Origin: Arthrobacter sp. YN
Lineage (GTDB): Bacteria; Actinomycetota; Actinomycetes; Actinomycetales; Micrococcaceae
Assembly (NCBI RefSeq): GCF_002224285.1
Contig: NZ_CP022436.1
Coordinates: 1,054,001 to 1,118,000, forward strand
Length of the DNA: 64,000 nucleotides
Reading direction: 5' to 3'
Positions 1 to 64,000 of the stretch are shown here, one piece after another. A program made the position numbers and the translations under genes. Under the pieces are notes generated by a model. The model was not told the DNA's origin, did no database searches, and was given only the letters and a program-made list of their open reading frames with translations. How positions within the stretch are numbered: position 1 is the first letter of the stretch; every line of letters starts with the position of its first letter.

Positions 1-750
1 GCCTTCCTGATCAGGGTAGGCCTCCAGCACCAGCGCCGGATCAAAGGGAATTCCGGCGGCATCGAGCGCGTCCTTGTACCCCTGGAGCCGGCCATCCCTG
101 GCAGGTGCGGGGGTGGTGGCGTTGATGAAGGCGATGCGACGGTGGCCACCGCGGAGCAGGATCTCGGTGGCAGACTGTCCACCTTGCGCTTCATCCGGTA
201 CTACGGCCCGCGCGGCCCCGGCGTCGGGGGAGAAACAGTTGACCAGGACGAAGTCCGATTCCCGAAGGGTCTCGGGGATGTCCGTAGGGCGGTGGAACCA
301 GGTGGAGTACAAGATGCCGCGCACTTTGTATTCCAGCATCATGGCGATCGCGTCTTTTTCGAGCTCCTGGTTGCCTTCGGTGTTCGCGATCAGCAGGGCA
401 TAACCATGTTTCCAGGCTTCGTCTTGAGCGCCGTGGATGATTTGGCCGGCGAACGGCGTAGTGGCTACGCCGTCGGCAACCAGTCCAATGAACTTGGAGG
501 TGCCGCTTACCAACGTTTTGGCCATGGCGTTGGGACGGTAACCCAGTTGGGTGATCGCCCGGGTGACGCGTTGGCGGGTTTCGTCGGCGATCCGGGCGTT
601 CTTCTTCTTGTTGATCACCAGGGAGACCGTGGCAGTGGATACTCCGGCCAGTTCAGCCACTTCGCGGAGGGTCACCGGATGGGCACGGCCTGCTCTGACA
701 GGAACGGCGGGGGTGGCCGCGTTGCCTGACTCTCTCTCCTGCGAAATCAT
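1..750 (-). CDS. LacI-family transcriptional regulator (partial, C-terminus outside window)
   Basis: The first 250 residues are visible. A LacI-type N-terminal helix-turn-helix (VTLREVAELAGVSTATVSLV) at about residues 27-46 is followed by the hinge and a periplasmic-binding-protein-like sensor domain. I chose the ATG at 750 because AGGAGG lies 5 bases upstream; an in-frame ATG at 783 has a much weaker ribosome site. It is the last gene of the leftward GH32-transporter operon, 38 bases after the second permease. It is the obvious candidate repressor for the three operator-like sites at 5453-5559. The inducer is unknown; a fructose oligomer or difructose dianhydride is my inference. Confidence 0.93.
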   Translation of the reverse strand, partial: MISQERESGNAATPAVPVRAGRAHPVTLREVAELAGVSTATVSLVINKKKNARIADETRQRVTRAITQLGYRPNAMAKTLVSGTSKFIGLVADGVATTPFAGQIIHGAQDEAWKHGYALLIANTEGNQELEKDAIAMMLEYKVRGILYSTWFHRPTDIPETLRESDFVLVNCFSPDAGAARAVVPDEAQGGQSATEILLRGGHRRIAFINATTPAPARDGRLQGYKDALDAAGIPFDPALVLEAYPDQEG

Positions 751-788
751 CTGTCCTCCTTCAGGAGTATAACCGTCGGCCATAGCGC

Positions 789-1691
789 TCATCCCTTGTT
801 CGCTCCGCTCTCAAGGCCTTGGATCATGGCCTTGTTGAGGACCAGGAATACCAGCAGCAGCGGTGTGATGGTCACGCAGACGGCGGCGAAGGTGGCCGTC
901 CAGTCGACCTTGCCCATAGCGCCGATGTAGTTCTGCAAGCCCAGGGGAATGGTCTTGAGGTCCTCGGAGAGAACAAAGGTGTTGGCGAAGATGAAGTCGT
1001 TCCAGATGAAGATGCTGTTGACCAGCACCACGGTGACCACGGTGTTGAGGGAGAGGGGCAGCGTGATCAGCCCGAAAATCCGGTATGGTCCGGCCCCATC
1101 CAGGGATGCTGCCTCATAGGTTTCGCGCGGTATGTATTCGAAGAAGGACGAGAAAAGGTAGATGGACATCGGGAGGGCGAAGCCTGCCAGGGGGATGATC
1201 ATCGACTGGTAGGTGTCCAGCAGGTTCACCGCGGAGTAGTCGATGAACAGGGGGACCAGCGCGATTTGGACGGGAACGATGATGCCGACGAGGAACAAGC
1301 CCCGGACGAACTTGCTGAGGCGGAAGCCAAGGACCTGGATGGCGTAGGCGGCCATCATGCCGAACAAGACAATCAAAATGTTGGCGCCCATGGTGACGAT
1401 GAAACTGTTCAGGATGTTCCGTCCCAGGTCGCCGGTTTCAAAGGCGCGGGCATAGTTTTCCCACGTCAACGAGCTGGGGAGTCCGAACGGATCACCGGTG
1501 GCAAAGTCGTGTTCGGTCCGCAGGCTGGTGACGAACAGCCAGGCGAGCGGGTACACCTGGACGATCACGATGAGCATGATCAGGACCCTCGAGAGCGTCC
1601 GGTACAAGCTGGGCTTCCGACGCCGGCGCTGGGGGGCGGGAGAAGGAACCCGGGCGCGGGTCGGCTGAGCCGGGGCTGTCTGGGTGATCAT
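789..1691 (-). CDS. Carbohydrate ABC transporter permease (MalG type)
   Basis: This is a 300-residue inner-membrane permease of the CUT1 sugar importer class. About six hydrophobic segments are visible, and the cytoplasmic EAA loop reads EAASLDGAGPYRIFGLITLP near the C-terminal third. I start at MITQTAP (1691) rather than an ATG farther upstream, because this start overlaps the stop of the preceding permease by four bases (ATGA), the usual sign of translational coupling. It works with the permease at 1688-2569 and the binding lipoprotein at 2616-3953. No ATP-binding subunit is encoded nearby, so a shared MsmX-like ATPase elsewhere is likely. Confidence 0.95.
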   Translation of the reverse strand: MITQTAPAQPTRARVPSPAPQRRRRKPSLYRTLSRVLIMLIVIVQVYPLAWLFVTSLRTEHDFATGDPFGLPSSLTWENYARAFETGDLGRNILNSFIVTMGANILIVLFGMMAAYAIQVLGFRLSKFVRGLFLVGIIVPVQIALVPLFIDYSAVNLLDTYQSMIIPLAGFALPMSIYLFSSFFEYIPRETYEAASLDGAGPYRIFGLITLPLSLNTVVTVVLVNSIFIWNDFIFANTFVLSEDLKTIPLGLQNYIGAMGKVDWTATFAAVCVTITPLLLVFLVLNKAMIQGLESGANKG

Positions 1692-2569
1692 GAATCTGCC
1701 TTCCGCTTGAGCATGAACAAGATGAGGCCGACGGCGACGAGGCACTCGATCACGATGAAGACGGCGATGGTACTTGCGTAGCCAAAATCCGTGCTGGTGA
1801 AGGCTGTCTTGTACATATAGGTGGTGAGGAGCTCGGAGGATTGTCCCGGGCCGCCGTTGGTCATGAGATACGGGATATCAAAACCGCGCAGGCCGTAGGT
1901 GGTGGCCATGATGGTGGTGGTAATCCACACGGGCCGGATGTAGGGGAAACGTATCTTGGTGAAGAGCGTCCACTTCGATGCGCCGTCCAGGACCGCGGCT
2001 TCTTCGAGTTCCTTGGGCACAGCGATCAGGGCCGCGTAAATGATGAGCATGTACAGCCCGGTGAACCGCCATCCTTCAGGGGCGGAGACCGCGGCCAGCA
2101 CTGTGTTGACGTCGGACAACCAGGCCCGCTCCAGGGAACCGAGTCCTATCCAGTGCAGCAGCTGGTTCAACAGGCCGACAGGATCAATGGAGTAGATACG
2201 GACAAAAAGGAACGCAATGGCGACCGTGGAGATCACTGCGGGCAGCAAATACAGGGTCTTGATCAGTTCACGTCCCCTGCGCAGGGACGTGAGCAGGCTG
2301 GCGACAACCAGGGCGCCGCCCAGTTGCAGGACCAGGCAGATGGCCAGGTAGACCAGGGCGTTGAAGAATGAACGCCAGAAGATGTCATCAGCCGTGAGCA
2401 TTCGGACGTAATTGGCCAGCCCGACGAACTCCATGTCACTGATGCCGTTCCAGGAGAAGAAGCTCAGGAACAGGGACTGAAGTATGGGGAAGAGGACTGC
2501 TGCGCAGTAGAGCAGCAGGGGTGGGAGCAGGAAAACCAGGACTGAGGTTCTTGACCTGTTGGGAAGCAT
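1688..2569 (-). CDS. Sugar ABC transporter permease (MalF type)
   Basis: This 293-residue permease has about six membrane segments and the CUT1 EAA loop (EEAAVLDGASKWTLFTKIRF). The N-terminal part has the typical pattern of one transmembrane helix followed by a periplasmic loop (SFFSWNGISDMEFVGLANYV). It forms a heterodimer with the downstream permease, with which it shares a four-base stop-start overlap. It follows the solute-binding protein after a 46-base gap holding a strong hairpin. The substrate is inferred from the operon to be a fructan breakdown product. Confidence 0.95.
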   Translation of the reverse strand: MLPNRSRTSVLVFLLPPLLLYCAAVLFPILQSLFLSFFSWNGISDMEFVGLANYVRMLTADDIFWRSFFNALVYLAICLVLQLGGALVVASLLTSLRRGRELIKTLYLLPAVISTVAIAFLFVRIYSIDPVGLLNQLLHWIGLGSLERAWLSDVNTVLAAVSAPEGWRFTGLYMLIIYAALIAVPKELEEAAVLDGASKWTLFTKIRFPYIRPVWITTTIMATTYGLRGFDIPYLMTNGGPGQSSELLTTYMYKTAFTSTDFGYASTIAVFIVIECLVAVGLILFMLKRKADS

Positions 2570-2582
2570 GGTGGGCCTTTCG

Positions 2583-2607
2583 GGCGGGGGCCTTACCGGC
2601 CCCCGCC
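2583..2607 (-). terminator. Intercistronic hairpin between binding protein and permeases
   Basis: GGCGGGGGCC, a five-base loop and GGCCCCCGCC form a perfect 10-bp GC stem just after the stop codon of the solute-binding lipoprotein and before the first permease. There is no long T run. The position fits an mRNA stabiliser or partial terminator that keeps binding protein more abundant than permease. Confidence 0.6.
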
Positions 2608-2615
2608 GTTTCGGT

Positions 2616-3953
2616 TTACTTGAAGAACTTGGGTGCGTTCTGCTTGATGGCGTCGTCCATGGTCTTGGTGAACTGTTCGGGCGTGATGTTGCCCTGGACC
2701 AGGAGGACCAGCTCTTGCTGCAGTCGGCCGTTGGTGGTGGGGTCCAGCTGGGTGTCCCACGGCATCGCCTGCTTTTCCCCGAGGGTGTTGGCCGTTTCGA
2801 GGGCCTTCTTGTACAGCGGCGTAGCGTTCGCGGGGACGGTGGTCTCCACGGTCGTGGTGGGGGAGAGCGCCCCGGTGGCAGCGTACTCAGCCGGGTACTT
2901 CTCCAAGGCGAACTTCAGGAAGTCGCTGACCAGGGGATCGTACGTTTTCGAGTTCACTGCCATGCCGATGCCGGAGGGGGAAACGAACTCATTGGCCGCC
3001 GTCACCGAACCCGGTGTTGTGGGAAGGGTAAAGAAGTCGATGTCGTCCCGGACGTCAGGGTTGAGTTTGTCGGTGGCGAGGCTGGGAAGTTCCCACGTGC
3101 CGATGTTGTACATCGCGGCTTCGCCGGAAGTGAACTGGTTCTGCGCGTCTGAGTAGCCCTGCGCGGAGAAGCCCTCCTGGAAGCACTTGGCCTTGCCGAG
3201 TTCTGCCATCCATTGAACGGTCTTCTGACCCGCGGGATCGCTGAACGCAGCTTCGCCCTTCTTCAGTTTCTGGACGAAGTCCGGTCCGGCAGCCCGGAAC
3301 GGCTGGTACGCGACATAGCGTTCCAGCGGCCACTGGTCCTGCCCGTCGATGGCTATCGGCGTGATTCCTGCGTTGCGCAGGGCCGTGCACATCGCTGGGA
3401 TGTCGTCCAAGGACTGAGGGACAGCCACGCCCGCTTTTTGGAGCAGGGCCTTGTTGTACCAGATGAATTCCAGCTCGAACTGGAACGGGATCATGTACAG
3501 GGATCCGTCATCGAAGCGCTGGTAGTCCAGGGCTCCGGGCCGGTAGTCGTCGTAGAGATCCAGCGACTTCAGCAGCTTGTCGGCCTCCACCATTTTGCCC
3601 TGCTTGGCCAGCTGCTGCGCGAACGGTGTGGCGTCCGTGTCAAACAGCTCGGGGAGCTTGTTGGCCGCAGCCAGGGTTTCGAGTTTCTGGATGTAGGAGG
3701 GCCGGTCCGGGGTGGTGATGAGGTTCAGTGCAAACCCTGGGTGGTCCTTGGCGTAGTCGTCGGCGAGCTTCTTCATGATGTTGATGACGGCGCCATCGGC
3801 AGGCCTGGAGAGGAGCCACGAGATTTCGCGGGGCTTGATCTCTCCGGTGGGGCTGACGTTGGAGGGGTCTGTAGCAGCTCCTCCGCCGCCACAGGCTGTC
3901 AAGGCCAAAGCGGCGACGGCTGCGACGGCGGCAGCACGGAGTAGTTTCTTCAT
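2616..3953 (-). CDS. Extracellular sugar-binding lipoprotein (ABC transporter)
   Basis: A 445-residue family 1 solute-binding protein. The N-terminus is a lipoprotein signal (MKKLLRAAAVAAVAALALTAC, lipobox LTAC) with Cys21 as the lipidated residue, followed by a glycine-rich linker. The mature part has the alternating alpha/beta pattern of CUT1 binding proteins, with aromatic residues (WPLERYVAYQPF, FELEFIWYNK) likely to stack on sugar rings. It lies 44 bases after the GH32 gene and before the two permeases, so it should capture the sugar handled by that enzyme. The ligand cannot be read from sequence; a difructose anhydride or short levan oligomer is inferred. Confidence 0.94.
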   Translation of the reverse strand: MKKLLRAAAVAAVAALALTACGGGGAATDPSNVSPTGEIKPREISWLLSRPADGAVINIMKKLADDYAKDHPGFALNLITTPDRPSYIQKLETLAAANKLPELFDTDATPFAQQLAKQGKMVEADKLLKSLDLYDDYRPGALDYQRFDDGSLYMIPFQFELEFIWYNKALLQKAGVAVPQSLDDIPAMCTALRNAGITPIAIDGQDQWPLERYVAYQPFRAAGPDFVQKLKKGEAAFSDPAGQKTVQWMAELGKAKCFQEGFSAQGYSDAQNQFTSGEAAMYNIGTWELPSLATDKLNPDVRDDIDFFTLPTTPGSVTAANEFVSPSGIGMAVNSKTYDPLVSDFLKFALEKYPAEYAATGALSPTTTVETTVPANATPLYKKALETANTLGEKQAMPWDTQLDPTTNGRLQQELVLLVQGNITPEQFTKTMDDAIKQNAPKFFK

Positions 3954-3997
3954 TGCGGCAATCTCCCTTGATTGGAACAGAGGTTGGGGTGGGTTAT

Positions 3998-5434
3998 TCA
4001 GTTCTCGGTGCGCTGTCGTATCTCAAGTTCGGTGACAGTGACGGTTCCTTCGCCGGCAAAGACGCCGATCCGGCCGGTAGTGAGGTCGTACATCCTGGCG
4101 CTGAGCGCCACTTGACGGTCGACGACGGCGACGCAAGTGTCGCCGTCGACGATGACCTCAAGCGTGTGCACGCCGGGGGTGAGGTCGCAGGGCCGCTCAA
4201 GTTCGACGTCGAACGGGACATCACCTGAGACGTGCCACTGCGCATCGCCGGTGATGGCGCGCGGCCAGCGGTCGAAAACGAGCCGGCCACGCTTGGGTTC
4301 CAGACGGAGGACGTAGGAATGGTCGCCGTCGTTGCTTGAGCGGAGCAGCAAGCCGCACTCGGTGGTGTTCGGGGCGATATCCAGCACCACCTTGGCGTAA
4401 AACTGCTGCGGCAACTCCTCGTCGGACACCTTTGCCGTGTATCCGTCCGGCACATCGAGCCGGGTAGGCAACGCACTGGTCAGGGACGCCGGGACGTCAT
4501 CCCAGAAGCTCTCTACCAGCTCGTCCGCGAAGGAGAATGCCAAGGTTCCGTCCGGGTTTTGGCGGGCTTCCAGCACGGACATGGTGCCGGCCCACTGCCA
4601 TGGCCCATGATCGGTGTTGCCTTCCTTGGTGGCGATCCAGCCAAAGAAGAACCGGCGACCGTCGCGCTCGGCGGACTTTGAGGCGTAAAAGGCGCGGCCG
4701 TCGATGCTGTCCAGGTCCGGCACAGTCCACGGACCGTCGGGGCTTTTGGCCATGCGGTAGCGGGTGGTGAACGATTCCGAGAACTCGGAGTACACCATGT
4801 ACCACCAGTCACCCCAGGCGAAGACATCCGGGCATTCGTGGGTGATGTACCGGCGTGGGTCCCAGAACGGATCGGTGTAATGCCAGGTCATCAGGTCAGT
4901 GGACACGCACTGGGCTATCACGCCGCGGCGGCGTTCCGGACCGGTGGAGTGCCGGGCGGCCAACAGCATCCTCCACTGCTTCTTGCTGTCATCCCACAAC
5001 ACGAAGGGATCACGCCAGTCCCCGGACTCGTAGCCGTCCGGAGCGCCGAAAGTCAGTTCCGGATGCTTTTGCCAGGTCCGCATGCCATCGGTGCTGGTGG
5101 CGTGCATGACCAACTGGAGGGGCGCGCCGTCGGCCCCGACGTTCCGGGGGTTTTGGCCGGTGTAGAAGAGGTGGTGGACGCCGGACCCGTCCGCCACGAC
5201 GCTGCCGGTGTAGGCGTTGAAGTCGAGGTCGGTCTCGCTGCCATGGTGCAGGGAGACGCCATGGTTCTCAAATTGCGTGAGGTCCTTGGTGGTGACCAGG
5301 TTCCATGACGTGCCGGGTTTTGGGTCCGAGCGGTCTTCGTGGAGGTAGAAGAGCCAGAACTCCCCGTCCTTCTCGTAGGGGATAAGGTCCCCAACCCATC
5401 CGTCGGCGGGTTGGAAGAAGACTGGGTGTTTCAT
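3998..5434 (-). CDS. Intracellular GH32 glycoside hydrolase with atypical nucleophile motif
   Basis: This 478-residue protein has no signal peptide. GH32 landmarks are present in order: an N-terminal blade motif GWVGDLIPY with Asp16 as expected nucleophile, WRDPF with Asp142 as transition-state stabiliser, and HECPDVF with Glu200 as acid/base. The C-terminal 130 residues look like the beta-sandwich of GH32. The usual WMNDPNG signature is replaced, which separates it from ordinary invertases and levanases. It is the first gene of the operon, diverging from levan fructotransferase. The likely role is cytoplasmic cleavage of the imported fructose dimer; difructose dianhydride IV hydrolysis is my hypothesis. 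Other fructosidase activity is equally possible from sequence alone. Confidence 0.88.
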   Translation of the reverse strand: MKHPVFFQPADGWVGDLIPYEKDGEFWLFYLHEDRSDPKPGTSWNLVTTKDLTQFENHGVSLHHGSETDLDFNAYTGSVVADGSGVHHLFYTGQNPRNVGADGAPLQLVMHATSTDGMRTWQKHPELTFGAPDGYESGDWRDPFVLWDDSKKQWRMLLAARHSTGPERRRGVIAQCVSTDLMTWHYTDPFWDPRRYITHECPDVFAWGDWWYMVYSEFSESFTTRYRMAKSPDGPWTVPDLDSIDGRAFYASKSAERDGRRFFFGWIATKEGNTDHGPWQWAGTMSVLEARQNPDGTLAFSFADELVESFWDDVPASLTSALPTRLDVPDGYTAKVSDEELPQQFYAKVVLDIAPNTTECGLLLRSSNDGDHSYVLRLEPKRGRLVFDRWPRAITGDAQWHVSGDVPFDVELERPCDLTPGVHTLEVIVDGDTCVAVVDRQVALSARMYDLTTGRIGVFAGEGTVTVTELEIRQRTEN

Positions 5435-5452
5435 CTGCGCTGATGTCCGTTC

Positions 5453-5470
5453 TGCTAAAGCGTTTGATCA
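5453..5470. promoter_or_regulatory. LacI-type operator 1
   Basis: TGCTAAAGCGTTTGATCA is an imperfect palindrome with a central CG, the usual layout of LacI-family sites. It lies 19 bases upstream of the GH32 start and matches the two neighbouring sites at 14 or more positions in one orientation or the other. Confidence 0.75.
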
Positions 5471-5497
5471 CTCGTAAGTTAGCGTGAATCGTCACGC

Positions 5498-5515
5498 CGA
5501 TCAAGCGTTTTAGCA
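5498..5515. promoter_or_regulatory. LacI-type operator 2
   Basis: CGATCAAGCGTTTTAGCA is the same motif in the opposite orientation. Its centre is 45 bp from that of operator 1, about four helical turns. Confidence 0.75.
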
Positions 5516-5541
5516 AATTTTATTTTCCGCCAAAATTGTGG

Positions 5542-5559
5542 TGCTAAAACGCTTGACCG
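5542..5559. promoter_or_regulatory. LacI-type operator 3
   Basis: TGCTAAAACGCTTGACCG repeats the motif 44 bp from operator 2. The rest of the 337-base divergent gap (5435-5771) holds no gene I can support; the stretch 5560-5771 should contain the lftA promoter and leader. Confidence 0.72.
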
Positions 5560-5771
5560 CAGAAACGTCCGCCGCTAATGTCCTGCGTAGCCGATGACTC
5601 ACCGGGCCGCTCGATGCTGAGCCGTCCGAACCCGGCCGTGAGTACCGATCCAGCTCTCCAACTGACGTGCAGTACCAGGCTGCCCGGGACCTTTCCCGAC
5701 GGCCCCGCACGTTCATCACCATGACGTTTGGCAGGCCGTCGCGCCCGCCAAGCACTGAGAGGAACACATCA

Positions 5772-7331
5772 ATGACGTATGACATCTCTCGCCGCACTGC
5801 CCTGCAAGGTGCAGGAGTTGGTGCCTTGGCACTGTTCATGAGCAGCGCCATCCCCGTGGCCGCCCACGCCCAGACATCCCTCCGGGCGATTTACCACATG
5901 ACGCCGCCCTCGGGCTGGCTGTGTGATCCGCAGCGTCCCGTTCATACCAACGGCGCCTACCAGCTCTACTACCTTCACTCCGGCCAGAACAACGGACCGG
6001 GCGGATGGGACCATGCGACCACCTCCGACGGAGTGTCGTACACCCACCATGGAGTGGTGATGCCACTGCAGACGGACTTCCCCGTGTGGTCGGGATCGGC
6101 CGTAGTGGACACCGCCAACACTGCCGGCTTCGGTGCCGGCGCTGTGATCGCACTCGCCACCCAACCCACGGATGGCATCCGGAAATTCCAGGAACAGTAC
6201 CTGTACTGGTCCACGGATGGCGGCTACACCTTTACCGCATTGCCTGAGGCGGTCATTGTGAACACTGACGGACGGACGGCCGCCACCCCCGCCGAGGTGG
6301 AGAACGCAGAATGGTTCCGCGATCCCAAGATTCACTGGGACGCGACGCGTAACGAGTGGGTCTGTGTCATCGGCAGGGCCCGCTACGCTGCCTTCTACAC
6401 CTCTCCCAACCTGCGCGATTGGCAATGGAAGTCCAACTTCGACTTCCCCAACCATGCCCTCGGCGGCATCGAATGCCCGGATCTGTTCGAGATGACCGCC
6501 GGGGACGGCACCCGGCATTGGGTGTTCGGCGCGAGCATGGACGCCTACAGCATTGGCCTGCCCATGACCTTTGCCTACTGGACAGGTTCATGGAACGGCA
6601 CAGCGTTCATCGCGGACAACCTTACACCGCAGTGGCTTGACTGGGGATGGGACTGGTACGCCGCCGTGACTTGGCCGGCCGTGGAAGCACCGGAGACGAA
6701 GCGCCTTGCCACCGCGTGGATGAACAACTGGAAATACGCGGCCCGCGACGTGCCCACGGACGTGTCCGATGGTTACAACGGACAGAATTCCATCACGCGC
6801 GAGCTCAGGCTTGAGCGCCAATCGGGCGGCTGGTACACCTTGCTCAGCACGCCCGTTCCGGCGCTTTCGAACTATGTCACGTCCAGCACCACCCTTCCGG
6901 ACCGCACCGTCAACGGCAGTTTCGTACTGCCGTGGAGCGGGCGGGCGTATGAGCTGGAGCTCGATATCTCTTGGGACACCGCCGCGAACGTTGGAGTGTC
7001 GGTGGGCCGCTCGTCGAATGGCAGCCGCCATACGAACATCGGCAAATACGGCGACGAGCTGTACGTCGATCGCGCACCCTCGGACCAAAGCGGCTATGCG
7101 CTGGCCCCTTACACCCGCGCCGCCGCTCCTATCGACGCCAACGCCAGATCCGTCCACCTTCGCATTTTTGTCGACACCCAAAGTGTTGAGGTGTTTGTGA
7201 ATTCCGGGCACTCGGTGGTTTCGCAGCAGGTGCACTTCGCGGACGGGGACACGGGGATCTCCCTCTATGCTGACGGTGGTCCGGCAAACTTCACCGGAAT
7301 CACCATCCGCGAGTTCGGGAACCCCATCTAA
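5772..7331 (+). CDS. lftA: Levan fructotransferase (DFA IV-forming), Tat-exported GH32
   Basis: The 519-residue product closely matches, from memory, the Arthrobacter levan fructotransferase that converts levan into di-D-fructose 2,6':6,2' dianhydride (DFA IV). A twin-arginine signal (SRRTAL, then a hydrophobic stretch ending AHA) covers residues 1-33. Catalytic motifs are GWLCDPQRP (Asp52, nucleophile), WFRDPK (Asp184) and GIECPDLF (Glu234, acid/base), followed by a C-terminal beta-sandwich. I chose the ATG at 5772 because it begins the Tat signal and follows GAGAGGAA. It diverges from the uptake operon across three shared LacI-type sites. A hairpin terminator follows at 7351-7400. Confidence 0.92.
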   Translation: MTYDISRRTALQGAGVGALALFMSSAIPVAAHAQTSLRAIYHMTPPSGWLCDPQRPVHTNGAYQLYYLHSGQNNGPGGWDHATTSDGVSYTHHGVVMPLQTDFPVWSGSAVVDTANTAGFGAGAVIALATQPTDGIRKFQEQYLYWSTDGGYTFTALPEAVIVNTDGRTAATPAEVENAEWFRDPKIHWDATRNEWVCVIGRARYAAFYTSPNLRDWQWKSNFDFPNHALGGIECPDLFEMTAGDGTRHWVFGASMDAYSIGLPMTFAYWTGSWNGTAFIADNLTPQWLDWGWDWYAAVTWPAVEAPETKRLATAWMNNWKYAARDVPTDVSDGYNGQNSITRELRLERQSGGWYTLLSTPVPALSNYVTSSTTLPDRTVNGSFVLPWSGRAYELELDISWDTAANVGVSVGRSSNGSRHTNIGKYGDELYVDRAPSDQSGYALAPYTRAAAPIDANARSVHLRIFVDTQSVEVFVNSGHSVVSQQVHFADGDTGISLYADGGPANFTGITIREFGNPI

Positions 7332-7350
7332 GGTTGCACTTTAACGCTGG

Positions 7351-7400
7351 AAAGAACGACGGCGACACTACAGCGGGCGGTAGCGTCGCCGTCGTTCTTT
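7351..7400 (+). terminator. Rho-independent terminator after lftA
   Basis: AAAGAACGACGGCGAC and GTCGCCGTCGTTCTTT form a perfect 16-bp stem, with a further CTAC/GTAG pairing inside the loop, ending in TTTC. It begins 20 bases after the lftA stop. Confidence 0.88.
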
Positions 7401-7423
7401 CGGTCCGCTTGGCGGTTCGCATC

Positions 7424-7451
7424 TTGACAACCCGCACGCACCCACGACACT
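7424..7451 (+). promoter_or_regulatory. Promoter giving a probably leaderless transcript
   Basis: A perfect -35 (TTGACA, 7424-7429), a 16-base spacer and a -10-like GACACT (7446-7451) end six bases before the ATG at 7458. Transcription should start at or within a base or two of the start codon, and there is no ribosome site. Confidence 0.6.
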
Positions 7452-7457
7452 GAGTTC

Positions 7458-8066
7458 ATGTATAGGAATTGCCGGGTCTCGGCCCAGTTTTCGATGTCCC
7501 TGGACGGCTTCATCGCCCGCGACGATGACACCGTGGGCCCCTTGTTCGACTGGTACGAGGCCGGGGACGTTGAAACCTGGATGCCGGGACACCCTGTTCC
7601 GTTCCACCTCAGTGAAGCCGATGCTGCGTACTGGAACTCGCTTCCGCGTGAGGGGGCGTTCATCTCAGGCCGCAGGCTGTTCGACATCACCAAGGGGTGG
7701 GGAGGCCATCCGCCCAATGAATCGCCCACCGTGGTGTTGACGCACCGCGAACCCCCAGCGGACTGGCCGCCCACCAGGCGGGACGGCCGGCCCGTGCCCT
7801 TCGAGTTCGCCGGGGACCTGGAAACGGCACTGGAGCGCGCTGCCGTTCTCGCCGCCGGCGGAGAAATCGGAGTTGCCGGGGCAGACATCGTGCAGCAATG
7901 CATAAGGCACGGCGTGGTGGATGAGCTCCGTGTGGACCTGGTGCCGGTGCTGCTCGGAAGCGGTATCCCGTGGTTTGGAGGACGTGATGGCGACCTCGTG
8001 TTTGATGAGCCCGTGATTATTCCGGGCACTCGGGTGACCCACCTGATCTACCGGGTACGCCGATAG
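7458..8066 (+). CDS. Dihydrofolate reductase-family protein (RibD C-terminal-like)
   Basis: This 202-residue protein has the RibD_C/DHFR-like fold pattern: an opening strand SMSLDGFIA, a middle motif [16 protein letters not shown] with the nucleotide-binding GR, and [33 protein letters not shown] near the C-terminus, where GADI and LVPVLLG are typical. The family uses NAD(P)H to reduce pteridine- or pyrimidine-like substrates; this branch has no assigned reaction. It stands alone behind its own promoter, between the lftA terminator and recQ. No Shine-Dalgarno sequence precedes the ATG, consistent with leaderless translation. Confidence 0.85.
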
Positions 8067-8196
8067 GGAACAGGCACAGGGCGTTATCCACAGCGGGTCA
8101 AGCAGCGCACGACGTCGGATCCCCGCCTCCGATAGGCTGGTCACCTCGGCTGATGCAAGTGGCCGCAGGAACCTCAATGCGGAGCCACCCTACGAA

Positions 8197-9855
8197 ATGT
8201 CTGATGACCTTGCCCTGCGCGCCCTCGCGGCGTCTTCTTTTTCCCTTCCTGAACTGCGTGATGGCCAACTCGCAGGTATGAGCGCCCTGGCCGGGGGCCG
8301 TGATGTCCTGGCCGTCATGCCCACCGGGTACGGCAAATCCGCCACCTATCAAGTGGCGGCACAGTACCTTTACCAGCAGACGGGACGCCCCGCCGTCGTG
8401 GTGTCTCCTCTCATTGCCCTGCAGGAAGACCAGCTTGACGGGCTCATGGAGGACCTGGGCCACCATGCCGCCGTCGCCATCAATTCTTCCCGCAGCGATT
8501 CCGAGGTGGAGACCGCCTGGCAGGCGGCCGAATCCGGCAAAGCCACCTTCCTGTTTCTTGCTCCGGAGCAACTGGCCAAGCAAGCGACGGTAGAACGGAT
8601 CGCCGCGCTGGACATCACCATGTTCGTGGTGGACGAGGCCCATTGCGTGTCCTCCTGGGGCCATGACTTCCGCCCCGACTACCTCGACTTGGGCACCGTC
8701 CGCGAGCAGTTGGGCAACCCACCCGTGGTGGCGCTGACTGCCACCGCCTCCCCGCCGGTGCGCGACGAAATCGTGGAACGGCTGGGAATGAAAGACCCGT
8801 TGGTCCTGATCCGCGGCTTCGACCGGCCAAACATCAGCCTCACAGTGGTCCGGCACCAGGAAGACAAAGCCAAACGAACAGCCGTGCTGGACCACGTTGC
8901 CTCCCTGGCTGCGGCGAAAGGGATGGGGCTGCTGTACGTTGCCACCCGCAAGGACAGCGAAAAGTACGCAGCAAAACTGGCAGATGCCGGGCTCCGTGCG
9001 GAGGCGTATCACGCGGGCAGATCGGACACTGACCGGGAGACCATCCACGATTCGTTCATGGATGACCAAGTGGATGTAGTAGTTGCCACCACGGCGTTCG
9101 GCATGGGCATTGACAAGCCCAACGTGCGGTTTGTGGTGCATGCCGACATTCCGGCGTCACTGGACTCGTACTACCAGGAGATCGGCCGGGCCGGCCGGGA
9201 CGGCGGTTCCGCCGAGGCGATCCTGCATTACCGGGCGGAGGACCTGGGGCTGCGTAAGTTCTTCAGCACCCATTCCCCGGACCCCGATGCGCTCACGGCG
9301 GTGCTGAAGGTCATCAAGAATGCCGGCGCTCCTGCCCCGAAGACCGCATTGGTGGAGCTCACGGGCTTCCCCGCCCGGCGGATCACCGCACTGGTGAACC
9401 AGCTGGAGGAAGTGGGTGCCGTCAGCACCGGCAAGCGCGGAACGCGCCTTGAATCGAAAGCCAGGGTGTCCACCCTGGTGGGGCGCGCCGTCGTACGTGC
9501 GGAGGCCCGGCAGCGCGTGGAACAGTCGCGGCTCACCATGATGCGCGCCTATGCGGAGACAGACAGCTGCCGACGCCAGTTCCTGCTGGGCTACTTCGGT
9601 GAGCACCTGCCGGAACCTTGCGGCAACTGCGACCCGTGCGCTGACAGGCACGACGACGACACGCTGGACCGGGCGCCCGCCTCCGACACCGGGGAGACGT
9701 TTCCCTTGCAGTCCACGGTTGTACATAAGGAATGGGGGCAAGGCCTGGTGATGCGCCACGAGGATGATGTCATCACGGTCCTGTTCGAACAGGAGGGCTA
9801 CAAAACGCTGTCCCGCTCCGCCGTCGTCGAGCATGGGCTGCTGAAGCCTGCCTAA
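8197..9855 (+). CDS. recQ: RecQ-family ATP-dependent DNA helicase
   Basis: A 552-residue superfamily 2 helicase. Motif I is [10 protein letters not shown] (about residues 41-50), motif II is [22 protein letters not shown] with the RecQ-specific aromatic loop, motif III is ALTATA and motif VI is [11 protein letters not shown] zinc cluster follows ([18 protein letters not shown] then GNCDPC). The C-terminal 50 residues ([18 protein letters not shown]) look like a small SH3-like tail seen in short actinobacterial RecQs; no HRDC domain is evident. It unwinds 3'-5' DNA during recombination repair. It is convergent with nnrD, with two hairpins in and around the 42-base gap. Confidence 0.96.
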
Positions 9856-9864
9856 GTCCCTGCG

Positions 9865-9883
9865 GCAGCCGTCGGCCGGCTGC
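9865..9883. terminator. Hairpin after recQ
   Basis: GCAGCCG, loop TCGGC, CGGCTGC: a 7-bp perfect stem ten bases after the recQ stop. No T tract follows. Confidence 0.5.
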
Positions 9884-9889
9884 TTCAGG

Positions 9890-9916
9890 GCTGGAGCTCA
9901 GGTGTTGAGCTCCAGC
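9890..9916. terminator. Hairpin over the nnrD stop codon
   Basis: GCTGGAGCTCA, loop GGTGT, TGAGCTCCAGC: an 11-bp perfect stem overlapping the last codons of nnrD. With the neighbouring hairpin it may act as a bidirectional terminator for the convergent genes. Confidence 0.5.
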
Positions 9917-10812
9917 ATCAGGGCCGGAAGTTCGTCGGCCAGCTCGCGTGCCAGGAAACCCAGCGGGCCGAGTTTGCTGGCCAAACGATCCGCCGCCGCA
10001 GCGTGAAGGTGGGTTCCCCAACAGGCGGCCTGCGTATCGCTGGTTCCCCGCGCCCGCAGCCCGGCTACGGCGCCAGTGAGAACGTCACCGCTGCCGGACG
10101 TCCCCAGTCCGCCGTACCCGGTGGTGATCTTCCATAACTTCCCGCCTGCGCCCGACGGCCCGGCAATAATGCCCTGGCAACTCACCACTGCATCAAACCG
10201 GTCTGCCACAGCGGCAACATCGCGTTCGAGGTCTTCCACCTCCCGGCCCAGCAATATCCCGGTTTCCGTCGGATTGGGCGTCAGGATCAGCCTTCCCCGC
10301 CACGGTGCCAGCTCCTCCTCGATCCTGCCCAGCACTCCCAAGGCAAAAGCATCAAGCACGACGGCGGGACCTCCTTCGGTGCCGGCGCCGGCTTCCGACT
10401 GTTCCCGCTCGAGCAACGCCCGCAGCAGTGCCTCGGCGAGGTCGAGGTCGTCCAGGCCGGGCCCAATGAGGAGGGCATCCGCTTTCTCGAGGTCGCCGGC
10501 GATGCGGTCCAGGTCCTCGCCGGTCAGTGAGCCGTTGGTGTTTTCGGGCAGGCCAACAGCTCCGCATTCAGGCAGGGCCACGCCAATCTGCACCGCAGCG
10601 GACTCGGCGACGGCCAGAGTAATTTTCCCGGCCCCGGCACGAAGCGCCGCCGTACCGGCCAGCAGCGCCGCGCCGGGCGTGGTCCGGGCCCCTCCGATCA
10701 CCAGCACTGCTCCACGCGAGTACTTGTCCTCGCCCGGTGCCGGCAACGGCCAGTCACGCAGCAGCGAGGGCGTCACCAGGATGGCAGCACTGGATTCACT
10801 GCGGGTGGACAC
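9898..10812 (-). CDS. nnrD: ADP-dependent (S)-NAD(P)H-hydrate dehydratase
   Basis: The product dehydrates damaged NADHX and NADPHX back to NADH and NADPH using ADP. It belongs to the ribokinase-like CARKD family. Visible motifs are GAVLVIGGARTTPGAALLAG near the start, LTPNPTETGILLG in the middle, and the nucleotide-binding GTSGSGDVLTGAVAGL near the C-terminus with the catalytic Asp. I use GTG at 10812 because AGGAG sits six bases before it; an ATG at 10827 is possible but lacks a ribosome site and would overlap the upstream gene by 32 bases. It is coupled to the phosphatase gene. The epimerase domain (NnrE) is not fused here. Confidence 0.92.
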   Translation of the reverse strand: MSTRSESSAAILVTPSLLRDWPLPAPGEDKYSRGAVLVIGGARTTPGAALLAGTAALRAGAGKITLAVAESAAVQIGVALPECGAVGLPENTNGSLTGEDLDRIAGDLEKADALLIGPGLDDLDLAEALLRALLEREQSEAGAGTEGGPAVVLDAFALGVLGRIEEELAPWRGRLILTPNPTETGILLGREVEDLERDVAAVADRFDAVVSCQGIIAGPSGAGGKLWKITTGYGGLGTSGSGDVLTGAVAGLRARGTSDTQAACWGTHLHAAAADRLASKLGPLGFLARELADELPALMLELNT

Positions 10813-11581
10813 TGGCGTCTCCTGCATGTTCTGTCACTGCCACTCCCTGCTCGGCCAGATGGTCAGCCACATTGAAGCTCTCCAGTTCCCAGGGGCCTGC
10901 GCCGGTAGGACGCACGTAACGGGTGATCGACGCATTCAGCACCGATGTGGTCGCGGCAAGGTCCAGAATTTCTTCCTCGGACATACCTTCCAGGACGTAA
11001 CGGACCAGCAGGATGACGGCATCGTGGCAGACCAGCATCACCCGGTGCCCTGTTCCCAGGGTGTTGAGCTCATCCAGGATGGAACGCAGGCGGAGCGCCA
11101 CGTCAGCCCATGATTCCCCGCCGGGTGGCCGGTAGTACAGCTTTCCCAGCCATAGCCGCCGCTCGGCTTCGTCCGGGTACCTCTTCTCGACGCCCAAGCG
11201 CGTCAACCGGTCCAAAATCCCCAGTTCCCGGTCCCTGAGGCGTTCATCGGTGAGTACCTTGAGGGGCCAGCCAGCCGTCTCCACGGCGATATCCGCTGTC
11301 TGTTTGGCGCGGGCATAGGGGGAGGACACCACGGCATCCGGCCTGAACTCTTCGGCGATCCGGGCGAGGGCCGTTCCCAGTGCTTTCGCCTGCTCCTGGC
11401 CCGTGCCGGATAAGTTCACGTCGGGATCCCTGGCAGGAACCTGGATAACCTCCGCTCCGGACAAGCGTGCCTCCGTCGCGGCCACGTTGCCTTCGCTTTC
11501 ACCGTGCCGGATCAGCAGCAACTCCACGGCACCGGCTTCCTGCACCGCGTCCGTCAGTCCGTCCTCGTTCACAAAGATCAC
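10796..11581 (-). CDS. Histidine phosphatase family protein
   Basis: This 261-residue protein has the phosphoglycerate mutase-like RHG motif (LLLIRHGESEGN) starting near residue 21, where the His takes the phosphoryl group, and the second catalytic His in VMLVCHDAVI about 175 residues later. VSSPYARAKQTADI is the usual phosphate-pocket arginine region. Substrate is not readable; the family includes sugar- and nucleotide-phosphate phosphatases. The stop overlaps the start of nnrD, so the two are probably co-transcribed. Confidence 0.9.
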   Translation of the reverse strand: MIFVNEDGLTDAVQEAGAVELLLIRHGESEGNVAATEARLSGAEVIQVPARDPDVNLSGTGQEQAKALGTALARIAEEFRPDAVVSSPYARAKQTADIAVETAGWPLKVLTDERLRDRELGILDRLTRLGVEKRYPDEAERRLWLGKLYYRPPGGESWADVALRLRSILDELNTLGTGHRVMLVCHDAVILLVRYVLEGMSEEEILDLAATTSVLNASITRYVRPTGAGPWELESFNVADHLAEQGVAVTEHAGDASVHPQ

Positions 11582-11706
11582 TCCTCCGCGTGCGTTGCCG
11601 AATGCAGAACACTACCCACTGCGTACCCTTCAGGGCCAGATGGTAAACGCACGACGGCGATTGCGAGCCCCTTTTGTCCGGACTTGGAGTGAAGTAAGTT
11701 GCTCGC

Positions 11707-13002
11707 ATGGAGGACTCATACCAAGTCATCATTGTCGGTGCCGGTTTCGCAGGCGTAGCGGCAGCCAAGGAACTCGGACGCAAGGGTGTAAAGGTCTTGC
11801 TGATCGATTCGAACAACTACCACCAGTTCCAGCCGCTCCTTTATCAGGTAGCGACGTCCCAGATTGGCGTGTCAGCCATCGCCCGGCCGCTGCGTGCAGT
11901 TTTCCGCCGGTATAAAACGGTGAAAGTCCTGACTGCGAAGGTCGAGTCAGTGAGTGCTGCAGAGCGCACGGTTATCACGTCAGATGGAAGAACTCTGCGC
12001 GCCGGGATTCTGGTGATCGCCGTGGGGGCGGTTCCGAACTTCTTCAATACCCCGGGCGCAGAGGAGTTGGCGTTCCCGCTGTACTCCGTCACAGACGCCA
12101 CCAGGCTTGGCACTGGCCTTACCCGGCTGCTGGACCAAGCCGACAGAAACCCTGACGGTTCCGTAGACGTAGTGGTGGTGGGAGGCGGGCCTACCGGTGT
12201 GGAGACCGCGGGAGCGATGGCGGAAAACGTCAAGTACGTAGTGAGCAAGTATTTCTCGCCGGAGCTCGCAGCACGATGCCGGGTGCATTTGGTGGATATG
12301 GTTCCCAGTGTCCTGAACATGTTCTCCAAAAAATCCCAGAGCTATGCCACTGATCATTTGAAGAAGGTGGGCGTTCACCTTCACATGGGAGTGGGCGTCA
12401 CTGAGGTCCGGGCGGACGGAGTGACTTTGGCGGACGGGAGTTCGGTCCCTGGACAAATCGTGGTGTGGGCCGGAGGCCTCAAAGCAGGCGATCTCATTGC
12501 CGGGTCCGGGCTGGCGCAGGGGAGAGGGGGCCGCATTGACGTCAACACTGACCTGACGGCTCCGGATGCGAAGAGCGTGTACGTCATTGGGGATTGCGCC
12601 AACATCACCGACTCCACAGGTGCGAAGCTGCCGCAACTGGGGTCCGTGGCTCAACAGGCCGGTAAGTGGGCCGCCAAGAACATCCTTGCGGACCTCGGCG
12701 GAGGCAGCCGGGCGCCCTTCCACTATGTGGACAAAGGCTATATGGCGATGGTGGGTCGTGGCGCCGCGGTGGCAGAGCTGGGCCGCAAGCGAATCCAACT
12801 GCAAGGCATCCTTGCCTTCCTGTCCTGGCTGTTGGTGCACCTGGCCCTGTTGTCCGGCCTCCAACAAAAGATCCGTGCCTTGTTCTCCTGGCTGAACGGC
12901 TACCTCCTCCATAGCCCCGCGCAAGTTGTTGTCAGCGGGCCCATCGAGAAGGAACCAGCGGAACAGGATCCGCCAGGTACATTGCCTTCAAAGGAGTCCT
13001 GA
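11707..13002 (+). CDS. NAD(P)/FAD-dependent oxidoreductase, NDH-2-like
   Basis: A 431-residue type II NADH dehydrogenase relative. The FAD-binding Rossmann motif IVGAGFAGVAAAKELG is at residues 8-23, the NAD motif VVGGGPTGVETAGAMAE near residue 157, and the second FAD contact VYVIGDCANI near residue 294. A hydrophobic C-terminal segment (ILAFLSWLLVHLALLSGL) fits the membrane-anchoring tail of NDH-2 enzymes, which pass electrons from NADH to quinone without pumping protons. It is a single gene, divergent from the phosphatase. GGAG lies about 14 bases upstream of the ATG, farther than usual. Confidence 0.92.
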   Translation: MEDSYQVIIVGAGFAGVAAAKELGRKGVKVLLIDSNNYHQFQPLLYQVATSQIGVSAIARPLRAVFRRYKTVKVLTAKVESVSAAERTVITSDGRTLRAGILVIAVGAVPNFFNTPGAEELAFPLYSVTDATRLGTGLTRLLDQADRNPDGSVDVVVVGGGPTGVETAGAMAENVKYVVSKYFSPELAARCRVHLVDMVPSVLNMFSKKSQSYATDHLKKVGVHLHMGVGVTEVRADGVTLADGSSVPGQIVVWAGGLKAGDLIAGSGLAQGRGGRIDVNTDLTAPDAKSVYVIGDCANITDSTGAKLPQLGSVAQQAGKWAAKNILADLGGGSRAPFHYVDKGYMAMVGRGAAVAELGRKRIQLQGILAFLSWLLVHLALLSGLQQKIRALFSWLNGYLLHSPAQVVVSGPIEKEPAEQDPPGTLPSKES

Positions 13003-13051
13003 CGCGGGACCGGCAGCCATGATGTAGCGCCTGCGGGTTGAAAAGGCACGC

Positions 13052-13774
13052 TTACAATTCAGGCGACAGCAAGCTCTTGGCGGCGGCAACCAGCTCAGCA
13101 TTGCCTTCAGCGCGCTCTCCGTGGGGGAGCAGGAACGTGTCTTCGAGTCCGATTCTGGAGTCCAATCCCCACCGGGCCGCCAGCTTCAGCGCAGCCCATG
13201 TGGACCGTTCCTCACCGTGGAGCAGGATTGGCATCTGGACCGCTGGTTCCCGCACCAGTTCCAAGAGCAATGTGGCCTCACCTTCCACCTCCTTGGCCGG
13301 GATGTCCTGTAGCTCGATCAACACCCTCAGGCATTCAGCCCGGAGTGGCGAGCAGGCCCACTGGCGGGCAGCGTCCGCGTGCCAAATTCCCGCCTCGATG
13401 CCAATGCCGCGGGCATGAAGGGCGCCGGCCACTTCTTCGGCCCCGTCCTCGTGCCAATTGATGGAGGCGAAATCCGGTGCGTCACGCCATGACTCCACCA
13501 TCGTCACGCGGGATGATGCGTCGGGGGAAGTCCAGGCGCCCGTTGTCACGCCCACAGGCACGTCAGGACAGGCATGGCGCACTGCGCGGAGCCACTGGGT
13601 GACGTAGTGCGCTTCCATGGTGTCCGCGCCCTGAGGATTCTTCGGATGAAGGTGCAGGCTGTGGGCGCCTGCAGCCACTGCCGCCGCAGCTTCCTGGGCA
13701 ATTATGGCGGGATCTGCCGACAGCCGTTGGTGGAGCGAGACATTTCGAGCCCCGTTGAGGCAAGCCTGTAGCAT
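13052..13774 (-). CDS. BKACE-family protein (beta-keto acid cleavage enzyme, DUF849-like)
   Basis: About 240 residues. The N-terminus MLQACLNGAR is the typical BKACE opening, and HLHPK and INWHEDGAEEV carry the His/Glu residues expected to bind the catalytic zinc. The family cleaves beta-keto acids with acetyl-CoA to give acetoacetate or a related product plus a new CoA ester. It is shorter than the usual 270-310 residues, so it may be a diverged subgroup. I chose ATG 13774; ATG 13786, four codons upstream, is also possible. It is divergent from the YqeY gene and has no pathway neighbours, so the substrate is unknown. Confidence 0.82.
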   Translation of the reverse strand: MLQACLNGARNVSLHQRLSADPAIIAQEAAAAVAAGAHSLHLHPKNPQGADTMEAHYVTQWLRAVRHACPDVPVGVTTGAWTSPDASSRVTMVESWRDAPDFASINWHEDGAEEVAGALHARGIGIEAGIWHADAARQWACSPLRAECLRVLIELQDIPAKEVEGEATLLLELVREPAVQMPILLHGEERSTWAALKLAARWGLDSRIGLEDTFLLPHGERAEGNAELVAAAKSLLSPEL

Positions 13775-13877
13775 CACACCGCCCATGGTACGAGGTTGTC
13801 TCCGTGGGGCGGGAGACCTTGTTGAGCGGCCAAGCTGGGAAGATAGCAGAGAGAATCCCGAAACAAGGAGCAACATC

Positions 13878-14339
13878 ATGACCCTCAAAGAGCGCTTGAA
13901 AGCCGACGTGGTTGACCACATGAAAGCGGGCAACAAAGTTGCGCTGACCACAGTGCGCAACGTGCTGGGCGAGATCACCACCCGCGAAAAGTCAGGTAAG
14001 ACCCCGGTGGAGCTCGACGACGCGCAGGTCACCTCGCTGCTTCAGAAGGAAGCTGCCAAGCGTCGGGACACGGCCCGGATCTACACGGAAGCCGGTGAAA
14101 CCGACCGAGCAGCCGCCGAAGTCGCTGAGGCTGAAATCATCGAGGCGTACCTGCCAAAGGCACTGACCCGGGAGGAAGTGGAAGCAATCGTTGACGATGC
14201 CATCGAGGCACTGAAAGCTGATGGCCAAGAGCTTTCCATGCGTTCCATCGGAGCCGTGATGAAGCCCGTCACCGCCAAGGTTGCAGGACGTTTCGACGGC
14301 AAGACTGTCAGCGAGATCGTGCGCGGACGCTTGGCGTAG
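13878..14339 (+). CDS. GatB/YqeY domain-containing protein
   Basis: A 153-residue stand-alone YqeY protein (MTLKERLKADVVDHMKAGNK at the N-terminus; LPKALTREEVEAIVDDAI, then SMRSIGAVMKPV and GRFDGKTVSEIVR later). The domain is related to the tail of the GatB amidotransferase subunit and is thought to bind tRNA, but free-standing YqeY has no firm function. Start chosen at 13878 with AAGGAG eight bases upstream. It converges with the DUF72 gene with only five bases between the stops. Confidence 0.92.
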   Translation: MTLKERLKADVVDHMKAGNKVALTTVRNVLGEITTREKSGKTPVELDDAQVTSLLQKEAAKRRDTARIYTEAGETDRAAAEVAEAEIIEAYLPKALTREEVEAIVDDAIEALKADGQELSMRSIGAVMKPVTAKVAGRFDGKTVSEIVRGRLA

Positions 14340-14344
14340 CGAGG

Positions 14345-15076
14345 TCAGCTGACCCCCAGCAGCCACCGCAGAGTGTCCGCATTTCGCACGGCGTTACCAC
14401 CGCCGTCGTTGTTGAAGTAGACGTACACGTCCTTGCCCGAGCCGCTCCACTCCCGAATCCGTTCCGCCCACCAGCGGAGATCGTCATCGGAGTATGAGCC
14501 GCCGTAGAGGTGCCCATGGTCCGGACCGTGCAGACGAACGTAAACAAACGGCGCGGTGGCCCGCAGGATGCAGGGCAGGTTGGCGCCACTCATGATGCAG
14601 TAGGCGGCCCCGTGGCGCTCAAGCAGCGCGTACACGTCAGAGTGGTCCCAACTGTCGTGGCGGAACTCGACTGCGACACGGATCCAAGGGGGCAGGGCTG
14701 CCAGGAAGTAGTCCAGCCGGGCGTCGTCGCGTGCGAAACCAGGCGGCAGCTGCACCAGCAGAACGGCCCGTTTGTCGCCGAGCTCGTGCCAGCAGCGAAT
14801 GATCCGTTCCACCCACACCTCCGGGCTGTACAGCTTCTTGGCGTGCGTGAGCCCCCGTGGCGCTTTGACGGACATGGCAAAGCCCGGAGGCAGGCGGTTT
14901 CGCCAACTCGCAAACGAGGTGTCCCGGGGCCAGCGATAAAAGCTCGCGTTGAGCTCCACTGTGGTGAACCTGGCCATGTACTGGGCCAGGCGCTTTGAAG
15001 CCGGAAGCCCCGGCGGATAGAGCACATTTTCCCAGTGGTCGTAGCTCCAGCCCGAGGTGCCGATGTGGATGCCCAT
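14345..15076 (-). CDS. DUF72 domain-containing protein
   Basis: The 243-residue product has the DUF72 TIM-barrel pattern: MGIHIGTSGWSYDHW at the N-terminus, TVELNASFYRWP, LVQLPPGFARD, VAVEFRHDSW and YVRLHGPD. The family is widespread; an isoprenoid or nuclease-like role has been suggested but nothing is firmly established. It is monocistronic, overlapping nothing. Confidence 0.9.
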   Translation of the reverse strand: MGIHIGTSGWSYDHWENVLYPPGLPASKRLAQYMARFTTVELNASFYRWPRDTSFASWRNRLPPGFAMSVKAPRGLTHAKKLYSPEVWVERIIRCWHELGDKRAVLLVQLPPGFARDDARLDYFLAALPPWIRVAVEFRHDSWDHSDVYALLERHGAAYCIMSGANLPCILRATAPFVYVRLHGPDHGHLYGGSYSDDDLRWWAERIREWSGSGKDVYVYFNNDGGGNAVRNADTLRWLLGVS

Positions 15077-15115
15077 GGTGTGAATGTACCCGCGCCGGAC
15101 CTCGCCAACCGGGTG

Positions 15116-15343
15116 TTACAGCTTGCCGCTCCGGGCCATCAAGGCCTGGAGATCTTCGGCCACCTTGGCTACTTCGCGCTGCCGGGCGCTGGGCGTTGGA
15201 TTGGAACCGGGTTTGCTGCTGCGCGTTGCCGGGTGTGCATGCCGTCGGGACGTGCGGGCTGGGCGGTGAAGCTGCGGATCGCGCGAGGGCGCGTCGACAG
15301 TGACGGCTCCCTGCAGGGGATCGTGGAAGAGTGGGAGGTTCAT
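15116..15343 (-). CDS. Small hypothetical protein
   Basis: A possible 75-residue basic, Pro/Arg/His-rich protein (begins MNLPLFHDPL, ends QALMARSGKL). The last 25 residues (SARQREVAKVAEDLQALMA) read as an amphipathic helix, which is why I keep it. The upstream GGGAAG is a modest ribosome site. I recognise no family; it could be spurious. It ends 40 bases upstream of the DUF72 start on the same strand. Confidence 0.35.
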   Translation of the reverse strand: MNLPLFHDPLQGAVTVDAPSRDPQLHRPARTSRRHAHPATRSSKPGSNPTPSARQREVAKVAEDLQALMARSGKL

Positions 15344-15469
15344 ACTTCCCGATCCTGACAGAAGCGGCCCTGGGCCGGTATGGACAGGTGCATACGCCGT
15401 CACGGCACGGCTGTGCAGATGTCCATGGGAGGTTTAGGGCTGAGAAGGAGGCGCCGTGCTGCTTGCCGG

Positions 15470-15612
15470 GTACCGCTTCGGTACAGTGGCGGATCGACGA
15501 CGGCTACCTCACCGCCGTCGTCGAGATTCCAACCGGAACCACGGCGCGGATCGAACTGCCGGTGCTGGAGGCCGGGCGGGGGAGTCCCCTTGCCCGGCTG
15601 TTGATGTACTAA
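15470..15612 (+). pseudogene. Remnant of an alpha-L-rhamnosidase C-terminus
   Basis: The frame ending at TAA 15612 reads SVQWRIDDGYLTAVVEIP then TGTTARIELP. That is the pattern of the C-terminal beta-sandwich of bacterial GH78 rhamnosidases. Nothing upstream in any frame continues the domain, so only about 45 residues of a once ~900-residue protein remain. It abuts the HipA stop convergently. Confidence 0.6.
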
Positions 15613-16823
15613 GTGCGGGGCATTGTGCCAAAGACCGGGGAGAAAAGCTCAATTTCGGCCGCGGGTATGCGGCAAGCACGAGCGACGTCCCTCCACCCCA
15701 TAACTGACTCAAACACTGCGCTTAGGATCTCGTCCCGTTTGCCCGATTCGACGAAGTATTCAGCAACAGTCAGCAGGGCTTTCATTGCGTCGTCTCTCTT
15801 GGTGGCTCCATCGATTGATGTTGCGTGCTCTCCATCGACGTCAGGGTTCGGGTTCACATCGAAGGCAGGCGACAACCGCCATCCCGCGCGGTGCCGAAGG
15901 AATCCGTGATTACGCAGGTGGTCATCTGTGTTGTTGACAACAATATTGAAAACGATCCTTCGGAAAAGCTCTTCTCGGTCTGCGGTGGCATCTTCGGAGT
16001 TCTCATCGATGACGTCCAGAAGGTCAAGATAGTCGCCACGGGCGCCGTCCTGTTCTTGCAGCATGGTCATGGCAGAGACATAGCCGATCCTCTGCTGTTC
16101 GACGCGGTCGAATCTGTCAAGAACCAGGACAGGATCGGAGGAGTTGAGATGCTCCAGGTGGTGATCCGGTGTGTCGATACCAGCCCTACGGGCCATTTCG
16201 AGGCTGGCCGCTTCCCACGCAATGACTTTCCAGAGGTCACCCTGATGTGAAAATTTGGCAATCGCCAGCCTGGCCCCATCCTGGACGGACGCCTTAGGGC
16301 GGGCTCCGCCCAGACTTCCCGTTCCAGCCGCAAGGAGTCTCTTGAGTGCACCCAGGTTCCCCGGGTCAGCTTCCACTTCTTGTGCTGCCCGTCGGAGTTC
16401 TGGCAATTGAACCAGCTTGGGCACGTCAGTTCCATCACTTAAGTGTGGTCCGTCGCCAACCCTAAAACGTAACGCGCCCTGCCGGGTCAGGTCCGACACG
16501 CCAAGCAGAAAGTCCCTGTCGGTGAGAGTCCCCGGATTCTTACCTTGCTGACGGGCTTCTGCCTGCATCCGCTTGGCTACGATGTGCCGCCCCCAGCGGT
16601 CGGGTGAGGCGTCGGCGAAGGAGCCGGGCAGACCCTTGATCGAATGGGCGCCTCGTAAGACGGGCAGTGCCGGGTCAATGGCGTACGACTCAGGCAGGGC
16701 AAGGAAACTGGCGTCATACGTGAAGTTGGTACTTGTAACGCCCCGTCGTGCCGATACATAGGCCCGCCCTACGTATATGCATCCGCTGGACGTGTGAAGA
16801 TCGACGTCGATGGGTTCTGTCAT
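15609..16823 (-). CDS. hipA: HipA-family toxin kinase
   Basis: A 404-residue Ser/Thr kinase-like toxin. Landmarks are GSLGGARPKA (glycine-rich ATP loop, about residue 169), LAIAKF (Lys for ATP), NNTDDHLRNHGFL (catalytic Asp and Asn) and LSPAFDVNPNP (metal-binding DxN). In E. coli, HipA phosphorylates glutamyl-tRNA synthetase and causes growth arrest; other HipA proteins have different targets, so the target here is unknown. Its ATG overlaps the hipB stop by four bases (ATGA), giving tight coupling to the antitoxin. The 5' end of the transcript is controlled from the region around 17122-17190. Confidence 0.93.
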   Translation of the reverse strand: MTEPIDVDLHTSSGCIYVGRAYVSARRGVTSTNFTYDASFLALPESYAIDPALPVLRGAHSIKGLPGSFADASPDRWGRHIVAKRMQAEARQQGKNPGTLTDRDFLLGVSDLTRQGALRFRVGDGPHLSDGTDVPKLVQLPELRRAAQEVEADPGNLGALKRLLAAGTGSLGGARPKASVQDGARLAIAKFSHQGDLWKVIAWEAASLEMARRAGIDTPDHHLEHLNSSDPVLVLDRFDRVEQQRIGYVSAMTMLQEQDGARGDYLDLLDVIDENSEDATADREELFRRIVFNIVVNNTDDHLRNHGFLRHRAGWRLSPAFDVNPNPDVDGEHATSIDGATKRDDAMKALLTVAEYFVESGKRDEILSAVFESVMGWRDVARACRIPAAEIELFSPVFGTMPRT

Positions 16824-17122
16824 CGACGCACTCTCTCGGGGAGTTTCTGGTCCGCACGGGCTCGCCCGAAATCCGTCTCATAAGGATCAAGAGCTGTGGT
16901 CAGTTGGTCGGTGAGGCCCAACACCCGGACAACATCCAGAAACGCCTCGAAACCAACCCCGAGATCTCCGTGCTCGATCTTGCGGAGGGTGTTGCGGCTA
17001 ATGTCGGCTCGGTCTGCCACTTGCTCAGCCGTAAGGCCAAGGAGTTTGCGCCAGGTCAGCAACTGTTCGCCGATGGTGCTGGCTGCTCGTAGCGTCCTAT
17101 TGGAAGTGCGCTTGGTGCCCAT
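16820..17122 (-). CDS. hipB: HipB-like antitoxin, XRE-family repressor
   Basis: A 100-residue DNA-binding protein with a helix-turn-helix at about residues 20-75 (LLGLTAEQVADRADIS, then RNTLRKIEHGDLG). It should bind and neutralise HipA and repress the operon. Start chosen at MGTKRT because TGGAGAC lies just before it; an upstream in-frame ATG would add a hydrophobic 20-residue stretch without support. The promoter region is AT-rich, and the palindrome CTCATATATGAG lies 55 bases upstream. Confidence 0.9.
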   Translation of the reverse strand: MGTKRTSNRTLRAASTIGEQLLTWRKLLGLTAEQVADRADISRNTLRKIEHGDLGVGFEAFLDVVRVLGLTDQLTTALDPYETDFGRARADQKLPERVRR

Positions 17123-17177
17123 GTCTCCATGATAGTAAATAATGATAGCGATTACGACCACTAAGCAGTTTAATGCC

Positions 17178-17189
17178 CTCATATATGAG
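17178..17189. promoter_or_regulatory. Candidate HipB operator
   Basis: CTCATATATGAG is a perfect 12-bp palindrome, flanked by TAATG and CATTA that nearly extend it. It lies in the AT-rich region between hipB and the convergent MarR gene's 3' end, upstream of hipB. A second, weaker feature nearby is ATGATAG repeated twice (about 17130-17146) over the likely -10. Confidence 0.5.
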
Positions 17190-17226
17190 CATTAGGCGGC
17201 TATGTGAATGGAGCTGCGGAGGGTAC

Positions 17227-17685
17227 TTAACCCCACAGTGCCTTCTTGAGCAGCGCCCTCAGCTGGACGTTCTCAACCTCCGTCAGTGCTGCAAGCTGGG
17301 TCTCTTCGCACACTTCAAGGGCCGCCCGCGCCTTGTTGTGGATCCGCCGGCCCTCGGCTGTGGAGACGATGATCTTCGCCCTGCGGTCCTGCTTGCCTTG
17401 GGCCCGCTTCACCAGGCCGCGGTGTTCGAGGTCGTCCACGAGGCTGACCACCTGGCTGGGGTCCAGGCTGAGGAAATCGGCGAGCTCCCGCTGCGTAGGT
17501 TCCAGCCCGCTGCACGCAAGAGTCAGCACGGAGAAGGATCGCTCCCTGAGTCCGTAATCTGCCAGTGCCTTGTTGTTCAGCAGTGAACCCGTGGCGTGCA
17601 GTTTGGCCAGCAACAGGCCCACATCGCTGCCGATTTTTGCTGCGGCCAAGCGCGGGGTTTCCACTTCGGTGCTTTGCGGGCCCAT
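17227..17685 (-). CDS. MarR-family transcriptional regulator
   Basis: A 152-residue winged-helix regulator. LEPTQRELADFLSLDPSQVVSLVDDLEHRG is the recognition helix region (about residues 65-95), and RRAKIIVSTAEGRR is the wing. It diverges from the six-gene catabolic operon starting at 17825, with an inverted repeat between them. MarR proteins beside CoA-ligase operons often sense the CoA thioester intermediate; that is inference here. Start at 17685 is set by GGAG six bases upstream. Confidence 0.92.
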   Translation of the reverse strand: MGPQSTEVETPRLAAAKIGSDVGLLLAKLHATGSLLNNKALADYGLRERSFSVLTLACSGLEPTQRELADFLSLDPSQVVSLVDDLEHRGLVKRAQGKQDRRAKIIVSTAEGRRIHNKARAALEVCEETQLAALTEVENVQLRALLKKALWG

Positions 17686-17724
17686 GACAACTCCAATAGT
17701 AATGAAAAACAATCGTTGACTTTT

Positions 17725-17747
17725 TCAATGATCCGTATTCTCATTGA
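17725..17747. promoter_or_regulatory. Candidate MarR operator
   Basis: TCAATGA, nine bases, TCATTGA: a perfect 7-bp inverted repeat in the gap between the divergent MarR gene and the SDR operon. TTGACT just upstream may be a -35 element for the rightward operon. Confidence 0.6.
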
Positions 17748-17824
17748 TCATGACAAGGATCTCACGACGCAGTGGGATCGGCCTCACCGGCTCCGGCCGG
17801 TTACTGCATGCGAAGGAGCACGCC

Positions 17825-18763
17825 ATGAGCTTGAACGGCAAGGTTGCAATCGTTACTGGAAGTGGACAGGGTCTTGGACTCGCTTATGCGAGGGAGCTCG
17901 CCCGCCAGGGTGCCGCCGTGGTTATTAATGACGTGAACGATGAGACCGCTGCACAGGCTGTTGCACTGATTGAGGCCGACGGCGGCCGGGCCACCGCCGT
18001 GGTGGTTCCGGTGGGGGGTACGGATGCTGCGAAGGCTTTGGTGGCGGGCGCCGTGGAGGCATTCGGCCGGTTGGACATCCTGGTGACGAACGCCGGGATC
18101 CTGCGGGACAAGAGCCTGTTGAAGATGACGGATGAGGATTTTGACCTCGTCATCAACGTCCATCTGAAAGGCACGTTCACGTGTGTGCGTGAGGCGTTTG
18201 CGTACTTCAAGGAAAACAACGTCGCCGGCCGGATCATCACCATCGGCTCGCCGACCGGCCAGCGCGGCAACTTCGGGCAGACGAACTATGCTGCGGCCAA
18301 GGCTGGAATCGTGGGCATGGTCCGGACCTGGGCCCTGGAAATGAAAAAGGCCGGCGTGACGGTCAACTCCGTCATCCCGGTCGCTGCCACGGCAATGACC
18401 AAGACGGTCCCGTATTTCCAGAAGGCTGTGGAGGCGGAAGAGCGTGGTGAGGCTATGCCGTCCTTCTTCCGTCACGACCTCGGATTTGGAACGGCCGACG
18501 ACGTTGCCGGGCTGATTGCCTTCCTCGCCTCTGACGCGGCTGCCGGGATCACGGGCCAGGCGATCGGCGCCGGTGGTGACCGGCTGCAGGTTTGGACGCA
18601 CCCGACACCGGTGAGCACCGAGTACCGCGAGGGCGGCTGGAGCTACGAGGCTTTGCAGGAACATACCGGCTCGCTGTTTCGTTCTGATGCGCTGCAGAGC
18701 TACGGTGAGGAATTCCTGCCGTTGCCCGAGGAACTCAAGCCTGAACCGGTACAGGCGCGCTGA
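17825..18763 (+). CDS. SDR-family NAD(P)-dependent oxidoreductase, (3R)-hydroxyacyl-CoA dehydrogenase-like
   Basis: A 312-residue short-chain dehydrogenase. Cofactor motif TGSGQGLGLAYAREL near residue 11, NAGILRDKSLLKM, the catalytic Ser in TIGSPTGQRG and YAAAKAGIVGM (Tyr-x3-Lys) are all present. The 50-residue extension after the core (WTHPTPVSTEYREGG) resembles the dehydrogenase module of multifunctional beta-oxidation enzyme 2, which oxidises (3R)-hydroxyacyl-CoA. First gene of the operon; start at 17825 follows AAGGAG. The next gene begins three bases after its stop. Confidence 0.9.
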   Translation: MSLNGKVAIVTGSGQGLGLAYARELARQGAAVVINDVNDETAAQAVALIEADGGRATAVVVPVGGTDAAKALVAGAVEAFGRLDILVTNAGILRDKSLLKMTDEDFDLVINVHLKGTFTCVREAFAYFKENNVAGRIITIGSPTGQRGNFGQTNYAAAKAGIVGMVRTWALEMKKAGVTVNSVIPVAATAMTKTVPYFQKAVEAEERGEAMPSFFRHDLGFGTADDVAGLIAFLASDAAAGITGQAIGAGGDRLQVWTHPTPVSTEYREGGWSYEALQEHTGSLFRSDALQSYGEEFLPLPEELKPEPVQAR

Positions 18764-18765
18764 TC

Positions 18766-19656
18766 ATGGCAGACCGTTACGAACTGGGCATCGACGCCTC
18801 GGCCCTTGAGGCGATCGATATGCACGTCCACCTCGAAGTGGACAGCTGCGGGCATGGCTCACTCCCGGAAGCCCTGACGGAGGCCTCGGCGAAGTACTTC
18901 AAAGCTGAGGACCGGACGCCGTCGCTGGACAGGATCGCCGAGGTGTACCGGGAGCTGAACATGGCCGCCGTCGTCTTCACTGTTGACGCGCGGACCCAGC
19001 TCAAGCATGAACCGAACAGCATCCCGGAACTGATTACCGGAGCTGCGCGGAACAATGATGTGCTGATCCCGTTCGGCAGTGTGGACCCGCGGACGGGGGA
19101 GGACGCGATCGCCGGGGCGAAGCACCAGGCTGTTGAACTTGGTGCCCGGGGTTTCAAGTTCCACCCCTCGCTGCAGGGCTTCGACCCGTCCAACGAGCAG
19201 CTCTACCCGCTCTGGGAAACCCTGCAGGAATTGGGTCTGCCGTGCATTTTCCACACGGGCCAGAACGGCATGGGAGCAGGTCTACCTGGCGGGTATGGAA
19301 TCAAACTGGCGTACTCCAACCCACTCTTGCTGGATGCGGTGGCAGCTGATTTCCCGGGTCTGCAGATCATCATGGCCCACCCCTCGGTGCCATGGCAGGA
19401 CGAGGCGAACTCGATCGCGACGCACAAGTCCAACGTGTTCATTGACCTGTCTGGGTGGTCGCCGAAGTACTTCCCGGAGTCGCTGGTGAAAGCCTCGAAT
19501 TCGGTGCTGCAGGACAAGGTCCTGTTCGGCACGGACTTCCCGCTGATCACCCCGCAAAAGTGGCTCGGTGCATTTGCCGACCTGCCACTGAAGGACGAAG
19601 TCCGTCCGAAGATCCTCAAGGACAACGCCGTCCGGCTGCTGGGGTTGGGTGTCTGA
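18766..19656 (+). CDS. Amidohydrolase-2 family metal-dependent hydrolase or decarboxylase
   Basis: A 296-residue TIM-barrel protein of the ACMSD/resorcylate decarboxylase superfamily. The metal ligands appear as DMHVHLE (about residue 18), CIFHTGQNG (about 163), IMAHPSVPW and FGTDFPLI. Members carry out C-C bond hydrolysis or non-oxidative decarboxylation of aromatic or keto acids. In this operon it takes the place where a thiolase would be expected, so it may remove or cleave the beta-keto product. The reaction is inference. It is translationally coupled to the genes on both sides. Confidence 0.88.
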   Translation: MADRYELGIDASALEAIDMHVHLEVDSCGHGSLPEALTEASAKYFKAEDRTPSLDRIAEVYRELNMAAVVFTVDARTQLKHEPNSIPELITGAARNNDVLIPFGSVDPRTGEDAIAGAKHQAVELGARGFKFHPSLQGFDPSNEQLYPLWETLQELGLPCIFHTGQNGMGAGLPGGYGIKLAYSNPLLLDAVAADFPGLQIIMAHPSVPWQDEANSIATHKSNVFIDLSGWSPKYFPESLVKASNSVLQDKVLFGTDFPLITPQKWLGAFADLPLKDEVRPKILKDNAVRLLGLGV

Positions 19657-19657
19657 G

Positions 19658-20905
19658 ATGACCACGATTACAGCAACAGCTAAGGAACAGCGGCTCTACT
19701 CCGTCGCCGACTGGTACGACGCCGAAGCACTCCTGACCACGGAGGAACGCAGGGTGCTGGGGCGGCTGCGGACCTTCCTTGACGCACAGGCGAAACCGCT
19801 GCTGGCTGAATACTGGGAGCGCGGCGATTTCCCGGAGCAGCTAGCCCGGCCCTTGATTGATCTGGACATCATGGAACCGGCCGATCTCACCGTGGACGCC
19901 CCGGCGAGAGGAATTTTCCACGGCTTCCGGATTTTCGAACTGGCCCGTACGGACGCATCATTGGCCACCTGGTACACCGCCCAGGCAGGGCTGTTCAGGA
20001 CCGCGATCCGGGTTGGTGCTTCCGAGGAGCAGCAGCGCGAGTGGATGCCCCAGGTCATCGACTTCTCCCTCAAAGGTGTCTTCTCGCTGACCGAACCCGG
20101 GCACGGCTCGGACATCGCCGGTGGGCTTTCCACCACCGCCCGTTTCGAACCAGGCAAAGGAACAGACTCCGACGGCGGCACCGGATCTGATGACGGGACC
20201 TGGGTTCTGGACGGCGCAAAGCGGTGGATCGGGGGCGCCTCCACAGCCGATGTGCTGTGTGTGTTCGCCCGGGACGTCGCCGATGGACAGGTCAAAGCGT
20301 TCCTCGTGGACCGGACCGCCACAGGCGTCGGCCTGGAGAAGATCCATGGCAAGACCTCGCTCCGGATGATGCAGAACGCCCACATCACCCTGAACAAAGT
20401 CCGCGTACCCGAGGCCATGCGCCTCCACAAGGTGAACTCGTTCAAGGACGTTGCCTCGATGCTTCGGGCGATGCGCTCAGACGTAGCCTGGATCGCCACC
20501 GGCATTCAAGCAGGCGCGTTCGAAGCAGCGCTGGCCTACGTCAAGGAACGCCAACAGTTCGGCCGGTCGCTGGGATCCTTCCAACTGGTCCAGGAGAAGT
20601 TGGCCCGGATGCTCGGCAACATCACCGCTTCGCTTTCACTGGTGGTGCGGCTGACTGAACAGCAGGGCTGGGGCATCTACCGGGACCAGGACTCGGCCTT
20701 GGCCAAGATGCAGACGTCCCTGATGATGCGCGAAACCGTCGCCTTGGCCCGCGAAGTGGTGGGCGGCAACGGCATCACCCTCGCCGCCGACGTCGCGCGT
20801 TTCCACGCCGACGCCGAAGCCGTTTATTCCTACGAAGGCACCCACGAGATCAACGCCCTCATCATCGGCCGTGCCCTCACCGGCGCCAGCGCCTTTACCA
20901 GCTAG
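19658..20905 (+). CDS. Acyl-CoA dehydrogenase family protein
   Basis: The 415-residue FAD enzyme shows the usual order: an N-terminal helical domain, FSLTEPGHGSDIAGG (FAD/substrate loop, about residue 130), KRWIGGASTADVLCVFAR, GIQAGAFEAALAYVKERQQFGRSLGSF, and a C-terminal EGTHEINALIIGRALTG. The Glu in YEGTHEI is the position used as catalytic base in glutaryl-CoA-type and related enzymes. It introduces a 2,3-double bond in a CoA thioester. I start at ATG 19658, one base after the previous TGA; GTG at 19649 is the alternative. Confidence 0.92.
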   Translation: MTTITATAKEQRLYSVADWYDAEALLTTEERRVLGRLRTFLDAQAKPLLAEYWERGDFPEQLARPLIDLDIMEPADLTVDAPARGIFHGFRIFELARTDASLATWYTAQAGLFRTAIRVGASEEQQREWMPQVIDFSLKGVFSLTEPGHGSDIAGGLSTTARFEPGKGTDSDGGTGSDDGTWVLDGAKRWIGGASTADVLCVFARDVADGQVKAFLVDRTATGVGLEKIHGKTSLRMMQNAHITLNKVRVPEAMRLHKVNSFKDVASMLRAMRSDVAWIATGIQAGAFEAALAYVKERQQFGRSLGSFQLVQEKLARMLGNITASLSLVVRLTEQQGWGIYRDQDSALAKMQTSLMMRETVALAREVVGGNGITLAADVARFHADAEAVYSYEGTHEINALIIGRALTGASAFTS

Positions 20906-20944
20906 TCCTTCTCAAACCTCAACACCAACTGCCAGGAGGCAAAG

Positions 20945-21399
20945 ATGCCCAATCTCGTCGTCGATTTCGACACCCTGCTCACCATGTCCGCCAAGGACCT
21001 CGGCACCACCGATTACCGTGAGATCACCCAGCAGCAGATCAACCTGTTCGCTGACGCCACGGACGATCAGCAGTGGATCCACACCGACCCGAGCGCGCCA
21101 AGAGCGGTCCGTTCGGGGCTCCGATCGCGCACGGCTTCCTTACCCTGTCCCTGATCATCCCGTTCTGGGGCGAACTGTTCGACGTAGACGGGGTCACCAC
21201 CAAGGTCAACTACGGCTTGGACAAGGTGCGCTTCACCTCCCCGGTCAAGGTCGGCTCCAAGGTCCGCATGCAGGGCTCCATTGCCGAGGTCACTGAGGTC
21301 AAGGGCGGCGCCCAGATCAAGGTCAACGCCACGATTGAAATCGAAGGCCAGGAACGCCCCGCCGTCGTGGCCGAATTCCTGGCCCGTTTCTACAAGTAA
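20945..21399 (+). pseudogene. MaoC-family enoyl-CoA hydratase, frameshifted
   Basis: Two overlapping frames together give one ~152-residue MaoC hydratase. The first frame encodes the N-terminus through DDQQWIHTDP, the hydratase motif; the second continues ERAKSGPFGAPIAHGFLTLS with the catalytic His, then ends at residues ARFYK. The break is at about 21089-21092, where CCCGAGCG would need one more G (CCGGAGCG) to restore the frame. The ribosome site (AGGAGG) and C-terminus are intact. It could be a recent inactivating deletion or a base-calling error. Its role would be (R)-specific hydration of the enoyl-CoA made by the upstream dehydrogenase. Confidence 0.88.
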
Positions 21400-21437
21400 A
21401 GATCCAATTCCCTTCCCTCCTCTCCCAAGGAACAGCC

Positions 21438-22763
21438 ATGTCAGGACACACTGCGCTCGCACAGCCGAGCACGGCCGCCAAGCGCAAAGAGGCGCGCACG
21501 GTCATCATGTCCAGCTATCTGGGCAGCACCATCGAGTTCTACGACTTCCTGCTCTACGCAACAGCGGCAGCGGTCGCTTTCCCCAAAGTCTTCTTCGCAG
21601 GCACCGATGAATGGGTTGGCGTAGTTGCTGCCTATGCCACGTTCGCGGCAGGCTATGTTGCCCGTCCCCTGGGCGGCATCATTTTCGGCCACTTCGGCGA
21701 CCGCATAGGGCGCAAGGGCATGCTGATCGTGTCCATGGCGATGATGGGTATTGCCTCCACGTTGATCGGCCTGATTCCTGGAGCCAACGTCATTGGCCCG
21801 TGGGGAGCCGTGATCCTGGTGGTCCTTCGCGTCTGTCAGGGAATCGCCGTCGGCGGTGAATGGGGTGGGGCCGCACTGATGGCCCTGGAACACTCCGATC
21901 CCAAGAGGCGAGGCTTCGCGGCGTCGTTCGTGAATGCTGGCGCGCCCACCGGGGCTGTCTTGGGCACTGTGGTCATGGGCATCTTCTCCGCCCTCCCGCA
22001 GGACGCTTTCCTGGCATGGGGCTGGCGTGTGCCGTTCCTGTTGTCCTTCGTGCTGCTGATCGTGGGCATGTTCGTGAGGTTGCGGGTTTCCGAGAGCCCC
22101 ATCTTCGCCGAGGCCGTGGCCAAGGAAAGTGCACAGGGGACCAAACGCAAGATCCCGCTCCTGGAAGTTCTGAAACGCCCCAAGGCGCTCATCATGATCA
22201 TGTTTGCCGGAGCCGCCGGCTTCGGACTGCAGGTAGTACTGCCCACGTTCTCCGTGACTTACGCCGTATCCAAGGGCGCACCACAGCAGGGCGTGCTCTA
22301 TGCCTTCGCAGGTGCCTCGGCCATCTCCATCCTGTTCGTGCTGCTGGGCGGTAGGCTTTCGGACCGTTTCGGTCGCCGCCCGGTCATGGTTACTGGCTTG
22401 GCCTTGTTCATCCTTTACCTGTTCCCCATGTTCGGGATGCTCAGCTCCGGCAACATCGCTTTGGTCTTCCTGGCCTTCACGGTGGCGCTGGTTCTGCACT
22501 CGTCCCTGTACGGACCCCTCGCCGCGTTCGTGTCCGAGCAGTTCGGCACCACCAACCGCTACACCGGCGCGGCAGTCGGCTATCAGTTGGCCACGCTGAT
22601 TGGTGCAGGCTTCACCCCCGGAATCGTCGCCGGCCTTTACAAGGACGCCGGCCAGAGCATCATCCCTGTGGTGGTGTTCCTGTCCGTCATGTCGCTGGTG
22701 TCGATTGTCTTCATCCTGCTGACGCGGGAGTCTAAGAACAACGACCTTTCTACGGTCAGTTAG
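21438..22763 (+). CDS. MFS transporter, metabolite:H+ symporter (MHS) family
   Basis: A 441-residue, 12-helix transporter. The MHS signatures are SSYLGSTIEFYDFLLYATAA in the first helix, GHFGDRIGRKGML in the first cytoplasmic loop, GEWGGAALMALEHSDPKRRG after helix 4 and GGRLSDRFGRRPVM in the second half. The family imports acids such as shikimate, proline/betaine, citrate or aromatic acids with protons. Its place between the hydratase and the CoA ligase marks it as the uptake system for the operon's substrate, likely an organic acid. Confidence 0.93.
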   Translation: MSGHTALAQPSTAAKRKEARTVIMSSYLGSTIEFYDFLLYATAAAVAFPKVFFAGTDEWVGVVAAYATFAAGYVARPLGGIIFGHFGDRIGRKGMLIVSMAMMGIASTLIGLIPGANVIGPWGAVILVVLRVCQGIAVGGEWGGAALMALEHSDPKRRGFAASFVNAGAPTGAVLGTVVMGIFSALPQDAFLAWGWRVPFLLSFVLLIVGMFVRLRVSESPIFAEAVAKESAQGTKRKIPLLEVLKRPKALIMIMFAGAAGFGLQVVLPTFSVTYAVSKGAPQQGVLYAFAGASAISILFVLLGGRLSDRFGRRPVMVTGLALFILYLFPMFGMLSSGNIALVFLAFTVALVLHSSLYGPLAAFVSEQFGTTNRYTGAAVGYQLATLIGAGFTPGIVAGLYKDAGQSIIPVVVFLSVMSLVSIVFILLTRESKNNDLSTVS

Positions 22764-22775
22764 GAGTAGCGCACC

Positions 22776-24326
22776 ATGGACAACAACGGAGTTGGATCCT
22801 GGCTGCACCGCCGCCGCAGCAAGTCCGGAACCGCAACGGCACTCATTTCCGGTGACCTGACGCTCAGCTACGCCGCGCTCGCCGATCGCACCGACCGCTT
22901 GGCCAACGCCCTCAAAGACAGGGGAGTGACCAAAGGGGACCGCGTGGCCTACCTCGGTGAGAACCATGAGTCCTTTGTGGAGACGTTCTTCGCCTGTGGG
23001 CTGCTGGGAGCGATCTTCGTCCCGTTGAACACCCGCTTGGCGGCTCCGGAGCTGCAGTTTCAACTGCAGGACTCCGGCGCACGGCTCCTGATCAACGCCG
23101 ATGCCCTGGACGCCGTGGCCTCCGCGTCCGTGACGGACACAGTGGTAACCCACCGTCTTGTGGTGGCGCCCGACGACGTCACTGACGGTTCCGCTCTCAA
23201 GCTGCCGTCCGGCGTCGAGCACTATGGCAAGGTGCTTGACGCTGCAACCGCGGCGCCGCTTGATGAGACCGTGACGCTGGACGACGCAGCCATGATCCTC
23301 TACACGTCCGGCACCACCGGCAAGCCCAAAGGCGCCCTGCTGACACACGGCAACATCACCTGGAACTGCATCAACACGGTGGTGGATATGGACCTGAACC
23401 GCAACGATGTTGCGCTCATGATCTCGCCGCTGTTCCACGTGGCGTCCCTGGACATGGGTCTGCTTCCCATGCTCCTCAAAGGAGCCACGGTGGTACTTGA
23501 AGCGAAGTTTGACGCCGGTCGAGTCCTGGAACTGGTAGCCAAGCACAAGATCACCACCCTCAACGGCGTGCCGACCACCTTCCAAATGCTCTGCGATCAC
23601 CCCGGATGGTCGACGGCGGATCTGGCGTCCTTGGACAAGCTCACCTGCGGTGGTTCGGCGGTACCGAACCGGGTCCTCGAGGCCTATGAGCTGCGGGGCA
23701 TCGGGTTTACCAGCTGCTACGGCATGACCGAGACCGCGCCTGGTGCAACGATGCTGCCGTTATCGCGGTCCCAGAAGAAGGCCGGATCTGCGGGTCTTCC
23801 GCACTTCTTCACGGACGTGCGCATTGCTGATCCGATGGGCGGGGTCGCTCCCGTGGGCGAGGTGGGGGAAATCCAGATCTCCGGGCCCAACGTGATCAAG
23901 GAGTACTGGAACCGCCCGGAAGCCACTGCAGACAGCTACGCGGATTCCTCGTGGTTCCGCTCCGGCGACATGGGCCATCAGGACGAGGAAGGATTCCTGT
24001 TCGTTTCCGACCGGATCAAGGACATGATCATCTCCGGCGGCGAGAACATCTACCCGGCCGAGGTGGAGGCTGCCATCGCGGAGTTGCCCGCTGTAGGGAG
24101 CGTGGCGGTGATTGGCGTTGCCGACGATACCTGGGGTGAAGTGCCCCGTGCCATCGTCACCTTGCGGGACGGAAGTTCCCTGACCGAGGAGCAACTGCGC
24201 TCGCATCTCGACGGCCGGCTGGCGCGGTACAAGATCCCCAAGTCAGTGGTGTTCGTCGAGGAAATGCCGCGCACTGCCAGCGGCAAGATCCGCAAGATGG
24301 ACCTGCGGAAGCACTACGCCGTGTGA
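22776..24326 (+). CDS. Acyl-CoA synthetase (AMP-binding, acid:CoA ligase)
   Basis: A 516-residue ANL-superfamily ligase. Core motifs are MILYTSGTTGKPKGALLTHG (A3, phosphate loop), SCYGMTETAP (A5), FRSGDMGHQDEEGFLF (A7), DMIISGGENIYPAEVEAAI (A8) and PRTASGKIRK (A10 with the adenylation Lys). It activates the imported acid to the CoA ester for the dehydrogenase-hydratase-dehydrogenase steps encoded upstream. It is the last gene of the operon, 12 bases after the transporter; no clear terminator follows. Substrate specificity cannot be read. Confidence 0.93.
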   Translation: MDNNGVGSWLHRRRSKSGTATALISGDLTLSYAALADRTDRLANALKDRGVTKGDRVAYLGENHESFVETFFACGLLGAIFVPLNTRLAAPELQFQLQDSGARLLINADALDAVASASVTDTVVTHRLVVAPDDVTDGSALKLPSGVEHYGKVLDAATAAPLDETVTLDDAAMILYTSGTTGKPKGALLTHGNITWNCINTVVDMDLNRNDVALMISPLFHVASLDMGLLPMLLKGATVVLEAKFDAGRVLELVAKHKITTLNGVPTTFQMLCDHPGWSTADLASLDKLTCGGSAVPNRVLEAYELRGIGFTSCYGMTETAPGATMLPLSRSQKKAGSAGLPHFFTDVRIADPMGGVAPVGEVGEIQISGPNVIKEYWNRPEATADSYADSSWFRSGDMGHQDEEGFLFVSDRIKDMIISGGENIYPAEVEAAIAELPAVGSVAVIGVADDTWGEVPRAIVTLRDGSSLTEEQLRSHLDGRLARYKIPKSVVFVEEMPRTASGKIRKMDLRKHYAV

Positions 24327-24545
24327 GGACGCCTGCCGGGCTCGGGGGAAATCGACGTCATTACTGCCTGGTAATAGGGGATCTGAGAGACCGCTACCGG
24401 CCGACATAATCCGTTATCAGGCTAAATCCGGGTTAATTTCATCCATCGAACTGCCTAATTGGCCTCGGGGGCATTACGATAGGCACGACTCACTCTGAGC
24501 AATAAGCTTCATCACGACTCACACCTAACCCCGGGGGATATACCA

Positions 24546-25040
24546 ATGAGCGCTTACCCGCAACAACCGCAACAAACCGAGCAGTACGCTGCACAGACCG
24601 GCGAACCGCCGCTGTGGGCTCCCTACTACGGGGCACCGATCGGTGCCGCCGTCAAGCGTTTCTTCAAGAAGTACACCGCGTTCAGCGGCCGCGCCAGCCG
24701 CAGCGAATACTGGTGGGTGGCACTGGTTCTGGGTGTTGTGGGCTTCGTCCTGCAGATCCTGACCTTGGTTCTCGGCAGCGCCGGGGCCACCGTTTCTGCA
24801 AACGGAACCGCCACTCCCGGTCCGGGATCCGTCGTAGGCCTTATTCTGGCCCTCGTCTTCTACTTGGCAATCCTCATCCCGTCCATTGCCCTGCTGGTTC
24901 GCCGTCTCCATGACGGCAACTTCAGTGGCTGGATCGTGCTGATTGGCCTGATTCCCGGCTTGGGCGGACTTGCACTCTTCATCTTCGCACTCCTGCCGTC
25001 CAACCCGGCCGGCCAGCGTTTTGACCAGCCGACTGCATAG
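24546..25040 (+). CDS. DUF805 domain-containing membrane protein
   Basis: A 164-residue protein with a Gln/Pro-rich cytoplasmic N-terminus (YPQQPQQTEQ) and a DUF805 core: KKYTAFSGRASRSEYWWV, about three to four transmembrane helices, and LLVRRLHDGNFSGWIVLIGLIPG. The family is common and of unknown function. The ribosome site is GGGGGATATACCA before ATG. A strong terminator follows at 25071-25103. The 219-base gap before it holds no gene I can support. Confidence 0.92.
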   Translation: MSAYPQQPQQTEQYAAQTGEPPLWAPYYGAPIGAAVKRFFKKYTAFSGRASRSEYWWVALVLGVVGFVLQILTLVLGSAGATVSANGTATPGPGSVVGLILALVFYLAILIPSIALLVRRLHDGNFSGWIVLIGLIPGLGGLALFIFALLPSNPAGQRFDQPTA

Positions 25041-25070
25041 TCAGCCAATCACTACGTAATACGCTCCAAC

Positions 25071-25103
25071 GAAAAGGGCGGCACCTCGTGTGCCGCCCTT
25101 TTC
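25071..25103 (+). terminator. Rho-independent terminator after DUF805 gene
   Basis: GAAAAGGGCGGCAC, loop CTCGT, GTGCCGCCCTTTTC: a perfect 14-bp stem ending in a T run. Confidence 0.92.
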
Positions 25104-25193
25104 GTGCCGTTTTTGTCCCCCTCCACTGTCCCGCCACGGCCGACGTGACATGCTGTGACTGACGCGGACCCAGCCCCAATGACGAGGAGTGCC

Positions 25194-26414
25194 ATGCCCA
25201 ACCCTCCACGCAGGAGAACCATCAGGCGTTGCGCCGTGGTGGGCGGCGGGATCATCGGTGTTGCGGTGGCCAGGGAGCTCGCCACCACACTCGACGGCGT
25301 CCAGGTCACCATTTACGAAAAGGAAAACCGGCTCGCTGCACACCAGACCGGCCACAACTCGGGCGTGGTGCACGCAGGTCTCTACTACGAGCCCGGCGGG
25401 CTGAAAGCAAGGCTGTGCCGCAGGGGAGTGGAGTTGCTGCGGGAATTCTGCGCAGCAAAGAACCTTCCCTATGAGGCCTGCGGCAAGTTGGTGATAGCCC
25501 AGACGCCGGAGGAGTCCGCGCGCTTGGACACCATCTTCGCCCGGGCCACAGCCAACGGTGTCCCCGGAGTACGGATGCTGAGCGGCGGGCAGATACGCGA
25601 GGTGGAGCCGAACGCCGTCGGACTTTCTGCCTTGCACTCGCCTGAAACGGCGATCGTCGACTACACGGCCATCACCGAGGCGCTCGCCGACGACGTTCGA
25701 GCCATGGGCGGAACCATCCGGCTGGGGCAGGAAGTTTTGGCGCTGGAGCAGCAGGCCAGCGGGGTAGTGGTGACCACCAAGGATGGCGGGGAACACTATG
25801 ACCTGGTGGTGGCGTGCGCGGGGCTCCAGTCGGACCGTCTGGCTGCGGCGACTGGCGGGCCGGCGACCCCGAAAATAGTCCCGTTCTTCGGTCAGTATTA
25901 CTTGGTAGGCCCGGAAGCCCGCGACCAGGTGAAGGGCCTGATCTATCCTGTGCCGGACCCCAGGCACCCGTTCCTCGGCGTGCATCTCACCAAGCGGATC
26001 GACGGCGAAATGATGCTCGGCCCCAATGCGTTCATCTCCTTCGGGCGGGAGTCCTATGCCTGGAACCAGGTGGCGTTGCGCGATGTTGCCAATTACGCGC
26101 TCTTTCCGGGCTTCTGGAATTTTGCCCGACATAATGTGCCGTCGGCGGTCCGTGAATTCCAGACCGTGGTGAGCCGGAAGAAATTCCTCCGGGAGGCAAT
26201 GCGCTTTGTTCCGTCATTGGAGGGTGCCAGCATCCTGCCAGGCACCCGTGGCGTGCGGGCGCAGGCCATGAACGGTGACGGCTCGCTGGTGGATGACTTT
26301 GTGATTGCACGACGCCGGGACACGGTTTTGGTGCGTAACGCACCATCGCCGGGGGCGACGTCGTCGATGGCCATCGCGGAGTACATCGTGGAGCAGGCGC
26401 TGCAGGGTGGCTAG
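25194..26414 (+). CDS. lhgO: L-2-hydroxyglutarate oxidase
   Basis: A 406-residue FAD enzyme of the DAO superfamily. The FAD motif CAVVGGGIIGVAVARELA is at residues 12-29, and HQTGHNSGVVHAGLYYEPG is the LhgO signature carrying the flavin contact. LGVHLTKRIDGEMMLGPNA and RGVRAQAMNGDG are further family blocks. It oxidises L-2-hydroxyglutarate to 2-oxoglutarate and passes electrons onward. The start at 25194 follows AGGAG; two earlier in-frame starts lack one. Its TAG stop lies on the same CTAG tetranucleotide as the stop of the convergent CPBP gene. Confidence 0.93.
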   Translation: MPNPPRRRTIRRCAVVGGGIIGVAVARELATTLDGVQVTIYEKENRLAAHQTGHNSGVVHAGLYYEPGGLKARLCRRGVELLREFCAAKNLPYEACGKLVIAQTPEESARLDTIFARATANGVPGVRMLSGGQIREVEPNAVGLSALHSPETAIVDYTAITEALADDVRAMGGTIRLGQEVLALEQQASGVVVTTKDGGEHYDLVVACAGLQSDRLAAATGGPATPKIVPFFGQYYLVGPEARDQVKGLIYPVPDPRHPFLGVHLTKRIDGEMMLGPNAFISFGRESYAWNQVALRDVANYALFPGFWNFARHNVPSAVREFQTVVSRKKFLREAMRFVPSLEGASILPGTRGVRAQAMNGDGSLVDDFVIARRRDTVLVRNAPSPGATSSMAIAEYIVEQALQGG

Positions 26415-27184
26415 TTTTGCGTAGCCGACAAGATGATGAGCAGCACCAAAGCGTTGTTGACGGAGTGCAGAAGTACGGGCGCCCAGAGATTCTGGTGGAA
26501 TCTTTTCAGAAGCGCCAAGGCGATGCCGAGCATAAAGAGATAAATAAAGGTCAACAGGACCAAGTGAACAGCGGCAAAGATTGCCGCTGATATTGCCACG
26601 GCTGCAAAGGGCCTGCAATGTTGCGTCAACCCGCTCAGGAAAGCTCCCCGAAAGAGGACTTCTTCCCAAAGCGGGGTCAACACAGCAGCGATGAGGACGG
26701 TCAGGCCAATCAGCGGCGCCGGAAGTTCAGCAACCCGGCCTAGCGCACCGTTGGAGGAATTGGACGCAGCGCCATCCACTCCGACGAGGCTGAGAACAGC
26801 CAGGAAGAGACCTTGGGCGCAGGCGGAAGCCACGATGGCTGTGGGAATCTGCCAGAGTAAGTGCAGCATGCGTGCGTCAAAGCGTCGAAATCCGAGCATG
26901 CCCGGAGTGAGCTTGTTTCTGCGAACCAAATGTACGAAAGTTGCCAGCATTGCGGCTGCTGTTGCCCCTCCGAGGATGACTGGAACAGCGGTTTCTGCAG
27001 TGAAATGAACCAGACCGGACAGTCCCGCCGCAACCACCGCCAGGCAAACTAGTGCAACGTACACAGCAATCCACATCAGGGCCCACAAAGCCTGTTTCAG
27101 TGATATTGCCGGAGGTGGTGAGGAAGTTGCTCCAAGCTGGTTAACAGAGTTAGTTGGCAACAGCATCCCCCGAGTGTTCATCAT
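26411..27184 (-). CDS. CPBP-family intramembrane metalloprotease
   Basis: A 257-residue membrane protein with about seven helices. The CPBP motif 1 LTPLWEEVLFRGAFLSGL carries the EExxxR catalytic pair at about residue 170, and motif 2 with His is in SAAIFAAVHLVLL; motif 3 (HSVNNALVL) is near the C-terminus. The superfamily includes CAAX prenyl endopeptidases and bacteriocin-immunity proteins. It is monocistronic, convergent with lhgO. Its cellular role is unknown. Confidence 0.93.
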   Translation of the reverse strand: MMNTRGMLLPTNSVNQLGATSSPPPAISLKQALWALMWIAVYVALVCLAVVAAGLSGLVHFTAETAVPVILGGATAAAMLATFVHLVRRNKLTPGMLGFRRFDARMLHLLWQIPTAIVASACAQGLFLAVLSLVGVDGAASNSSNGALGRVAELPAPLIGLTVLIAAVLTPLWEEVLFRGAFLSGLTQHCRPFAAVAISAAIFAAVHLVLLTFIYLFMLGIALALLKRFHQNLWAPVLLHSVNNALVLLIILSATQN

Positions 27185-27592
27185 GCGAGCCTAGCCGAGT
27201 AGTTAACAAGCTTGTGACCAGATGGAAACTGACCCCAAACCCAGGCTGGATACGGTTGCCGCATGATCGCTTCCCTGGCCTCGCTGGCAACCCGTCTCGG
27301 CACTACGTTGGGGGCCTGGATCGAGGCCGCCTACGTCCTGGATTGCTCTGAAATGGAGGCCGGGGACGAGCACCGTCTGGCGTGGCTGCCCGCGCTGAGC
27401 GGCGTGACGGTGGCCGGCGCCCAGGCCATCCAATCGCACACTGTGAGGGTGGCGCCGGAGCCATAGGGAACGCTGCGATAGCTGCCATATGTTGCGTTGG
27501 GCACACTATTCGTTGAACGCGGGGAGTATGCCCTAAACTGCTTCACTGAGGTGCCGGAATAGGCACTATGCAGCAACGAAAGCGAACCCTCA
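27185..27592. other. Non-coding gap of 408 bases
   Basis: Between the CPBP gene and the DUF4193 gene I see no convincing gene. A 67-codon rightward frame (27263-27466) lacks a ribosome site and a recognisable domain. TTGAAC at about 27512 and TAAACT 15 bases later may be the DUF4193 promoter. Confidence 0.4.
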
Positions 27593-27895
27593 ATGGCTAC
27601 TGATTACGACGCCCCGCGCAAGACCGAAGAAGACTCTCCGGCTGAATCTCTTGAGGCTCTTCAGGCATCCCGTGGCAACGCTGCACTGACTGCAGTCATC
27701 GACGTCGAAGAAAACGATACTGCCGAAGGAATCGACCTTCCCGGGGCTGATCTTTCCGGTGAAGAACTGACCGTCATTGTTGTCCCGGAGCAGTCGGACG
27801 AATTCACCTGTGGTTCCTGTTTCCTGGTCCGTCACCGGTCCCAGATTGCGCTCGAAAAGAACGGCCTCAAGTTCTGCAAGGACTGCGAAGGCTAG
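27593..27895 (+). CDS. DUF4193 domain-containing protein
   Basis: A 100-residue acidic protein. The C-terminus carries two CxxC pairs (FTCGSCFLVRHRSQ and FCKDCEG), a likely zinc ribbon, after an acidic linker (VDVEENDTAE region). DUF4193 is restricted to Actinobacteria and has no known function; small zinc-ribbon proteins of this type can act with RNA polymerase or sigma factors, but that is speculation. It is a single gene with its own upstream promoter-like hexamers. Confidence 0.92.
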   Translation: MATDYDAPRKTEEDSPAESLEALQASRGNAALTAVIDVEENDTAEGIDLPGADLSGEELTVIVVPEQSDEFTCGSCFLVRHRSQIALEKNGLKFCKDCEG

Positions 27896-28110
27896 ATAAC
27901 GCCCGGGTCTCGTTATCTTCGATCACGAACATGGGTGCGAAGACTCTGGAAACTGCCCGCGTCGGCCGTAAAAGCGGTTTTTGACGACCCTCCCGTGACC
28001 GCCTTGTTGCCCCTTTAACGGTTATGCGCCGAAGCGGCAACAACCAGTCCAAACTGGCTTGCGCCCTCCTACTGTTGAAGTATCAACTTCGCCTGAAGGG
28101 GGCACAAAAA

Positions 28111-28656
28111 ATGAGGAAAATTGGAGCGGGCCTGGCAGCCGTCCTGGCCGCAGCCGGACTCGGTCTGGCGGCACCGGGGCCGGCCTCGGCAGCATCCTAC
28201 TGCGGACTTTCCTGGGGGTCTTTGGCCAAGGCCGACCCCGACATGAGTTCCGCCAACGTCACCAATGTCCGCACGGGCCAACAGCCGTGTTTCGACCGTA
28301 TGGTGATCGACATGACCGGAAAAGTGGCCGGCTATTCCGTTCGATATGTTCCGGTAGTCACCCAGGACGCCACCGGCTACCCCATCCCCGTGCTTGGTGA
28401 CGCGGACCTGCAAGTAGTGGTGACTGCGCCGTCGTACAACCAGTACAGCCAGCCCACCTACCTGCCCGCAGCCAAAGCGGAGCTCTCCAACGTCTCCGGT
28501 TATCAGACCTTCCGCCAGGTGGTTTATGCCGGAAGCTTTGAGGGCACCACGAGCATTGGGCTGGGTGTCCGTGCCCGGCTTCCGTTCAGGGTCTTCACCT
28601 TGGATGGGCCCGACGGCGGCTCCCGCCTGGTAGTGGACGTCGCCCATCGCTGGTGA
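28111..28656 (+). CDS. Secreted AMIN-like domain protein
   Basis: A 181-residue protein with a Sec signal peptide (MRKIGAGLAAVLAAAG to about residue 29, cut near ASA). The mature part has two Cys residues (YCGLSWGS and QQPCFDRM) and a beta-rich region with PFRVFTLDGPDGGSRLVVDV, matching the actinobacterial AMIN-like secreted family. Function unknown; cell-wall association is plausible. Start at 28111 follows AAGGGGG. A terminator follows at 28686. Confidence 0.85.
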   Translation: MRKIGAGLAAVLAAAGLGLAAPGPASAASYCGLSWGSLAKADPDMSSANVTNVRTGQQPCFDRMVIDMTGKVAGYSVRYVPVVTQDATGYPIPVLGDADLQVVVTAPSYNQYSQPTYLPAAKAELSNVSGYQTFRQVVYAGSFEGTTSIGLGVRARLPFRVFTLDGPDGGSRLVVDVAHRW

Positions 28657-28685
28657 TTTAAGCCGCGGGGTCGCCGAGAACGTAC

Positions 28686-28732
28686 GAAAGCGGCCAGTTC
28701 GCCGGAACTTTCCGGGTGAACTGGCCGCTTTC
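28686..28732. terminator. Bidirectional terminator between AMIN-like and APC permease genes
   Basis: GAAAGCGGCCAGTTC and GAACTGGCCGCTTTC form a perfect 15-bp stem around a 17-base loop, between convergent genes. Confidence 0.88.
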
Positions 28733-28750
28733 CGGCGTTTTCGACGCTCG

Positions 28751-30289
28751 TTATTCAGGCACTACCAAAGCCGGGGTATCCTTCCGGATGGTCTCGCCGC
28801 GGAAGAAACCGGGCCGGACGCGGGACATGATCAGCATGACCACGGCGCCCAAAACCAGGATTCCGATGCCGAGGACGAATACCAGTCCCACTCCGAAGAT
28901 CTCGGACCCACTGCCAAACTCCGGAGCCCAGCTGTCCACTGCGGTCTGCAGGAACACCACGAACAGGCCTACGCCACCGAACAGCGGGCATACGAGCCGC
29001 AGGAAGAAGTTCCGTGCACTGGCGAACACGCTGTTACGGAAGTACCAAACACAGGCGATGGCCGTGAGCCCGTAGTAGAAGCAGATCATCAGGCCCAATG
29101 CCAGGATGGTGTCGTTCAGGACGTTCTCGCTGATCACGTGCATCACCGCGTAGAAGCCCGCGGACAGGACGCCGGCCGCAATGGTGGCGAAGCCCGGCGT
29201 CGAGAACTTCTTGCTCATAAGGCTGAAGCGTTCCGGCAGGGCGCCGTAGTGCGCCATGGCCAGCAGGCTCCGCGACGGCGATGTGAAGGTGGACTGCAGG
29301 GACGCAGCGGAGCTGGAGAGCACGGCGAGGGACATGAGGATTGCGAACGGACCCATCACCGGTGATGCGAGTGCGGTGAAGACATTGGCGTGGTTTTCCT
29401 CGTTGTTCAGGCCGATTCCTGTGTCACCCACGCCGGCGAACATCATGGTGGCGATGGTGACCAGCAGGTAGATGCCCAGGACGATGACGGCCGTAAGCGT
29501 GCCCGCAAGGCCGGCGGTCTTCTTGCCGTTGGCGGTTTCCTCGTTCACGGTCAGGCAGACATCCCAGCCCCAGTAGACGAAGATCGACAACGAGATGCCG
29601 GCTGCGATCTGGCCAAAGGTTTCGATCTTGGTGACGTCGAACCAGTCCCAGCTGAAGGGAACAGCTGTCTCGGACGTGGACCAGTTGGCGAATGCCATGC
29701 CCACGAAAAGTCCCAGGACCAGCAGTTGGAAGCCCACCAAGCCGTACTGCACAATCTTGGTGGTGTGCAGGCCGCGGTAGCTGATCCAGACCGCCAACGC
29801 CACGAAGACGAAGCATGTGGCCACGTTCAGGAGCTTGTTGGAGGCAAGATCGGCGAGCTCTGGTGAGCCGGTGGCCTGCGCCAGGAACAGGTAAAAGAAG
29901 TCCACGGCGACGCCCGCCAAGTTGGACAGGACAATGATGTTGGCCGCGAGCAAGCCCCAGCCGCCCATCCAGCCCACCCACGGTCCGAACGCCTTGGTGA
30001 CCCAGGTGAACGTGGTGCCGCTGTCCGGGGAATCAGCGTTGAGTTCCCTGTAGGCGAGCGACACCAAGATCATCGGGATGAAGCCGATCAGGAAGATCAC
30101 GGGCAGTTGCAGCCCCACTTCGTTGACCGTAGGGCCAAGGGCGCCCGTCAGCGTATACGCCGGGGCGATGGTTGAAATGCCAAGAACGACGACGGCGAGG
30201 AGCCCCAACTGCCCCGTCTTCAGTCCCTTGCCGCTGATGTCGTGCGACGTTGCAGCGTCGCTGCCGCTGCGGCGGATTGTCTGGCTCAT
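28751..30289 (-). CDS. APC-family amino acid or amine permease
   Basis: A 512-residue transporter with 12 or more hydrophobic segments. LGISTIAPAYTLTGALGPT in helix 1 and FTWVTKAFGPWVGWMGGWGL are APC superfamily blocks. A broken agmatine deiminase lies 13 bases upstream on the same strand, so agmatine, putrescine or a related amine is a reasonable substrate guess. The ribosome site AAAGGGCC is close to the ATG. It may now be transcribed from the old deiminase promoter near the operator at 30572. Confidence 0.92.
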   Translation of the reverse strand: MSQTIRRSGSDAATSHDISGKGLKTGQLGLLAVVVLGISTIAPAYTLTGALGPTVNEVGLQLPVIFLIGFIPMILVSLAYRELNADSPDSGTTFTWVTKAFGPWVGWMGGWGLLAANIIVLSNLAGVAVDFFYLFLAQATGSPELADLASNKLLNVATCFVFVALAVWISYRGLHTTKIVQYGLVGFQLLVLGLFVGMAFANWSTSETAVPFSWDWFDVTKIETFGQIAAGISLSIFVYWGWDVCLTVNEETANGKKTAGLAGTLTAVIVLGIYLLVTIATMMFAGVGDTGIGLNNEENHANVFTALASPVMGPFAILMSLAVLSSSAASLQSTFTSPSRSLLAMAHYGALPERFSLMSKKFSTPGFATIAAGVLSAGFYAVMHVISENVLNDTILALGLMICFYYGLTAIACVWYFRNSVFASARNFFLRLVCPLFGGVGLFVVFLQTAVDSWAPEFGSGSEIFGVGLVFVLGIGILVLGAVVMLIMSRVRPGFFRGETIRKDTPALVVPE

Positions 30290-30301
30290 GTGAGGCCCTT
30301 T

Positions 30302-30448
30302 CTAGATGGCCGAAGGCTGTTGCTGCGTGATGCAGTGCATGCCGCCGCCCCGGGTGAAGAGTTCGCGCGTGTCAACACCGATCACGCGGCGTCCGGGGTA
30401 GGGGTCGGCGAGAATGCGTTGTGCTTTCCCGTCCATGGGGTCGTTGAA
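30302..30448 (-). pseudogene. aguA: C-terminal remnant of agmatine deiminase
   Basis: About 48 residues remain: FNDPMDGKAQRIL, then GRRVIGVDTREL, then RGGGMHCITQQQP, the guanidino-deiminase C-terminus including the catalytic Cys. The preceding codons do not match the family, so the first ~300 residues have been deleted. Intact AguA converts agmatine to N-carbamoylputrescine. It keeps its natural position upstream of an amine permease. Confidence 0.8.
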
Positions 30449-30571
30449 ACTGCAGGGAACTTCTAATGATGGCGGGGTACGTGTCCCGGGCTCGACGCGG
30501 GCCCGGGAATGGGGGCTTCGAGGCAGGCAGGTTTCAATCATGGCGGCATGTACTCCGGTGAGACGACAGTC

Positions 30572-30596
30572 ACTAAATGAATAGCGTTCATTTAGT
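30572..30596. promoter_or_regulatory. TetR-type operator, regulator absent
   Basis: ACTAAATGAA, five bases, TTCATTTAGT: perfect 10-bp arms. It lies upstream of the aguA remnant and APC permease, and 138 bases upstream of the rightward DUF222 gene. AAATGAA/TTCATTT half-sites around this spacing are typical of TetR-family sites. No TetR gene adjoins it. Confidence 0.7.
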
Positions 30597-30733
30597 ATGG
30601 CGCGAGTCACTCCCAAAGTGCAAGGCGCGAACCGAACGGCTTCCAATCATGACCGGCATCCGGTCCGGGGATGGTTCGCTCACTGGGTTGGGCGGGGGCT
30701 AAAAATGTCAGTGCTCCCTGCGAGAGTTGGGGT

Positions 30734-32056
30734 ATGAAGCAGATTCGGGAAGGGCAAGCGAGGACGGCGGTCTCTGCTGTGCCTCTTCCTGCTCTGTCTC
30801 GAGGGGTGGCTCAGGCCGGCACTGTCAGTGGCGATTTGATTGGTCAGTTGCGGGTGTTGGAGGAGATGAAGTCGGCTATTTCCGGTTTGCAGGCGCAGAT
30901 TGCTGTGGCGTTTGATCTGGCGCAGCGGGTTGAGCAGGCCGAGGCCGGGTTGCCTGAGGCGGAGCGTGGCAAGGGTGTGGGTGCGCAGGTGGCGTTGGCG
31001 CGGCGGGAATCACCGAACCGGGGATCCAGGTTGGTGGGTTTGGCCAGGGCACTGGTGCTGGAGATGCCACACACGCTGGCGGCGTTGAACTCCGGCCGGT
31101 TGAACGAGTGGCGGGCCACACCGCTCGTAAAGGAAACAGCCTGCCTCAGTGTTGAGGACCGGGCCGCGGTGGATGAGGAACTGGCTCCCGACACCGGGAC
31201 TTTCGACGGGAAAGGCGACAAAGCGATTATCGCGGCCGCCAAGGCCGCCGCCTACCGGCGCGATCCTCGGTCGGTGGCTCAACGGGCCAGCCATGCCGCA
31301 AGTGAGCGGATGGTGAGCCTGCGCCCGGCGCCGGACACCATGACGTACCTGACAGCGTTGTTGCCGGTGGCCCAAGGCGTGGCGGTCTATGCTGCGTTGA
31401 CTCGTGGTGCGGATTCGGCCCGTTCCAGTGGTGATCCCCGGGGCCGTGGACAGGTCATGGCCGACACCCTGACCGAACGCATCACCGGCACCCCGGGCGG
31501 GGTTGCCGCGGTTGAACTCCAGCTCGTCATGACCGACCGGACCCTCTTCGAGGGCGATTCCGAACCCGCCCGGCTCCACGGCTACGGCATCGTCCCCGCA
31601 CCTTGGGCAAGAACCCTGATCGGTGCGGAAGAACCCCACACCCGGGTCGGGGCAAACGCCGCGACAGCGCAGGATCAAAACTTTACGGTCTGGGTCCGGC
31701 GGCTCTACACCGCACCCGGGAGCGGGGAACTCCTGGCCATGGACTCCAAAGCCAGGCTCTTCCCACACCGACACCGGCGATTCATCCAAGCCCGCGACCA
31801 CACCTGCCGCACCCCGTACTGCGACGCGCCCATCCGGCACATCGACCACATCGTGCCCTGGCACTCCGGCGGAACCACCACCCTGGACAACGCAGCCGGA
31901 CTCTGCGAAGCCTGCAACCACACCAAAGAAAACCCCGGCTGGACCGCCACACCCCTACCCGCAGAAACCCACACACTGCACATCAGCACACCCACCGGAC
32001 ACACCTACCAATCCAAAGCCCCACCACTCCCCGGACACCGACCCTCCAGAACGTGA
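30734..32056 (+). CDS. DUF222/HNH endonuclease-like protein (13E12 family)
   Basis: A 440-residue protein. The long DUF222 helical region occupies about residues 20-320 and the HNH nuclease motif is at the C-terminus: RDHTCRTPYCDAPIRHIDHI, then HSGGTTTLDNAAGLCEACN. Such proteins occur in many near-identical copies in actinobacterial genomes (13E12 repeats in Mycobacterium) and behave like dispersed elements, though no mobility has been shown. Base use shifts toward unusually GC- and C-rich codons in the last 300 bases. Function unknown. Confidence 0.88.
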   Translation: MKQIREGQARTAVSAVPLPALSRGVAQAGTVSGDLIGQLRVLEEMKSAISGLQAQIAVAFDLAQRVEQAEAGLPEAERGKGVGAQVALARRESPNRGSRLVGLARALVLEMPHTLAALNSGRLNEWRATPLVKETACLSVEDRAAVDEELAPDTGTFDGKGDKAIIAAAKAAAYRRDPRSVAQRASHAASERMVSLRPAPDTMTYLTALLPVAQGVAVYAALTRGADSARSSGDPRGRGQVMADTLTERITGTPGGVAAVELQLVMTDRTLFEGDSEPARLHGYGIVPAPWARTLIGAEEPHTRVGANAATAQDQNFTVWVRRLYTAPGSGELLAMDSKARLFPHRHRRFIQARDHTCRTPYCDAPIRHIDHIVPWHSGGTTTLDNAAGLCEACNHTKENPGWTATPLPAETHTLHISTPTGHTYQSKAPPLPGHRPSRT

Positions 32057-32131
32057 TGCAGGGAAGTAGCAACAGCTGCCCGGATGGGGATCCGATGGGC
32101 CTTTTCGCTTCCGCTGCCGGGTCGCTTACGT

Positions 32132-32911
32132 CTAGTGAGCCAGCGTCGGCAAAGTAAGGATTTCGGCTTCACCGTCGGTGATGGCGATGGTGTGTTCGCT
32201 GTGCGCTGTGCGGCAGCCGGTCACGCTTCGGAGCGTCCAGCCGTCCGCGTCTGTGACCAATTGTGCGGTGTCTGCCATCACCCAGGGCTCCAAAGCGAGT
32301 AGCAAGCCGGGGCGGAGTTTGTATCCGCGGCCGGGCCGTCCCATGTTGGGAACGTGGGGATCTTGATGCATGGTTGACCCGATGCCGTGGCCGCCGAACT
32401 CGGTGTTGACGGGGTAGCCGGCGTCAGTGAGGACCGAACCGATGGCATAAGAGATGTCTCCGATGCGGGCTCCTGGCCGGGCAGCCGCAATCCCGGCTCG
32501 CAGGGCACGCTCGGTGGCGTCAATCATTGCAACGCTCTCGGATGGCTTGGATTCACCCACAATGAAGCTGATGGCCGAGTCGGCTGCGATTCCATCTTTC
32601 AAGACAGCCAGATCGAGGGTCAGCAGGTCGCCGTCGGCCAGTGCGTAGTTTCGGGGCAGGCCGTGCAGGACGGCGTCGTTGACACCTGTGCAGATGTAGT
32701 GGCCGAATGGTCCGCGGCCAAAGGAAGGAGCATAGTCGACGTAACAGGAGACGGCCCCGGCTTCGAGGATCATGGACTTTGCCCATCGGTCTATGTCCAG
32801 GAGATTTGTGCCCACTGTTGCCCGGCTTTTCAGCGTCTGCAGGATGTTGGCAACCAGCGCGCCTGCCTCTTTTGCCCGGTCCAGTTCGGTGGGGCTCAGG
32901 ATCTCAATCAT
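32132..32911 (-). CDS. map: Type I methionine aminopeptidase
   Basis: The 259-residue enzyme removes the initiator Met from nascent proteins. The pita-bread metal ligands are visible: GDLLTLDLAV (first Asp), ADSAISFIV (second Asp), GGHGIGSTMHQDPHVPN (His) and LALEPWVM and SEHTIAI (Glu residues). GVNDAVLHGLPR is the S1-pocket His region. Start at 32911 follows AAAGGTG. It is divergent from the broken XRE regulator. Actinobacteria commonly have two or more copies; this one lacks an N-terminal zinc extension. Confidence 0.93.
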   Translation of the reverse strand: MIEILSPTELDRAKEAGALVANILQTLKSRATVGTNLLDIDRWAKSMILEAGAVSCYVDYAPSFGRGPFGHYICTGVNDAVLHGLPRNYALADGDLLTLDLAVLKDGIAADSAISFIVGESKPSESVAMIDATERALRAGIAAARPGARIGDISYAIGSVLTDAGYPVNTEFGGHGIGSTMHQDPHVPNMGRPGRGYKLRPGLLLALEPWVMADTAQLVTDADGWTLRSVTGCRTAHSEHTIAITDGEAEILTLPTLAH

Positions 32912-32979
32912 TCGGCACCTTTCTCGTATGTAACCAATAACTATCCCGGCCATATTATCCCGGTATTACAATTGGAGCC

Positions 32980-33281
32980 ATGGTCAGGTTGCCGCTAACA
33001 CCCGCAGAGGCCGAGCGCGGACAGCGTCTTGGTGCCCTGCTGCGTCGCGCCCGGGTGACCGCTCGATGCTCGAGACCGCCCTTGATGCCCGAGTCTCCCC
33101 GGAAACGCTCCGGAAGATCGAGTCGGGCAGGGTGGCTACTCCGGCGTTTCCCACGGTGGCCGCGATTGCTGACGTCCTTGGGTTGTCCCTTGATGAGGTG
33201 TGGTCAGAGATCAACCGCCCTGCGCCCGATGCTGAGCCGGCAGCTTCCCGCCGGAACGCTCGGGAATGGCTTGCCTCCTAG
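32980..33281 (+). pseudogene. XRE-family regulator, frameshifted
   Basis: Frame 1 from 32980 (GGAG six bases upstream) gives MVRLPLTPAEAERGQRLGAL then LRRAR and then loses sense. A second frame gives MLETALDARVSPETLRKIES and a normal helix-turn-helix ending DEVWSEINRP. One extra G at about 33053-33055 (CGGGTG to CGGGGTG) would join them as RARGDRSMLE. So this ~100-residue repressor is split by a one-base deletion or sequencing error. ATG 33066 could still give a truncated 71-residue protein without a full DNA-binding domain. Confidence 0.82.
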
Positions 33282-33299
33282 TCCCACCGGGCGCCCTTC

Positions 33300-33881
33300 C
33301 TATCGCTTGGGGCGTGCCCGCACGTGAAGGCGTTCGCCTTGCTGGCCGAACAGGGTAAGGAGCTCGACGGGCTCTGACGTGGCACTGGCAAACCAGTGCG
33401 GAGTTCTGGTATCGAATTCCGCCACCTCGCCCGGCTTGAGGACAAAGTCGTTCCCACCCAGCACCAGCCGGAGCTTGCCGTTGAGGACATACACCCAGTC
33501 GTAGCCCTCATGTGATTGCGGCGTCGGGGTTTCTTTGCCCGTGCCACTCTTCAGGATCATTTTGAACGCCTGGATTCCGCCGGGACGTCGAGTCAAAGGA
33601 ACGGCGGTTCCCCACTCGTGAACGTGCGGCTTGAGGTGAATCCGCGGATCACCTGTTTGCGGGGCGTCAATCAATTCTTCGAGGGGGACTTGATGCAGCC
33701 TCGCTATGGGGAGGAGAAGCTCCAGTGTTGGCTTGCGTTGGCCCGATTCCAACCTGGACAGCGTGCTGACGGAAATGCCCGTCCCTTCCGAGGCTTCTGC
33801 GAGGGTCACGTTGCGCTGTGTCCGCATGGCGCGCAGGCGAGGGCCGACGGCGTCGAGCACGGTGCTGAAATCGGTAGTCAT
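33300..33881 (-). CDS. XRE-cupin transcriptional regulator
   Basis: A 193-residue regulator: an N-terminal helix-turn-helix (VTLAEASEGTGISVSTLSRL, about residues 25-44) and a C-terminal cupin (about residues 115-190; HEGYDWVYVLNGKLRLVLGG, then LKPGEVAEFDTRTPHWF). Such proteins bind a small metabolite in the cupin barrel. It diverges from the thioredoxin-reductase-like gene, with a perfect palindrome eight bases from its own start that should control both. Start 33881 begins MTTDFST. Confidence 0.93.
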   Translation of the reverse strand: MTTDFSTVLDAVGPRLRAMRTQRNVTLAEASEGTGISVSTLSRLESGQRKPTLELLLPIARLHQVPLEELIDAPQTGDPRIHLKPHVHEWGTAVPLTRRPGGIQAFKMILKSGTGKETPTPQSHEGYDWVYVLNGKLRLVLGGNDFVLKPGEVAEFDTRTPHWFASATSEPVELLTLFGQQGERLHVRARPKR

Positions 33882-33888
33882 GCCCACA

Positions 33889-33907
33889 GTTTGCCATATT
33901 GGCAAAC
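33889..33907. promoter_or_regulatory. Operator between XRE-cupin gene and oxidoreductase
   Basis: GTTTGCCA, three bases, TGGCAAAC: a perfect 19-bp palindrome. Its edge is eight bases before the regulator start, so it probably overlaps that gene's promoter or ribosome-binding region. Confidence 0.8.
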
Positions 33908-33983
33908 TTCCTTGCTGATTCATTCAGTCATGGCCAACCATGGAAGGAGCGGCGAACGGCCGCTGGATACGCCTGGAGGCACA

Positions 33984-34991
33984 GTGAGCGAAGAAGTAAC
34001 AGACCGTCAGATGGCCGGGGAGTATGACGTCGTTGTGGTGGGGGGTGGCGCAGCTGGGTTAAGTGCCGCCGCGACGCTGGGCAGGGCCTTGCGGTCCGTT
34101 CTCGTCATCGACGCCGGAGAGCCCCGGAACGCGCCCGCCGCCGGGGTTCACGGATTCCTATCCCGGGACGGAATCGACCCGCGGGAACTGCTGGAACTGG
34201 GGCGGACCGAAGCCCGGCACTACGGGGCGGACGTCGTGGAGGGCGTAGCCGTTGCGGCACGTTCGACGGCGGACCTCACCGCCGGAGCGGAACCCGCCTT
34301 CGAGGTGGAGTTGGCGGACGGCCGGACCGTGGGTGCCCGCCGCTTGCTGGTCACCACGGGTTTGACGGACGTCCTCCCGGACATCGAGGGCATCCGGGAA
34401 CGGTGGGGCCGCGATGTCCTGCATTGTCCCTACTGCCATGGCTGGGAGGTCCGGAACAAGGCGATTGGAATTTTGGGCTCAGGGCCGATGGCTTTGCACC
34501 AGACACTGCTGTTCCGTCAATGGAGCCCCAACATCACGCTTTTCCTCAATGACGTCGTGGAACCGACGGAAGAAGAATGGGAACAACTTGCTGCCCGATC
34601 CATCACTGTGGTGGACGGCAAAGTCCAAGCGCTGGAAGTCGCTGACGACGCGTTGAGGGGTGTTGTCCTGGCTACGGGCAAAGTGATCCCCATGGAAGCT
34701 GTGGTGACCGGACCGCGTTTGGAGGCCAGGTCCACTGTGCTCGAGTCTTTGGGAGTTCCGTCGGTGGAGCACCCCATGGGCGTAGGAAGCCACGTGGAAG
34801 TAAACCCGATGGGCGGCGCAACATCGGTGCCAGGTGTCTGGGCTGCGGGAAACGTCGCGGATCTCATGGGGCAGGTCATGGCTTCTGCTGCGTCAGGAGT
34901 CATGGCGGGCGCTGCCATCAACGCCGATCTCATCATGGAGGAGACCACGTCGGCTGTGCGGGAAGCGCGCCAGGCAGCTCTATCCCACTAG
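33984..34991 (+). CDS. NAD(P)/FAD-dependent oxidoreductase, thioredoxin-reductase-like
   Basis: A 335-residue two-dinucleotide flavoprotein. The FAD motif DVVVVGGGAAGLSAAATLG is near residue 14, the redox pair CPYCHGWE near residue 145, an NADP motif GILGSGPMALHQTLL follows, and GVWAAGNVADLMGQV closes the FAD site. The CPYC pair sits where TrxR carries CATC, so disulfide chemistry is likely; the partner is unknown. I chose GTG 33984 because GGAGG is four bases before it; an ATG at 33930 would add an unsupported leader lying near the operator. Regulation is presumably by the divergent XRE-cupin protein. Confidence 0.9.
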   Translation: MSEEVTDRQMAGEYDVVVVGGGAAGLSAAATLGRALRSVLVIDAGEPRNAPAAGVHGFLSRDGIDPRELLELGRTEARHYGADVVEGVAVAARSTADLTAGAEPAFEVELADGRTVGARRLLVTTGLTDVLPDIEGIRERWGRDVLHCPYCHGWEVRNKAIGILGSGPMALHQTLLFRQWSPNITLFLNDVVEPTEEEWEQLAARSITVVDGKVQALEVADDALRGVVLATGKVIPMEAVVTGPRLEARSTVLESLGVPSVEHPMGVGSHVEVNPMGGATSVPGVWAAGNVADLMGQVMASAASGVMAGAAINADLIMEETTSAVREARQAALSH

Positions 34992-35105
34992 TTCGGGTGC
35001 AGCCGCGCCGCGCACAGTGATCCAGCCGATCACAAAGCACAAAACCATCGACGTGCAGGCCCGGTCAGAGGACGATTAAGGGACAGCCGTTAAAGGAGGT
35101 TGGGT

Positions 35106-35330
35106 ATGTGCTACGCGTACTACGACGACTTCGAGCGGCGCACGAAGAAGGACTCCGCGCGCAAGCCCGAGACGCACACGTCTGATGCAAAGTCCGATGC
35201 CAAGAAGGAAGAAGCCCCGGCGGAGAGCCGTCAACGGACGGAAGGAACGTTGTGGACTTTCCTGGCCCGCCGCCGCAGGGAATCCGAGGTTTCCGAACCG
35301 ACGATGAACCGCATCCGCGAGAGAGTCTAG
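35106..35330 (+). CDS. Small charged hypothetical protein
   Basis: A 74-residue, Lys/Arg/Glu-rich protein (MCYAYYDDFERRTKKDS at the start; LARRRRESEVSEPTMNRIRE near the end). AAAGGAGG lies eight bases upstream, a very strong ribosome site that supports translation. I recognise no domain. A terminator follows at 35396. The function is unknown. Confidence 0.75.
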   Translation: MCYAYYDDFERRTKKDSARKPETHTSDAKSDAKKEEAPAESRQRTEGTLWTFLARRRRESEVSEPTMNRIRERV

Positions 35331-35352
35331 GCATTCACTGCCACGGTCAAGG

Positions 35353-35390
35353 AATCTGGACCTGCTCGAAGCAATCTGGACCTGCTCGAA
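35353..35390. repeat. Two direct copies of an 18-bp unit
   Basis: AATCTGGACCTGCTCGAA occurs at 35353-35370 and again at 35373-35390, two bases apart, just before the terminator. Confidence 0.9.
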
Positions 35391-35395
35391 CAAGA

Positions 35396-35429
35396 AGGTG
35401 AAGGCGCTGCGCTCGCAGCGCCTTCACCT
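35396..35429. terminator. Hairpin between small protein and M20 genes
   Basis: AGGTGAAGGCGCTGCG pairs with CGCAGCGCCTTCACCT in a stem of about 14-15 bp, between convergent genes. The T run is short. Confidence 0.75.
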
Positions 35430-35456
35430 ATGCCGGCGGACTGGCTGGCTGGAACC

Positions 35457-36680
35457 CTAGGACGGAGTGGCCAGGAACTCCCGGGCAGCCGCTACCAGGG
35501 CTTCCGTTCCTCGTGTCAGCGTTGGCTGGATAACCGGCGCAAAGTACGGCGAGTGATTCGACGGAATGTCCTCGGGAAGGCGACCCGTTGAGGCGAATTC
35601 CTTGAACAAGGCAGGCTCGGCGCCACCCAGGAACCAGAACACCAGCGGAGCACCGGCAGCCTTGGCCAAGACTCCCACGTCCTCGCTTCCGGACACAGGC
35701 CCGGGGTCGATAATTTGTGTCTCGCCAAACTTTGCCTTGAAAACTGCCGACACCCTCTCGGTGGCAGCTTCGTCGTTGACTGTCAGCGGGAACCGTTCTT
35801 CGAAGTGGATTTCCGGTTCCTTGGGAGCACCTGAAGCTGTGGCTTCCCCCTTGGCAATGCGCTCAATTGAACCGAGGATCTTATCCCTGGTGTCGTCGTT
35901 GAAAGTGCGGACGCTAAGGCCCAGGGTTGCCGTTTCCGGGATGATGTTGTTCTTGGTCCCTGAGTGAATCTGTCCCACGGTTACCACAGCGGAGTCACTG
36001 GCTGCGAGTTCACGCGAGACGATGCCCTGCAACCTGACAGTGGTTGCAGCAGCCATCAATACCGGATCAACAGTGGTCTCCGGACGCGATCCGTGGCCCC
36101 CTCGTCCATGCAAGGTGATGTTGAGGGAATCGGCGGACGCCATAGTGACGCCGGGACGCATGCCGAACCATCCGGCGGGGAAAGGGGCCACATGTTGACC
36201 CAGAACGATGTCCGGTTTCGGCACCATGTCATACAACCCGTCGGAAACCATGGTTTCTGCCCCGCCGCCCCATTCTTCGGCCGGCTGGAAGAGGGCTATC
36301 AGGGTGCCTTGCCACTCATCACGCTGCGCGGCCAGGACCTCCACCGCGCCAACAAGGCAGCTCACGTGCACGTCGTGGCCGCACGCATGCATGACGGGCA
36401 TGTCCTTGCCCTCATGATCGACACCTACAGCCGTGCTCGCATAGTCCAAACCCGTTGCTTCCTTGACCGGCAACGCATCCATGTCTGCCCTGAGCATCAC
36501 CACCGGTCCGGGCCCGTTGTGCAGAACACCAACAACCCCGGTCTTTCCGATGTTGCGGTGAACTGTGAAGCCGAGGTCTTCAAGACAACCCGCGGCGATC
36601 CCGGCGGTTCGGGTCTCCTGGAAGGACAATTCGGGATGGGCATGCAGGTCTTTGTAGAGCTCTTCGAGGTCAATGGTCAT
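35457..36680 (-). CDS. M20-family amidohydrolase (hippurate/IAA-amino-acid hydrolase-like)
   Basis: A 407-residue M20D metallohydrolase. LHAHPELSFQE opens the catalytic domain; VMLRADMDALPV, PVMHACGHDVHVSC, FQPAEEWGGGAETM and the dimerisation domain (GRGGHGSRPETTVDPV) follow, with SNHSPYFAP near the C-terminus. The Cys in ACGHD is typical of this subfamily. It removes N-acyl groups from amino acids or conjugates; the substrate is not readable. It is divergent from the cyclodeaminase-like gene with 90 bases between. Confidence 0.93.
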   Translation of the reverse strand: MTIDLEELYKDLHAHPELSFQETRTAGIAAGCLEDLGFTVHRNIGKTGVVGVLHNGPGPVVMLRADMDALPVKEATGLDYASTAVGVDHEGKDMPVMHACGHDVHVSCLVGAVEVLAAQRDEWQGTLIALFQPAEEWGGGAETMVSDGLYDMVPKPDIVLGQHVAPFPAGWFGMRPGVTMASADSLNITLHGRGGHGSRPETTVDPVLMAAATTVRLQGIVSRELAASDSAVVTVGQIHSGTKNNIIPETATLGLSVRTFNDDTRDKILGSIERIAKGEATASGAPKEPEIHFEERFPLTVNDEAATERVSAVFKAKFGETQIIDPGPVSGSEDVGVLAKAAGAPLVFWFLGGAEPALFKEFASTGRLPEDIPSNHSPYFAPVIQPTLTRGTEALVAAAREFLATPS

Positions 36681-36770
36681 GAGTCTGCCCTTTTCGTTCG
36701 ACGCCTAGGTCTGGCCAGTGTATCCAGCCCAAAGCTGCAAAGGCTGGGAAGCCCCGGCACACTGGATGGC

Positions 36771-37430
36771 ATGAAAGATTCTGAATCAGTCACCACTCAG
36801 CAATCCACTGTGGAGGTTTGGACCAAGGCCTTGGCGGAATCCACCGGTTCGCCGGGCGGGGGTGCCGGGACCGGGGTCATGCTCTCCATCGCGGCCGCGT
36901 TAACGTCCATGGTGGCCGGATACACCGAAGCGGAGGAAGCCCAGCGTGAACAGCTCGGTGGCATCCACGCCCGCGCCCGTGCGCTCCGCCAAGCTGCGCT
37001 TCAATTAGCCGACGACGACGCGTCCGCCTCCGACGCTTTCGGCGGCGCCTTCCGCCTCGACCCCGGTCCGGAACGAGACGCAGCGATTCATCAGGCCTCC
37101 GTCGATGCTGCCAAGGCTTCAGCCGTCCTGGGGGAGCGCGCCATCAACGCCATCGAGGACCTCGGCTGGCTTGCTTCCAACGGGAACCCGGCGCTGATCG
37201 CCGATGTCGTTGTGGGCTTTGGAGCCCTCCGTGCGGCCATAGCGGGAGCTCGAACCAACGTGAGCTTCGACCTCGGGTCGCTGACCTCCGCCGGCACCAC
37301 GCTCCAGGAAGTCAGGGAACAGCATCCAGAGCTTTGGAATACGGTGACCCGGCTCGGCGACGCCCTCGACAGAATCGACGAACTGACTGCCGCCGTCGAC
37401 GAAAAAGCGGCGCCGACCGAAGCTGTCTAG
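36771..37430 (+). CDS. Cyclodeaminase/cyclohydrolase family protein
   Basis: A 219-residue, mostly helical protein of the FTCD C-terminal family. STGSPGGGAGTGVMLSIAAAL near residue 25 is the folate-binding glycine-rich motif, and NPALIADVVVGFGALRAAI later is typical. In formimino-THF cyclodeaminase the domain converts formimino-THF to methenyl-THF; stand-alone bacterial copies may do this or a related cyclohydrolase step. No histidine-degradation genes adjoin. The ribosome site is weak. Confidence 0.85.
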   Translation: MKDSESVTTQQSTVEVWTKALAESTGSPGGGAGTGVMLSIAAALTSMVAGYTEAEEAQREQLGGIHARARALRQAALQLADDDASASDAFGGAFRLDPGPERDAAIHQASVDAAKASAVLGERAINAIEDLGWLASNGNPALIADVVVGFGALRAAIAGARTNVSFDLGSLTSAGTTLQEVREQHPELWNTVTRLGDALDRIDELTAAVDEKAAPTEAV

Positions 37431-37477
37431 CTTCAGTCGGCACCGCGTTTACTACTGCGCCTTCGGCGCTGTGCCCA

Positions 37478-39028
37478 CTACTGCGCCTTCGGCACACGCC
37501 GGAGCACGACGGCGGCGAGCACTGCCGCGCCGGCCATCAGGACCAGCCCAATCGCCGCAGTGATGTGGACGCCGGACTCGAAAGCTGCCCGGGCGGCGAC
37601 TGTCAACGCTTCCGACAACGGAGCCGGGAGTGCGGCTGCCGCATCAACAGCACCGGCGAGGGTTTCCCCGGACTTCCCAGCGGCCTGCGAGGAGACGCCG
37701 TCCGGAATGATGAGGTTGTGCTGGTAGGAAGCCGTGAGGATCGAGCCGAGCACAGCCGTTCCCAGAAGCGACCCCAGTTCATAGCCGGTCTCGGAAATGG
37801 CCGAGGCCGCGCCGGACTTGTCGGCAGGTACGGAGGCCAGGATGAGGTCGTTGGAGATGGTTTCCGCAGCACCGACGCCCACGGCGAGAACGGTCAGGGC
37901 TGACAACAGGAAAACGGGTCCGCTGCCGTGGTCGCCCACCACCACAATCAAGTAACCGACGGCGCTGAGCGTCAGACCCGCGGCGACAACGAAGCCGGGG
38001 CGGACACGCTTGACCAGCGGCACCACCAGCAGGCCTGCGATGACTGTTGCCAGGAGGGCAGGAATCATGGCGATGCCTGCTTCCATGGGGGACTGTCCCT
38101 CAACAAGCTGCAGGTGCTGGGCAAAGAAGTAGATGAAGCCCGTCATGGAGAACAAGGACAGCACGTTTGCCACGATTGCCGTGCTGAACACCTTGTTCTT
38201 GAACAAGGCGACGTCCAGCATGGGGTTCTCGATCCGCTGCTGGCGGCGAACGAACAGGATGCCCATCACCAGGCCGAAGCCCATGAAAGCCGCAGCCGAT
38301 GCTCCGAAGCCGTGAACTGCGAATTCCTTGATGCCGTAGACAAACGGGGCCATGGTGACCACGGACAGGACAATGCTGGTCACGTCGACGCGACCAGGAT
38401 TGGCGTCCTTGGACTCGGGAATGAGGAGCCGGCCGAAGGCCAGAAGCGGCAGGAGCAGGAACGCTGCCACCAGGAAGACGGCACCCCACCAGAAGTGCTC
38501 CACCAGCCAGCCGCCGAAGATCGGGCCGAGCGCCGCGCCACCGGAGAACCCGGCAGCCCAGACGGCGATCGCAAGCCGCCGGCGGTTGGGATCGGTGAAG
38601 ATGTTCCGGATCAGGGACAGCGTTGAGGGCATCAGCATGGCGCCGAAGACACCAAGGCCCGCGCGTCCGGCAATCAGCCATTCAGCGGAAGGCGCGAACG
38701 CCGTAGCAGCCGAAACCGCTGCGAATCCGGTGCTGCCGATCAGCAGCAGCCGCCGTCGTCCGATTCTGTCACCGAGGTTGCCCATGGAAACGAGCAGCGC
38801 GGCGAGGACCAGCGGATAGGCGTCAACAATCCAGAGCAGTTGAACGCCGCCCACGTCCAGGGAGCGGGCGATCTCGGGCAGGGCGAAGGTGAGCGCGGTG
38901 TTGTCGACGGCCACCAGCAGCACCGGGAACATCAGGAGTGCCAGTGCCGTCCAATCGCGCCACGGTGCTGCCTGGCCCATATCGGGACGGGCGGAACGGG
39001 GTGCTTGGGTTGAGGACGGCGAGTACAT
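37478..39028 (-). CDS. MFS multidrug exporter, DHA2 (14-helix) family
   Basis: A 516-residue drug:H+ antiporter. ALLMFPVLLVAVDNTALTFA in helix 1 (D/N motif), WIVDAYPLVLAALLV and LGDRIGRRRLL in loop 2-3, and GPIFGGWLVEHFWWG are the EmrB/QacA/SmvA blocks; the NTALTFALPEIA opening is close to SmvA-type quaternary-compound exporters. I start at MYSPSS (39028). No ribosome site is visible and the operator begins eight bases upstream, so the transcript may have almost no leader. Expression should be controlled by the divergent TetR protein. Confidence 0.93.
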   Translation of the reverse strand: MYSPSSTQAPRSARPDMGQAAPWRDWTALALLMFPVLLVAVDNTALTFALPEIARSLDVGGVQLLWIVDAYPLVLAALLVSMGNLGDRIGRRRLLLIGSTGFAAVSAATAFAPSAEWLIAGRAGLGVFGAMLMPSTLSLIRNIFTDPNRRRLAIAVWAAGFSGGAALGPIFGGWLVEHFWWGAVFLVAAFLLLPLLAFGRLLIPESKDANPGRVDVTSIVLSVVTMAPFVYGIKEFAVHGFGASAAAFMGFGLVMGILFVRRQQRIENPMLDVALFKNKVFSTAIVANVLSLFSMTGFIYFFAQHLQLVEGQSPMEAGIAMIPALLATVIAGLLVVPLVKRVRPGFVVAAGLTLSAVGYLIVVVGDHGSGPVFLLSALTVLAVGVGAAETISNDLILASVPADKSGAASAISETGYELGSLLGTAVLGSILTASYQHNLIIPDGVSSQAAGKSGETLAGAVDAAAALPAPLSEALTVAARAAFESGVHITAAIGLVLMAGAAVLAAVVLRRVPKAQ

Positions 39029-39035
39029 ATCATTT

Positions 39036-39059
39036 ACTGTACCGTCCAGACGGTACAGT
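39036..39059. promoter_or_regulatory. TetR operator between exporter and regulator
   Basis: ACTGTACCGTC, two bases, GACGGTACAGT: perfect 11-bp arms, 24 bp in all. It lies directly upstream of both the exporter start and, 42 bases away, the tetR start. Confidence 0.92.
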
Positions 39060-39100
39060 TTCAAATATAACCCGGCGAGCCTTTAGGGAATGATGGACAC

Positions 39101-39640
39101 ATGCCACGAAAACCAGTTGCCCGGGATGCCGTCCTGGATGCTTTCGAAGCCCTCCTTATCGAGGTGGGGGAGCGAGCTGCCACACTCGACGCCGTTGCCA
39201 AGCGCGCAGGGGTGTCCAAAGGCGGGCTGCTCTATCACTTCCCCAATAAGGAAGCGCTGATCACGGCCCTCCTTGAGCGCTTGGATCTCTTGGCCGACGA
39301 GGACACGGAACTGATGAAGGCGTCGCCCGATGGTTCCGCCGCCTACTTCATCCGCTCCTCGCTCTGGGCTGACACGCCCATGGATCGGGCTTTTGTCGCC
39401 GTCACCAGGTTGGCTGAGGTGGCCCACGAGGAAACGCGTCGCAGGTTCGCCGCCATTCAACAGCGGTGGCTGGACGTGCTCGCCGAGGACGTCGGCCCGG
39501 AGGTCGCCAAAGCTGTGAGCTACATGGGTGACGGCCTGTATTTCAATGCCATCTTCGAAGGTGGGCAGGAGGGTGGCAATGCCGGGCGGGAGGCCGACGT
39601 CGAAATCCTGCTCGGAGTCCTCGAGCGGCTGCGGAAGTAG
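39101..39640 (+). CDS. TetR-family regulator of the MFS exporter
   Basis: A 179-residue repressor. The helix-turn-helix spans about residues 8-52 (ATLDAVAKRAGVSKGGLLYH, then FPNKEALI). The rest is the helical ligand-binding and dimerisation domain. Its position beside the exporter and the 24-bp palindrome makes it the local repressor, presumably released by an exported compound. Confidence 0.94.
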   Translation: MPRKPVARDAVLDAFEALLIEVGERAATLDAVAKRAGVSKGGLLYHFPNKEALITALLERLDLLADEDTELMKASPDGSAAYFIRSSLWADTPMDRAFVAVTRLAEVAHEETRRRFAAIQQRWLDVLAEDVGPEVAKAVSYMGDGLYFNAIFEGGQEGGNAGREADVEILLGVLERLRK

Positions 39641-39687
39641 CAAGGAGTCCATTTGCGGCGGCGCCCCCGACGTAGGACAATTAACCC

Positions 39688-39716
39688 TTGTGGCCTGCCC
39701 TGATCGGGGTCATACA
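39688..39716 (+). promoter_or_regulatory. Promoter of the glycine-cleavage operon
   Basis: TTGTGG (39688-39693), 17-base spacer, CATACA (39711-39716). A start near 39723 would place the riboswitch about 16 bases into the transcript. Confidence 0.55.
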
Positions 39717-39738
39717 TAACTGAAAATGCCTTTGATCT

Positions 39739-39955
39739 GCGGCGGGAGAGTCCTGCAAGCACGTGATGCAGGCGCCGTAGGAGCAAACCCTCCCCAGGAA
39801 TCTCTCAGGCCCACGCACCGCCGCGGCGAGGCAACTCTGGAAAGCAGCAGGCACTCTGCCCACCCAAGGGTGACAGAGTGCTGTGCTCACCGACGGTGCA
39901 AGCGATGTTGTTGATGCAACGCGCGGAAACTCTCAGGTCCAATACAGAGCGGGGA
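39739..39955 (+). ncRNA. Tandem glycine riboswitch
   Basis: Two aptamers in series. The first begins GCGGCGGGAGAG and shows GCCGTAGGAGCAA and AATCTCTCAGG; the second shows GGCAACTCTGGAAAGC, ACCGACGGTGCAAGCGATG and GGAAACTCTCAGGTCC. The blocks GGAGCAA/GTGCAA and CTCTCAGG are the glycine-aptamer hallmarks. It lies upstream of gcvP, 55 bases before the start codon. In other bacteria this element switches gcv genes on when glycine is plentiful. Confidence 0.95.
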
Positions 39956-40009
39956 GGAACCCAGCCGCTGTGGCGTACCCAAACGCTGCCCAAGTAATGG
40001 AGTTCCTTC

Positions 40010-42856
40010 GTGACGGTTAGTTCTGCCTCCACCACCTTCGTCGATCGGCATATTGGCGCCCGCCGCCAGGCCGACATTGAGACCATGCTCAAGTCCGTCG
40101 GCTACGACACTGTTGATTCGCTGGTTGACACCGCCGTCCCGAACGACATCCGCCAGGACATTGCCCTCACCCTGCAGAACGCGTTGAGCGAAGTTGAGGT
40201 TCTGGCCGAGCTCCGCAAGCTCGCGTCCAAGAACAAGACCGCTGTCCAGATGATCGGCCAAGGCTACTACGACACCGTGACCCCGCCGGTGATCCGCCGC
40301 AACATCCTTGAGTCCCCGGCCTGGTACACCGCCTACACCCCGTACCAGCCGGAAATCTCGCAGGGCCGCCTTGAGGCTCTCCTGAATTTCCAGACCATGG
40401 TCCAGGACCTGGTCGGCCTGCCGATCGCCAACGCCTCCCTGCTGGATGAAGCAACGGCCGTGGCCGAAGCCGTCCTCATGATGCGCAGGGCCAATAAGAA
40501 CAAGGCTGTACAGGACGGTAAGACTGTCCTCGACGCCGACTGCCTCCCGCAGACGATCGCCATTGTGAAGGGCCGCGCTGAGGCTCTCGGCTTCGAGGTC
40601 GAGGTTGCCGATCTTTCCCTCGGTCTCCCGGAAGGCGCCATCAACGGCGTCGTCCTCCAGCAGCCGGGCGTTTCCGGCCGCGTGTTCGATCACTCAGCTG
40701 TGATCGCCGAGGCCAAGGAGCGTGGCGCGCTGGTTACCGTCGCCGCCGACCTCCTGTCCCTCACTCTCATCACCCCTCCGGGCGAGCAGGGTGCGGACAT
40801 CGCCGTTGGCTCCGCACAGCGCCTGGGCGTTCCGTTGTTCTTCGGCGGCCCGCACGCCGCCTACATGGCGGTCCAGAAGGGCCTCGAGCGTTCCATGCCC
40901 GGCCGCCTGGTGGGCGTTTCCAAGGACGACGCCGGTGTCCCCGCCTACCGCTTGGCGCTGCAGACCCGAGAGCAGCACATCCGCCGCGAGAAGGCCACGT
41001 CCAACATCTGTACCGCCCAGGCGCTGCTGGCCATCGTGGCCTCGATGTACGCCGTTTACCACGGCCCCGAGGGCCTCAAGGCGATCGCTGAAACCGCGCA
41101 CGGCCACGCCCGCACCCTGGCAGCGTCACTGAAGGCTGCCGGCGTCGAGGTCCTTCACGGCTCCTTCTTCGACACCATCACGGTCCGCGTCCCCGGCAAA
41201 GCGGCCGAGATCGTCGCTGCCGCCGAGGCCAAGGGCATCAACCTGCGCGGCGTTGACGCTGACACGGTGGGCATCTCCGTCGATGAGACCACCACGTCCG
41301 AGATTGTCGGCGGTCTCCTTGATGTCTTCGGCGCTTCGGTTTCCGAAGCTGTTGAAGGCTTCGCGATTGAGGCTTCCGTGGAGCGCACCAGCGACTTCAT
41401 GCAGCACCCTGTGTTCAACACCCACCGCTCCGAAACCCAACTCCTGCGCTACATCCGGAAGCTCTCGGACCGCGACCTCGCGCTGGACCGCACCATGATC
41501 CCGCTGGGTTCCTGCACCATGAAGCTCAACGCCACCGCTGAGATGGAAGCCATTTCCTGGCCGGAGTTCGCCTCCATCCACCCGTTCGCCCCGGATTCCC
41601 AGACCGAGGGCTGGCGTGAACTCATCTCCGACCTCGAAGCACAGCTGACCGAGATCACCGGCTATGACCAGGTCTCCATTCAGCCGAACGCCGGTTCCCA
41701 GGGCGAGCTCGCCGGACTCCTGGCGATCCGTGGCTACCACCTGTCCCGCGGCGACGAGCAGCGCAATGTCTGCCTCATCCCCGCTTCTGCCCACGGCACC
41801 AACGCAGCCTCGGCAGTGCTGGCAGGCATGAAGGTTGTAGTTGTTGCTACCGCGCCTGATGGCACCATCGACCACGTTGACCTCAAGAACAAGATCGAAG
41901 CCCACCGGGATGCCCTCTCGGCCATCATGATCACCTACCCCTCCACGCACGGTGTGTACGACGCCGACGTCCGCGAGGTATGCGACGCCATCCACGAGGC
42001 CGGCGGCCAGGTCTACATCGACGGCGCCAACCTCAACGCACTCGTTGGGCTCGCCCAGCCGGGCAAGTTCGGCGGCGACGTGTCCCACCTGAACCTGCAC
42101 AAGACTTTCTGCATCCCGCACGGCGGTGGCGGACCGGGCGTTGGTCCGGTTGCTGCCAAGGCGCACCTCGCACCGTTCATGCCGGGCGATGCAGCCTCCT
42201 GGACCGAAGGCAACGACGTCCCGATCTCCGCATCCCGCTTCGGTTCCGCCGGCGTCCTGCCGATTTCCTGGGCCTACGTGAAGCTCATGGGTGGCCAGGG
42301 ACTGACGGAAGCCACCAAGTCCGCCCTGCTCGCTGCGAACTACATCGCCTCACGTCTCAACGACCACTTCCCGGTGCTGTACACCGGCGAAGGTGGTCTA
42401 GTGGCCCACGAGTGCATCCTGGACCTCCGTGAACTGACTGCCAAGACCGGCGTCACCGCTGAAGATGTGGCCAAGCGCCTCATCGACTTCGGCTTCCACG
42501 CCCCCACCCTGGCCTTCCCGGTTGCCGGAACTCTCATGGTGGAGCCCACCGAGTCCGAGGACCTGGCCGAGATCGACCGCTTCATCGAAGCCATGATCAC
42601 CATCCGCAAGGAAATCGACCAGGTTGCCCACGGCGATTTCTCCGTGCAGGATTCCCCGCTTCGCCACGCGCCGCACACGGCTGCCGCCGTCGTAAGTTCT
42701 GATTGGGACCGTGCGTACCCGCGCGAGCAGGCCGCCTTCCCGGTCCACCACCTGAAGCAGGACAAGTACTTCCCGCCCGTAGGCCGCATCGACGGCGCAG
42801 CCGGAGACCGCAACCTGGTGTGCTCCTGCCCGCCCATCGAAGACTTCGAAAACTAA
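40010..42856 (+). CDS. gcvP: Glycine dehydrogenase (decarboxylating), P protein
   Basis: The 948-residue single-chain P protein decarboxylates glycine on PLP and hands the aminomethyl group to lipoyl-GcvH. The N-terminal half begins [18 protein letters not shown]; the C-terminal half contains the PLP lysine in [18 protein letters not shown], and HLAPFMPGD and [15 protein letters not shown] are conserved. The start is GTG with GGAG eight bases upstream. It is the first gene under the tandem riboswitch, followed by gcvT ten bases later. Confidence 0.97.
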
Positions 42857-42866
42857 AGGATCGGTC

Positions 42867-44000
42867 ATGACTGAGAACTACACAGCTCTTTACGAAGAGC
42901 ACAAGAAACTCGGCGCGTCCTTCACCGACTTCGGTGGCTGGCAGATGCCGCTCAAGTACTCCTCGGAGCTGGCTGAGCACCATGCCGTCCGCAAATCCGC
43001 GGGCCTGTTCGACCTCTCCCACATGGGCGAAGTCTGGGTCGCCGGTCCCGAGGCCGCAGCATTCCTCGATTACGCCCTGGTGGGCAAAATCTCCGCCATG
43101 GCCATCGGCAAAGCAAAGTACTCGCTGATCTGCCAGGAAGACGGCGGCATCATTGATGACCTCATCACGTACCGCCGTGGTGACCAGAAGTTCCTGGTGG
43201 TTCCGAACGCCGGCAACGCCGCGGTTGTTGCCGCCGCACTGTTGGAGCGCGCCGCCGGGTTCGACGTCGTAGTTGAGGACGCCTCCGCTGAGACCTCGCT
43301 GATTGCTGTTCAAGGGCCGCTGGCCGAAGCGATCCTCCTTCGCCTGGTGCCCGCTGAACAGCACGCACTGGTCACCGAACTGAAGTACTACGCGGCGGTT
43401 GACGTCCCGTTCACGTTCGACGGCGGCACGCAGGAGCTGCTGCTGGCCCGCACCGGGTACACCGGCGAAGACGGCTTCGAGATCTTTGTCCCGAACGAGT
43501 CCGCAGCCGCCCTCTGGCAGGCCATCGCCGACGCCGCTGAAGACGGCGAACTCACCCCGGCCGGCCTCGCATCCCGCGACTCCCTGCGCCTCGAAGCGGG
43601 CATGCCCTTGTACGGCAACGAGCTCTCCCGCGAAGGCAACCCCTTCGCAGCAGGACTCGGCCCCGTGGTGGCACTGTCAAAGGAAGGCGACTTCGTTGGC
43701 AAGGACGCGCTCGCTGCGTTGAAGGCCGACGGTGCCGGCTCCACCAGCGGACGCAAGCTCGTTGGCCTCAAGGGGCTGGGGCGCCGCGCCGGACGCGGAC
43801 ACTACCCGGTCCTCAAGGACGGCGCAGTGGTTGGCGAAGTCACGTCCGGCCAGCCGAGCCCCACGCTCGGCTACCCGGTAGCGTTGGCGTATGTCGACGT
43901 CGAGCACTCAGAGCTTGGTACCGGCCTGGACATCGACCTTCGGGGCAAGAGCGAGCCGTTCGAAGTTGTCGCACTGCCGTTCTACAAGCGCCAAAAGTAA
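42867..44000 (+). CDS. gcvT: Glycine cleavage T protein (aminomethyltransferase)
   Basis: A 377-residue THF-dependent enzyme that releases ammonia from the aminomethyl-lipoyl arm and makes 5,10-methylene-THF. FTDFGGWQMPLKYSSELAEH, FDLSHMGEVWV, RTGYTGEDGFEIFV and RDSLRLEAGMPLYGNEL are the folate-binding signature blocks. It follows gcvP by ten bases and is separated from gcvH by 261 bases containing a long dyad. Confidence 0.97.
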   Translation: MTENYTALYEEHKKLGASFTDFGGWQMPLKYSSELAEHHAVRKSAGLFDLSHMGEVWVAGPEAAAFLDYALVGKISAMAIGKAKYSLICQEDGGIIDDLITYRRGDQKFLVVPNAGNAAVVAAALLERAAGFDVVVEDASAETSLIAVQGPLAEAILLRLVPAEQHALVTELKYYAAVDVPFTFDGGTQELLLARTGYTGEDGFEIFVPNESAAALWQAIADAAEDGELTPAGLASRDSLRLEAGMPLYGNELSREGNPFAAGLGPVVALSKEGDFVGKDALAALKADGAGSTSGRKLVGLKGLGRRAGRGHYPVLKDGAVVGEVTSGQPSPTLGYPVALAYVDVEHSELGTGLDIDLRGKSEPFEVVALPFYKRQK

Positions 44001-44004
44001 GCCT

Positions 44005-44120
44005 GAAGACTTTGGGACCGACATCCTCCGCGGGCTCGGTCGCTTAGGCGTCCGCTGAGCGGACGCGAAGCTCCCTTGGACGCCCGCTTCCGGATGTCGG
44101 TTCCAAAGGGGAGAGTCTTC
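44005..44120. repeat. Nested dyad element, copy 1
   Basis: Outer arms GAAGACT/AGTCTTC, then GACCGACATCC/GGATGTCGGTTC, enclose CGGGC/GCCCG and the inner hairpin GCGTCCGC-TGA-GCGGACGC. A 48-bp core (44035-44082) recurs at 44700-44747 with 43 of 48 bases identical. It fills most of the gcvT-gcvH gap and may stabilise or end the gcvPT transcript. The rest of the gap contains the gcvH upstream region. Confidence 0.85.
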
Positions 44121-44261
44121 CGGCGCTTCGTGAACCGCTAAGGTGCTGGGGGAGTGGCGACCTGCCGAAGGCGATCCTTTGCCACACCCCCATGCCAACC
44201 GCCCAGACGGCCCCCGCCGCGACACAATTAGATTTAGACCACTCAACCTTAAGGAAAAAGA

Positions 44262-44648
44262 ATGCCCAAAGTAGCGCCCGAACTTCAGTACTCCGACGAG
44301 CACGAGTGGGTCTCCCGCGGCGAAGGGAACTCGGTGTCCGTTGGTATCTCCGAGGTTGCCACCGACGCACTGGGTGACATTGTGTATGTTGACCTCCCCG
44401 AGGTTGGCTCCACGGTGACCGCTGGCGAGACCTGTGGCGAAGTTGAGTCCACCAAGTCCGTCTCGGACCTGTACTCGCCCGTTACCGGCGAGGTCACGGA
44501 GATCAACGACGCAGTTGTCGGCGACCCCGCCCTGATCAACAACGACCCCTACGGTGCCGGCTGGCTCTTCAAGGTGGCCGCCGAGTCCGAGGGCCCGCTG
44601 CTCTCGGCCGAGGAGTACGCCTCCAAGAATGGCGGAGACCTCTCCTAG
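44262..44648 (+). CDS. gcvH: Glycine cleavage H protein
   Basis: A 128-residue lipoyl carrier. [20 protein letters not shown] carries the lipoylated Lys, and [10 protein letters not shown] is the usual N-terminal block. It shuttles the aminomethyl group between GcvP and GcvT and is also reduced by lipoamide dehydrogenase. It is not tightly linked to gcvT; a long dyad separates them, so it may have its own promoter. Confidence 0.97.
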
Positions 44649-44661
44649 GTTCCTCCGACCG

Positions 44662-44694
44662 AGAGGACATGGCCCGAAAGGGCCGACGTCCTCT
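44662..44694 (+). terminator. Hairpin after gcvH
   Basis: AGAGGAC..GGCCC, loop GAAA, GGGCC..GTCCTCT begins 13 bases after the gcvH stop. It leads directly into dyad copy 2. Confidence 0.55.
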
Positions 44695-44697
44695 GCG

Positions 44698-44767
44698 ACC
44701 TCGGTCGCTTGGGCGCCCGCTGGGCGGACGCGAAGCTTCCTTAGACGGTCGCTGCCGGACGCCGGTC
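44698..44767. repeat. Nested dyad element, copy 2
   Basis: This copy keeps the core CTCGGTCGCTT..GGCG..CCGCTG..GCGGACGCGAAGCT with five changes from copy 1. Four of these are A/G or C/T exchanges inside the inner hairpin region, so the stem is mostly kept. Its outer arms differ from copy 1. Confidence 0.85.
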
Positions 44768-45117
44768 CCAAGAGGCCAGTTACAGGACGACCGTGAGGTG
44801 TGGTCAGTCCGATTCGGGGGTTGGCTGCGGAATGTGCTGTGCGCACGGCATGTTGTGCAGCAAGGCCCCGTTTCGGGCGCTCCAGCGAACGAGTCCGCGG
44901 AGGACGGCGGCCCAATGGGCCGCACTCAGACAGGTCACCACTCAAGCGCAGTGGCGTAGCGTGGGATTGTAGAACTGAATAGAACTTGCGACGCCGGGTT
45001 GCCGCCTTTGGGGGCCATCCGGCGTCGTGCTTCGGTCGATCTCCGCCACAAGCGGGAGAGACCATCCGGCAGGACCATCTGCCGGACCGTTTCAAACTGT
45101 ATTAAGGAATCCCGACC
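44768..45117. other. Non-coding leader region of sdaA
   Basis: No gene is supported here. It holds a 9-bp stem (CGACGCCGG at 44989-44997 with CCGGCGTCG at 45019-45027) and a second hairpin (CCGGCAG, six bases, CTGCCGG at about 45068-45088) shortly before sdaA. AAGCGGGAGAGACC at about 45050 recalls the start of a glycine aptamer but nothing after it fits. Confidence 0.5.
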
Positions 45118-46530
45118 ATGGCTGTTGGTGTTTTCGATCTTTTTTCCGTGGGTATTGGCCCGTCGAGTTCGCATACTGTGGGGCCGATGCGCGCTGCTGC
45201 TGTGTTCGCCGGTGAGCTGAAGGACGCTGGTGTCCTGGGCGCGGTGGCCTCGTTGCGCGTTGATCTGTACGGCTCGTTGGCTGCGACGGGTCGTGGCCAC
45301 GGGACCATGACTGCCACGCTGTTGGGCTTGGAGGGTTACCACCCTGAGCTCATTCTGCCGGACGAGGTGGAAGCGCGGCTCGCTGCGATTGCCGAGACGG
45401 GTGTGCTGAACCTGGCTGGTGCGTCCGGTGAGGGTGTGGAGTTGCCGTATGCGGTGGAGGATATGGTGCTGCATCCGTTGACGGTGTTGCCGCGGCATAC
45501 GAACGGGATGAAGTTTGCTGTCTCCGATGCTGAGGGAAACATCGTGCGGGAGGCGACGTTCTTTTCGGTCGGTGGCGGGTTCATTGTCCGTGAGGGTGAG
45601 GAGAACGCGGCTCAGCAGGAGTTGGAGGAGTCGAAGAAGGAGTTGCCGTTGCCTTTTAGGACGGCGGCGGAGTTGATGGGGCGGTGTTCGTCGAAGGGTT
45701 TGGGGATCAGCGACATCATGTTCATCAACGAGCGGGCGTCCCGGTCCGAGGAGGAGATCCGGGAGGGTTTGCTGCATATCTGGTCGGTGATGGAAGCCTG
45801 TGTTGAAACCAGTTTGAAGCGTGAGGGTGTGCTGCCCGGTGGGTTGAAGGTTCGTCGTCGTGCTCCTGATTGGTTGGAGCGGCTGCTGAAGGAGGACAAG
45901 GACCGGAACGATCCGAAGTATTGGCAGGAGTGGGTGAACCTGATCGCCCTGGCCGTCAATGAGGAGAACGCCTCCGGTGGCCGGGTGGTCACGGCGCCGA
46001 CCAATGGTGCTGCGGGGATCATTCCTGCGGTGCTGTATTACGCGTTGAATTATGCTCCGGGCATGGACAAAGCCTCCCAGGCTGATAAGGACGATGTGGT
46101 GGTGAAGTTCCTGCTCACCGCGGGTGCTGTGGGTGTGTTGTATAAGGAGCAGGCGTCCATTTCGGGTGCTGAGGTGGGGTGTCAGGGTGAGGTGGGGTCG
46201 GCGTCGTCGATGGCTGCTGCTGGTTTGGCTGAGGTGATGGGTGGTACTCCGGGGCAGGTGGAGAATGCTGCGGAGATCGCGATGGAACATAATTTGGGGT
46301 TGACGTGTGATCCGATCGGGGGGTTGGTGCAGATTCCGTGTATTGAGCGGAACGCGATCGCGGCGGCGAAGGCTATCAACGCGGCGAAGATGGCGCTCTG
46401 GGGCGACGGAACACACCGGGTCTCGTTGGATGAGGTCATTGTGACCATGCGGGAAACGGGCAAGGACATGTCCCATAAGTACAAAGAAACAGCGATGGGC
46501 GGCCTCGCCGTCAACGTCGTCGAATGCTGA
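45118..46530 (+). CDS. sdaA: L-serine ammonia-lyase (serine dehydratase)
   Basis: The 470-residue single-chain iron-sulfur enzyme converts L-serine to pyruvate and ammonia. [19 protein letters not shown] opens the beta domain; [36 protein letters not shown] and [20 protein letters not shown] are catalytic blocks with the cluster Cys residues. Codon use is unusual: many GTG, TTG, GGT and GCT codons between about 45,600 and 46,390, less C-ending than gcvPTH. Together with the gcv genes it channels glycine and serine into one-carbon units and pyruvate. Confidence 0.97.
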
Positions 46531-46568
46531 GTCTGTTTACTGTCAGTGCCTAGTGCCATGCTGTATCC

Positions 46569-47390
46569 ATGAGCGGGGGATACGACAGGGATTTTTTGAG
46601 GGCACGCCTTGAGCTGCCCAGTCCGTCGGCAACGACGATTCTTTTGGACTACATCCACTTCTCCGTGCGCTTCCGGGCTGCCCGGAAGCTCGCGGCGATC
46701 GTGGGGGTCAACATCCACGGCAAGGAACTGAATCCACTGGCCCGTGAGGGCACCTGGCATTTCGACGACAGGATTCCCAGGGGACAGCAGGCCGGGCCGG
46801 ACGTTTACAAGAACAATGCTTTTGACCGCGGCCACCTGGTGAGACGTCTGGATCCCGTCTGGGGTGACGCGGCCACGGCCAAGAAAGCCAACCAGGACAC
46901 GTTTGCCTTCACCAACGCTGCGCCGCAGGTGGATGACTTCAACCAAGGCAAAGAGCTGTGGGTAGGGCTCGAGGATCACGTGCTGAGCCACGCCGATGCC
47001 CACGACGCCAAGCTCAGCGTTTTCACGGGACCCGTCTTCCTTGACGATGACCAGCCCTACCGCGGCGTCCAGATCCCGCGGAAGTTCTGGAAGATCGCGG
47101 CCTGGACCAACGATGCCAAGCTGGCCGCCGTCGGGTTCGTCCTTGACCAATCGCCGCTGCTGGGCAAAGTGGAACTGAAAAGGGCCATCGACCAGAAGCT
47201 TCTGGAAGGGGAGCCACCCCCGCTGGGACCGTTCCGGACCTTCCAGGTTCCCATTGGGCAGATAGCAGACCTGACAGGACTGAGCCTTAGCAGGCTCACC
47301 AACGCGGACCGGCTCGTCAGCGGCCAGCGTGAACTGGGCAGGCAGCCGAAGGCGATCCAGTTGGAGAGCCCGGACCAGATCCGCTTGTAG
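46569..47390 (+). CDS. DNA/RNA non-specific endonuclease (NUC1 family)
   Basis: A 273-residue beta-beta-alpha-metal nuclease. The catalytic motif NNAFDRGHLVRRLD (DRGHL, His as general base) is near residue 92, and the downstream FTNAAPQVDDFNQG supplies the metal-binding Asn. No signal peptide is visible, so it would act inside the cell or be exported by another route. No immunity gene is evident next to it. The family is widely used as nucleases or toxins; the role here is unknown. Confidence 0.9.
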   Translation: MSGGYDRDFLRARLELPSPSATTILLDYIHFSVRFRAARKLAAIVGVNIHGKELNPLAREGTWHFDDRIPRGQQAGPDVYKNNAFDRGHLVRRLDPVWGDAATAKKANQDTFAFTNAAPQVDDFNQGKELWVGLEDHVLSHADAHDAKLSVFTGPVFLDDDQPYRGVQIPRKFWKIAAWTNDAKLAAVGFVLDQSPLLGKVELKRAIDQKLLEGEPPPLGPFRTFQVPIGQIADLTGLSLSRLTNADRLVSGQRELGRQPKAIQLESPDQIRL

Positions 47391-48093
47391 GCATCTAAGA
47401 GCCCTCTATGCCGCATCGGGTGCAAGCACTATTCCTCCGGTTGACTCATCAAGAAAGGGCCGGGTTCAGGACGGGGTGCTCGAGCTGACGGGCTGGCATC
47501 GGGACTTTCCGCGTTCATTATCGCGGTATGCAGTGGATCCTCGTGCTGTGCCGGTCCGATACCAAGCTGGGGTCCTTGCGGCATGCAGCATGTACTCGCT
47601 GTTTTCCCGTTACCCTCGCCCGTTCCCGCCCTGGAACAGTAACGACGGCGCCCGGGTAGACCAGAAGAACTGGGCGCCGATCCGCGAACAAGTCGGCTCC
47701 TTGCGCGACGACACCGGCTGAAGTGGTCTTGCGGCTCGCAGGTAACCACAGCACACAGTGACCCTGAGAAAGAGAAGACTGTGCCGAAGACCAGTGACGT
47801 CTCTGCTGTTTGACGACCATCCTCATGGAACCAAAGGTCACAAGTTGATTACATGTTGTAACTTCTGCGTCATGATTTTGAGTCAACGGTTTCCATATTT
47901 TCGGTTTGCATTAAATTGTGGAATCTGTTTGACTCGGCAAGGATTCACAAATCGATGGTTGTATTGCACTTGAAATCAGGAGCTGCCCGGTCTGGTTATT
48001 CTGCGGATAGCTTCGGGCATTTTCCGGATTGATGCGTGATTTGAGGCCTGGCGACGACTGGCAGTCCTCGTAACTTATTGAGGGGAATACGTT
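47391..48093. other. Non-coding, AT-richer gap of 703 bases
   Basis: I find no convincing gene between the nuclease and the small peptide. Base composition becomes visibly AT-richer from about 47,800 (runs such as TTGATTACATGTTGTAAC). This suggests a foreign or decayed segment. A 130-codon rightward frame and a 106-codon leftward frame here look spurious. Confidence 0.5.
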
Positions 48094-48252
48094 ATGAAAG
48101 AAAAACTCATTGCCGGAGCTCTGGGAGCTGTAGTCGGCACGATTTTTTCGGTGATCGCGACTCCGATAGCTGGCCTGGGTATAGGCATTGCCGTCTTCGG
48201 CGGCGCACTGTCTGATTTCTCCCGGCAAAAGCGTCGCCGGGTCAAAGGCTAG
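48094..48252 (+). CDS. Small hydrophobic peptide, bacteriocin-like
   Basis: A 52-residue peptide starting MKEKLIAGALGAVVG with a hydrophobic, Gly/Ala/Ile-rich centre and a very basic tail (RQKRRRVKG). GAVVG is a GxxxG motif of the kind found in two-peptide class IIb bacteriocins. GAGGGG about eight bases upstream supports translation. It lies in an AT-richer patch, 163 bases before a broken peptide-type ABC exporter. A small membrane protein or holin-like function cannot be excluded; I recognise no exact family. Confidence 0.5.
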   Translation: MKEKLIAGALGAVVGTIFSVIATPIAGLGIGIAVFGGALSDFSRQKRRRVKG

Positions 48253-48415
48253 CGTCGCCACACTAACTCACTTGAGGACCTAATTAGGCTCCTTCGTAGA
48301 TTCTTTCACCCTGGTCGTTCTTTGGTGCGCCCGGAAGAGCCCGCTGCGTCAAGCAGCGCACGCTGAAAGTAATTGGCTGACTTAGCCTTTGCCGTACTCA
48401 TAAAGTCAGTCCATT

Positions 48416-49099
48416 ATGCCCATTTGGGGAGGGTGCTTTCCGGCGCCCAAGCTCGTTGCGGGCGCTGTCGATTCCCTGTTCGTGATTGTCTTCGTGATCT
48501 ACGTTTTGGCCGTTTCTCCGCTGTTCGCGGTCCTGACTGTTCTGGCTTCTGTTTTTCCCGTCGGCATTGTCCTTGCTATTCGACGTCCTATATTGGCCGC
48601 AAACAGACGTGAGATAGCCGCTGATTCACAAGTACAGGCATTTGCTGTTGATGCTGTGCGCAGTATCGAACAACTTGCCGCATTCCGTCAGATGGGTGCT
48701 GTGTACGCGGAGTGGCAAAGACTCTTTTCAAGCTATTTCCTATATGCCGGAAAGCGACGACGTTTGGACGCAGCGGCCCAATGGATCGTTGCCTTTTCCC
48801 GGCTCGCAACGCCTTTGCTCCTCCTTGTGGTCGGAGCACTCTTGTCTGCCGACGGGTCCATCAGCATTGGCTCAGTATTTACACTGTCCGTTCTGGCTGG
48901 CTTCGTCCTGACACCTGTGTATAACCTCGTTTCGCTAGTTCGTGATGTGCAGAGCCTTCGCGTTCATTTGGACAGGATGAATGACATCCTGGAAGAGGGA
49001 GTTGGGAGCAACAAATGCCTTCTACCGAGGACTACTACAGGCCCCCGGGATGTGTCGCAGGGTGCGGACAAGAGTGAACAATCCAGCGCGGGGAGATGA
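48416..49099 (+). pseudogene. Truncated ABC exporter membrane domain
   Basis: The 227 residues contain the later half of an exporter-type transmembrane domain: helices around LVAGAVDSLFVIVFVIYVLA, the intracellular loop VDAVRSIEQLAAFRQMGA then EWQRLFSSY, and the last helices (LLLVVGALLSADGSISIGS). The loop resembles peptidase-containing bacteriocin exporters (PCAT/NHLP type). The N-terminal peptidase and first helices are missing, and the ATPase domain that should follow RMNDILEE is absent. It is a remnant. Confidence 0.65.
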
Positions 49100-49262
49100 T
49101 CAACGGTGGTGCTGATGGTCCGGCCGTGCGCCTCTTCTTGCTTGCCCTCCCGGACCCGGCTTCGCCGGGGGCAGCGATTACAACGCCTCAGCTACCCATG
49201 CCCGCCAGCCAGTCCCAGCCCGGAATCGCCGATTTCGCTTGGCCCGATAGACTTGGAGCTGC

Positions 49263-50399
49263 ATGCCGCATGCGCACTTCGCTTTTGAACACTGCACCAA
49301 AACCCTGAGATTGGACACGGCCACCTTGCGAGAATTTACCGCCCGCTTTGCCACCGCCGAGGAAATCGATAACTGGGACAAGCACGTCACGGCGAACCCC
49401 AACGGCGGCAACATGCTGCAGTCGGACGCCTACGCGGCAGTCAAGGACGGTAACGGCTGGTTGGTCCGCCGCCTGGTGGTGGAGACCTCCGATTACTCCA
49501 GCTACAACCTCCTCTTGGAAAAGAAGTTCCCGGTCATGGGCCGGCTTTGGTACCTGATCAAGGGCCCGGACGCTGCCGCCGTGGAAGACATCAGCCCCAT
49601 GCTCAAGGCCATCTCCACCCTGGCCAAGGAGCAGAAGATGAACGTCTTCACCATCAAGATCGAGCCGGACGTCGTTGAATCGCCAGAGGGTGCAGCACAA
49701 CTCAAGGCCGCCGGACTGGTCAAGGCTCCCAATATCCAGTCCAACGACTCCACCGCGCTGCTGGACATCTCGGCGCCCGCCAACGAGGTCCTCCGCAGCA
49801 TCTCCTCACGCGCCCGCAACGCTGTCCGCAGGGCCGAACGCGAAGGGTGCGAGGTTGTGCAGGGAGAGCCCGGCGAGGACAGTTACCGCAAGCTGTACGC
49901 CCTCATGCGGAACACCATGGACGCTAAAGGTGCCATGCCGCTGCGGAGCTACGAGTACTACGCAAAGTTCTGGGAAGAGTTCTCCAGCCGCGGGCAGGGC
50001 CACTTCTTCTTCGTCCATGAGGACGGCGCACCCAGTGTTGGTGCTTTCGTGATCAGCTACGGGTCAAAGGCCACGTACAAGGACGGTGGATCCACCCAGA
50101 ACCGTAAGCAGTACGGCGATTCCCACCTGGTCCAGTGGGCAGCGATCCAGCGCATGCAGGAGCTCGGCTGCGTGGAGTACGACTTCTGCGGTACGCCGCC
50201 TGCCGCAAGGATCAAGGACAAGAGCCACCCGCTCTACGGCCTGGGATCGTTCAAGACGAGCTTCACCAAGACCGTCACGGACTTTGTGGGCTGCTACGAC
50301 CTCGTCCTCGGACCTGTCCGATACAAGCTGTGGCTCAAGGGTGCGGAACGCATCTTCCGCCGACTCGAGACCATGCGCACCGGCGGCCAGTTCTACTGA
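49263..50399 (+). CDS. FemX-like peptidoglycan interpeptide bridge ligase 1
   Basis: A 378-residue tandem-GNAT protein of the FemABX family. SSRARNAVRRAEREGCEV is the conserved R-rich region after the first GNAT lobe; FFFVHEDGAPSVGAFVISYG, QWAAIQRMQELGC and YDFCGTPP are typical of the second lobe. These enzymes add amino acids from tRNA to the lipid-linked peptide stem. Arthrobacter walls often have a Lys-linked Ala/Ser/Thr bridge. The first 20 residues are unlike family members, so translation may begin slightly downstream. No coiled-coil arm is obvious, unlike its neighbour. Confidence 0.88.
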   Translation: MPHAHFAFEHCTKTLRLDTATLREFTARFATAEEIDNWDKHVTANPNGGNMLQSDAYAAVKDGNGWLVRRLVVETSDYSSYNLLLEKKFPVMGRLWYLIKGPDAAAVEDISPMLKAISTLAKEQKMNVFTIKIEPDVVESPEGAAQLKAAGLVKAPNIQSNDSTALLDISAPANEVLRSISSRARNAVRRAEREGCEVVQGEPGEDSYRKLYALMRNTMDAKGAMPLRSYEYYAKFWEEFSSRGQGHFFFVHEDGAPSVGAFVISYGSKATYKDGGSTQNRKQYGDSHLVQWAAIQRMQELGCVEYDFCGTPPAARIKDKSHPLYGLGSFKTSFTKTVTDFVGCYDLVLGPVRYKLWLKGAERIFRRLETMRTGGQFY

Positions 50400-50486
50400 C
50401 GGCCACAACAGCCAGCAAGCCAACCAACTTCAGGCCCGCCCCGGCCACCAACGGGTGCAAATCTACTTTTAGGTGAGGTAATTTCT

Positions 50487-51830
50487 TTGACTCCGATTGA
50501 GGCTGGAACCGCCATGGAATTCGTGATTCTCAGTGACGCTGATTTCGAGACCTTTGCCAAGGGACACCCGCAGGGGAGCTTCATCCAGTCCATGGACCTC
50601 ACGCGATTCCAGCGTGCCCGTGGCCAGGAAGTGGAGCTCTTCGGGATCAGGCAGAGTGGCAGCCTGATCGCTGCGGGAAAGCTCGTCTACTCGTCCAACC
50701 GCCTGGGCTACAAAATCGCAGACTGCGCCAAGGGACCACTGATGGACTACAGCGACCCCACGGTGGTGCGCTTCGTCGTCGAGCAGTTGAAAAAGCACGC
50801 AGCCTCGAAGAAGGCCGCTGAACTGCGGATCTCACCCAACATCCGGTACATCGCGCGCGACGAAGAGGGCGCAGAGCACCCCGAGGTGGAGGACAACCGG
50901 CCCCTGCTCAAGGAATTCGAGGGTTTGGGCTTCAAGCACCAAGGCTTCGACATGAACTTCGCCAACATCAACTGGATGTTCATCAAACAGCTCGACGGGA
51001 TTGCAGATTCCGAAGAGCTCATCATGGGCATGAACTACCGCACCCGCAAGGCCATCCGTAAAGCCGAGAAGAACGGTGTGTACCTGGAACAGGCCACGCT
51101 GGAAACGTTGGATGAGTTCTACAACGCGCTGAGTACCGCCGGAGATGAGAAGGGCTTCACGTACCGCGAACGCGAGTACTACGAGCAGCTGCTCCGCAAC
51201 ACCTCGGACGAGTTCACCAAGCTCATGATGGCCAAGATCAACATCCCTGAGTACCGGGCGTCCATCACGGAACGGCTGGAGGCTGAATCAAAGACCCTCG
51301 CAGACCTCAAGCGTGAAGTCGAAGAGACTGGCAGCAAGAAGAAGGCCAACCGCGTCAAGGTAGTCCAGGACCTCGTGGACAGCTATGAGCGCAGCCTCAA
51401 GGACATCGAACGCTTCCCGGACTCCGTAGGCGTGGCCACTGTGGCTGCCATCCACTTCGCATGCTCGGGCGACGAACTGGTGTGCGTCATTGGCGGCACC
51501 GTGCAGGACTATATCTACTTCAACGGCGCTACGTCCCTGTACTGGGGCATGATGCTGCACGCGCTCAACAACGGATACTCGCGCTACAACTTCTACGGCA
51601 CGTTCGGTATCCAAGGCCAGGATGAGACCGGCCACGGCGGCTACGAATTCAAGAAGGGATTCGGGGGCGAGGTGGTCCAGCTGGTGGGGGACTTCGTTGC
51701 ACCGGTGAACCCGCTCATCTTCAACGCCTACCGCGTGGTCAGGAAGCTCGCAGGCGCTGCCCAGACAGTACTGGGACGATTGCCACTGGAGAAATTGCCG
51801 GTAGTAGGAAAATTTCGGAGGAACCGCTAA
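50487..51830 (+). CDS. FemX-like peptidoglycan interpeptide bridge ligase 2
   Basis: A 447-residue FemABX protein. MNYRTRKAIRKAEKNGVYLE is the Fem hallmark after lobe 1, AESKTLADLKREVEETGSKK and the following helices form the tRNA-synthetase-like coiled-coil arm (about residues 265-310), and IQGQDETGHGGYEFKKGFGG closes lobe 2. It probably adds a second residue to the bridge after its upstream paralogue. I keep TTG 50487, preceded by GGTGAGG; ATG 50514 is an alternative. It is followed by thrE 27 bases later. Confidence 0.88.
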   Translation: MTPIEAGTAMEFVILSDADFETFAKGHPQGSFIQSMDLTRFQRARGQEVELFGIRQSGSLIAAGKLVYSSNRLGYKIADCAKGPLMDYSDPTVVRFVVEQLKKHAASKKAAELRISPNIRYIARDEEGAEHPEVEDNRPLLKEFEGLGFKHQGFDMNFANINWMFIKQLDGIADSEELIMGMNYRTRKAIRKAEKNGVYLEQATLETLDEFYNALSTAGDEKGFTYREREYYEQLLRNTSDEFTKLMMAKINIPEYRASITERLEAESKTLADLKREVEETGSKKKANRVKVVQDLVDSYERSLKDIERFPDSVGVATVAAIHFACSGDELVCVIGGTVQDYIYFNGATSLYWGMMLHALNNGYSRYNFYGTFGIQGQDETGHGGYEFKKGFGGEVVQLVGDFVAPVNPLIFNAYRVVRKLAGAAQTVLGRLPLEKLPVVGKFRRNR

Positions 51831-51857
51831 TCACACAAGCCAAGGGAGGATCACCGC

Positions 51858-53345
51858 GTGACTGAACGCCCCGACGGGTCCGCCAGCAGGCCCCATACTG
51901 ACGGGTTGCCCAAAACCCAGCCGCTCAGGCCATCCCAGGTCCGGCAAAACGTCAACGCCAAGCGCATGCTCATGCGTCTTGTCCAAGGTGACAGTCCGCC
52001 CACGGCGCCCATGAACATCGTGGACCGCTTGGCGGGAAGCCCTTATGCCAACCCCACCATCCAGGTAGTGGGAGTGGACGCATCGGCCCGCAAGACCATC
52101 GACTTCGCCCTGCATCTGGCGGAAGTCATGTTCCGCTATGGGGCGGGCGCCCTTGAAGTTGAGACGAGCATGATCGCTGTGACGGCCGCCCTCGGTCTGA
52201 AGAACGTTGAAGTGGACATCACCAACCAGTCGGTGGCCATCAACTACGCTCCCAAGGACCAGACGCCCATCACGCTGCTGCGCGTTGTTCGATCCTGGAC
52301 CAACAACTACGCCGGCCTGGCACAGGTGCACCAGTTGGTCACTGACATCGTGGCCGGGGGAGTGGGCCGCGATGAGGCCGTGCGCCGCTTGAACGAGATC
52401 ATCCGCAGCGCCAAGCCCTTCCCGCGCTGGATGGTGACCATTGCCTTCGGCATCTTCTCCGCGGTTTTCGTGGGCGTCCTGGGCGGTGGCCTGGGCGCAT
52501 CTGCGGTGGCCTTCTGCTCCAATATCCTGATCAGCCTGCTCTCACGCCAGCTTGCACGGTGGCGGACAGCAGACTTCTTCAACACCATGGCGTGCGCGTT
52601 CCTGGTTACCTTTATCGCGCTGATGCTGCGGTGGGCGGGTGTGGACATTGCTCCGTCCATTGTGGTTGCCGGCGGAATCCTGCTGTTGCTGCCAACGGGG
52701 CGACTTGTCTCGTCTGTCCAGGATGCGATCAACGGCTTCCCGGTGACTGCAGCCGGCCGATTCCTTTCCACGGCGCTGACATTCGGTGCCATCGTGGCAG
52801 GCATCGGCGTCGCAGTGGTGGTCGGAACGCTGATCGGCAGCGAGGTCCTGGACGTCACGGATACATTCCCCGATGCGTATCCCTTATGGGGTCAGGCCAT
52901 CCTGATCGCGATCGCGGTGGTGGCCATCGGAGTCACCGAACAAACGCAAATGCGTCTGTTATTCCCGACGGCGGCAGTCGGCATCGTGGGCTTCTTCGTT
53001 CTGTGGGGGGCTGGGGCCGCCGGGCTCGGCGACCGCCTCTCACCCGCCGTCGCGGCCGTGGTCATTGGCCTGCTGGGACGGGTAGTGGCGCTCAAACTCG
53101 GAGCGCCGCAGCTGGTGGTTGCAGTTCCGGCCGCGTTGATCCTGCTTCCCGGCCTCACTATATTCCGGTCCATGTATGTTTTGACCGTTGAAGAGGGAGA
53201 CATTCTGCTGGGTGCGGGCGGCATGCTGAACGCAGGGGCGATTGTCCTGGGCGTGGCTGCGGGCATCGTGCTCGGCGACAACCTCGCCCGGCCCCTGACC
53301 AAGGGGCTGTCCAGCAACGAGCGGCGCAGGGTCCGCAGGCGATAA
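51858..53345 (+). CDS. thrE: Threonine/serine exporter (ThrE-like)
   Basis: A 495-residue exporter. The N-terminal soluble part (residues 1-170; FALHLAEVMFRYGAGALEVE) is the ThrE domain fused to ten hydrophobic helices, the usual single-chain arrangement of Corynebacterium ThrE. It exports Thr and Ser, driven by the proton gradient. Its position beside two cell-wall ligases and 5 kb from sdaA fits a cluster that manages serine pools; that link is inference. A terminator follows. Confidence 0.92.
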   Translation: MTERPDGSASRPHTDGLPKTQPLRPSQVRQNVNAKRMLMRLVQGDSPPTAPMNIVDRLAGSPYANPTIQVVGVDASARKTIDFALHLAEVMFRYGAGALEVETSMIAVTAALGLKNVEVDITNQSVAINYAPKDQTPITLLRVVRSWTNNYAGLAQVHQLVTDIVAGGVGRDEAVRRLNEIIRSAKPFPRWMVTIAFGIFSAVFVGVLGGGLGASAVAFCSNILISLLSRQLARWRTADFFNTMACAFLVTFIALMLRWAGVDIAPSIVVAGGILLLLPTGRLVSSVQDAINGFPVTAAGRFLSTALTFGAIVAGIGVAVVVGTLIGSEVLDVTDTFPDAYPLWGQAILIAIAVVAIGVTEQTQMRLLFPTAAVGIVGFFVLWGAGAAGLGDRLSPAVAAVVIGLLGRVVALKLGAPQLVVAVPAALILLPGLTIFRSMYVLTVEEGDILLGAGGMLNAGAIVLGVAAGIVLGDNLARPLTKGLSSNERRRVRRR

Positions 53346-53356
53346 GTGACAAAACA

Positions 53357-53388
53357 CGAACGGCGCTGCCATGAGGCAGCGCCGTTCG
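53357..53388. terminator. Terminator between thrE and SIP genes
   Basis: CGAACGGCGCTGCC, loop ATGA, GGCAGCGCCGTTCG: a perfect 14-bp stem between convergent genes. Confidence 0.88.
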
Positions 53389-53421
53389 GCTTTAAGAGCT
53401 GAAGCTGGATCTGTGCCGAAT

Positions 53422-54261
53422 CTAGATCTGTCCGACCGGAAGCTTCTTCTCGGCTTGGAACACTTCCTCCACACGACCCTGTGCCCAGTAGCCGGACAGT
53501 GACACCTGGGAACGCTCCAATCCCCGCTGGACGAAGAAGATCTCACGGAGACCCTTCATGTAACCCCGCTCGCCGTGGGCAAAAACGTCCACCCGGCCGG
53601 GCAGCCATTCGGTGGTGCGCAGGGCTTCGAGCAGCAAGTCACTGGAGCCCGCGGGTACTCCGTTGCGCTGCAGCCAGTGCAGCGTCACGCCGGCGGGGGC
53701 GGAAATGGGCAGGATGTCAGCCTCGTTGTCCACTTCCAGGAACACCGTTCCGCGGGCATCGGGGGCAAGAGTCTCAACGCATGCTGCGATGGCAGGGATC
53801 GCGGCATCGTCGCCGGCGAACAAGTACCAGTCGGCGTCGGGGGCCGGGTTGTAGGCACCGCCGGGACCTGTGAAGACCACCGAATCGCCGGGCTCGGCTG
53901 CTGCTGCCCAAGGACCTGCCAGCCCTTCGTCGCCGTGCACCACAAAGTCGATGGCCAGTTCCTGGGCTTCAAGGTCCACCCAACGGATGGTGTAGGTCCT
54001 GGTGTGCGGCCACAGCTCCCGCGGCATGGTCTCGCGGATGGCCCACAGGTCCAGCGGAAGCTCGTACTCGACACCGGGCTGGGGAAAGACGATCTTGACA
54101 TAGCGGTCCACGTACTGGTTGTTCGCGTAGTCACTGAACCCCGGTCCGCCGGCCACGATCCGCACCATATGCGGCGAAAGGCGTTCGTTCCGCAGGACGG
54201 TCAGGTTGACCTGCGGGCGGGTTGTGCGGGTGGCGGACGAAGTCACGGGGAGAGCAGACAT
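53422..54261 (-). CDS. Siderophore-interacting protein (ferric-siderophore reductase, SIP family)
   Basis: A 279-residue flavin reductase-like protein. WPHTRTYTIRWVDLEAQEL is the FAD-binding RTYTxR motif, GPWAAAAEPGDSVVFTGPGG follows, and WYLFAGDDAAIPAI is the NAD-binding block. It reduces ferric siderophores in the cytoplasm to release iron. An IdeR/DtxR-type iron box ends next to the start codon, so the gene should be repressed when iron is plentiful. A leaderless transcript is likely. Confidence 0.93.
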   Translation of the reverse strand: MSALPVTSSATRTTRPQVNLTVLRNERLSPHMVRIVAGGPGFSDYANNQYVDRYVKIVFPQPGVEYELPLDLWAIRETMPRELWPHTRTYTIRWVDLEAQELAIDFVVHGDEGLAGPWAAAAEPGDSVVFTGPGGAYNPAPDADWYLFAGDDAAIPAIAACVETLAPDARGTVFLEVDNEADILPISAPAGVTLHWLQRNGVPAGSSDLLLEALRTTEWLPGRVDVFAHGERGYMKGLREIFFVQRGLERSQVSLSGYWAQGRVEEVFQAEKKLPVGQI

Positions 54262-54280
54262 GTAGGTAAGCCTAAGCTAA
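54262..54280 (-). promoter_or_regulatory. IdeR/DtxR iron box
   Basis: On the minus strand the 19 bases read TTAGCTTAGGCTTACCTAC, matching the DtxR-family consensus TTAGGTTAGGCTAACCTAA at 16 of 19 positions. It directly abuts the SIP start codon. Confidence 0.9.
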
Positions 54281-54313
54281 TTTCCTGCACGTCCGCTGGG
54301 GATGAGTCGAAAG

Positions 54314-55084
54314 TTACAGGACAGGCAGTTCCCAGTTAATGGGTTCGGAGCCCTGTTCCACCAGCAGCTCGTTGCTGCGGCTGAAGGGCTTGGAGCCGAA
54401 GAATCCCCGGGAAGCCGAGAGGGGACTGGGATGGACCGACACGATGGACGGTGCTCCATCCAGCAGCGGCAGGACGCCCTCGGCGTCCTTGCCCCAGAGG
54501 ATGGCAACCAACGGGCTGCGTCGCCCCGCACCGTCCGTACGGCGGACGACGGCGGTGACTGCCGCCGTCGTGATGGCCTCCCAGCCTTTGCCGCGATGCG
54601 AGCCGGCGTCTCCGGCGGTGACGCTGAGGACCCGGTTCAGCAGGAGGACGCCTTGGCCCGTCCAGGCGCTGAGGTCGCCATGGACCCGGGGAGGTAGTCC
54701 GAGGTCGTCGTGCAGTTCCCGGTAGATATTGGCGAGGCTGCGCGGGATGGGTCGCGTCTGCGGCGACACCGCAAAGGAAAGCCCGACGGCGTGTCCCGGC
54801 GTTGGGTACGGGTCTTGGCCCAGAATCAGTACTTTGACGTCTGCCAGCGGCTGCTGGAAGGCGCGCAGGAGGTTGCCGGCCGACGGAAGAACGTAGCTCC
54901 CGTTCTTGGCTTGGGTCGCGACGAAGTCCAAGGCGCTCCGCAGTTCCCCTTCCACGGGCCGCAGGGCATCGGCCCAGTCGGGGGCCATCAGTTCTTCCAG
55001 TGGGCGGTCAGGGAGCTCGGCAAAACCCGCCTGGTCCGGGTCGGCCGGCTCAAGGTCAAAGAGTGCATCCTCGCCATTCACCAC
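54314..55084 (-). CDS. ung: Uracil-DNA glycosylase (family 1)
   Basis: A 256-residue base-excision repair enzyme that removes uracil from [23 protein letters not shown] carries the water-activating Asp motif [20 protein letters not shown] the Asn motif, and [20 protein letters not shown] the HPSPLSA leucine-loop. It shares an operon direction with the SIP gene but is followed by it after 52 bases, so it is probably independent. Confidence 0.96.
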
Positions 55085-55190
55085 GCCATTGTCTCCCGCG
55101 CAATCCCGGACCGGCGAATGACAGCGTTGTTATTCGCCCGTAACATGGGGGTAGGACATTTTCCCCCAACACGCGTCGAAGGAGTGTGCC

Positions 55191-55526
55191 GTGGCAGAAC
55201 CAGCACCGGAACCGATGGCGCCGCAGTCAACAGGGTTTGCCCTTGCAGACCTTGCGGCAGGGATCCGCAGTGACTCTCCGCTCAGCGAACGGGACCAGCA
55301 GATGTTGGCCCTGGAACGGCAGTGGTGGAAGTATTCAGGGGCCAAGGAACAGGCCATCCGTGAGCTGTTCGATCTCTCGGCAACACACTATTACCAGATC
55401 CTCAACGCGCTGATAGATACCGAAGACGCGTTGGCCCACGATCCCATGCTCGTCAAGAGATTGCGTAGACTACGTACGTCCCGCCAGCGTGCGCGGACGG
55501 CACGTCGCTTGGGGTCCGACGCGTAA
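55191..55526 (+). CDS. DUF3263 domain-containing protein
   Basis: A 111-residue actinobacterial protein with a short helix-turn-helix-like core (LSERDQQMLALERQWWKYS, then GAKEQAIRELF). The C-terminus is strongly basic (RRLRRLRTSRQRARTARRL). The family has no known function; DNA binding is plausible. GTG start with AAGGAG upstream. The LytR_C gene follows 49 bases later. Confidence 0.93.
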   Translation: MAEPAPEPMAPQSTGFALADLAAGIRSDSPLSERDQQMLALERQWWKYSGAKEQAIRELFDLSATHYYQILNALIDTEDALAHDPMLVKRLRRLRTSRQRARTARRLGSDA

Positions 55527-55575
55527 ATCGCCAGGCTGATCTGTCAGCAGCAACCAGCAAGGACAACGCTTCACC

Positions 55576-56184
55576 ATGACCAAATATGCCAAGGACGAAT
55601 TCGACCAGGTCCCGCAGAACACCTCCCGGCAGGGCGTTCACCGGGACGCCCAGGAAACCACGCGTCCCACGTTGTGGCCGGTTCTGACTGTTGGGGCTGT
55701 GGCCCTGGTTCTGGGGTTGGTGGCCTTCCTGGTCCTTCCGAACCTCGGCGTGGTGGCTCCCAGTGCCGCGCCCAGCGTCTCGACGCCGGCGCCGCAGCAG
55801 ACAGATTCATCACCATCGGCGGCACCGGGCGAATCCAGCAGCGCACCGTCGGCATCCAGCGAGCCGACACCGTCTGAGAGTCCGTCTGCAACGTCGTCCT
55901 CCGCACCGGTGGACAAGTCCACGCCGGTTGCCGTGTACAACGGTGCCGGCACCGCTGGCTTGGCTGGCCGTGTAGCCGGTCTGGTGGAAGCCGACGGCTG
56001 GACACTGAGCACCGTGGGCAACTGGGGCGGCCTGCCGCAGCAGACATCGGTGATCTTCTACAACGCGCCTGAGCAGAAGGTCAACGCCGAGGCGTTGGGC
56101 ACCTTGCTGGGCATCCAGACGATCCTTGAATCACCCGAGGTGCAGCAGCAGTTGGTGGTTGTGGCAGGACCGGGCTACCAGTAA
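55576..56184 (+). CDS. Membrane-anchored LytR C-terminal domain protein
   Basis: A 202-residue protein: a cytoplasmic N-terminus, one transmembrane helix (about residues 34-56, LWPVLTVGAVALVLGLVAFL), a Ser/Pro/Ala-rich linker of about 55 residues, and a LytR_C domain (TPVAVYNGAGTAGLAGRVAG through VVVAGPGYQ). The domain is found beside LCP cell-wall transferases and may be a wall-associated accessory. It follows the DUF3263 gene, a pairing common in Actinobacteria. Confidence 0.93.
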   Translation: MTKYAKDEFDQVPQNTSRQGVHRDAQETTRPTLWPVLTVGAVALVLGLVAFLVLPNLGVVAPSAAPSVSTPAPQQTDSSPSAAPGESSSAPSASSEPTPSESPSATSSSAPVDKSTPVAVYNGAGTAGLAGRVAGLVEADGWTLSTVGNWGGLPQQTSVIFYNAPEQKVNAEALGTLLGIQTILESPEVQQQLVVVAGPGYQ

Positions 56185-56355
56185 ACCTCGGCCCTCCCGG
56201 TGGCCCTGAAGCCCCAACTCGGTTAAGCCTCAATAACAAAAGTGATGCCCCGGGCCTCCATGGGAGCGCCGGCATAGTGACTGTGGTTACAGTGGATTGA
56301 TTCCGGTACGGAGATCCCGGCAACCGGTCTTGGCTACTGCGAAAGTGTGGGCATC

Positions 56356-56559
56356 ATGGCATTGGGAACCGTCAAATGGTTCAACGCCGAAAAAGGCTAC
56401 GGATTCATCACTGTGGATGAGTCGGGTGACGACGTCTTTGTACACTGGTCCGCCATACAAATGGACGGCTTCCGCGCCCTTGAAGAGGGGCAGCGGGTTG
56501 AGTTTGAACTGGGCGAGGGGCAAAAAGGTCCGCAAGCCGAAGGTGTGCGCGTCGCGTAG
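56356..56559 (+). CDS. Cold shock protein (CspA family)
   Basis: A 67-residue single cold-shock domain. [15 protein letters not shown] and DVFVHWSAI are RNP1 and RNP2. It binds single-stranded nucleic acid. MALGTV at 56356 is the natural start. The upstream 170 bases hold no gene and may act as a leader. Confidence 0.96.
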
Positions 56560-56637
56560 CGCCTTGCAGGGTTTCACCTTTCCTTCGTCAGCCCTCGGCT
56601 GAAAGCCCTTTGTTTATAGAGCAAAGTGGCATCTCTG

Positions 56638-56664
56638 CTTGCACTCTCCCCGGTCGAGTGCTAA
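56638..56664. promoter_or_regulatory. CIRCE element 1
   Basis: CTTGCACTC, nine bases, GAGTGCTAA matches the HrcA-binding consensus TTAGCACTC-N9-GAGTGCTAA at 16 of 18 arm positions. Confidence 0.9.
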
Positions 56665-56672
56665 TTATTGAT

Positions 56673-56699
56673 TTAGCACTCCTATGGTTCGACTGCTAA
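56673..56699. promoter_or_regulatory. CIRCE element 2
   Basis: TTAGCACTC, nine bases, GACTGCTAA: 17 of 18 arm positions match the consensus. Its centre is 35 bp downstream of element 1. Confidence 0.9.
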
Positions 56700-58508
<1,809 letters not shown>

Positions 58509-58561
58509 GCCCCCACGCTGTAGCCAATACAGCGCCCAAGCATCACGCTTTTAGAGCAAAC

Positions 58562-58596
58562 GACGGCGGTCCCCACCTGGTGGGGGCCGCCGTTTT
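58562..58596 (+). terminator. Terminator after groL
   Basis: ACGGCGGTCCCCACC pairs with GGTGGGGGCCGCCGT, ending in TTTT, 54 bases after the stop. Confidence 0.85.
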
Positions 58597-58606
58597 GCGG
58601 TCCCAG

Positions 58607-58672
58607 CCCAAGTAGGTAGCAGTAGATGCCGTTGTGAGCGCTCAAAACGGCATCTATTGCTACTTGGTTGGG
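58607..58672. repeat. 66-bp intergenic palindrome
   Basis: Two 33-base arms meet at the centre GAGC|GCTC. Only two positions are true mismatches and three more are G-T pairs. Arm 1 contains TAGATGCCGTT and arm 2 AACGGCATCTA, flanked by matching GGTAGCA/TGCTACT. It lies between groL and the RNase H gene. Confidence 0.9.
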
Positions 58673-58718
58673 TGCTAGCACGGATTCAGTGTCGGTGGGG
58701 TCTGGCAGGATTAAGGTT

Positions 58719-59858
58719 ATGACGATTATTGCTGCCGCTGATGGGTCCGCCCTCGGCAATCCTGGGCCGGCCGGTTGGGCCTGGTACGTTGATGACTCCT
58801 GTTGGCGCGCAGGAGGTTGGCCGCACGGCACAAACAACCAGGGTGAACTCATGGCCGTCCTGGATCTGTTCCGTTCCACGGCACATGTGCCGGAGGAAGA
58901 CCTGCTGATCCTTTGCGACAGCCAGTACGTCATCAACTGCATCAGCAAGTGGATGCCGGGATGGAAGCGCAAAGGCTGGCGCAAAGCCGACGGCAAGCCT
59001 GTGTTGAACGTGGACCTCCTCAAGGACATCGACCAAGCAATAGTTGGCCGAAAGTACAAATTCGAATGGGTCAAAGGTCACGCCGGACATGACCTCAACG
59101 AGGCCGCCGATGAGCGTGCACGCGCGGCAGCAACGGCCTACCAGCAGGGTGTTGCGCACCGCAGCGGGCCTGGGTTCCCTGGCGCCCTGGGGCAGGGCGA
59201 TGCGAAAGGGCGGGACCAGGCACAGCTGGACGCCGGGGTAACCGCGCAGGGACCCGCTCAGGCGCAGCTGCAGGCAGACCCGCTGGAACAAACGCACCGC
59301 CGGGCTGCAGAGCCCGTTGGTGCAGGGGCACCGGCCGCAGGGGCAGCTGCTGCCTCCATGGGGTCGGCGAACGTTTCCAGAACATCAGTTGGTTCCGTCC
59401 CCGCGAAGGCCGAGCGCGCCTCCCGACCCCATTTTGAGCCGACGCTCTTTGGAGAGTCCGGGATCTTTGGCCAGCCTGATCTCTTCAGCGAACTCGAGGA
59501 TCCTTCCGCCCAGGAGCTCTCCGCCGAGGAGACGGTGCTGGCCTTGGAACGGGAACTGCTGCGGCCGGATGTTCGTGCTGACATTGGCAGGATCGGAGTG
59601 CTGCTCCACCCCGACTTCGCCGAGATCGGCAGCTCGGGACGGTTCTGGACCCGGGACGCCATGATGATGGCCTTGGAAGAGGATCCCGGCGAACCCACTG
59701 ACCTGGAGCTGCTCAGTGCCGACCGTCTCAGCGAGAACACCATTCTGCTGAACTATCGCAGCCTCGCCCACACGGGTTCAGCACTGCGCAGCTCCGTTTG
59801 GATGTTGGACCGTGGCCAATGGCGGCTCCGGTTCCACCAGGGGACTCTGGAGAGTTAG
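58719..59858 (+). CDS. RNase HI fused to a DUF4440-like domain
   Basis: A 379-residue protein. Residues 1-150 are RNase HI: AAADGSALGNPGPAGWAW (Asp8), NNQGELMAVLDLF (Glu), LILCDSQYVIN (Asp) and VKGHAGHDLNEAADERAR (His/Asp). A low-complexity Ala/Gln/Gly linker (about 150-250) leads to a C-terminal NTF2-like domain (EETVLALERELLRPDV, LHPDFAEIGSSGRFW, RSSVWMLDRGQWRLRFHQ). The first part cuts RNA in RNA-DNA hybrids; the role of the tail is unknown. The start at 58719 follows AAGG. Confidence 0.9.
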   Translation: MTIIAAADGSALGNPGPAGWAWYVDDSCWRAGGWPHGTNNQGELMAVLDLFRSTAHVPEEDLLILCDSQYVINCISKWMPGWKRKGWRKADGKPVLNVDLLKDIDQAIVGRKYKFEWVKGHAGHDLNEAADERARAAATAYQQGVAHRSGPGFPGALGQGDAKGRDQAQLDAGVTAQGPAQAQLQADPLEQTHRRAAEPVGAGAPAAGAAAASMGSANVSRTSVGSVPAKAERASRPHFEPTLFGESGIFGQPDLFSELEDPSAQELSAEETVLALERELLRPDVRADIGRIGVLLHPDFAEIGSSGRFWTRDAMMMALEEDPGEPTDLELLSADRLSENTILLNYRSLAHTGSALRSSVWMLDRGQWRLRFHQGTLES

Positions 59859-59882
59859 GGACACCGGAGAGTTAGGGACACC
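59849..59882. repeat. 17-bp tandem duplication at the RNase H stop codon
   Basis: GGAGAGTTAGGGACACC occurs twice back to back (59849-59865, 59866-59882); the first copy contains the TAG stop. Confidence 0.9.
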
Positions 59883-59998
59883 GGCGAGCCGGTGGACTCT
59901 GGAAGGACAGGGACTCCATCCCGCAGACTCATGACCTGCAGGGCCGGCATGCACAGGGGGAAGACAGCCGGCCCCGCAGGAGCTCATGGGTGGGATGG

Positions 59999-60289
59999 TT
60001 AGTAGGCGAAGCGCTGGGTGTTTCCCTGCTCCACCTCGGAGTAACTCGCTGCGGCCGAGGACAGCGCCAGGTTGATGGACGCGAGCGAGGCCTCCACTTT
60101 GCCCTGGGTAATGGACCATTCAAGGACCAAGGACTGGAAGTTGGTGGCGGCAGATCCGCGCCACGTTGCCTCGAGTTCGTCCAGGCCCCGTTTCATGGTC
60201 AGCACATCAGAACTGATGCGATCCACGGTTCCTTTGACATTGGCCGACTTGAGCTGCAGCAACTCGGTATCGACGGAGATGACGCTCAT
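59999..60289 (-). CDS. WXG100-family (Esx-like) protein
   Basis: A 96-residue helical hairpin protein. WRGSAATNF at about residue 43 is the WXG motif. The C-terminal Y-x3-E-like signal is present in ASYSEVEQGN. WXG100 proteins are substrates of type VII (ESX) secretion. No EccC, EccD or partner Esx gene is present within the window, so it is an orphan here. Function is unknown. Confidence 0.9.
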   Translation of the reverse strand: MSVISVDTELLQLKSANVKGTVDRISSDVLTMKRGLDELEATWRGSAATNFQSLVLEWSITQGKVEASLASINLALSSAAASYSEVEQGNTQRFAY

Positions 60290-60486
60290 GGGTGGTGCCT
60301 TTCGACGAGGATGTTCCGCAGGTTGCGGTGGGATGCGTGGGCCACATCATTGAGCCTAGGCACCCGCCTGCAACCCTGGAACACAGCTTCGCCGCTATGT
60401 GGACAAGTGCCGGACGACGCAGTTATGTGGACAACCTCACGCCATACGACCGCGAACGCAGAACCGGGCATAACCAGCAGCGTGCG

Positions 60487-61953
60487 CTAGCTTGATACCA
60501 GCTCGGCTGGCTCCTCACGGAACGGAAGGCTGACCACCATAGTCGCCCCGCCGCCGTCGGTCTCCGTGACCCGCACGGTACCGCCGTGGGAGCCCACGAT
60601 GGCGGCAACAATCGCCAGACCCAGTCCACTGCCACCCGTCTCCCGGGTGCGCGACGTATCCGCGCGGTAGAACCGTTCGAAGATCTTGTTGGTTTCCTCA
60701 TCCGGGATACCGGGACCATGATCGCGGATCTCGATCACTGAAACTGATCCGGTCGGCGTTGTTCGTACACCGACAGCAAGCTCGATGGGGCTTCCTTCCG
60801 GTGTGTACCTCAAAGCATTGCCCACCAGGTTGCCAATGACCTGGCGCAGTTTGGCTTCGTCGCCTTGGACGGGAGCAGCGGTGGGGGAGGCGCCGTCGAG
60901 TCCTGTAAGCGTGATGCTGCGGTCCCCGAAGGATGCCTTGGTGTCCACCATGGCATCGTGTGCCAGGAGTTGCAGGTCCACGGGCTTGAGCTGAAGCGGA
61001 CGCTGCTCGTCCAAGCGGGCCAACATCAGCAGATCTTCCACCATGGAGCCCATGCGCTTGGCTTCGCTTTCGATCCTGCCCATCGCCATCGCCACGTCGT
61101 CCTGGCTGGTCAGCGCACCTTGGCGGTAGAGCTCCGAGAAACCACGGATGGTGACCAAGGGCGTGCGAAGCTCGTGGGAGGCGTCGGCTGCAAAGCGGCG
61201 CATGCGCCCTTCGGAAGCGGCTCGGGCAGCAAAGGAAGCCTCGATGTGGGCGAGCATGGCATTGAGGGATCCGCCCAGCCGACCAACCTCGGTGTGGGGA
61301 TTATCCACTTCCACACGGCGGGACAGGTCACCGGCGGCAATGGCCGCAGCAGTCTTCTCCACCTTGGCCAACGGGCGGAAGGACCGTGCCACGGTCCAGG
61401 TTGCGATGAAGAACGCCAACACGAGGGTCAACAGGCCAACGCCTACCACTACCAGGACGGCATGCTCCATGACTTTGTCCACCGGGGTGAGCGGCAGCCC
61501 GATGATCATGACGCCGTTCCGGCCGTCGGAGGTGGTGACGCCAACGGCCACGACGCGCCAGTTGCTACCTGCAGTGCCCTTGACCTGGTAGGGGGAGTTA
61601 CCGCGGAGTTTGGCTTCAGCCGGGGTGATGTCGGTGATTGCGGGACGATCGCCCTGGCTGCCGCCGTAGGGGTAAGCCTCGAAGCCCGACAGGTACAGCG
61701 TCAGCGAGTAGTCCGTGGGCACGGCGGAGTCGGTGGGCGTGGCCGGGTTGGGCTGTGCAAGCTTGTTGAAGCCTTCCTGTTCCTGCGCCAGCGCGACAGC
61801 GGCCTTGAGTTTGTCGTCAACCTGGCCCTGCAGGTAGCTCTTGACAAGCGTCAACGTGCCGGAGCCCGTCGCCGCCAGGGCCAACAGGAGCAGGCCCATG
61901 ATGATGGCGACGAGCTGCGATCTCAGGGACGCCGACTTCCAGCGTTGCAGCAA
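60487..61953 (-). CDS. Sensor histidine kinase
   Basis: A 488-residue HAMP-type kinase: transmembrane helix 1 (about residues 13-35), an extracytoplasmic sensor of about 130 residues, helix 2 (about 170-192), HAMP (SFRPLAKVEKTAAAIAAGDL), H-box DASHELRTPLVTI, N-box GNLVGNALRYT, G1 DHGPGIPDE and G2 GSGLGLAIVAAI. TTG start two bases after the response-regulator stop indicates translational coupling. It phosphorylates the upstream-encoded regulator. The signal is unknown; the pair resembles MprAB/PrrAB-type systems. Confidence 0.94.
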   Translation of the reverse strand: MLQRWKSASLRSQLVAIIMGLLLLALAATGSGTLTLVKSYLQGQVDDKLKAAVALAQEQEGFNKLAQPNPATPTDSAVPTDYSLTLYLSGFEAYPYGGSQGDRPAITDITPAEAKLRGNSPYQVKGTAGSNWRVVAVGVTTSDGRNGVMIIGLPLTPVDKVMEHAVLVVVGVGLLTLVLAFFIATWTVARSFRPLAKVEKTAAAIAAGDLSRRVEVDNPHTEVGRLGGSLNAMLAHIEASFAARAASEGRMRRFAADASHELRTPLVTIRGFSELYRQGALTSQDDVAMAMGRIESEAKRMGSMVEDLLMLARLDEQRPLQLKPVDLQLLAHDAMVDTKASFGDRSITLTGLDGASPTAAPVQGDEAKLRQVIGNLVGNALRYTPEGSPIELAVGVRTTPTGSVSVIEIRDHGPGIPDEETNKIFERFYRADTSRTRETGGSGLGLAIVAAIVGSHGGTVRVTETDGGGATMVVSLPFREEPAELVSS

Positions 61954-61955
61954 GG

Positions 61956-62675
61956 TCAGCGCTTCTCTGCCGTTCGCAGCACGTAGCCCACGCCGCGCTT
62001 GGTCTGGATGAGGGCGGCGGCGTCGGGGTCGATGTCCACTTTGCGGCGCAGGTAGGAAATGTAGGACTCAACGATCGAGGCGTCACCGTTGAAGTCGTAT
62101 TCCCAGACGTGGTCCAGGATCTGGGCCTTGGAAAGTACCCGGTTGGGGTTCAGCATGAGGTAGCGGAGGAGCTTGAACTCGGTGGGGGACAGCTCGATGA
62201 CGGTGCCGCCTCGGCGGACCTCGTGGGCGTCGTCGTCGAGTTCAAGATCGTCGACGCGGATCACGGCGTCGTCGTCTTCCAGCGGCTGCGTGCGGCGGAG
62301 GACGGCGCGGATGCGTGCTACCACTTCGTCGAGGCTGAAGGGCTTGGTGACGTAGTCGTCCCCGCCCACGGTCAGGCCGGTGACCTTGTCCTCGGTGTCA
62401 TCCTTCGCGGTCAGGAACAGGACGGGGAAGTGCTTGCCGGCCGCGCGGAGGCGGCGCGTCACCGTAAAGCCGTCCATGTCCGGGAGCATGACGTCCAGGA
62501 CAGCGAGGTCCGGAGAATGGAGATCGGCTGCGGCGAGGGCTTCGCGGCCATTGGACGCGGCAACGACCTCGAAACCTGCAAAGCGCAGGGACGTGGAGAG
62601 CAGCTCGCGGATGTTGGGTTCGTCATCGACGACAAGGAGCTTGGCTTCGGGGCCGTTCTTCTTCATGACATCCAT
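61956..62675 (-). CDS. OmpR-family response regulator
   Basis: A 239-residue regulator. The receiver domain has LLVVDDEPNIREL and LAVLDVMLPDMDGFT with the phospho-Asp, and FLTAKDD and TKPFSL later. The C-terminal winged helix contains LSPTEFKLLRYLMLNPNRVL and YISYLRRKVD. ATG 62675 is preceded by GGGAG, but that site is part of a 7-bp hairpin (62680-62696). It precedes its kinase. Confidence 0.95.
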   Translation of the reverse strand: MDVMKKNGPEAKLLVVDDEPNIRELLSTSLRFAGFEVVAASNGREALAAADLHSPDLAVLDVMLPDMDGFTVTRRLRAAGKHFPVLFLTAKDDTEDKVTGLTVGGDDYVTKPFSLDEVVARIRAVLRRTQPLEDDDAVIRVDDLELDDDAHEVRRGGTVIELSPTEFKLLRYLMLNPNRVLSKAQILDHVWEYDFNGDASIVESYISYLRRKVDIDPDAAALIQTKRGVGYVLRTAEKR

Positions 62676-62679
62676 GATG

Positions 62680-62696
62680 CTCCCAGAAACTGGGAG
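62680..62696 (-). promoter_or_regulatory. Hairpin holding the response-regulator ribosome site
   Basis: CTCCCAG, three bases, CTGGGAG. On the mRNA the second arm is the Shine-Dalgarno sequence of the gene at 62675. Confidence 0.6.
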
Positions 62697-62785
62697 TTCT
62701 CTGGACGCTGCATGTGAGCGGACTGCGTGGCTGGATGAGGCTCACGCCCCGCACGATCGCGGCTTCTCGCGCGCCCAACGTCACC

Positions 62786-63421
62786 TCACGCACCCAACGC
62801 CAGGCCCGCTCCCAGTGCCACCATGGTCACGGCGATGCCGCCGTCCAGGAACCGCCACGACAGGGGCTTCGCAAAGAAGCCACGGAGAAAACGGGCACCG
62901 AAGCCCAGGGAGCAGAACCAGAGGATGCTGCCCAGCATGGCGCCGGCCCCAAACCACCACTGCAGGGGAGTCCCTTGCGCGCTGGCAATGGAACCGAGCA
63001 GGGCGATGTCCAGGTAGACGTGCGGATTGAGCCATGTCAGTGCCAGGACGGTGGTGACGGCTGCTGCGACGCCGCGTTTCGCGCCGCCGTCGTTCGTCGA
63101 CTCGCCTCCCGTGGTCAGCGACTGCGGGCGCAGTGCGCGTCGGGCCGCCATGATGCCGTACGTCACCAGGAAGGCCGCCCCCACATAGCGAAGAACGACG
63201 ACGGCGGCCGGGGCTGCCGTAATGAGGGCGCCGGTGCCAAGGACACCGGCAGCGATCAGCACGGCGTCGGACAACGCGCACACCGCCACGACCGGGACGA
63301 TGTGCTCGCCACGGATTCCCTGCCTCAGTACGAAGGCGTTCTGTGCGCCGATGGCAACGATGAGGGCCAGGCCTGTGACAAGGCCGAGGCCTGCGGAGTG
63401 AAAGAAATCGGTGTAAGTCAT
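62786..63421 (-). CDS. LysE/ArgO-family amino acid exporter
   Basis: A 211-residue membrane protein of about six helices. IVAIGAQNAFVLRQGIRGEH is the LysE/ArgO signature opening and TWLNPHVYLDIALLGS is conserved in the middle. It exports basic amino acids (Lys/Arg) and often protects cells from dipeptide-derived lysine. It diverges from a LysR-type gene, matching the lysE-lysG arrangement in Corynebacterium. Confidence 0.93.
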   Translation of the reverse strand: MTYTDFFHSAGLGLVTGLALIVAIGAQNAFVLRQGIRGEHIVPVVAVCALSDAVLIAAGVLGTGALITAAPAAVVVLRYVGAAFLVTYGIMAARRALRPQSLTTGGESTNDGGAKRGVAAAVTTVLALTWLNPHVYLDIALLGSIASAQGTPLQWWFGAGAMLGSILWFCSLGFGARFLRGFFAKPLSWRFLDGGIAVTMVALGAGLALGA

Positions 63422-63473
63422 CTTTCGAAACTACGGGCGCTCATTACTTTAGACCAGCTAATGATTCTGATGG

Positions 63474-63494
63474 GGCATAAGATGTTCTTATGCC
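63474..63494. promoter_or_regulatory. Palindrome over the LysR start codon
   Basis: GGCATAAGA, three bases, TCTTATGCC: perfect 9-bp arms that include the ATG at 63490. A candidate autoregulatory site or leader hairpin. Confidence 0.65.
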
Positions 63495-64000
63495 GCAGTT
63501 TCCTTCCGAGCAGTTGCTGACCTTCGCCACCGTCCTCTCCGAGGGCACACTGGACTCCGCAGCGCGCCTCCTGCACATCACGCCCTCCGCTGTCTCCCAG
63601 AGATTGAAAGCCTTGGAGCAATCTGCGGGTCGTGTTCTGCTGCAGCGGAGCAACCCGGTCAAAGCCACCGAAGCAGGCGAGGTGGTCCTCCGCTTGGCCC
63701 GCCAAGTGGCGCAGCTCGAAGCGGATGCAGGAAGGGAGCTCGGGTTGGGTACGGACGGTGCGCGTCTTGCCGTGCCGATCGTGGTCAACGCGGACTCGCT
63801 GGCGGTGTGGTTCCTGCAGGCGCTGGCGGGTGTCCCCGACGATCTCAATGTCACCTTCGACCTTCACCGGGACGATGAACAGCATTCAACGTCCCTGCTG
63901 CGCTCGGGTACAGTCATGGCTGCAGTGACTGCGACCCCCGAGCCCGTGCAAGGGTGCCGTGTGGAAAGCCTGGGCGTCATGCGGTACCGGGCCGTCGCGG
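63490..64000 (+). CDS. lysG: LysR-family regulator, LysG/ArgP-like (partial, 3' end outside window)
   Basis: The first 170 residues are visible. The helix-turn-helix lies at about residues 18-40 (TLDSAARLLHITPSAVSQRL) after PQFPSEQLLTFATV. The ligand domain begins at about residue 90 (RLAVPIVVNADSLAVWFLQA), as in LysG/ArgP, which sense basic amino acids and activate the divergent exporter. The gene runs off the window. Confidence 0.9.
   Translation, partial: MPQFPSEQLLTFATVLSEGTLDSAARLLHITPSAVSQRLKALEQSAGRVLLQRSNPVKATEAGEVVLRLARQVAQLEADAGRELGLGTDGARLAVPIVVNADSLAVWFLQALAGVPDDLNVTFDLHRDDEQHSTSLLRSGTVMAAVTATPEPVQGCRVESLGVMRYRAVA

Follow-up and report, generated by a model that had tools for sequence, protein, structure and literature searches.

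A conserved gene cassette beside a levan fructotransferase in Arthrobacter sp. YN: a probable route for the use of DFA IV

Introduction

Levan fructotransferase (LFT) makes the cyclic dimer DFA IV from levan, and the locus described here raises the question of what the bacterium does with this product. Enzymatic production of DFA IV is long established, and the sugar has been fed to animals (PMC5959885), but a search confined to an open-access library gave no account of its uptake or hydrolysis by bacteria; passages of PMC6245366, PMC8071392 and PMC8397739 were likewise silent on how bacteria use it. Kashima et al. (PMC8605356) explain how the cyclic sugars DFA III and DFA I are handled in three stages, a scheme described as 'monopolizing', and the section concerned does not mention DFA IV. 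The cyclic-dimer route is known for two related sugars and has seemingly not been described for DFA IV.

Organization of the locus

The stretch analysed as a whole, which we call the window, is 64,000 nucleotides long and spans positions 1054001-1118000 of the 5.06 Mb (5,063,552 bp) genome of Arthrobacter sp. YN. Near its left edge lies a run of five minus-strand genes, GH32c first, then those for the binding lipoprotein, the two permeases and LacI; the LFT gene diverges from them on the plus strand. The original prediction had named a secreted LFT opposite an importer minus its ATPase, a cytoplasmic GH32 enzyme and a LacI regulator, and every member of this set is present.

The LFT gene (5772..7331, plus strand) lies in a frame open from 5667; its likelier start is the ATG at 5772, where a purine-rich ribosome site, GAGAGGA, is visible by eye. 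The protein matches PF00251 and PF08244, and phmmer connects it with the structures 4fff and 4ffg, aligning 480 residues with the crystallised Arthrobacter ureafaciens enzyme (4fff) at E 2.5e-290, a full-length similarity to a characterised levan fructotransferase (EC 4.2.2.16, GH32). Its leader, MTYDISRRTALQ, appears by eye to be of the Tat (twin-arginine) type. The enzyme would turn levan into DFA IV, as its close homologue is known to do, and homology together with the predicted leader would make it the exported maker of the cyclic dimer in a three-stage pathway. The LevB1 endolevanase (9h8i) also matches it (E 2e-104). When LFT sequences were compared with their LevB-type sisters (58 and 11 collected, 40 and 11 used), eight columns separated the two groups, none of which we could tie to the DFA IV site.

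GH32c (3998..5434, minus strand) has no signal peptide visible by eye. Several features place it in GH32: the match to PF00251 (E 6.8e-31), the invariant residues D16, D142 (RDP) and E200 (ECP), which form an intact triad, and a modelled five-bladed propeller with an Asp nucleophile and the RDP and EC motifs. Its Pfam matches are GH32N and GH32C, plus GH43 below the cut-off. By alignment and model the closest solved structure is that of the endolevanase BT1760, at about 25% identity, whose catalytic Asp41, Asp169 and Glu221 align with D16, D142 and E200. The two differ in that BT1760 has a signal peptide, and perhaps also near the -1/+1 subsites, where, in this distant and uncertain alignment, Gln239 of BT1760 falls opposite the invariant F218 of GH32c; Arg244 appears as an inserted residue facing a gap in GH32c, a placement that is likewise uncertain at about 25% identity. 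Since the bonds of DFA IV are beta-2,6, a retaining GH32 enzyme could in principle open the ring, and we regard GH32c as the candidate intracellular DFA IV-opening enzyme. A GH91 DFA III hydrolase was considered for this gene and ruled out by the Pfam GH32 matches and the GH32-fold model; nor did Pfam detect a GH172 (DUF2961) enzyme among the six window proteins that it covered.

Between GH32c and the regulator lie a sugar-binding lipoprotein (2616..3953, minus strand; PF01547, E 1.6e-27; lipobox LTAC by eye), our candidate DFA IV receptor, and two CUT1 permeases, the first of MalF/UgpA type (1688..2569, minus strand; PF00528, E 1.9e-17) and the second of MalG/UgpE type (789..1745, minus strand; PF00528, E 2.2e-16). 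A binding protein with two permeases and a separate or shared ATPase is the make-up of a CUT1 sugar ABC importer. The cluster itself holds no ATPase gene. Actinobacterial CUT1 importers usually rely on a shared ATPase, and the single OB_MalK-type match above its cut-off, at position 1019896 of the genome and about 34 kb from the cluster, fits this habit. The LacI-family gene (1..792, minus strand) is cut by the left edge of the window, which holds 264 of its codons; the entire gene, at 9671-10792 of locus L009, encodes 373 aa and ends 330 bp to the left. LacI was scanned against NCBIfam only, and the NCBIfam scan of eight proteins gave no model above its cut-off.

Conservation and regulation of the cassette

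A GTDB scan for GH32c yielded 40 named loci, the nearest relatives being in Paenarthrobacter and Arthrobacter. GH32c, the binding protein, both permeases and LacI stand in identical order in all 40, with LacI always last, although some of the genes are in pieces in L084 (Hiyo8) and one permease gene is broken in L062. An LFT at least 55% identical to that of the window is present in 25 of the 40 cassette genomes; of the remaining 15, one (L078) carries a broken copy and in 14 no LFT reached E <= 1e-100. In 22 of the 25 the LFT lies within the flanks that were fetched, the other three being L081-L083, and it takes up one of three positions: divergent from GH32c, preceding it with the same orientation (L067, L069), or after LacI (L085). 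The last arrangement recurs in the family loci L088-L090, L096 and L097 and, in other families, in L155-L158, where some genes were poorly called by a simple ORF script.

The predicted sharing of operators is borne out at the level of sites: three LacI-type operators lie between the LFT and GH32c transcripts, TAAAGCGTTTGA (5456..5467) closest to GH32c, TCAAGCGTTTTA (5501..5512), and TAAAACGCTTGA (5545..5556) on the LFT side. Counterparts of the first two occur in the relatives about 33 and 78 bp before GH32c. A promoter and terminator consensus scan of 5400-5800 found none. The exact operator form is present in two copies, both in this intergenic region, and these are its sole exact matches in 5,063,552 bp; allowing one mismatch adds four other places in the genome, against five places at up to one mismatch for the reversed pattern used as a control.

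With up to two mismatches allowed, two or more TAAAACGCTTGA-like sites occur in the 300 bp that precede GH32c in every one of the 40 GTDB loci, at a spacing of mostly about 45 bp. At the same stringency the 40 relatives hold 107 sites in 12,000 bp upstream of GH32c versus 30 in 818,430 bp elsewhere, and six of those 30 are the pairs that precede LFT in L067, L069 and L085. With L092, whose LFT is likewise preceded by a pair, there are four loci in which an LFT placed elsewhere has an operator pair of its own. A third site, over 100 bp ahead of GH32c, occurs in some relatives; the majority of these have a divergent LFT and some have no LFT. Nine order-level loci lacking LFT were tested, and each has one or more sites (up to two mismatches) no further than 100 bp from GH32c; in L091 there is none at that stringency and distance. 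Nor does any site lie within 350 bp of the LFT start in the nine distant loci L088-L090, L096, L097 and L155-L158, as would be expected if LFT is transcribed there from the operon. Because the exact operator occurs twice, both times here, and the sites are conserved in relatives, the LacI protein is most likely, on this comparison, devoted to controlling LFT and the cassette.

Co-occurrence of LFT and GH32c

Among 295 Micrococcaceae genomes, LFT (at least 55% identity) was found in 15 and GH32c in 18. These genomes are related to one another, and at most five candidates were scored in each, so p-values for the contrasts below can serve only as a guide. All 15 LFT genomes contain GH32c, separated from LFT by 242 to 6023 bp; the three with GH32c and no LFT are G123, G054 and G162. 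The LFT gene of G236, one of the 15, contains an in-frame TAG.

A looser search brought up a sister enzyme of LevB type (41-46% identity) in 22 family genomes, 20 of them without LFT. The single member searched in the PDB is nearest to the LevB1 endolevanase (E 1.5e-146, versus 8.5e-102 for LFT), an enzyme whose main product is levanbiose (PMC9881289). GH32c accompanies the LevB-type enzyme without LFT in just one of the 20 genomes (G054). The split holds within genera: LFT genomes versus genomes with the LevB type only have GH32c in 6/6 versus 0/5 (g1), 5/5 versus 0/6 (g23) and 3/3 versus 0/2 (g24). These figures, 15 of 15 against 1 of 20, indicate that within Micrococcaceae the cassette tracks the predicted maker of the cyclic dimer and not the linear-dimer type of enzyme.

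Outside Micrococcaceae the link is looser. An order-level survey of 396 genomes found, beyond the family, four with both genes (about 4.5 kb apart in every case), three with LFT only, one of these by a partial match, and ten with GH32c only. The LFT of the three LFT-only genomes stands beside other CUT1 permeases (27-33% like those of the window), and each of the three also has, close to LFT, a gene whose product is an enzyme of about 304 residues with a GH32 N-terminal domain only (Pfam, two of three); it possibly substitutes for GH32c there. In L151 and L085 a homologue of this enzyme is found close to GH32c, and in L132 one is close to an LFT-like enzyme (47%).

Among 72,556 plasmid records a single one, from Curtobacterium, has an LFT match of at least 60%, and it also has the best GH32c match. 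This plasmid encodes LFT (70%) and GH32c (50%) together with a divergent importer, whose permeases are 27 and 35% identical to those of the window and whose binding protein has a best match of 23% among the queries; its LacI is 34% identical. It also encodes an ordinary GH32 enzyme, a kinase and tatA/tatC.

Strains with the cassette and without LFT

The 15 of 40 GTDB cassette genomes without an intact LFT comprise 14 with none at 55% identity or above and one with a broken gene (L078). In 12 of these 15 loci all five cassette genes are full length, the exceptions being L062 and L072, each with a short permease, and L084, in pieces; L062 retains a remnant of LFT. The cassette of L052 is intact and lacks LFT although its nearest relatives have it. 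As some of the genomes are drafts, a missing LFT may in places be a gap. Four pairs among five LFT-less genomes gave cassette dN/dS values of 0.02 to 0.12, and the cassette genes are under purifying selection in these pairs; the single LFT-bearing pair run gave a similar range, 0.03 to 0.12.

On a GH32c tree of 66 proteins, built by a quick method and with several long branches (L084 was dropped, its genes being in pieces), LFT switches between present and absent 16 times, no fewer than 11 of these changes being backed by well supported branches. Shuffled LFT labels gave a mean of 21.8 changes, and as few as 16 in 5 of 500 shuffles, so that LFT is somewhat clustered on the tree, with gain and loss not distinguishable.

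Strains without LFT might also use a levanase of their own; between 6 and 11 GH32 domain matches, with some large genes contributing two, were counted in each of the 14 LFT-less GTDB genomes, and two of the 14 hold a LevB-type enzyme (45%). The actinobacterial genomes G593 and G630 have just two GH32 matches each: GH32c and, in its operon, an ordinary cytoplasmic enzyme. Neither has a visible leader. With the cassette mostly intact where LFT is missing, and under selection in the pairs run, and with nothing but leaderless GH32 enzymes in these two genomes, such strains probably import a sugar made by others. Receiver-only strains look common. The original prediction had the pathway hide the sugar from competitors, a claim that these counts weaken: with 15 of 40 cassette genomes lacking an intact LFT, a strictly private sugar is doubtful.

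Discussion

We propose a levan pathway of three stages by way of DFA IV, to which we assign a probability of about 0.74, as the counterpart of the known DFA III and DFA I pathways. The exported LFT, by homology, would convert levan to DFA IV outside the cell. The lipoprotein and two permeases would import the dimer with the energy of an MsiK/UgpC-type ATPase that is shared and encoded outside the cluster, and the signal-less, retaining GH32c would use water to break one of the ring's two beta-2,6 bonds, giving levanbiose. Either GH32c or an ordinary cytoplasmic beta-fructosidase may then cleave the levanbiose, with phosphorylation of the fructose to follow; a GH32 gene and a fructokinase-like gene elsewhere in the genome (770229-771872) could supply such late-step enzymes. 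LacI would repress both transcripts through the paired operators, which we recognise by their conservation. Uptake and opening would form the core and LFT an optional module, some strains probably living on the dimer of others. The part of the original prediction that concerned import and opening of DFA IV in the cell thus gains from the family counts, the operators and the plasmid, and loses from the looser link outside the family.

The cassette might instead import linear levan oligomers, chiefly levanbiose, which GH32c would hydrolyse, DFA IV being a side product or opened elsewhere. GH32c is indeed nearest to a levan endohydrolase, many of its genomes lack LFT, and a LevB-type enzyme is present in the two LFT-less GTDB genomes noted above. 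We nevertheless consider this unlikely, since GH32c was not found in 19 of the 20 family genomes with the LevB type only and was found in every LFT genome. Moreover, BT1760 does not cut levanbiose, ordinary GH32 enzymes that could do so adjoin GH32c in several operons, and LFT would make a product that is a dead end within its own regulon.

The substrate could also be a fructo-sugar unrelated to levan, such as a plant fructoside or a caramel sugar resembling DFA I, the nearness of LFT being secondary. A distant clade of the GH32c enzyme (31-40% identity) does lie beside GH172, to which the DFA I synthase/hydrolase belongs, in two of the ten order loci and one plasmid looked at, and there are the ten order genomes outside the family with GH32c and no LFT. 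Operators common to GH32c and LFT even where LFT sits elsewhere, the linkage of the two in all 15 family genomes, and a GH32c model closest to a levan enzyme make this quite improbable. Least probable, to the point that we give it hardly any weight, is a general fructan response in which LFT serves levan or biofilm turnover and the adjoining importer takes up sucrose or fructose under joint LacI control. The genome does hold eight GH32 genes, some near other importers and LacI genes, but the exact operator is confined to this one intergenic region, and in the pairs tested purifying selection maintains the block where LFT is absent, so the cassette probably has its own substrate.

Beyond the DFA IV pathway itself lies a bolder reading, for which we would offer slightly less than even odds: GH32c may be the first dedicated DFA IV hydrolase, founding a GH32 subfamily for cyclic difructose, and DFA IV may be a shared soil currency, which LFT strains produce and which also feeds many receiver-only relatives; these would have lost LFT or never possessed it, yet keep importer, operators and hydrolase under selection. 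Strains with and without LFT would then offer a natural producer and receiver system for public-goods questions in soil bacteria. With a candidate hydrolase and a candidate receptor named, DFA IV use becomes directly testable, and such a route would fill a gap beside those for DFA III and DFA I.

Comparison with known systems places the proposed pathway among relatives. The exported enzyme is a close homologue of the A. ureafaciens levan fructotransferase (4fff; 4ffg with DFA-IV), and the LevB1 endolevanase, a related GH32 enzyme, differs in its linear main product. In Arthrobacter, DFA III is made outside by inulin fructotransferase, then taken up and opened inside (PMC8605356); an A. aurescens DFA IIIase has been reported (PMC4640833), and DFA III clusters of Blautia contain ABC transporter and GH32 genes (PMC11538131). 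That pathway, with its inulin fructotransferase, importer, GH91 DFA IIIase and GH32 beta-fructofuranosidase, resembles the proposed one in the uptake of a cyclic dimer and its opening inside; here, in contrast, the polymer would be levan, both enzymes belong to GH32, the bonds are beta-2,6, and the cluster has no GH91-like gene. In the DFA I system of Bifidobacterium dentium, LacI, importer and a cytoplasmic GH32 enzyme likewise share one cluster, and the genome is described as lacking inulin fructotransferase, much as some relatives here lack LFT (PMC8605356). The opener of DFA I is a GH172 alpha-fructofuranosidase, a family with no member in the window cluster and one that some distant relatives of GH32c adjoin.

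A second GH32 enzyme near levan fructotransferase genes

In the three genomes of the wider order that carry a levan fructotransferase (LFT) gene without GH32c, the signal-less GH32 enzyme that is our candidate DFA IV hydrolase, a GH32 enzyme of about 304 residues is encoded close to LFT in every case (3/3). Its sole domain, assigned with Pfam in two of these proteins, is the GH32 N-terminal propeller. The gene lies at 14991-15902 (+ strand) in locus L153 and at 10740-11657 in L154. Homologues occur in L152, L085, L151, L131, L110 and L132; in L151 and L085 they lie close to GH32c itself, and in L132 the neighbour is an LFT-like enzyme (47%). The LFT product may have a second opener in this enzyme, one not orthologous to GH32c.

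The LFT match of one genome (G236:C5:423145-424593) contains a single in-frame TAG, a possible recent loss next to a retained cassette; we nevertheless kept this genome in the tally of 15 LFT genomes.

Candidates for the proposed step after ring opening

Candidates to serve the step following ring opening in Arthrobacter sp. YN are an ordinary cytoplasmic GH32 gene and a fructokinase-like gene (47% to the kinase of locus L143), which lie together at L010 4312-6872 (genome ~769312-771872) and are adjoined by LacI and permease genes.

GH32c relatives on plasmids and beside GH172

On pTCL of Curtobacterium sp. TC1 (L199), the LFT/GH32c cluster is plasmid-borne, with its own tatA and tatC adjoining the LFT gene. 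The Enterococcus gilvus plasmid pCR1A (L201) carries a Bacillota form of the GH32c operon, comprising LacI, a GH32c-like enzyme, a binding protein, two permeases, an ordinary GH32, a ROK kinase and UgpC. GH32c matches also occur in 33 Escherichia plasmid records, the GH32 enzyme being ~30% identical among the matches listed.

More distant GH32c relatives, a 31-40% clade with some members annotated as 'family 43', share loci with GH172 (DUF2961) in 2 of 10 fetched order loci and on one conjugative plasmid, from Paenarthrobacter ureafaciens (L200 1727-11425; L195 6774-9264; L197 2958-9934). GH172 is the family to which DFA I synthase/hydrolase belongs.
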